DNA of 23,973 nt, taken from IMG/VR virus record IMGVR_UViG_3300045966_000092, positions 1 through 23,973 of that record; one strand, written 5' to 3'. Below the pieces are notes generated by a model. It was not told the origin of the DNA. It ran no database searches and worked only from the letters and a program-made list of their open reading frames with translations. Below are positions 1 through 23,973 of the stretch, one piece after another. Within the stretch, counting starts at the first letter, position 1. Every line of letters begins with the position of its first letter. The translations under genes and the position numbers were made by a program. Source of the DNA: a virus.

Positions 1-43
1 GAAACTCGTTTGTGCCGAGAGTATCGCCGCGAAAATCCAAAGG

Positions 44-493
44 CTATTCCGGATCAATGCGCCCATCTTCTTCAACACCGAAGCATCCGTGATCCAATGC
101 GTTCGAAAACATCTTGTCTAGCAACGTGGTTACTGGAGTGCTACCGTCCTCCTCTTCTCTGCACAATTCGCAGTCAATCTCTTTCGCAAATTCAACTGCG
201 TCCGTTACCTGCCACAGCCGCTTGAACCCACCAGAGCCCTCGTCGTATGGGTTGTTTTCAGATCCGCGATTAAAGGCTAATGCCAGCGTGTTGATGCCAA
301 TCTGAATGCCAAGAACACCATCGGCGCTTAGGCTTACGTGCAGTGGCCTGTCCTGCTTTGTCTCTACCTGTGACTCTTCGGCAAACAAATCAATGCGGTC
401 AAGATTATTAAGAATGATTGATGATAGTTCGCGTTTCGTTTTGCGCTCCAACCATTTACGATCAATTCGACTAAACACTTCCATGATGCTCAT
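44..493 (-). CDS. Hypothetical protein downstream of tail-tip gene
   Basis: I do not recognise this 149-aa protein. The start is placed at the ATG at 493, which forms an ATGA overlap with the stop of the tail-tip gene; a longer reading from 532 would overlap that gene by 43 bases and is less likely. The protein is soluble in character, without a signal peptide or membrane segment. Its N-terminus is basic (RIDRKWLERKTKREL) and its C-terminal half is acidic (CREEEDG, GVEEDGRIDPE). Cysteines near the C-terminus (C-x2-C in CELC) do not form a clear metal site. It is translationally coupled to the hub gene and so is probably made late; it could be a tail-tip accessory or a small protein acquired at the operon end. 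No function is claimed. Confidence 0.7.
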   Translation of the reverse strand: MSIMEVFSRIDRKWLERKTKRELSSIILNNLDRIDLFAEESQVETKQDRPLHVSLSADGVLGIQIGINTLALAFNRGSENNPYDEGSGGFKRLWQVTDAVEFAKEIDCELCREEEDGSTPVTTLLDKMFSNALDHGCFGVEEDGRIDPE

Positions 494-3400
494 GTGATAG
501 ACCGCCCTAACTCGGAGGTCCGCAACTCCCACTTATCGTCGAGATTCCGCAGAAATGTGAACGTGCTGTAAGTGTTGCCTGTAAGATCGAGTCCTACGTT
601 CGCTACCCCGATATATTCCGCATCCCACGACACCCGCCGGATACCGGCTGAATCCTGAATGAACTTAAGCGTCATCCGCTGCCCGGCGTTTATCACGTCC
701 GTGCTGTGGATCGCCGGCAGGACCGTTACGTCCTGATCGAGCACAACTTGATGGTTGAGCCCGTTCGCGAGGTCCGGTTCTACTTCGCCAGAAACGATCG
801 GCATCGTCGTGTAACCTTCGAGCGAGCTCGCCGATGTCGGATTCGCGATGCCGCGGATGTAGATTTCCCGGAATGGCGTTATCGCATCGACCGATTCATT
901 TAGCCCCCCGTCTACGGTAAACGCCATTACGAGAATCGTCTGCCCGCGGTAATTGTCTACGGGCAGTAGAACGTTGAACACTGCCGTCGGGTCCGCGTTT
1001 GACTGTGGCGTCGAGTCCGCTTGATCTGCAAGCCAGTTCGCCTCTTCGATGATGTATATCGATTCGTTGTTGACCGGAGCTTGATCCCAATCCCCGAGCA
1101 CTGTCACCGAGGTAGTCGTATTGCTCTCGATGCGCCGCACTTGCCCGCGCCCGGGCCCGGAGATGATGCGGACCAGGCATCCCGTCAAATCGTCGGTAAG
1201 CCCGAGCCCATCGTTCGACAGCGTATTTTCCCAGTTCGGGTCGCTGATCGTCCGCCCCACATAGGTAGGCTTTGAGCGCATCACGAGCACGCAGTTTGCA
1301 GTGATGCCGAGCGCCTCCGGATCGGGCGTCACCGTAAGGGTATCGGCTGTGTTGGCTGAAACCAGGAAGTTAGCGATTGGCAACTGATCCCATGTGTCGA
1401 GGTCCAGGATCGAGCACTTGTGCCCTGCCCATTGGTTGACAGGCCAGCCAGCCCCGGCAATCGTCATCGATCCCGTACCGACATCGGAAACTGCCGCGCC
1501 AAACGGCCCACCGTTGATGATGCGCTTGGCTTTGACTAACAGCCGGTCGAACTCGCCGTCGGGCACGCCCCATGCTGCCTCGTTAAAAGCCGTTACCGTG
1601 ATGCTCGTCGGCGTGCCGCTGGCAGTTGCTTGATAGGTGAGCGTATTCGGAGACTTGCCGCCGAACACGACGTAACCGACTGCCGCGCTGTCCCAAGAGA
1701 CAACAGGGATTGTCGCAGTATGGCTCGTGCCGGCAACCGTAATCGGAATACGGCAGAGGGTTGAATGCGGGCTCAGCTTGCCGTCGGTATCGAGCGCGCA
1801 CACCGCGAAGAAATACACCCATCCGCCGCCGACGATACTCCCGCCCGACGATGCCGTGAATCCCTGTTGTTGGATGAGCGGAGGCTTGATCGGAGAGAAC
1901 TCGTTGACCGGAACGACGCCGATTACATTGACCTTGTAGCGCGTGGTGCCATCGGCGAGTGTTTCGATCTGCGGCTGAATGCGAAATCCCCACTCAGTCG
2001 TACTGCGCATCGAGTCGCCATCCGGCGGCTGCTCCGCATACGGGCCCCACGGATACGCCGGCCGCGCTTCCCGGTCTCGCTTGTGCTGCGAATACCGCGG
2101 ATCAGGCGCAGGCTTGTAATTGTCCGTGTACCAGTCGTCGTCGTGGTGGTGTGCGACGATCTTGATCGTTTCGAAATTCTTACTTGGCTGCAGCTTTTGA
2201 ATGCGCAGCATTTGACTCGAGATGCCGTGCTGCGCATGGCTGATACGGATGATCTGCCCGATGCGCAGATGAATACCTTGAAACGTGGTGTCGAACTCGT
2301 ACCACTCCGTGCCGCGCACATCCTCGGCATTATTGCCGCGATGCGTCTCGGCGAGCAGCACCTGCGCCACTGCGTGCGACTGGCTGTAGCTGTTCGGCCC
2401 GTCGACCTGGATCGCTGACGATACTTCCTGACCGGCTCGCCATACATCCTCGGGCTCGACAACGTCCATGCTCGAGAGCGCGTAGTCGTATGCGGAATCC
2501 TGAAACTGGAAACGCACCCGGTTCGGCGAATCGGAGATCGCGCGCTTTGAAATACTCAGCGAGCCTTGAATTATGCACCCTTCATTGAAGTCGTACGCGA
2601 TATACCCACTCGCCCCAATCCCGCCGGAATCCTTCGAGGGAATTGAGCTCCCATTATTTGAGCCGTTGATTTGCGCCGGTTGCTGCTCTGCGAGCGTTCG
2701 CTTAATCAACAGTTGCAGCTTGCCGTCGGAAGAGTTCGGCTGAAAGATCGCGTTCATGCTACGCCGCAAGCCGAGGATGATATCGGCTGCGCTCCGGCGT
2801 TCGCGAATCACCAGCGTGCAAGTAAAACGCTTGCGCGTCCCGGTTGTTCCGTTGTGATCGGTGAAGTTGATCGTTTCGTCTGCGTAGTTCGCGGCATCGA
2901 CAAAGCTCGCCATATCGATGTCGCCATACTGAAAGCCGGACCATATCAGGATGTCAAGCAGCACCCAGACGGGATTATCAGAGTAGATTTTCGTGAAGGT
3001 CGACGGACCTGTGTAAACACGAATCTTCGGACCCTTGACAAGTACGCGCACGCGCGGGGTTGCCGCGGCATCTGCGACCTTGCGAGGTACTACGAACAAC
3101 AGCGCAGCGATATTGCCGTAAGGATCGCCCGTTCCGTTGTAGGGTGTATCGGTGTTCGGCGAGCCGTCCCGGTCGCCTTTGTTGATGATGTTGTAACGAA
3201 ACAGCGGATCCTGAACCTTATATGCACTGCCGTTGATATCGGTCGCCGGCGGGAGCTCGACATCGTTGACAACACACCGCAGGATGTCCGTAACTTCTCC
3301 GAGACAAACGGCGACTTCTCCGCGCGTCGAATTACCATCGCCGACGACATTCAAAATCGGCGGCGTAGTCCATCCCGTTCCGTACACCATCGGGTAGAAA

Positions 3401-4155
3401 TCGTTGTACTTGGATTCATTCGGGTTGTTCCGAATGTCGATCTCCTGCCCGCTGATGTACTCTTTGGATCGGCCTCCGATCGGCGGATCCCATGTGATAT
3501 TCGCTCGATGAAGTGGCTGCGTGCAGGTTTCATTTGTGTACTTGCACGGTGGAGCCGTGCCTAAATCTCTTGTCTCGCCGCACTCGTAAAACGGACTATC
3601 CTCATCGTTCGCTGTCGCACGTTGCTCTGTCGTGACGGGGTTGATAAGCGGGCATCGCCGCTGTATCGCGATCGGCGGTAGGTATCGCTTCGTGAAGTTC
3701 GTTAGCGACGTCGCGCTGACCCGCAGCACATCCCCGTCAGCAGTCGCGCCGTCGCATGTGCCGGTAAACTTTCGGACGGAGTTACTCGAGAATGTCCCGT
3801 TGTCGAGATCATAGAAAATGAATATCGCCCGGAGCTGTGCGCCCTTAAATCCCTTGCCGGATGCGCGCTCGTAATTCAGCCAGCAGAATTTGTCGGCGTC
3901 GGCGATCTCGACGGTAGCATTCGGAACGACGTCGATACCTTGCTCCGACATCCCTTCGACAAGCCCTATCTGCCAGGATTTGATGCGGCCGAAGTAATCC
4001 TTTCCGCCGTACTGCACTCCGCCCTCAGCGGCATTTAACGGTAGACTCGCGATGTTGAATTCGGAGCCGTCGAGAAAGGTGAACTCTGCGAGCAGGATCG
4101 GACAGTACGCGGCTGTCTGACCCTTGACGTCGTTGATTGCCGCCGGAAGTGGCAT
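490..4155 (-). CDS. Tail-tip / central hub protein (gpJ-like) with N-terminal gpL-like Cys cluster
   Basis: This 1221-aa protein lies last among the tail genes, where lambda has J (1132 aa), and is inferred to form the tail hub and host-contact tip. Residues about 1-165 resemble small tail-tip proteins of the BR0599/gpL kind (FTFLDGSEF, then a beta-rich domain). Cysteines 168, 192, 204 and 211, including PPCKYTNETC, resemble the Cys set of lambda gpL, which binds an Fe-S cluster. The middle (about 230-720) is hub-like. About 790-890 looks like an Fn3-type beta domain (VYFFAVCALDTDGKLSPHS). The last 90 residues resemble tail-fibre C-terminal beta domains (QRMTLKFIQDSAGIRRVSWD). Separate L, K and I genes are absent, suggesting fusion or loss. 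The ATG start lies 6 bases after the stop of the preceding gene. The tail role is likely; the domain borders are approximate. Confidence 0.82.
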   Translation of the reverse strand: MPLPAAINDVKGQTAAYCPILLAEFTFLDGSEFNIASLPLNAAEGGVQYGGKDYFGRIKSWQIGLVEGMSEQGIDVVPNATVEIADADKFCWLNYERASGKGFKGAQLRAIFIFYDLDNGTFSSNSVRKFTGTCDGATADGDVLRVSATSLTNFTKRYLPPIAIQRRCPLINPVTTEQRATANDEDSPFYECGETRDLGTAPPCKYTNETCTQPLHRANITWDPPIGGRSKEYISGQEIDIRNNPNESKYNDFYPMVYGTGWTTPPILNVVGDGNSTRGEVAVCLGEVTDILRCVVNDVELPPATDINGSAYKVQDPLFRYNIINKGDRDGSPNTDTPYNGTGDPYGNIAALLFVVPRKVADAAATPRVRVLVKGPKIRVYTGPSTFTKIYSDNPVWVLLDILIWSGFQYGDIDMASFVDAANYADETINFTDHNGTTGTRKRFTCTLVIRERRSAADIILGLRRSMNAIFQPNSSDGKLQLLIKRTLAEQQPAQINGSNNGSSIPSKDSGGIGASGYIAYDFNEGCIIQGSLSISKRAISDSPNRVRFQFQDSAYDYALSSMDVVEPEDVWRAGQEVSSAIQVDGPNSYSQSHAVAQVLLAETHRGNNAEDVRGTEWYEFDTTFQGIHLRIGQIIRISHAQHGISSQMLRIQKLQPSKNFETIKIVAHHHDDDWYTDNYKPAPDPRYSQHKRDREARPAYPWGPYAEQPPDGDSMRSTTEWGFRIQPQIETLADGTTRYKVNVIGVVPVNEFSPIKPPLIQQQGFTASSGGSIVGGGWVYFFAVCALDTDGKLSPHSTLCRIPITVAGTSHTATIPVVSWDSAAVGYVVFGGKSPNTLTYQATASGTPTSITVTAFNEAAWGVPDGEFDRLLVKAKRIINGGPFGAAVSDVGTGSMTIAGAGWPVNQWAGHKCSILDLDTWDQLPIANFLVSANTADTLTVTPDPEALGITANCVLVMRSKPTYVGRTISDPNWENTLSNDGLGLTDDLTGCLVRIISGPGRGQVRRIESNTTTSVTVLGDWDQAPVNNESIYIIEEANWLADQADSTPQSNADPTAVFNVLLPVDNYRGQTILVMAFTVDGGLNESVDAITPFREIYIRGIANPTSASSLEGYTTMPIVSGEVEPDLANGLNHQVVLDQDVTVLPAIHSTDVINAGQRMTLKFIQDSAGIRRVSWDAEYIGVANVGLDLTGNTYSTFTFLRNLDDKWELRTSELGRSIT

Positions 4156-4161
4156 GAAGCT

Positions 4162-4899
4162 TTATGCAAAGAATTGAACGATAGAAACGTTCGAAACATT
4201 GATGACGTTCGGCCCGGTATAGGTGAGCGTGATCGAGTCCATCCCGAATCGGCAGTTAGCGAGTACTTCTCCGGTGTCCGGATCGGTGAACGTGAACGTC
4301 TTCCACGGCCCGCCCATTGCAATGTAGAAATTGAGAATCGTGCCCGCCTCCGTCCAAGTGACAACCGGATAGTTCACAACGTATGAGTTCAGCGCTGTGT
4401 CTCTATGGAAGTAGCCATACCGCAACCCCGACTCCATATCGTTGCGCGAGGTCCGGTATGCCGGCGAACGCGTCCATGAGAACTGAGTTCTCACCCCTCC
4501 GTTGATCGTCGGGAATACCGGCGTGCCGGACGGAACCGCCATGCTCTTCTTTGTCTGCCGGATTCGCAAGCTAACCGACCAGCGATTCGTTGTGCCCTCA
4601 ACGGCCGGGAAATCGTCATGGTCGAAGCACATATTCGTATAGCTGGTCCCCAGAAATGGGAACGTCCAACTCGTATCGAATGCACCCTTCTGTGTATGGA
4701 AGAAACTCTCGAGCGCGTCGAGATCGGCGTTCTTCAGCTTGCGATAATCCAATCCCCACGATGCCAATACCGGAGCCGTCATCCAGCGCTGCTCCTGATC
4801 GTTCTCGAAACGAACGACACGGCACGAGCGCGCGACGGTTCGCCCGACGGGAGCACAAGCAACTTGACCCCATGACAAGACAGGAAATACTCCAGCCAC
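4162..4899 (-). CDS. Distal tail protein (DUF2460-like minor tail protein)
   Basis: This 245-aa protein sits between the tape measure and the hub, the place of lambda M and of distal tail (Dit) proteins, which form the ring joining the tube to the tip. The N-terminal half has a FENDQEQRW motif followed by LDALESFFHTQKGAFDTSW, the pattern I associate with phage minor tail proteins of the DUF2460 type (a sequence/DGxEQR strand, then a helix with an FF..KG turn). The second half is beta-rich and ends in a strand pair (KTFTFTDPDTGEV). The start is GTG at 4899, preceded by AGGGA about 9 bases upstream; the tape measure stop lies 3 bases before it. The assignment rests on position and motif feel, not on a database match. 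Confidence 0.75.
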   Translation of the reverse strand: MAGVFPVLSWGQVACAPVGRTVARSCRVVRFENDQEQRWMTAPVLASWGLDYRKLKNADLDALESFFHTQKGAFDTSWTFPFLGTSYTNMCFDHDDFPAVEGTTNRWSVSLRIRQTKKSMAVPSGTPVFPTINGGVRTQFSWTRSPAYRTSRNDMESGLRYGYFHRDTALNSYVVNYPVVTWTEAGTILNFYIAMGGPWKTFTFTDPDTGEVLANCRFGMDSITLTYTGPNVINVSNVSIVQFFA

Positions 4900-4902
4900 G
4901 AT

Positions 4903-7716
4903 TTACAATCCCTGCCTGATCGTGTCCATCAAATCTCCGCCCTGTCCATTCTTTAGCCCGTTAGACATCTCGTCGATCACCATCGGAATGTTGTCGCGGA
5001 ATGAACGGGAATCGAGTGTCTGAACGCTCATTTGAACGTTCGTGTTATACACCCGAATCTGACCGCCGGCATTGTAATCTACCAACCCCCCGCGAATGTC
5101 CGTGAGGTAATTTCGCCCCATCGTTTCGCTGTAGCGGGCGGACTCAAGCATCTGGTCGATACGCTTGGTTTCGCGTTGTTTCGGGTCGCCGATTAAAGCC
5201 GCTATCAGACCCGCTCCTAGCGCCCCTGCCCCAAGGATCGGCGCGAGTGGGCCCGATACCCCTAGCAGCGGCAGCAAGCCCGCTGCGCCGCCCAAAATCG
5301 ACGACGAGCCCATCAATGCGCCTTGCGCTCCGCCGGCCGAGAATCCCGAATAGGCGCCAAATGCCGCGCCTCCCAGGAGTCCGGCAATCCCGACTCCGCG
5401 GGCGAGTCCGCCCGGTCCGGTACGTGTCTGTATGCCGAATAACGTCGCGAGGTCGCGCGTTGCTCTCGATTGATTCGAGATCGAGCTCAGGACATCCCCG
5501 CCGCCGCCCGGCAGTCCATGAAAGATGAGCGGATTCGTACCTCCCGCGCCTGAGAAGATCCCGCCTAAGCCGCCAACTGCCCCGCCGATCCCCGGGATCG
5601 TCCCACCTCGCGCGATGGTAGCCGAGCCCAGGATTGCGGCCGTATTTTGAATCGTGGCTTGCGTGTTCAACTCCGTGGCATTTTTCAACGGGTCGATACC
5701 GAACGGTGTTCCTTGGAGCAGCCGCCCGAACAGATTCGCTTGTCCCGCAGCATTCGTGAGCCCCGGCAGTTGAAGCTTTCCGGCACTCCCACCGAAAAGC
5801 TCCACCGCCAGGTTGCCGGCAATCTGCCGCCCCGGTACGAGCAATTGCGATAGCGCGAACTGCTTCAGCCCGCCGCCTCCGGCGAGCGCCGCATCGAATA
5901 GAGATTCGCCCGCGCGCCGCACCGATTCCCGCTGTTGCTTGCGGAGTTCCAGGATGCGCAACTCCCGCTCTTCTTGGACCCGGTATTGCTCTTGCTGAAT
6001 CTGGAAAACATCGCCGCCGAGTCGCTTCTGTTGCTCGAGCGAAGCGAGCCTAAGCGCCGTGATCTGATTGATCGCCGCCACTTCGCCGCCCGGCCCGGTC
6101 ATCAGTTCGATCTTGCGGATCTGCAGATCGGTTTCGATCTCGAGTGATTGAATCCTCCGCTGCCGGGCACGTTCCTCGGCTTGCGCGATGCCAGCGATTC
6201 TGGCTTGCGCCTGTTGTGCCTGCGACTGCAGAAGCGGACCCATTGCTGCGGCTTGCGCGCCCGCATTGATCTGGAATGCCCCGCCCGTAATCGTGCCCGG
6301 AAGATCGAGTGCAGGATTACGGATACGCTCGCCCGGCCGAAAGAGCGACGGCTGCCCCTGCACTGGAGCATTCCGGCGATTGTACTCGGCGTCTTCTTTG
6401 AGGATGAATGTTCCCATTTCCTCGATCTTTCGGCGCCATTCTTCCGCCTTACGCCGCGCCTCTTCGGTCGCTTTAATGCCCGCTTCGATCTGTCTCTTTT
6501 CGGCCTGTGCCGTGGCGAGTTGCCGTTCAATCACTTGCCGCGCGGGAGTCTCGAGAGCCGCCGAGAATAGCTTTGCTTGCGCCTCCGAGATCTCTCTGCC
6601 AACCTCTTGCAGCCGCTGACGCCGGCCCTCTTCCGATCGAGAGAACTGCTGACGCGCCCGCTCCGCCGCCGCTCGCTGTTGTACGGTCGCCGCCGCTTGC
6701 GCCTCCGCTCCGAATCCAGGAAGCAGCCCTTCCGGTATGCGCGGACGCGGATGGAATCCCAGAGCGCCGGCCATTCCGCCAAATGCCGCCCCTGCGAGTC
6801 CCTGAGTTGATACCTGCCCGGCTGCTCCGGCAATCCTCGACACCACGTCGACGACGGCGGTAAGCGGAACCGCCAGTTGCCGCTTGAGGAGTTCCCAACG
6901 CAATACAAGCTTGTCGACCTCGTCGGCGGATCCGGCCAACTTTCTAATGACGTGCTCCTCCATTCCAAACCCGAGCGCCTCAACCGCCCGCTTGGTATCT
7001 TCGTAGCTGCGAAGTAGCGGCAGAATTTCTTTGGAGCCACGCCCGAGAGTCGCGTTCGCGAGCGCGACTTGCTCTGCCTGATTCTTGACGCCTGCAAGTT
7101 TTTCTATTAACTCGAATGCGACTTGTCCGAGCTCGCGTTGCTCACCCTTGGCGTTGACGGACGAGATGTTCAGCTTGTCGAGGGCCACCTGAGCTTTCGA
7201 GGATCCCCCGCCGACATCAGTCAATGTCGCTCCGAGCACTCGCCCGATATTCTCGAGCGATTCGATCGATACTCCGGCGATCTTTGCCTGCGCCTGCAAC
7301 TTGTCGATCTGCGTAACGGTCAGACCCGTACGGTCTGCCATGTTGAGCATGTGCTCGGAGGCGTCGCCAACTTTCGAAACAAAAGTTACAATACCGGCAG
7401 TCGCCGCCGTCAGTCCGGCTGAAACCCCGGCGGTAACGACTCCGATCTTGCCGAACTTCAACGCGAAGGATTCCGCCGCCTCTCCCGCCGCCCCGAGCGG
7501 GTTCGTGAATACATTCTTGAGGTCGGAGGCTTGCTGCTTGAGCGAGTCGTTCGCTTTTCGGAAAGATTCTGACGATTTGCGCGCCGCCTCTTCGGTCTTT
7601 TTGGATGAACGCTCCGCGATATCGCTGACCCGCTTGAGCGCTTCCTCGAGCTTCGCGACTTCGGCCGTACCTGTCGTGCGCGATTCCAGAAGCAGCGAGA
7701 ATCTTTCGGCGGCCAT
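4903..7716 (-). CDS. Tail tape measure protein (gpH-like)
   Basis: This 937-aa protein sets tail length and is threaded through the tail tube during assembly and DNA ejection (family knowledge). It is the longest helical protein in the window and sits just after the chaperone/methyltransferase block, as lambda H (853 aa) follows G/T. Visible parts are an N-terminal coiled coil (about 15-70), a hydrophobic stretch at about 92-115, a segment typical of tape measures around 120-280 (MADRTGLTVTQIDKL, ending in SADEVDKL), long charged and Gln-rich coiled coils at about 340-620, and Gly/Ala-rich hydrophobic segments at about 700-870 that could insert in a membrane. At the roughly 0.15 nm per residue typical of such proteins, the tail would be near 140 nm. 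The ATG is 2 bases after the methyltransferase stop, with no clear Shine-Dalgarno sequence, so it is probably coupled. Confidence 0.93.
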   Translation of the reverse strand: MAAERFSLLLESRTTGTAEVAKLEEALKRVSDIAERSSKKTEEAARKSSESFRKANDSLKQQASDLKNVFTNPLGAAGEAAESFALKFGKIGVVTAGVSAGLTAATAGIVTFVSKVGDASEHMLNMADRTGLTVTQIDKLQAQAKIAGVSIESLENIGRVLGATLTDVGGGSSKAQVALDKLNISSVNAKGEQRELGQVAFELIEKLAGVKNQAEQVALANATLGRGSKEILPLLRSYEDTKRAVEALGFGMEEHVIRKLAGSADEVDKLVLRWELLKRQLAVPLTAVVDVVSRIAGAAGQVSTQGLAGAAFGGMAGALGFHPRPRIPEGLLPGFGAEAQAAATVQQRAAAERARQQFSRSEEGRRQRLQEVGREISEAQAKLFSAALETPARQVIERQLATAQAEKRQIEAGIKATEEARRKAEEWRRKIEEMGTFILKEDAEYNRRNAPVQGQPSLFRPGERIRNPALDLPGTITGGAFQINAGAQAAAMGPLLQSQAQQAQARIAGIAQAEERARQRRIQSLEIETDLQIRKIELMTGPGGEVAAINQITALRLASLEQQKRLGGDVFQIQQEQYRVQEERELRILELRKQQRESVRRAGESLFDAALAGGGGLKQFALSQLLVPGRQIAGNLAVELFGGSAGKLQLPGLTNAAGQANLFGRLLQGTPFGIDPLKNATELNTQATIQNTAAILGSATIARGGTIPGIGGAVGGLGGIFSGAGGTNPLIFHGLPGGGGDVLSSISNQSRATRDLATLFGIQTRTGPGGLARGVGIAGLLGGAAFGAYSGFSAGGAQGALMGSSSILGGAAGLLPLLGVSGPLAPILGAGALGAGLIAALIGDPKQRETKRIDQMLESARYSETMGRNYLTDIRGGLVDYNAGGQIRVYNTNVQMSVQTLDSRSFRDNIPMVIDEMSNGLKNGQGGDLMDTIRQGL

Positions 7717-7718
7717 TA

Positions 7719-8351
7719 TTACGAAAGGATTAACTGCTCGGGTTTAGGTTCAGACGCGACAAACGGTAAGACTTCTTGACGCAGCCGCTCGACCGCTATC
7801 GCGCAGTAACGTTCTTCAATCTCAATACCGATTGCGCGGCGGCCTAACTGTTTTGCTGCGACTAGTGTTGTGCCGCTGCCCATGAATGGATCAAGGATAG
7901 AATCTCCCGCAATCCGATTAAGCAGAGCCCGCATCAATCGCAACGGCTTGGGCGTTGGGTGTCCGTCGGTATCGGACAGGTTCGGCAACAAGATTACATC
8001 GTTAGCCAGCGACTTAAGACCGTAGACCAGAATGGGCTCCCAATTATTAAACCCGGATAACGCTCCATTACGTTGCGTCGAGGCGACGCGGACCCATGCC
8101 ATGATCCAATCCGGCCTCGGATAGTCATTCAATCCACGAACACCCGAGAACAGCACTACGGGCGCGAGCGCTCGAGCCATCGGCAACCAATCGTCAACCG
8201 GAACGATTCGCATATCCCAATCCGCTTTTTTCATCCCATACGGCGGGTCAGTCAGCACCAGATCTACGCGCGACAGATGCGGCAGCACATCGCGACAATC
8301 GGCACAGTAGATCGTGATGCCCGTCTCTTCGTAATAGGGCACTGGCAGCAT
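7719..8351 (-). CDS. Phage DNA methyltransferase, class beta (probably N6-adenine)
   Basis: This 210-aa protein is an S-adenosylmethionine-dependent DNA methyltransferase. DPPYGM at residues 35-40 is catalytic motif IV; HPTPKP at 131-136 matches motif X; DPFMGSGTT at 154-162 followed by GIEIEERYC is the SAM-binding motif I. Motif IV before motif I gives the class-beta order. DPPY rather than SPPY favours adenine N6 over cytosine N4 methylation. The region between about 45 and 120 would carry target recognition and is short. No restriction endonuclease gene is nearby, so it is probably an orphan enzyme protecting phage DNA from host restriction. It starts directly on the stop of the frameshifted chaperone (TAA then ATG, no gap) and ends 2 bases before the tape measure, an unusual place between two morphogenesis genes. 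Confidence 0.93.
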   Translation of the reverse strand: MLPVPYYEETGITIYCADCRDVLPHLSRVDLVLTDPPYGMKKADWDMRIVPVDDWLPMARALAPVVLFSGVRGLNDYPRPDWIMAWVRVASTQRNGALSGFNNWEPILVYGLKSLANDVILLPNLSDTDGHPTPKPLRLMRALLNRIAGDSILDPFMGSGTTLVAAKQLGRRAIGIEIEERYCAIAVERLRQEVLPFVASEPKPEQLILS

Positions 8352-9205
8352 TTATCGGTTAACCTGCATCGCCTCGTTGTATTCGGCTTGCGAGCGCGCG
8401 TTCGCCTCTCTCTTGCGGATTACTTCTTCGACCGTCACAGCGTCCCAATACCACGCCGGCCATTCGCCGGCACGCGGCCCGAATACACAAGCGCCCGTCG
8501 CATCCTTCACGTGCCGTTCTTCGGAGAGTAGATTGATCAGCACGAGAGTATTGCCGGTAAGAGAGGCGGCCGGACAATCTTCCGTTTCGGGTTCGTCGTC
8601 GAGAAAAAACGTGGTTCCCTTGCCGGTACGAAAAACAGGCTCCCATCGATAAGCATTACGCTCGCGATCCGGAAAATACTTCGGGCAATTTCTGACCAGG
8701 TGCCACTCTGCCTCTAGGCAACTAGGGCAACCGTAGTCAGCTCGTCCGTAGCTTTCGCTTCTGATGAAGAGGCTTGCGGTTCTGAGGCTTTTTTTTGGCT
8801 CTCATCCAACCCGGAAGTCTTTTGACATTCCTCGTAGATCTCATCGATGAATTCATCCAGCTTGGCAGATCCGGAATTGATGAGAGAGTCCGCAGTCGCG
8901 TCTTCACCGTCGATCTCGAGCCCTGCGATGGAAACTAATCCGGCACGGATATAGGCGGGTTTCAGATGAAGATCGTTGATGATGCTGAGCTCGTGGAGCA
9001 GCACCGATTTGCGCAGCATTTCGGCCGGCGCGGCATCTTTGGGAATCGCCTCGTATTGCTCCCATAGCTGCGAGTACTTCGTGCGCGCCTCGATCAGCGG
9101 GAGATCCCGCTTTGCGCGTTGAATGCGGTTCAACACACGAATCGTAAACGAAACACCGTCGAGAACTTTGGAGTGTACGGTTGTTTGAGAATCGAATGAA
9201 AGCAT
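8352..9205 (-). CDS. Tail assembly chaperone, -1 frameshifted long form (gpGT-like)
   Basis: Predicted 284-aa fusion product. The first 139 residues are those of the short chaperone; at the A-octamer the ribosome slips back one base and reads 145 more codons before a TAA at 8354-8352. The -1 frame has a TGA two codons before the run of A and then no stop at all to 8352, and its translation looks like protein (YGCPSC, NCPKYFPDRERNAYRWEP, WPAWYWDAVTVEEVI). Without the frameshift about 350 bases would be a gene-free gap in a very compact operon. In lambda, gpG and gpGT chaperone tape measure folding and tail tube assembly, and gpGT is about 279 aa. The T-like part holds C-x2-C and a third Cys, perhaps a metal site. 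The frameshift is inferred, but the evidence is strong. Confidence 0.88.
8714..9205 (-). CDS. Tail assembly chaperone, short form (gpG-like)
   Basis: The unshifted reading gives 163 aa, against 140 aa for lambda gpG. The N-terminal part is a compact alpha/beta region (VSFTIRVLNRIQRAKRDLPLIEAR) and residues 40-135 are mostly helical with an acidic end (LDEFIDEIYEECQ), as expected for this family. The tail after Q137-K138-K139 is a low-complexity Ser/Ala/Thr stretch ending TTVALVA, typical of a zero-frame tail that need not fold. The gene lies between the tail tube gene and the tape measure. The ATG at 9205 is 3 bases after the tube stop. The short form should be the abundant product and the long form the minor one. 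Confidence 0.88.
   Translation of the reverse strand: MLSFDSQTTVHSKVLDGVSFTIRVLNRIQRAKRDLPLIEARTKYSQLWEQYEAIPKDAAPAEMLRKSVLLHELSIINDLHLKPAYIRAGLVSIAGLEIDGEDATADSLINSGSAKLDEFIDEIYEECQKTSGLDESQKKASEPQASSSEAKATDELTTVALVA
8789..8797 (-). promoter_or_regulatory. Programmed -1 ribosomal frameshift slippery site
   Basis: Eight consecutive A residues on the minus strand, read in the zero frame as CAA AAA AAA GCC (residues Q137 K138 K139 A140). This contains a perfect X-XXY-YYZ heptamer, A AAA AAA, of the type used by dnaX and several phage tail chaperone genes. After slippage the next codon is AGC. A TGA in the -1 frame lies just upstream, so the -1 frame opens exactly here. No stimulatory stem-loop or upstream Shine-Dalgarno element could be settled by eye. 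Confidence 0.85.
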
Positions 9206-9208
9206 AAT

Positions 9209-10219
9209 TTATGTGAAGGCGAACTTCAGCTCATCCTTTGTCGTTCCGCCGGTCGCGTTAACCTGGCAGCCGTTGAACGCGATCGCTTTGCTGCGCTGCC
9301 CATCGTCCTGTTGCGCGGTTCCGAGCAGCACGTTCTTTAACGTAATGACGAGCCGTTGCCCGGCAGTAGTGCCAATCGTAAACTGGCAGTCGATCGGCAC
9401 CTTATCGATCGACTTCACTTTGAGCGCCGAGAAATTCGCATCGCCGACTTTATCGTAGATGTTGACATCGAATCTGATATCTCTCCGATCCTGTCCCGGC
9501 TGCCCGGCGTAATTGCCCGAGAAAATGACATCGGTCTGGAGATCCCGGTTCATGTTCGCAGTCAGGCGGAATGTTCGGATCTCGCCGACTGGCTGGCCAT
9601 CGAATATCGCTGTGCCGGCGAACACTGACAGCGGATTGCCGCTGGTAACGGGAGCCGCGGGCTCCGTAGGGAATGTACCCAGACCAGCTTTGGCGATCGA
9701 GTCCGCAGTAGGAAACTGATCGGTATCAAGCACCCATCGTGCCGGCCCCGAGAACTCCAGCGTTGCGAATGTGCCGCCGGCCGCAGCATCGAAAATCATT
9801 TGATTGCAGACCGCGCCATGCGCCACATACTGCGATGCAGTGCCCGGCTTCCAGTAGCTATAGAGCGACACCGACGGCTGCAGGTCGTCGAGCTCATAGG
9901 TCACCGATGTGGAGGCTACGATTGCCGCGGCTTTGCCGAATGCGGCCACGAGCAGCGGCCCGATATCCGGCTCGACGCCCGGAGATCCGTTAGGCGCAAG
10001 CGACATGCTTGTGCTCCATGTCGCGGTTCTCAGACCAGGAATCCCGACGGTCGCGCTGAGTGAGCCGTTCTTATCCGGCCGCTGTTCCATCGCTTGATCG
10101 GGAATCGGCCCGAGGCGGATCATTTTGAATGCGTCGCTATTGGTAGGCACAACCGCCGTACCGTAGGTGACCTCGGGCACGACGTAACCGAGCTGATTTG
10201 CTGAATTGACTGCAGGCAC
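9209..10219 (-). CDS. Major tail tube protein (gpV-like)
   Basis: This 336-aa, beta-rich protein precedes the chaperone, the usual position of the tail tube gene in siphoviruses. The opening (LGYVVPEVTYGTAVVPTNSD) is the phrase typical of phage tail tube proteins, and the body alternates strands with Gly/Ser/Thr-rich loops (GIPGLRTATWSTSMSLAPNG; IFDGQPVGEIRTFRLTANMN). It should polymerise into the hexameric-ring tube through which DNA passes. It is longer than lambda gpV (246 aa); the extra length is consistent with an added surface domain, which is an inference. The start is GTG at 10219, backed by a strong GAGGAG 8 bases upstream that overlaps the end of the preceding gene. High expression is expected. 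Confidence 0.88.
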   Translation of the reverse strand: MPAVNSANQLGYVVPEVTYGTAVVPTNSDAFKMIRLGPIPDQAMEQRPDKNGSLSATVGIPGLRTATWSTSMSLAPNGSPGVEPDIGPLLVAAFGKAAAIVASTSVTYELDDLQPSVSLYSYWKPGTASQYVAHGAVCNQMIFDAAAGGTFATLEFSGPARWVLDTDQFPTADSIAKAGLGTFPTEPAAPVTSGNPLSVFAGTAIFDGQPVGEIRTFRLTANMNRDLQTDVIFSGNYAGQPGQDRRDIRFDVNIYDKVGDANFSALKVKSIDKVPIDCQFTIGTTAGQRLVITLKNVLLGTAQQDDGQRSKAIAFNGCQVNATGGTTKDELKFAFT

Positions 10220-10222
10220 TGG

Positions 10223-10588
10223 TTAATCTCCTCGCCCCGTTTCTTTTTTCCGCTCCGCGGCTTTTGCTGACTTCTCTCGCGCCGCTAAAAGTTTGGTTCT
10301 GTGATCGTCCGCAGCTTCAGTCGCCGCTTTCATCCTTGCCCGAATGTCGGAAGTAGCAACCGCTTTGCTGTCTGCCAGCACGTCGCGCGATGTCGGCGTT
10401 TTGTATTTCGAGAGTTCCTCGGGAGTGAATTTCAGCTTCTCGAAGTCTTCAGCCGGGAGCAGTTTAACTGCGCTGCGACCTGCGATCATGTCTTCTGCGG
10501 CTGTATCTGACAGTGTGATCGGTTCGCCAAACCACAAACGGCGCCCCCCTATTTCGACCTCGCGGCCGACGAATCGATATTCAGGCAT
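10223..10588 (-). CDS. Hypothetical protein between tail terminator and tail tube
   Basis: This 121-aa protein has no recognised function. It begins with a small beta domain (YRFVGREVEIGGRRLWFGEPITLSD) that resembles the short N-terminal module of other small phage structural proteins, then a highly charged helical tail rich in Lys, Glu and Ala (RKKETGRGD at the end). This beta-head/charged-tail design is like that of the protein coded at 15304-15666. It sits between the U-position and V-position genes, and its last codons contain the ribosome site of the tail tube gene. The ATG at 10588 has GAGG a few bases upstream. It may be a minor virion or assembly factor; that is only contextual. Confidence 0.75.
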   Translation of the reverse strand: MPEYRFVGREVEIGGRRLWFGEPITLSDTAAEDMIAGRSAVKLLPAEDFEKLKFTPEELSKYKTPTSRDVLADSKAVATSDIRARMKAATEAADDHRTKLLAAREKSAKAAERKKETGRGD

Positions 10589-10599
10589 GCTCGCCTCGC

Positions 10600-11157
10600 T
10601 TATTGGATGTGAACTTCAAAAACAAATTGGAATGGGACGTATTGCGCGTATCCGTCATCAACCTGAATAGTCAATTCAGGCGCACTGGAATACTGTCCGC
10701 TGTACGATACCGGGTCGCTTTGTGTCCACCACGTCAGAGTTTTATCGTGGATTGTTTGAAGCACTGCATTTTCAACGGCCTGTTTATAGATTTCCGTGTC
10801 GTTCTCGAAATCTCTAACGCCGCCCCGAAGTGTGAGATAAAAATCCAGATGTGCCCGGACATCCCCATGAAATGAGGAAAATAGGGATCTCTCTCCGAGC
10901 GGTTTCGTGACGCAGTCCGTCGTGTATTGACAGAGCCCCATCGGTTCGCGCGGAAACACGCTGAGATTCCACTCTGATGGATCCAACGCATGGCGAATAT
11001 AGTTAGTTGATGCCGGAGTCCAGTCGATCGTAATAGCGGGCAGTTCCGGCCGCGTCGCGATAATCTCTGCCCATCGCGCGTTGAATCCGGTCGTCGGGTC
11101 CGATATAGCGAGAAGCAATCTCCCGCTTACCAGTTCCGTAGGATTGATATCCGGCAT
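10600..11157 (-). CDS. Probable tail terminator / minor tail protein (gpU position)
   Basis: This 185-aa protein lies between the gpZ-like and tail tube genes, where lambda has U (131 aa), which caps the tube at its correct length. The sequence is mixed alpha/beta: ITIDWTPASTNYIRHAL, a central helix (HLDFYLTLRG) and a C-terminal beta strand pair (ELTIQVDDGYAQYVPFQFVFEVHIQ) of the kind expected in tail terminators. I see no diagnostic motif. The ATG at 11157 follows the preceding stop by 8 bases. Tail terminator is the best guess from order; another minor tail or completion protein is possible. Confidence 0.65.
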   Translation of the reverse strand: MPDINPTELVSGRLLLAISDPTTGFNARWAEIIATRPELPAITIDWTPASTNYIRHALDPSEWNLSVFPREPMGLCQYTTDCVTKPLGERSLFSSFHGDVRAHLDFYLTLRGGVRDFENDTEIYKQAVENAVLQTIHDKTLTWWTQSDPVSYSGQYSSAPELTIQVDDGYAQYVPFQFVFEVHIQ

Positions 11158-11165
11158 TCACTTTC

Positions 11166-11735
11166 TTACGCTGCCCGCCTCAAACCATCTCCGAAACGCC
11201 CGCCGCGTATCGACGATAGGAAAACAGTGGACTGGCCGAATCGCCCGCGGGTAACCTTGCCGAGCCCCATATCGGCGACATTCAGTCTGAACAATTGCTC
11301 TCCAGCTTTTGCCAGCGCTGCAAGATCTCGAGCGCTCCATCCAAACCAAGGCGCGCGCTTTTCATTCGCGCGCGCCTTGACTCGCTCCTTTGCAGACGTG
11401 ATATCCATCCGTGCCTGGCTTGCCGATACCGAACGAACCGTGAGGTTGTCCAGCATCGCTCCAGTCAATCGCAGGTTGCGCCGGTTGCCCGCGCCCGCGC
11501 GAGTCTTTCGAATCGCATAATGGCGCTTTAAGCCCGGCATCGCCGAGTCACTCGAACCGATACCGCGGGAGACGCGCTCTTTGATGAGATCCACTCCCAA
11601 TTGAGCGAGAGCGTACATCTGCTTCACGTCGAAGCTGATCTCGCCAAAGATGCGCAGCTTTGCCCCGGATGCCAGCCGGACGCGCTGTACTTTCTGTCCG
11701 GTCTTAAGATCGGTCTTGACGCTGATAACGACCAT
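11166..11735 (-). CDS. Minor tail protein Z-like (head-tail connection)
   Basis: This 189-aa basic protein is close in length to lambda gpZ (192 aa) and sits at the same position between FII and U. The segment GLKRHYAIRKTRAGAGNRRNLRLTG is cut here only for reference; its key features are a basic helix followed by LTGAMLDNLTVRSV, then ARANEKRAPWFGWSARDLAAL, all of which are typical of gpZ/HK97-gp10-type neck proteins. The start is taken at ATG 11735, which makes a TAATG overlap with the upstream stop; an upstream alternative at 11762 would overlap by 28 bases. In lambda, Z is needed so that DNA enters the tail and ejects properly. The family call is by motif and order. Confidence 0.78.
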   Translation of the reverse strand: MVVISVKTDLKTGQKVQRVRLASGAKLRIFGEISFDVKQMYALAQLGVDLIKERVSRGIGSSDSAMPGLKRHYAIRKTRAGAGNRRNLRLTGAMLDNLTVRSVSASQARMDITSAKERVKARANEKRAPWFGWSARDLAALAKAGEQLFRLNVADMGLGKVTRGRFGQSTVFLSSIRGGRFGDGLRRAA

Positions 11736-12142
11736 TACTTGACCCTCACATCGACTCGCCACAGCCCGTAATTGTGATCGAGGTCCGGATCTCCCCGAAC
11801 GACACAGAGCACGCCGTCAATCTCAACCTCGTCGTTCTTCTTCGGCACTACCGGCATATCGGCGGGATCGATCTCGAGTACTTTGTAAACGCCGGCATCC
11901 ATCTGCCAGGTTCGAATAACCGCCGTCACTTGGAACGATGCCGAGCCCGTCGGCGTATAGGTGAGTTCCTTCCCCAGCAGAGTCAGGAAATTTTGATTGG
12001 CACTGGCGATCAGCGCATCGAAATCAACGCCCGGCGGAGGCAATGTTCCCGGCGGCGGCGGAAACGGTACGAGCGCGACGTTGCCGTGATAGGGCGCATC
12101 GTAGTGCCGACCCTCGTAGTAGCGGGCGTCTTTGTAGCTCAT
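11735..12142 (-). CDS. Head-tail joining protein (gpFII-like)
   Basis: This 135-aa protein resembles lambda gpFII (117 aa), the protein that forms the tail-binding face of the filled head. The body from FDALIASANQNFLTLLGKE through TYTPTGS and a run of beta strands (FQVTAVIRTW, KKNDEVEIDGVLCVV, YGLWRVDVRV) follows the pattern of the family: an N-terminal helix with a Leu-Gly turn, then a small beta barrel. An N-terminal Pro-rich segment of about 35 residues (FPPPPGTLPPPG) is extra. The ATG at 12142 forms an ATGA overlap with the end of the 548-aa gene, and its own stop overlaps the next ATG, so all three are coupled. Confidence 0.78.
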   Translation of the reverse strand: MSYKDARYYEGRHYDAPYHGNVALVPFPPPPGTLPPPGVDFDALIASANQNFLTLLGKELTYTPTGSASFQVTAVIRTWQMDAGVYKVLEIDPADMPVVPKKNDEVEIDGVLCVVRGDPDLDHNYGLWRVDVRVK

Positions 12143-13785
12143 GTTTTGTCGTACACGATAGCGGTGCGATTGCCGTCTTCATCGACTGTCGCGGTGATAC
12201 GATTCTTAGTGCCCGCGGGATTCGTGAAAATGTTGGTTGGAGTCTGAGCCCCATTCAGTAATCCGCCCGCTTCACCGAGAATCACGCGGGTAGCTTCCCT
12301 CACAGTCCAGCCCGTCTCGATGCCATCAGGCAAATCGAGATGCGCGGTCGCGATCTCCTGCGGTGTTGGAATGTCCGCAGCGGTCGCGGGGTTCGTTGGG
12401 ATCGAATTCACCCTTGCCAGAATCTGTGCAATTTCCGGATCGAGCAGATCATTTACTATCGCGAGCGCCGCAGCGGTAGCTAGCCCGGATTGAATTTCGG
12501 ATACCGCATCAGGCGTGATGGATGATGCATTTACGGAGTTCGCCACGAGCGCCATGGCGCCACCGGCGACAGCCGGGCTCGCCGGGATTAGGTCCGTCTT
12601 TGCCTTGATCTGCGCTACCTGCGGATCGATCAGGTTATCAATTGTGTCAAGCTTGCCGTTTACGGTCGTAAACGACGCTGCGATGTCGGAGGCATCCGCG
12701 GGATCCGCCGGCAGATTGTCTGTCTTCAGCTTGATCGCGGGAATCAAGTTCATGTTCGTGTTGATTCCGTCGACCGATGTTTGCGTAGCGCGTGACCCTA
12801 CGGTCGCGTTCAGGTAAGTGCCCACCTTCTCGCCGGCACTCCCGACCGGATACGCTCCTGGCACGACGGTGCTCCACACGTCGCCTTTTGAGGTTGCCGT
12901 CAATGCGGCTCCGGCAGTGCCTACCGTGTTGTGCCCGGCGAGCAATTCATCCCAGACTGCATCGGCGATTTCCGCCGGTGTCGCGCCGCCTTCTCCAGCG
13001 CCAACAGGCGCCTGCTCGAGAGCGTTCACTGTGAATCGGTAAACGGCGCCGTCTATCTCTAGCGTTGTATTCAACCGTTGCGACACGATATTGATTGCGT
13101 CGACTGTCGAGGATGTCGCGAGACCAGCCTGAAATTCCGTTACAGCCGACGTCGCTACCGTGGTGGAATTGATTGCATCGGTAGCAAGCGTGAAGTTTGC
13201 CTTATCGGTCAGAGCGCGAGCCGCAGTGCTCCACACCTTATCGGCGGCAGCTTGCGCAAAGTCCGCGGCAGCCTGAATCGTGGAGTCCACTTTCCCGGCG
13301 GTCGTGAATGTCAATTGATCCGTTTTTGTCTTGATCGCCGTAACTTCCGTATCGACAAAATCATCGACAGCCGTGATCATGGCTGCGAGGTTGCCGGCCG
13401 TTTGCACTGTGCCGCTGACTTCCGCGGTATCGACTTGCAGCTTGTCGGATCCGGATACGAGCGAGTCGTACGCATTCGCGGTGAGCACAATGCAACGAAG
13501 TTTTACGGGTAGTGCGCCGGCCATATGGACGTTGAGCTCGAGCGGCCCGAGCGTATCGGTATCGGTCGCGTCGAGCACTGCGTAATACCGCCCGCTCGCG
13601 ATATGGGTTGCGCCGCCGCTCGCCTTGTTCGATTCCGTCGTGCCGCCGCTCTTCCAGAGCTTGATGTCGGTGTTCGCGATCGAGAGCGCGGTCTCGGCCG
13701 TTTTGCCGTCCGTGTCGTCGATGAACGGCCCGAGCAACACTTCCTGCGAAGCCGTCGATTGCTTCAGTGGAAATAACCCGATCAT
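12139..13785 (-). CDS. Repeat-rich fibre-like structural protein
   Basis: This 548-aa protein is Ala/Thr/Ser-rich and has few aromatics. The N-terminal 115 residues form a beta domain (SGRYYAVLDATDTDTLGPLEL, then GALPVK), a module I have seen at the head of phage fibre or decoration proteins. The rest holds imperfect repeats: IKTKTDQL (151-158), IKLKTDNLPADPA (351-363), IKAKTDLIPASPA (393-405) and ILARVNSIPTNPA (455-467), and AVTEFQAGLATSS (214-226) against AVSEIQSGLATAA (427-439). Such spaced hydrophobic repeats suggest a trimeric coiled-coil shaft. A C-terminal cap follows (RITATVDEDGNRTAIVYDKT). It starts by ATGA overlap with the beta-helix gene. Lambda has nothing here. A head fibre, neck whisker or decoration protein would fit; the role is not proved. 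Confidence 0.7.
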   Translation of the reverse strand: MIGLFPLKQSTASQEVLLGPFIDDTDGKTAETALSIANTDIKLWKSGGTTESNKASGGATHIASGRYYAVLDATDTDTLGPLELNVHMAGALPVKLRCIVLTANAYDSLVSGSDKLQVDTAEVSGTVQTAGNLAAMITAVDDFVDTEVTAIKTKTDQLTFTTAGKVDSTIQAAADFAQAAADKVWSTAARALTDKANFTLATDAINSTTVATSAVTEFQAGLATSSTVDAINIVSQRLNTTLEIDGAVYRFTVNALEQAPVGAGEGGATPAEIADAVWDELLAGHNTVGTAGAALTATSKGDVWSTVVPGAYPVGSAGEKVGTYLNATVGSRATQTSVDGINTNMNLIPAIKLKTDNLPADPADASDIAASFTTVNGKLDTIDNLIDPQVAQIKAKTDLIPASPAVAGGAMALVANSVNASSITPDAVSEIQSGLATAAALAIVNDLLDPEIAQILARVNSIPTNPATAADIPTPQEIATAHLDLPDGIETGWTVREATRVILGEAGGLLNGAQTPTNIFTNPAGTKNRITATVDEDGNRTAIVYDKT

Positions 13786-14798
13786 GAAATCGCCTGTTGC
13801 CTAAGATGATAGAGAGCGACCGGAATCGGAACGCCAGCAAAGAGTTCGTCCGCCCCTATGTCCCACGTTCCGCTGCGCGCCTGCCCGTCGATATCGGTAT
13901 TAAAGTTCAACGGCGCCGATTCGCCACTCGTGTCTGTACCCACATTCAACAGAGCGCTACCGGCAACCAAGTGCAGATTCTCACTGCCAGCCGTTACGTT
14001 TTGAAAGTTGGCAGTACTATAAGCGATACCAGTCAGCCCCACACTACCCGTGGCATCCGAAGACGCGCATGTCGTAAGGGTCATTGTCCCGGCGCTCGCG
14101 TACGCCTGTGCCGCCGTGGCGTAACAGTTCTTGGCAACTCCAGTACCGCCGCTATTAACACGAAATCCCCGGTAGTTTCCATTCAGGGTAGAACTGTATA
14201 ACGCTACTGTGTTTCCAGTCCCGATAAACACCGCAGCATTGGAGGGCACTGCGTTACCACCCAAACCGTAAATAACGCAATTCCACGCGTAGATAATGCG
14301 GTTGGTCGCATTGGACAGCAACCCCACTTCAATAAATGACGAATTGCCACTCTGCCTCAGAATGCAATTGCTCACGATCAAAGCGTTCGCCACACTGGCC
14401 GTTGTTCCCTGGATGCTCGCTTGGTTGTTTGCATTCGTTGCCGTCTTTATTACCTGCAGGCCATCGATAGTCGCGTAGTCCGTGGCGATGCTGATAACGG
14501 ATGCGTTCGCCGCAGATACAAGATACTTCGAAGTGTCCCAGACTCCGGCATGCCGAAATGATCCGACTGCCTTGATCGTGAGCAGATTAGTTGCGGTCGT
14601 AGTAACTCCGGAAACCGTGACCGACGAGGTATCTGCCGTGCCGTCAGTTTCACAGATAAATTCATAGGCATCCGTTAACGTCGCGGGCAGTGCGGCCTCA
14701 GCCGCGTTGATGCTCACATAGGCTGCATTGGGTCCAGTCAGAGCATTGCTCGTACCGTTGCCACCGTTCGACGCTGGATTTATGTAACGAGTGAGCAC
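13782..14798 (-). CDS. Right-handed beta-helix protein
   Basis: This 338-aa protein has the look of a parallel beta-helix: repeated short strands with Asn/Thr/Gly turns (SVISIATDYATIDGLQVIK; ANALIVSNCILRQSGNSS; IIYAWNCVIYGLGGNAVPS; VALYSSTLNGNYRGFRVNS). The end carries DIDGQARSGTWDIGADE, a motif common at the close of pectate-lyase-like and adhesin beta-helices. In phages such domains often bind or cut surface polysaccharide. No catalytic residues can be assigned. I chose GTG at 14798, giving a 19-base overlap with the upstream gene; GTG at 14849 would overlap by 70. The gene is coupled (ATGA) to the 548-aa fibre-like gene, suggesting the two proteins work together on the virion surface. Confidence 0.75.
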   Translation of the reverse strand: MLTRYINPASNGGNGTSNALTGPNAAYVSINAAEAALPATLTDAYEFICETDGTADTSSVTVSGVTTTATNLLTIKAVGSFRHAGVWDTSKYLVSAANASVISIATDYATIDGLQVIKTATNANNQASIQGTTASVANALIVSNCILRQSGNSSFIEVGLLSNATNRIIYAWNCVIYGLGGNAVPSNAAVFIGTGNTVALYSSTLNGNYRGFRVNSGGTGVAKNCYATAAQAYASAGTMTLTTCASSDATGSVGLTGIAYSTANFQNVTAGSENLHLVAGSALLNVGTDTSGESAPLNFNTDIDGQARSGTWDIGADELFAGVPIPVALYHLRQQAIS

Positions 14799-15259
14799 GC
14801 GCTTTGATTGCCCTGCTTGCTTCGCATCCAGTCGCAGGCTTGCGACCACGGAATGACGAAATCTCCGGTCACCTGCGCGCCATACGCCGCATTGATCGCG
14901 GCGTTATCGTCGGCATCGAGCGTCGGCCCGGAGGCAAACCCTACCCAACGATGTCCGGTGAAATAGTTTTTGATATCGTTGGGTACATTTTGTTGCCTGA
15001 GCAGCCATGCCCTTTTAGTCTGCACGCTGCCGCCTGTCGTTACCGTGTCCATCAGAAATGAGCACTGTGCCTTTGTGATGTTCCAGACGCGCACTGAATA
15101 GAACGGTGCTGCCGGCGGTAACGTAGGACAGCGCAGACGCCATACGCCGGTACTCGGCGACTGAATCCAGCCGTCCTGAATATCGACGATGTCGAACTGA
15201 TTGTAATCGCGCCCTGCATCCGATCCGTCGTAGATCGAGAAAATTACGTTATTGGTCAT
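14780..15259 (-). CDS. Hypothetical structural protein
   Basis: This 159-aa protein is not recognised. It opens IFSIYDGSDAGRDYNQFDIVDIQDGW, a compact beta module with an acidic loop, and is mostly beta with several Trp (WRLRCPTLPP, VRVWNITKAQCSF, HRWVGFASG). No signal or membrane segment is seen. The start is taken at ATG 15259 because the hydrophobic beta module begins directly after it. A TTG at 15307 in the same frame would add 16 residues and overlap the previous stop; AGGAAGG lies about 18 bases before the ATG, too far for a good ribosome site, so the start is uncertain. By position it is a head-associated protein or a partner of the beta-helix protein. Confidence 0.72.
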   Translation of the reverse strand: MTNNVIFSIYDGSDAGRDYNQFDIVDIQDGWIQSPSTGVWRLRCPTLPPAAPFYSVRVWNITKAQCSFLMDTVTTGGSVQTKRAWLLRQQNVPNDIKNYFTGHRWVGFASGPTLDADDNAAINAAYGAQVTGDFVIPWSQACDWMRSKQGNQSACSLVT

Positions 15260-15303
15260 AATGTGCCAGCGGGCAAATCCTTCCTGAAATTGCCCGCTGT
15301 TCG

Positions 15304-15666
15304 TCAACGCCGGGCTTCGCGCTTTGGCTCTTCCTTGGCAGTCTCTGGTGCGCTCTCTTTTGCTGGTTCTACCGGCTTGCCTGTAACTGGCTTGGACGGA
15401 TCCGCCGCCAGATACTTCCGCGCTTCTTCAGGCAATACGGTGTTCTCGGACAGCTCCTCGATTCCGAGATGCACGCGATTTGCGACGCCCTTGGGCGGCT
15501 CGAGAAATGCGCCCGGGTCGCTTTTGGGTTTGCCCGGCTCTTCCGCCACGCCGCTATCGACCAGTCGCTTTGCCTGATCCTCATCCGGCAAATCGAACGT
15601 CTCGCCCGCCACGACTTCTTTATCGCCGACGCCTTGAACGACGCCGGTTTTCAGTACGAGTTTCAT
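15304..15666 (-). CDS. Small acidic/basic-tailed protein in FI position
   Basis: This 120-aa protein directly follows the major capsid gene, the place of lambda FI (132 aa), a DNA packaging helper. The N-terminal 45 residues form a beta/helix module (LVLKTGVVQGVGDKEVVAGETFDLPDED is its start region; then QAKRLVDSGVAEE). The rest is low-complexity Pro, Lys, Glu and Ala (KPVTGKPVEPAKESAPE), probably disordered. Sequence likeness to FI itself is not evident; the shared features are position, size and charged low-complexity make-up. The ATG at 15666 has an excellent AAGGAG at 15676-15681, 9 bases upstream, suggesting strong translation. Confidence 0.75.
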   Translation of the reverse strand: MKLVLKTGVVQGVGDKEVVAGETFDLPDEDQAKRLVDSGVAEEPGKPKSDPGAFLEPPKGVANRVHLGIEELSENTVLPEEARKYLAADPSKPVTGKPVEPAKESAPETAKEEPKREARR

Positions 15667-15705
15667 GGATTGAATCTCCTTTTCTGTTAGACGCAGATGG
15701 ACGGC

Positions 15706-16731
15706 TTAGAGCACGGTCGCTCCGAGCGAGGCGTTAGGGCGGTAAGGCACCAACAATGGCGCCGATTGCATGAGTAGCCAGCGAATCGAGGGATCCTGAG
15801 TCACCCAGGATTTCGACCAGTAGGGAACAGCGTTCAGATTTTCGACGTCGCGGATCGCGCCGAACGCCTGCACGCCTTCCATGTCGCCCGCCATGATCAC
15901 CGTGCCGGTAGGCAGGTACTTGGTAAGAACGCCGACCGAATCGTGATAAGAGCCGCTGTAGACCCAGATGCGAAACGTGTCGATCTGGCCCATCAGCACA
16001 CCGCCGGTAATGATGGGTTGATCGGCGGCGAGCGACGGCTGCATAGTAGCGACCGCACGATAGAGATCGAGTTGCGCCTGCACGTTCGCGTTGTTACGGA
16101 ATGCAGTCCAGGCCGCGCCGTCCATCGTGACATCGACCGGCATCGAGCCGCTGTCGGCATAAACGAGATCCTGCCAGGTATGCAGATCGTTTAAGGGGTT
16201 CACCCCGGCTTGATCCCATTTGGAGGCACCCGCCAGTGTGACCGTGTGCGTGCCGAGCCGTCCGAAACTGACGCTCACCGTCGGGTACTTCATGCCGGTA
16301 ATTGTTACGGCGCCGGTTCTCAGAATGGTTGATGCCATCCACTCGAGCGTGTTGCGCAGCATGTTGACCTGATCTTCCATCTCCATGCGCAACACTGCGG
16401 CTTGGCGCTCCTCCGCTCCCATACTGCCGCCGATGCTTTCACCCGGAATTCGCTTGAATGCGGCATTGGGGTTCCACTGACGCTTATCTTTGATGTAGGC
16501 GGGCGTCACAACGTTGGTTGTCACGCCGAGACGTTCGACGATCTGACCTTCGACCAGCGGAGAGACGAAAGGCGACAGACGAAACTTATTCGTTCCGACA
16601 TCGAAAATGATTTGTTCGGTTGTGTGCCGCTCTTCGGCGGGAAAGTATTTGTCGACGAGAAATCGCGGCGCCGTTTTGAGGTCTTGCAAAACCCGGTTCA
16701 TGACCGAGGTTGTAAACATGTCTATTGGCAT
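15706..16731 (-). CDS. Major capsid protein (gpE family)
   Basis: This 341-aa protein is the same length as lambda gpE and has the features of the phage capsid E family: an N-terminal helix (FTTSVMNRVLQDLK), PRFLVDKYFPAEERHTTEQIIFDV, a PFVSPLVEGQ segment, VTPAYIKDKRQW, and a C-terminal end LVPYRPNASLGATVL. It builds the icosahedral head shell. The gene lies between the decoration gene and the FI-position gene, exactly as in lambda. A GGGAGAA stretch precedes the ATG at 16731 at a workable distance. The fold is HK97-like by family. The identification is among the firmest in the window. Confidence 0.95.
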   Translation of the reverse strand: MPIDMFTTSVMNRVLQDLKTAPRFLVDKYFPAEERHTTEQIIFDVGTNKFRLSPFVSPLVEGQIVERLGVTTNVVTPAYIKDKRQWNPNAAFKRIPGESIGGSMGAEERQAAVLRMEMEDQVNMLRNTLEWMASTILRTGAVTITGMKYPTVSVSFGRLGTHTVTLAGASKWDQAGVNPLNDLHTWQDLVYADSGSMPVDVTMDGAAWTAFRNNANVQAQLDLYRAVATMQPSLAADQPIITGGVLMGQIDTFRIWVYSGSYHDSVGVLTKYLPTGTVIMAGDMEGVQAFGAIRDVENLNAVPYWSKSWVTQDPSIRWLLMQSAPLLVPYRPNASLGATVL

Positions 16732-16774
16732 TTGAATCTGTTCTCCCTTGAAAAGTGATTGCTGCCCCTCTCAC

Positions 16775-17170
16775 CTAGCGAGGGATTGCCGTAATAAGGT
16801 GAATATCCTTCGCGCGCAAACCCTCGGTAATGCTCGCGATGGTGTGGCCCGCGCCGAGCGTGAGTGCGTTTTGATTCATGCCGCCCGCAAAATAGGCGAT
16901 GGTGGTTTTATCGCCGGCGGTCGCATCGCAATCATGCGCGAGAACGCAATCCGGCGTCTGGGAGCCGTCGCCGGCCGCGCTCGCCGATAGAATGTGCTTG
17001 CCGCTCGCCGTGATTCTTCCGAGCAGAGCCCCGCGATTGAGGTTCTGTCCTGAAAGAAGAATGATTGTGCGAGTTACCGTAGTCTGCTCGCCGATCAACA
17101 ACTGATCGGGAGTATATGAGTCGCCCGTTTGAAAAGACGCAATTCCAGCCGAACCCAACGATGTAGGCAT
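16775..17170 (-). CDS. Head decoration protein (gpD-like)
   Basis: This 131-aa protein belongs by sequence and position to the lambda gpD decoration family (110 aa), whose trimers stabilise the expanded head. The signatures are TVTRTIILLSGQNLNRGALLGRI, an Asp/Ala-rich loop before CVLAHDCDATAGDKTTIAYFAGG, and a hydrophobic final strand with NQNALTLGAGHT. It lies between the protease/scaffold gene and the capsid. The ATG at 17170 has AAGGAG at 17182-17187, 11 bases upstream, suiting a protein needed in hundreds of copies per head. Confidence 0.93.
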   Translation of the reverse strand: MPTSLGSAGIASFQTGDSYTPDQLLIGEQTTVTRTIILLSGQNLNRGALLGRITASGKHILSASAAGDGSQTPDCVLAHDCDATAGDKTTIAYFAGGMNQNALTLGAGHTIASITEGLRAKDIHLITAIPR

Positions 17171-17208
17171 GTTTAGTCGATCTCCTTTTCTTTTCTTTCC
17201 TGGGAAAT

Positions 17209-17607
17209 TTACCGGCGGCCCGCGCTCAGAACGAACTTGGCTTTGTACTCAGTCTGTTCTTCGGGAGTTTTGTCGCCGAGATTGTCGGCATCGGCGTCAG
17301 CCCCGACTTGCGGGTTTTTGACCTTTGCCATCTGCCGTGAGAACTCCGAGTCGACGGCGGACCGCTGCGTTTCCGCCGCTGCTTTCGGCGACTCCGACAA
17401 CAAACTGATGGCATCCTCCGGACTCATGTCCATCGACAGCGCCATCTTGCGGGCGAGTGCCTCGCGGCCGGCGGCCTCGGGCGAGTTGAGAATTGCCGCG
17501 ATGCGCTCGCGTTCGGCTTTGCGAGCCTCCGCTCTTGCCTGCGCATTTTCGGCTTTCAGTTGTTCGGTGACGGCGGCTTGTTGTTCCGCCGTGAAGTCGA
17601 TATCCAT
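17209..17607 (-). CDS. Internal-start scaffold protein (Nu3-like)
   Basis: An in-frame ATG at codon 302 of the protease gene would give a 132-aa protein that equals its C-terminal scaffold domain: MDIDFTAEQQ, a long charged helix, then a Pro/Asp-rich end. The site has AAGGAG at 17615-17620 with a 7-base spacer, as good a ribosome site as any in the window and hard to explain inside a coding region unless it is used. Lambda Nu3 is made in the same way within C and templates prohead assembly. Production of this short form is inferred from the sequence and the parallel. Confidence 0.82.
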   Translation of the reverse strand: MDIDFTAEQQAAVTEQLKAENAQARAEARKAERERIAAILNSPEAAGREALARKMALSMDMSPEDAISLLSESPKAAAETQRSAVDSEFSRQMAKVKNPQVGADADADNLGDKTPEEQTEYKAKFVLSAGRR

Positions 17608-18510
17608 CTTTCTGCTCCTTATTTGCGGATTCTTGGCGGCGGAAAGCGCGCCAAAACTGTATGTGCGCTCGCGAGGGAGAAGGGACGCGAGCACAGAATC
17701 TCTTGTGCCGACTCGATCGGCCATGCCGCAGGCGACCGCTTCAGCGCCGACTAAAACGCCGCCCTGTCCGAAATCGGATTGAACTTTCTCAAACGATACG
17801 CCGCGGTAGTCCGCAACTTTCTGGAGGAACACCGCTGCGGTGCTGTCGACAATCGCCTGAACCTGCGACTTGCCGTCGTCGGTTTCTACGTTGATGCGCT
17901 TCTTTGGACTGATCGAAGAAACGAACTCGTACGGTTCGGATTCTTTCTCTTTGCCGTTTTTGCGCGGGAGTGTGGCGACGACCCCGAGCGATCCGACCAG
18001 TGCGGTATCGGATACGGTGATACGCTTGGCGGCACTGCCGAGCCAATAAGCGGCGGATGCCATTGTGCCATCGCTAAATGCTCCGATGGGCTTTTTGCTT
18101 CCAGCATGTCTGATTGCCTCCGCAAGATCGCTGATGCCTTCCACTTGACCGCCTGGCGAATCGATGTTGAGCAGAATCGCGCGAACGGAAGAGTCATCGA
18201 TCGCAGCCTGCAAGTCGGCTTGCAAACCTGAAACGGTCGCGCCGCCCGATATCTCGGTGAACAGATTCGCGTAGCGGAAGATCGGCCCGATCGCGTTAAT
18301 CTGCGCAACTCCGTTGACCGGCTTCAGCGCCGCCGCGCGCGCCTCGGCATGCCGCTCCTGCGCCCTGATGACGGCGGCGAAGTCCGGATCGTGAACGCGC
18401 CGCGCCGCGTTGAGAATCAGCTCGAGCTCAGGCGCTTCGATCGTGCCGTCATCGCGGTACTGCGCGCGGATGGCCCAGGCTTGCTTGACTGCGTATTCAA
18501 ACGCTCGCAT
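17209..18510 (-). CDS. S49-family prohead protease / scaffold (gpC-like)
   Basis: This 433-aa protein matches lambda gpC (439 aa) in size, place and design. The N-terminal 290 residues are an SppA/S49 protease: LLNIDSPGGQVEGI (113-126), GTMASAAYW with the likely nucleophile Ser152, and SDTALVGSLGVVA. The general-base Lys is probably one of the pair at 203-204 (SPKKRINV). Residues from about 302 form a charged, Ala/Glu-rich coiled-coil scaffold (QARAEARKAERERIAAIL). The protease acts inside the prohead to remove scaffold. The ATG at 18510 has GGAG 6 bases upstream and overlaps the portal gene by 14 bases. The catalytic Ser is clear; the Lys assignment is tentative. Confidence 0.93.
   Translation of the reverse strand: MRAFEYAVKQAWAIRAQYRDDGTIEAPELELILNAARRVHDPDFAAVIRAQERHAEARAAALKPVNGVAQINAIGPIFRYANLFTEISGGATVSGLQADLQAAIDDSSVRAILLNIDSPGGQVEGISDLAEAIRHAGSKKPIGAFSDGTMASAAYWLGSAAKRITVSDTALVGSLGVVATLPRKNGKEKESEPYEFVSSISPKKRINVETDDGKSQVQAIVDSTAAVFLQKVADYRGVSFEKVQSDFGQGGVLVGAEAVACGMADRVGTRDSVLASLLPRERTYSFGALSAAKNPQIRSRKMDIDFTAEQQAAVTEQLKAENAQARAEARKAERERIAAILNSPEAAGREALARKMALSMDMSPEDAISLLSESPKAAAETQRSAVDSEFSRQMAKVKNPQVGADADADNLGDKTPEEQTEYKAKFVLSAGRR
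17615..17620 (-). promoter_or_regulatory. Internal Shine-Dalgarno for scaffold start
   Basis: AAGGAG on the minus strand within the protease gene, 7 bases before the in-frame ATG at 17607. It decides the start of the Nu3-like scaffold. Confidence 0.8.
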
Positions 18511-20155
18511 CTTGTACTCCGATGAAGGATCCGAATCTTTGCCACATACGCCGCCATACCGCCATCGGCACTTCGGGAGCCTCTTCCACGTCTGTCTCGG
18601 TATCGACCGGCTCTTTCTCGCCAGGTATATCTGTCTTCGGCGTCGCCGGCTTCAGATACTTGTCGAGCCCGAGCTCTTCGATGCGCGCGAACTCGGCGGC
18701 CCGCTGCGAGACAACTTCCTCCCAGTCGAGCCCTTGCTCGGCACACTCCTGCTCGAGCGTCGAGACGAGATTGCGCATCCGAACCTCGGAGGATTGTGCT
18801 TCTTTCAATGGATCGATCCAGCCGCGGCCCGGCCCGATCCACTTGCACTTCGAGTACGCATAGCGGAATTCATAGAACCTAGGCGCTTCGATGATTCCCT
18901 CGTTGATCGCCTCTTCCAGCCACAACTCGTATACCGGCGACGCCCAACAGGTCGACAGCCACGAACGGCGGCTCATGAAGAACCGCCAGGCCTCGAGAAG
19001 CGCCGCGCGAGCGCTCGAGTAGTTCGTCTTCGAGAAATCCCGCATGACGAGCTCGTACGGCAGATTCACGCCTGTGCCGATCTGCCGCGCGATGGCGTCA
19101 CAGAACGGCGCGAAGGCAGTAGCTGGACGCGCCGGCGTGAAGGGTGTCACGTGCTCGCCCGGCATCGTGTGGATCATGGAGCCGCCCTTGAGCTCCGCCA
19201 TGTATTCCTGCTTTTGCGCGAGCCATTTCTGAAACTGCTCGCCCTCGACGTCGCCGCCGAACATCGCCGCGACCTGCTCCGGCGGCAACGGAGTCTCGAC
19301 AATCGCCGCGATCATGGCGTTCACGATTGCGGCTTGCAGTTCGGTGCGCTGATACTTGTCGAGCATTCGGAATTTTTCCAAGATGCTCGAGAACAGCGGC
19401 TTGCCGCGCGTCTGACCCGGACGCTCTTTCTCGTACACGTGCAAGACTTGCTTGCGGCCCCACTCGGTTGCGGCGGGAATCCGCTCCCAGTCCTGCTCCG
19501 ACCAGTTATAGGTCAGATAGATATCGCCGGGATGCGTCCGTTTGATGTGGTAGGCGACCGGACGTCCGAACCCATCGATCTCGACACCGCCGCGGAGAGT
19601 CTTGCTGTCTTGCTTCGTCGTCGGATTGCTCAGACGGTCTGATTCGACCATCTGAAACTTTGTGGCGTACGGCGTGTGCGGGTCGACGTCCGGCAGCCAC
19701 AACGCTAACGCCAGCGATTCGCCGTGTGTCAGCATCGCGCCGACTACCTGGCGGGTCGCCTGATGGAAAGTTAGCTGCCCGGCTGCGTCGAACGCCGTCG
19801 TCTCGGAGTATTCGCGCCACAGCCCCTCAACGAACGTGCTCCATTCCTCGGCCCATTCTTTTGTTTTCCCGAGCAGCCGCCAGTCCGGAGTCGATGACAA
19901 CCGGAGTCCGTACCCGACGATGTTGTCTTTGAAAGTCTCAACGATGCCCGACGCGATGCCGTTGTTACGCGCGATGTCGCGCGCTCGCGAGCGCAGCGGC
20001 TCGAGCTCCGGGAGCAGATCGGCATCGGCCGAGCCGGGGTACGGGCGCCACAGCCTCGATTCGCGAGACTCCAGATCAGCGCCGACATGCTGCGCCGGCT
20101 GCAGCCCCGCCGGATACGTGTATCCGACATGGGCGAACGTCTGTACTTCGCTCAT
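18497..20155 (-). CDS. Portal protein (lambda gpB family)
   Basis: This 552-aa protein is a lambda-type portal (gpB is 533 aa): the dodecameric ring at one head vertex through which DNA is packed and to which the neck attaches. Signatures are the early segment RSRARDIARNNGIASGIVETFKDNIVG (key residues Arg-Asp, then N-x-x-A-x-G-I), VVGAMLTHGESLALALW, VESDRLSNP, GVEIDGFGRPVAYHI, and the clip/stem helices around YQRTELQAAIVNAMIAAIVE. The C-terminal part is acidic (DTETDVEEAPEVP). It lies between W and C as in lambda and overlaps the protease gene by 14 bases. AAGG precedes the ATG at 20155. Confidence 0.94.
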   Translation of the reverse strand: MSEVQTFAHVGYTYPAGLQPAQHVGADLESRESRLWRPYPGSADADLLPELEPLRSRARDIARNNGIASGIVETFKDNIVGYGLRLSSTPDWRLLGKTKEWAEEWSTFVEGLWREYSETTAFDAAGQLTFHQATRQVVGAMLTHGESLALALWLPDVDPHTPYATKFQMVESDRLSNPTTKQDSKTLRGGVEIDGFGRPVAYHIKRTHPGDIYLTYNWSEQDWERIPAATEWGRKQVLHVYEKERPGQTRGKPLFSSILEKFRMLDKYQRTELQAAIVNAMIAAIVETPLPPEQVAAMFGGDVEGEQFQKWLAQKQEYMAELKGGSMIHTMPGEHVTPFTPARPATAFAPFCDAIARQIGTGVNLPYELVMRDFSKTNYSSARAALLEAWRFFMSRRSWLSTCWASPVYELWLEEAINEGIIEAPRFYEFRYAYSKCKWIGPGRGWIDPLKEAQSSEVRMRNLVSTLEQECAEQGLDWEEVVSQRAAEFARIEELGLDKYLKPATPKTDIPGEKEPVDTETDVEEAPEVPMAVWRRMWQRFGSFIGVQDASV

Positions 20156-20190
20156 TGCCTTGCTGTGTGTTGGATATTACAAAATGCGGG

Positions 20191-20213
20191 AATGTCAGGT
20201 GTTGCTTGACATT
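20191..20213. repeat. Inverted repeat between W and portal genes
   Basis: AATGTCA (20191-20197) and TGACATT (20207-20213) are separated by 9 bases in the 71-base gap between the W-like stop and the portal start. It is a weak, AT-rich stem without a T tract, so not a convincing terminator. It may be a protein site or a small RNA structure; no -10 box of quality accompanies the embedded TTGACA. Confidence 0.4.
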
Positions 20214-20226
20214 TTAAATAAACCCT

Positions 20227-20457
20227 TTAAAACCAGAAACCTATCGGCGCCCGCCGCGGCCCTACCTGCCCGGTTGCCGATGCCGGCAGTTGACCGTAGA
20301 GAGAATCCCGAATCGCCTTTAACTCGCCGAGGTTTGCCTCGGCAAAACGCTGCGATTTGTCGCCAAAGACAATTTCTACAACAGCTTGCCCGGATGCAAT
20401 CCGTAGAATCGCCTGATCGATTTGCTCGATCTTGAGGAGAATTTCTTGCTGTGTCAC
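20227..20457 (-). CDS. Head-tail joining protein gpW-like
   Basis: This 76-aa protein matches lambda gpW (68 aa) in size and pattern: MTQQEILLKIEQIDQAILRIASGQ is read as an N-terminal helix, then VVEIVFGDKSQRF as a beta hairpin, NLGELKAIRDSLYGQL as the second helix, and a C-terminal RRAPIGFWF that recalls the aromatic end of gpW, which is essential in lambda. gpW plugs the filled head and prepares it for gpFII and tail joining. The start is GTG at 20457 with only a weak A-rich ribosome site (AAGAAAAAA). In lambda, W directly follows A; here it is separated from terL by the plus-strand cassette, so it may need read-through or the weak divergent promoter noted nearby. Confidence 0.9.
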   Translation of the reverse strand: MTQQEILLKIEQIDQAILRIASGQAVVEIVFGDKSQRFAEANLGELKAIRDSLYGQLPASATGQVGPRRAPIGFWF

Positions 20458-20475
20458 TTTTTTCTTACTTGCCTA

Positions 20476-20504
20476 TTGACAGATGCCTGGCATCTGTGTA
20501 TACT
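20476..20504 (+). promoter_or_regulatory. Sigma70 promoter P1 of plus-strand cassette
   Basis: TTGACA (20476-20481), a 17-base spacer, and TATACT (20499-20504): a perfect -35 and a 5-of-6 -10 at ideal spacing. The -10 ends 6 bases before the ATG at 20511, so transcription should begin at or within a base or two of the start codon, giving a leaderless mRNA. A 19-bp palindrome fills the spacer. Confidence 0.9.
20479..20497. promoter_or_regulatory. Operator O1: perfect 19-bp palindrome in P1
   Basis: ACAGATGCC-T-GGCATCTGT, 9-bp arms around a single T with no mismatch. It overlaps the end of the -35 and covers nearly all of the spacer, where a bound dimer would exclude RNA polymerase. The regulator is not coded in the window; it could be a phage repressor elsewhere or a host protein. 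Confidence 0.85.
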
Positions 20505-20526
20505 TTGAATATGAACAACGTTTCAA
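20497..20526 (-). promoter_or_regulatory. Possible weak divergent promoter toward W
   Basis: On the minus strand TTGAAA (20526-20521), an 18-base spacer and TATACA (20502-20497) point toward the W-like gene. The start would fall inside operator O1, so both directions could be repressed together. The -10 lacks the final T, so this is only a candidate. Confidence 0.25.
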
Positions 20527-20822
20527 CTTCCAAGACGAACCGCAAAGCGGTTCCTATGACTTCCTGCCCTGGCTGCTCTTGCACGAAGGGCTTTCCCGTC
20601 GAGCGTCAGGTTCGCGTTTTTACCTGCGCCGATTGCGGCGGACTCGTCGGAGACTGCTACCTCGGCGATTCCTACAGCCTCGTGCTGCCGTACTGGGCAG
20701 AAGGCGATGTTCCTGCCGAACGTCAGCGCTACTTCGATCTGACCTGCCTCGGCAGCAATGGTCTGACCCGCCGTCATGGTTGGTTCGATACCGAGACGCG
20801 GCGGATCGTGCAAGTCGGGTAA
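20511..20822 (+). CDS. Zinc-ribbon-like small protein, leaderless
   Basis: This 103-aa protein is not a recognised family. CPGC at residues 19-22 and CADCGG at 39-44 form the two Cys knuckles of a zinc ribbon, 16 residues apart; further Cys at 24, 49 and 79 are present. After the ribbon the chain has an aromatic beta segment (SYSLVLPYWAEGD) and an Arg-rich end (RQRYF, TRRHGWFDTETRR). Start choice: the ATG at 20511 lies 6 bases after the P1 -10 box; the frame is open further upstream to 20451 but those codons would precede transcription. The gene runs opposite to the late operon, and its last codons enter a hairpin. It may bind nucleic acid; that rests only on the ribbon. Confidence 0.8.
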   Translation: MNNVSTSKTNRKAVPMTSCPGCSCTKGFPVERQVRVFTCADCGGLVGDCYLGDSYSLVLPYWAEGDVPAERQRYFDLTCLGSNGLTRRHGWFDTETRRIVQVG

Positions 20823-20834
20823 CCCCCGACTTGC
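20810..20834 (+). terminator. Hairpin terminator or attenuator after first cassette gene
   Basis: GCAAGTCGGG (20810-20819), loop TAACC, and CCCGACTTGC (20825-20834) make a perfect 10-bp stem that includes the stop codon of the zinc-ribbon gene. Only TTTG follows, a poor U tract, so termination is probably partial, leaving read-through to the next two genes, which show no promoter of their own. Confidence 0.65.
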
Positions 20835-20867
20835 TTTGAAAATGCACAGAGAAACGGATCACCCCAC

Positions 20868-21155
20868 ATGGAAAAAACTTACACGAATTGGGAGAACCAA
20901 CAAAAAACTTGGGAGCCGGGCGTTACCGGTAAATGCATGTACTTTGTCATGGCAAACCGCAGGCTCGAAATCGGCGACGGCAGATTCTTTCACGATGCGT
21001 GCCTGTTTCGCGGTTCTATGTACGATGTTCAGCAAGTCTGCAAACTTCTCAAGGCCGCACGACCGGATTGGACTGATGCTATCCAGCCGGTAACCGCTCC
21101 TTGCATTTTTGACGCCGCCAAAGGCGAATACATCAACGTCGAGCGATGGATATGA
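20868..21155 (+). CDS. Hypothetical small protein, cassette gene 2
   Basis: This 95-aa protein is not recognised. It is rich in aromatics (YTNWENQQKTWEPG, CMYFVMANRR, RFFHDACLF, ending YINVERWI) with helix DVQQVCKLLKAARPDW, and looks like a compact folded domain rather than a chance frame. Four Cys are scattered without a metal-site spacing. The ATG at 20868 has no clear Shine-Dalgarno sequence. It lies 45 bases after the zinc-ribbon gene, beyond the hairpin, and overlaps the next gene. Expression should come from P1 by read-through. Confidence 0.75.
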   Translation: MEKTYTNWENQQKTWEPGVTGKCMYFVMANRRLEIGDGRFFHDACLFRGSMYDVQQVCKLLKAARPDWTDAIQPVTAPCIFDAAKGEYINVERWI

Positions 21156-21349
21156 AACGCTCAGAAATCACATGGACGCGAGAACTCCTCGCGTCCATCC
21201 CCGACGACATCTTTCTCTCTGAAGCACAGCGCCGCCGGGCGAAGAAACGCCAGACCTACACCGGCGGCCTGCTCTGGAAGAAACATAACCCGAACGTTCA
21301 GAACTGCCGCTGCGAGAAATGTACGGCAAAGCGACAGCAAGATTCATAA
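21146..21349 (+). CDS. Hypothetical small basic protein, cassette gene 3
   Basis: This 67-aa protein is not recognised. It is basic, with a helix ITWTRELLASIPDDIFLSEAQ broken by Pro, then RRRAKKRQTYTGG and a Cys group CRCEKC near the end that could bind metal with other ligands. Two starts are possible: ATG at 21146 (10-base overlap with the previous gene) or ATG at 21152 (ATGA overlap, 65 aa); the second is a classic coupling arrangement. The charge and Cys group are compatible with nucleic-acid binding, but no motif proves it. Confidence 0.7.
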   Translation: MDMKRSEITWTRELLASIPDDIFLSEAQRRRAKKRQTYTGGLLWKKHNPNVQNCRCEKCTAKRQQDS

Positions 21350-21369
21350 AACTTTTCTCAAAATACCTC

Positions 21370-21398
21370 TTGACAGATACCTGGCATCTGGCTATACT
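21370..21398 (+). promoter_or_regulatory. Sigma70 promoter P2, near copy of P1
   Basis: TTGACA (21370-21375), 17-base spacer, TATACT (21393-21398), again ending 6 bases before an ATG (21405). The stretch is almost identical to P1, so the pair is a duplication or strongly conserved design. It should yield a second leaderless mRNA. Confidence 0.9.
21373..21391. promoter_or_regulatory. Operator O2: 19-bp near-palindrome in P2
   Basis: ACAGATACC-T-GGCATCTGG, the same site as O1 with two changes from it; 7 of the 9 base pairs of the palindrome remain. Placement relative to -35 and -10 is identical to O1. The imperfect copy suggests the same regulator binds with lower affinity. Confidence 0.8.
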
Positions 21399-21404
21399 TG
21401 AACT

Positions 21405-21596
21405 ATGAGATTCGAAGATAGATTGAGAAAACGGATTGCACTGAGGCTCTCGCAAGGTTGGAGCTTGGAAAAGATCGGGGAGCGCACAGTGTGGTTTATG
21501 TTCGGGCATTTCTACTCGATCAAAAACGGGATGCTTATCGTGAAAATGATCAAAGGTGATGAATCTTTCGGACCTGCAATGGAGGTCGGATCATAG
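21405..21596 (+). CDS. Hypothetical 63-aa protein, leaderless, cassette gene 4
   Basis: This 63-aa protein is not recognised. The first half (RLRKRIALRLSQGWSLEKIG) looks like the opening helices of a helix-turn-helix domain, but the recognition helix expected next is replaced by an aromatic and hydrophobic stretch (VWFMFGHFYSIKNGMLIV). The ATG at 21405 is fixed by P2, whose -10 ends 6 bases upstream; there is no room for a ribosome site. Its stop lies 3 bases beyond the stop of the convergent terL gene, so the two genes share 6 bases tail to tail, and its transcript would run antisense into terL unless ended. It could be a small regulator or an inhibitor; this is unproved. Confidence 0.75.
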   Translation: MRFEDRLRKRIALRLSQGWSLEKIGERTVWFMFGHFYSIKNGMLIVKMIKGDESFGPAMEVGS

Positions 21597-23477
21597 ATAC
21601 GGATCACTCGAATACCGCGGCTTCAACAGCGGCCCGCTCAACACCGTAGCGGCGGGCGCTTGCGGAGCCGCGGCCGCAACCGCGACGGCAATCTCTTTCT
21701 TCCGCGGCGCCCGGTTCTTCGCGGCGTCGCACATGTCCAGCATGCGCTCGACTTCGCGATTCAGGTTAAACGCCATCGTCGAGTAGAGACTGTGAAGCGC
21801 CGCGTACGCGTACACGCGAATGTCGAGCGCTTCGTTGCGGGCGCCCTCCGGTTTCCTCCACTGAAAATATCTGTAGCCGTTTTTGTAGCGCGCGTATTTC
21901 TGCTCGGCCGTCAACTGCTCGAAGTAGTCTAGCGTTCGGTCGATTGGAAAATGGCAGTATCCCGCGCCTGGCTGCTCGAGTTTCAGCCGTTCATACGTCG
22001 TATCCTTCGCGGTGTCGACGCCGATGATCCAGACCGGAGTCTTGTTGAGCCCAATCGAGACTTTCTTCGGCCAGATCATGCGGCTTCCCTCACGGCCCTT
22101 GACCGCGTAGATCTTCCTGGCCGTCCGCGAACGCGTGAAACGGTACACCGCGCTCGTGCAGTCGGAGGAGTCGATGCAAGTCGCCTTGATCGGCAGTTCA
22201 ATGCCGGCCTCATTCTCGAAACGCTGCTTCAAGAGTTCGTCGAGCTCCGCCCAGACCTCCGGCTTTTCCGGATTGCCCGGCAACACCAGATGCCGAATGC
22301 TCCAACTCTCCTCGTCGCGGCCCCATCCGACGATCTCAACCTCGAGACGATTCCCTTGCACGTCGACGCCGGCAGTCAAGATCGCTACCTGCTCAGGCAC
22401 TGCCGGCCCGTAGGCCTCTATACGTACAAGAAGCGCCTGAGCGTCCATCTTCGCTTCGTGTCGTTCCTCGAAACACTCCGCGAGCGCCGTATTGACGAAC
22501 GTTCTGAGCGTTAAAGGCGTTTTTGCCGCCTTTACGTACTCTTTCGCCATGTCGCCCCATGACGGACCCTGCAAAGTGTACTGTTTCGGCAGCCAAAAAC
22601 CCGGTATATCGGACTTCGGATTCTCCGGAATCCAGCGTCCCTGGCTCACCATCCAGGCTTTTCGGTAGTGCGGAATGAGCTTTTGGCAGTGCTGGCAGCG
22701 GAATTGAGCCTCTTCCGGAGCCCCTTCCGGCCACTCGATACGGTGCCAAAACAGCACCTGGAAGTGCCCGCACTGCGGACAAGGCACCTGAAAACGCCTC
22801 TGATCGCTCTCCCGATACCACAAATCGATGTTGTTTTCCGGGAAAGTCGGGCTCGAAGCAATGGCGATCTTGCGGTTTAGCTGGAAAGTGTCGGTTCGCC
22901 GGATCGCCAGACTGATCGGATTCCCTTCTTTCCCGGCTGACGGCTCGTAACGGTCTACTTCGTCGAGCGCCAGGTATCGAATCGGCCGCATCGCCAGCCC
23001 TGAGGCGCTCAGTGCTCCCGTAAACGTCACATGCCCGCCCGTAAAGCTCTTGTGAAGCGTGGTATCGTCCATTCCGCTGCGAACACGGTCGTTTATAACA
23101 GGTGTATCCCGTATCATGGTCGAAACACGGTCTTTACTCAGCGCTTTGGCGTCCAGTTCCCGCGGTTCCACGAAAAGCGCCGGCCCAGGGTCCATATGGA
23201 TGATATATCCAAGAAAACAGAGCAGTAGTTCTGTTTTCATGATCTGAGAAGCGCACTTGTACACCGCAATCTGGCAAGGATGCGAGGGTGAGAGCACGTC
23301 CAGGGGCTCTTTTTGGTACGGATAGGTGCGCCATTTGCCCCGTAAAGCGCTCGCCTCCCGGCTCAAAACCCTGTATTCGTCGGCCCATTCCGAGACGCTC
23401 AGGTCTGGTGGTGGTTGCGCGATCGCGCAAAATGCCTCGAAAAGCCCGTCTAAATCACGCGACGTCTCTGGATCCAT
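21591..23477 (-). CDS. Terminase large subunit (gpA family)
   Basis: This 628-aa protein is a lambda-type packaging motor and nuclease (gpA is 641 aa). The ATPase half shows an atypical Walker A around residues 74-84 (KCASQIMKTEL) and Walker B ending in LALDEVDRYE with Asp172-Glu173. A zinc-finger-like CPQC with CQHC follows in the middle. The nuclease half begins at LTAGVDVQGNRLEVEIVGWG, whose first Asp is a likely metal ligand, and continues through CIDSSDCTSAVYRF and VKGREGSRMIW. The end is an Ala-rich linker and a short tail that should contact the portal. The ATG at 23477 overlaps terS by 23 bases. The stop overlaps the convergent cassette gene. Confidence 0.95.
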   Translation of the reverse strand: MDPETSRDLDGLFEAFCAIAQPPPDLSVSEWADEYRVLSREASALRGKWRTYPYQKEPLDVLSPSHPCQIAVYKCASQIMKTELLLCFLGYIIHMDPGPALFVEPRELDAKALSKDRVSTMIRDTPVINDRVRSGMDDTTLHKSFTGGHVTFTGALSASGLAMRPIRYLALDEVDRYEPSAGKEGNPISLAIRRTDTFQLNRKIAIASSPTFPENNIDLWYRESDQRRFQVPCPQCGHFQVLFWHRIEWPEGAPEEAQFRCQHCQKLIPHYRKAWMVSQGRWIPENPKSDIPGFWLPKQYTLQGPSWGDMAKEYVKAAKTPLTLRTFVNTALAECFEERHEAKMDAQALLVRIEAYGPAVPEQVAILTAGVDVQGNRLEVEIVGWGRDEESWSIRHLVLPGNPEKPEVWAELDELLKQRFENEAGIELPIKATCIDSSDCTSAVYRFTRSRTARKIYAVKGREGSRMIWPKKVSIGLNKTPVWIIGVDTAKDTTYERLKLEQPGAGYCHFPIDRTLDYFEQLTAEQKYARYKNGYRYFQWRKPEGARNEALDIRVYAYAALHSLYSTMAFNLNREVERMLDMCDAAKNRAPRKKEIAVAVAAAAPQAPAATVLSGPLLKPRYSSDPYL

Positions 23478-23904
23478 GCAGTGTTTCGGGCAGATTCTTG
23501 AGCACCAGGCGCATTTCTTTCAGCAAATAATCCCTTACCATCCGCGGATCGGTCAGCGCCGCGCACTCGCCGGCCACTCTGTCGGGAAATCCGAGCAGGT
23601 GATCCCTCAACGTCTGCGCTATCGACGCCCACAACAGCATCGCCGGCTGCTTCTCGATCAACTCCCCGCGATCACGCCTCGCCGCAGTCTGATGCTTGTC
23701 CGCGAGTGCGATCTCTTTCCGCAAACTGGCGTCATACAGCGACTCCGCCGTCTTCTGCATCGCCGCGCCGTCCAATTGCACCCGCGGACGGCCCATTTTC
23801 TTTACATGCCGACTGGCGGAAGCTTCAGAAACACCCGCATTTTCAGCTATTTCAGCTACACTTTGCCCTGCATGCTCAGCTAAAATCTTACGCGATCGTG
23901 ACAT
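23455..23904 (-). CDS. Terminase small subunit
   Basis: This 149-aa protein is placed just before the large terminase gene, as lambda Nu1 is before A (Nu1 is 181 aa). Residues 12-37 form a helix-turn-helix (SVAEIAENAGVSEASASRHV), the DNA-recognition element by which small subunits select the packaging site. After a basic linker (KKMGRPRVQ) comes a helical domain (LYDASLRKEIALADKHQTA; LIEKQPAMLLWASIAQTLRD) for oligomerisation, and a C-terminal helix (MVRDYLLKEMRLVLKNL) that would contact the large subunit. The ATG at 23904 has no good Shine-Dalgarno sequence and sits within a short palindrome. No earlier in-frame start is evident. Confidence 0.85.
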   Translation of the reverse strand: MSRSRKILAEHAGQSVAEIAENAGVSEASASRHVKKMGRPRVQLDGAAMQKTAESLYDASLRKEIALADKHQTAARRDRGELIEKQPAMLLWASIAQTLRDHLLGFPDRVAGECAALTDPRMVRDYLLKEMRLVLKNLPETLHGSRDVA

Positions 23905-23910
23905 CTGTCA
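23899..23910. promoter_or_regulatory. Short palindrome over the terS start codon
   Basis: TGACA-TC-TGTCA covers the ATG of terS. On the minus strand TTGACAGATG is the same ten bases with which P1 begins, but no good -10 follows at the right distance (AGATTT at 17). It may be an operator half-site related to O1/O2 or coincidence. Confidence 0.3.
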
Positions 23911-23928
23911 ACATATTACTTAGCGTAC

Positions 23929-23954
23929 TTTTCGGCATAGAAATTAGCCGAAAA
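23929..23954. repeat. Inverted repeat upstream of terS
   Basis: TTTTCGGC (23929-23936) and GCCGAAAA (23947-23954), 10-base spacer. The order (T-rich outside the GC core on the 5' arm) is the reverse of a rho-independent terminator. It lies about 25-50 bases before terS and may be a regulatory site of the late region. The rest of 23911-23973 shows nothing else clear. Confidence 0.45.
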
Positions 23955-23973
23955 ATGCAATGGCTCCGCCCGC

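Follow-up and report, generated by a model that had tools for sequence, protein, structure and literature searches.

A cassette of four small genes, lying antisense within the head operon of this virus, carries two diverged copies of a single consensus sigma-70 promoter module, each running up to a start codon and each with a dyad in its spacer. Both promoters are predicted to make leaderless mRNAs, and the dyad is a probable operator. We analysed the complete virus record of 23,973 bases (the window), whose minus strand encodes a lambda-type head operon. The two promoters, P1 (20476-20504) and P2 (21370-21398), are on the plus strand, and the window contains no other consensus sigma-70 promoter.

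P1 consists of TTGACA at 20476-20481 and TATACT at 20499-20504, and P2 of the same hexamers at 21370-21375 and 21393-21398. In both, the spacer is 17 nt and the -10 box ends six bases before an ATG (TTGAAT before the ATG at 20511; TGAACT before the ATG at 21405). These coordinates and sequences, given in an earlier note on this DNA, were all right on re-checking. Using a repeat finder, we found that P1 and P2 form one 43-bp direct repeat (20472-20514 and 21366-21408, plus strand) that is 84% identical and retains both hexamers, the 6-nt distance, and 14 of the 17 spacer bases. Beyond the 43 bp, the flanks are unrelated, as the note had observed. Dinucleotide shuffling of the window, repeated 2000 times, gave 0.005 consensus promoters per window and 0.0005 with an NTG 4-8 nt away, versus two observed in each case. 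P1 and P2 are thus diverged copies of one module, and their shared register is inherited rather than the product of two independent events. The note had argued that two such promoters in the same register amount to design. The geometry is indeed rare, but the common origin makes this argument weaker than stated, and the statistical case depends on the promoter/ATG geometry and the P1 dyad.

The spacing of both modules points to transcription beginning at the ATG itself. Given the 17-nt spacer and the 6-nt discriminator, +1 is predicted to be the A of the ATG, preceded by a T, in both copies. A Shine-Dalgarno sequence is impossible before either ATG, as the upstream sequence is the promoter itself. 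Late genes of the minus strand that start at 10219, 15666, 16731, and 17170 have AGGAG/GGGAG-type sites. The P1 and P2 transcripts are very probably leaderless.

We also examined promoter-to-ATG distances in other phages. A scan of viral contigs for TTGACA-17-TATACT-6-ATG yielded at least 120 stretches. We fetched 80 phage loci, left out the sites that had selected them, and measured the distance from the 99 other consensus promoters to any ATG that opens an ORF of 30 codons or more. Fourteen of these distances were 6 nt, three were 7 nt, and none was 0-5 or 8 nt, although these loci were picked by the pattern itself and the spike is not a frequency across all phages. Twelve ATGs were still at 6 nt once similar sites were removed. 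The same 99 promoters gave a second, broad mode at ~20-37 nt, matching promoters with a normal leader. In whole records, promoters with the leaderless geometry numbered seven in G402, three each in G401 and G403, and two in G405, and the reversed control pattern had no matches. Thus, the 6-nt geometry is selected in phages, where multi-copy sets occur. This result strengthens the case for leaderless mRNAs and at the same time makes them less novel. Together with the spacing and the exclusion of a Shine-Dalgarno sequence, the spike gives good support from sequence to the note's proposal that transcription starts on the start codon.

Several of these phages carry promoter sets of their own. G402 (IMGVR_UViG_3300027770_000072, locus L334) is a 55-kb phage contig with seven leaderless consensus promoters and several that have a leader; many of these promoters have the spacer AAATGGTTTTGGGT in common. 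Locus L013 has a paired promoter, TTGACAGGGCCCGGG..TCTGGATATA (2672-2698 and 3133-3159, minus strand); it lies downstream of a gene whose product has a sigma-70 region 2 domain, and one copy is 6 nt from an ATG. Locus L316 contains three leaderless promoter-ATG modules (reverse strand, 3590, 4027, and 4810) that share the first codons ATGGAAACGATCA. L013, L297, L334, and L335 were considered as relatives of the present locus and rejected; they are alike in geometry and not in sequence, and we regard them as parallels only.

The P1 dyad is a perfect 19-bp palindrome, ACAGATGCCTGGCATCTGT (20479-20497), in which all nine pairs match around a central base (9+1+9; ACAGATGCC-T-GGCATCTGT). It fills the spacer and reaches three bases back into the -35 box. 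Its counterpart in P2, ACAGATACCTGGCATCTGG (21373-21391; ACAGATACC-T-GGCATCTGG), forms seven of the nine pairs and has intact symmetric ends, CAGAT...ATCTG. The palindrome that the note had described in both spacers is therefore present, at different strengths. When we shuffled the spacers, the P1 dyad was significant (P ~8e-5); P2 alone was not (0.057). Since shuffles of the window predict 0.28 perfect 9+1+9 palindromes anywhere in 24 kb, such a palindrome is not rare by itself; the rarity of the P1 palindrome lies in its place within the spacer. The sequence of ordinary sigma-70 spacers is not conserved and is free to vary. No further copies with three or fewer mismatches were found elsewhere in the window or in the shuffles. 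A third TTGACAGAT adjoins the TerS start codon (23903-23911, minus strand; 0.14 expected per window); it is non-palindromic and has no -10 at 17 nt.

The position of the P1 dyad is the classic place for steric repression, and the dyad is probably an operator, with the P2 dyad a probable weaker one. Across leaderless phage promoters in general, we saw no enrichment of spacer dyads, and an operator therefore does not follow from a leaderless start. MerR-type promoters have a dyad within a spacer of 19-20 nt, and the 17-nt spacers of P1 and P2 rule out this type. We recognised no regulator anywhere in the 24-kb window and no HTH in the cassette proteins. The note had called both promoters repressible. 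This is plausible from the dyad at the -35 and spacer and from the 14 of 17 spacer bases kept, but no regulator or homologue was found to add to it.

The cassette interrupts a conserved gene order. On the minus strand, the head operon encodes TerS (23455-23904), a gpA-type TerL (21591-23477), a gpW-like adaptor (20227-20457), a lambda-family portal (18497-20155), an S49 protease (17209-18510), and the major head protein (15706-16731). A DNA methyltransferase gene (N6_N4_Mtase; 7719-8351, minus strand) lies among the tail genes, and the window contains no Rfam families or tRNAs. The cassette is antisense to the operon, between terL and gpW/portal. In AcaML1, terL is followed directly by one small gene and then by portal, and in most of 80 TerL relatives, the gap between terL and portal is ~400-950 nt, versus 1439 here. 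Extra genes thus lie between genes that are adjacent in relatives, and they have their own promoter, so that the four-ORF cassette resembles a moron. The promoters do lie inside a head gene cluster, as the note had said, but their genes are an inserted opposite-strand cassette rather than head genes.

The cassette spans ~1.1 kb and contains four plus-strand ORFs of 103, 95, 67, and 63 aa. Measured against the codon usage of the phage itself, all four register as coding (z 1.7-3.0), which agrees with genuine genes behind the two start codons. ORF1 (20511-20822; coding z 3.0), which follows P1 and is predicted to be leaderless, encodes a probable zinc ribbon (CPGC...CADC; a sub-threshold Pfam match). 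ORF2 (20868-21155) is an orphan that overlaps ORF3 (21146-21349, with its start at 21146 or 21152). ORF4 (21405-21596), an orphan that follows P2 and is also predicted to be leaderless, has the weakest coding signal (z 1.7), and its stop codon abuts the convergent terL stop codon. Searches of phages, plasmids (for ORF1), Pfam, PHROGs, NCBIfam, and PADLOC revealed no relatives of the cassette proteins except for a 27-aa, 59% match of ORF3 near one end of another viral contig (L126). Structure models of ORF1 and ORF4, made without an alignment, were of low confidence; that of ORF4 (pLDDT 67) begins with two helices and matched nothing.

Two hairpins within the cassette are the longest perfect short-loop inverted repeats of the window. 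One has a 10-bp stem that spans the ORF1 stop codon (20810-20834, plus strand; dG -19.3, z -5.1); it has a weak U tract and may act as a terminator or as the stem at the 3' end of the P1 transcript. The other, the longer of the two, has an 11-bp stem and lies after the ORF2 stop codon, within ORF3 (21172-21198; z about -5). No convincing terminator was found directly behind ORF4. A 16-bp near repeat, CA[GT]AGA[AT]ACGGATCAC, occurs before ORF2 (20847-20862) and at the ORF4/terL junction (21592-21607), and may be a trace of cassette assembly.

The note had suggested a search of related genomes for the 19-bp site and for a regulator gene beside its own copy of it. We detected the site and the genes in only two other contigs, both nearly identical to this DNA (100% over 7,259 bp in one and 99.98% over 5,580 bp in the other). 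One contig (L006) has a single difference from the window, C/G at 20597, which is silent in ORF1. A pattern combining promoter and dyad, run against all viral contigs, found the exact site in near-identical contigs only; against 84,980 genomes it gave 68 matches, one in each genome and none in this context, which is about the order expected by chance for 17 fixed bases. The palindrome alone is present in 55 stretches of viral contigs, and this virus alone has two; the other stretches that we examined lie mostly within open frames, many in one gene family. The loci of the 80 TerL relatives (~4-11 kb each; 674 kb scanned with comparators) contain no similar promoter, and P1 ranks first in dyad strength among these loci and comparators. 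We found no divergent relative of the cassette and, within the window, no regulator beside a copy of the site. A weak hint led us to try Acidobacteriota as the host; terL relatives there are just 31-45% identical, and ORF1 is absent from 396 Acidobacteriota genomes.

On balance, we lean toward a model in which a moron-like cassette carries a duplicated leaderless promoter module controlled by a dimeric regulator at the dyad. Host sigma-70 RNA polymerase would bind TTGACA/TATACT and start on the A of the ATG, with P1 giving a leaderless mRNA for ORF1, perhaps for ORF1-ORF3, and P2 a leaderless mRNA for ORF4. The regulator would be encoded outside the fragment and would most likely be the phage's own repressor or autoregulator, with a host source possible. 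Bound to the 19-bp dyad between -35 and -10, it would block polymerase, with tighter repression at P1 than at P2, so that the cassette could be turned on and off separately from the late head operon. Because no convincing terminator lies directly behind ORF4, P2 transcripts passing this gene would run antisense into terL.

The dyad could instead have no regulatory role. The promoters would then be leaderless and lack an operator, the P1 palindrome would be a chance event or by-product, and P2 would resemble it through copying of the module. Copied promoter modules with conserved spacers and no such palindromes do exist, in G402, the L013 pair, and the L316 set, and spacer dyads are unenriched among leaderless phage promoters as a group. 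In P2, moreover, two of the nine pairs are broken without compensation. This reading nonetheless has to accommodate a perfect 9+1+9 dyad sited exactly where a repressor site is expected, at the P value given above, and the symmetric CAGAT...ATCTG ends still present in P2. We consider it possible though doubtful. A role for the dyad in RNA seems very improbable. On the minus strand, the P1 dyad forms an 8-bp hairpin (dG -11.9, z -2.7) that lies 20-40 nt before the gpW start and downstream of terL, where it might affect processing or translation of the late mRNA, with the promoter match being secondary; the change in P2 keeps a G-U pair on this strand. Such a role leaves the two consensus promoters and their 6-nt ATG spacing unexplained (0.0005 expected), and the stem lacks a U tract and is weak compared to the two other hairpins of the cassette.

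A further alternative keeps the operator and places its regulator within the cassette, which would be an anti-defence unit whose own autoregulator binds the dyad, similar to acr-aca operons. Small orphan genes in the head region, with their own transcription unit and a palindrome in the core promoter, fit this description (PMC9410906), as do the two helices that open the ORF4 model. However, no cassette protein has an HTH, Aca-like, or PADLOC match, and the ORF4 model is of low confidence and gave no match. We judge this alternative unlikely, less so than the RNA hairpin.

If a dimeric regulator does act at the dyad, a bolder extension can be drawn, which we offer tentatively. The immunity repressor, or an equivalent, might use the 19-bp site as a dispersed regulon, keeping leaderless late-region morons off in the lysogen and on at infection, and arrays of leaderless consensus promoters might be a general, little-described phage strategy for expressing small genes. 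The recurrence of the 6-nt spacing between -10 and ATG in other phages, often in multiple copies, suggests that small phage genes may be expressed without a leader more often than the handful of textbook examples (lambda cI, PY54) would imply. The cassette provides a compact example of phage accessory genes that lie outside the immunity region and are served by predicted leaderless promoters with a putative operator.

Among the closest parallels to P1 and P2 is the acuR-acuI-dddL promoter of Rhodobacter sphaeroides, which is controlled by the TetR-family regulator AcuR. Its RNA starts exactly at the AUG, with no Shine-Dalgarno sequence, an inverted repeat overlaps the promoter, and operator mutations cause constitutive expression (PMC3017554); here, the corresponding start and operator are predicted. 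The acuR-acuI-dddL promoter is chromosomal and single copy, its operator has 8-bp arms with a 6-bp gap, and the gene for its regulator opens the operon (PMC3017554). In contrast, the present module belongs to a phage and occurs in two copies, and no regulator was found in the window. Among phages, lambda cI, transcribed from PRM, is a textbook leaderless mRNA. The cI and cro mRNAs of phage PY54 are both leaderless (PMC4488713), as is that of PaaR2, a cI-like regulator of a cryptic prophage (PMC8630535). In all of these, as predicted for P1 and P2, an operator-linked phage promoter makes an RNA that starts at the AUG. However, those promoters serve repressor genes in the immunity region, whereas the genes here encode small orphan proteins in the head region.

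Other systems resemble the cassette in its arrangement. Phage morons are inserted between conserved late genes, on the opposite strand and with their own promoter. The cassette shares these features and has a hairpin after ORF1; unlike morons, it has four ORFs, two promoters, predicted leaderless starts, and terminators that are not clear-cut. Similar to acr-aca operons, in which Aca proteins bind inverted repeats within the acr core promoters and repress them (PMC9410906), the cassette has accessory genes with their own promoter and an inverted repeat within it. Since no Aca-like gene was recognised among ORF1-ORF4, we do not claim membership in this class, whose definition does not include a leaderless start. 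The candidate site also recalls the stoperators of cluster A mycobacteriophages, which are repressor sites outside the immunity region; stoperators are asymmetric, numerous, and stop elongation (PMC6550527, PMC9283540), whereas the site here is symmetric and lies within two promoters. The earlier note had found a paired, operator-controlled leaderless set in a head gene cluster unfamiliar. The parts have precedents, as an operator-controlled leaderless promoter (AcuR) and two leaderless genes in one phage (PY54) were already known, and other phages carry leaderless promoters in several copies. The novelty lies in how these parts are combined, with a duplicated leaderless promoter that bears a dyad serving an opposite-strand cassette between terL and gpW.
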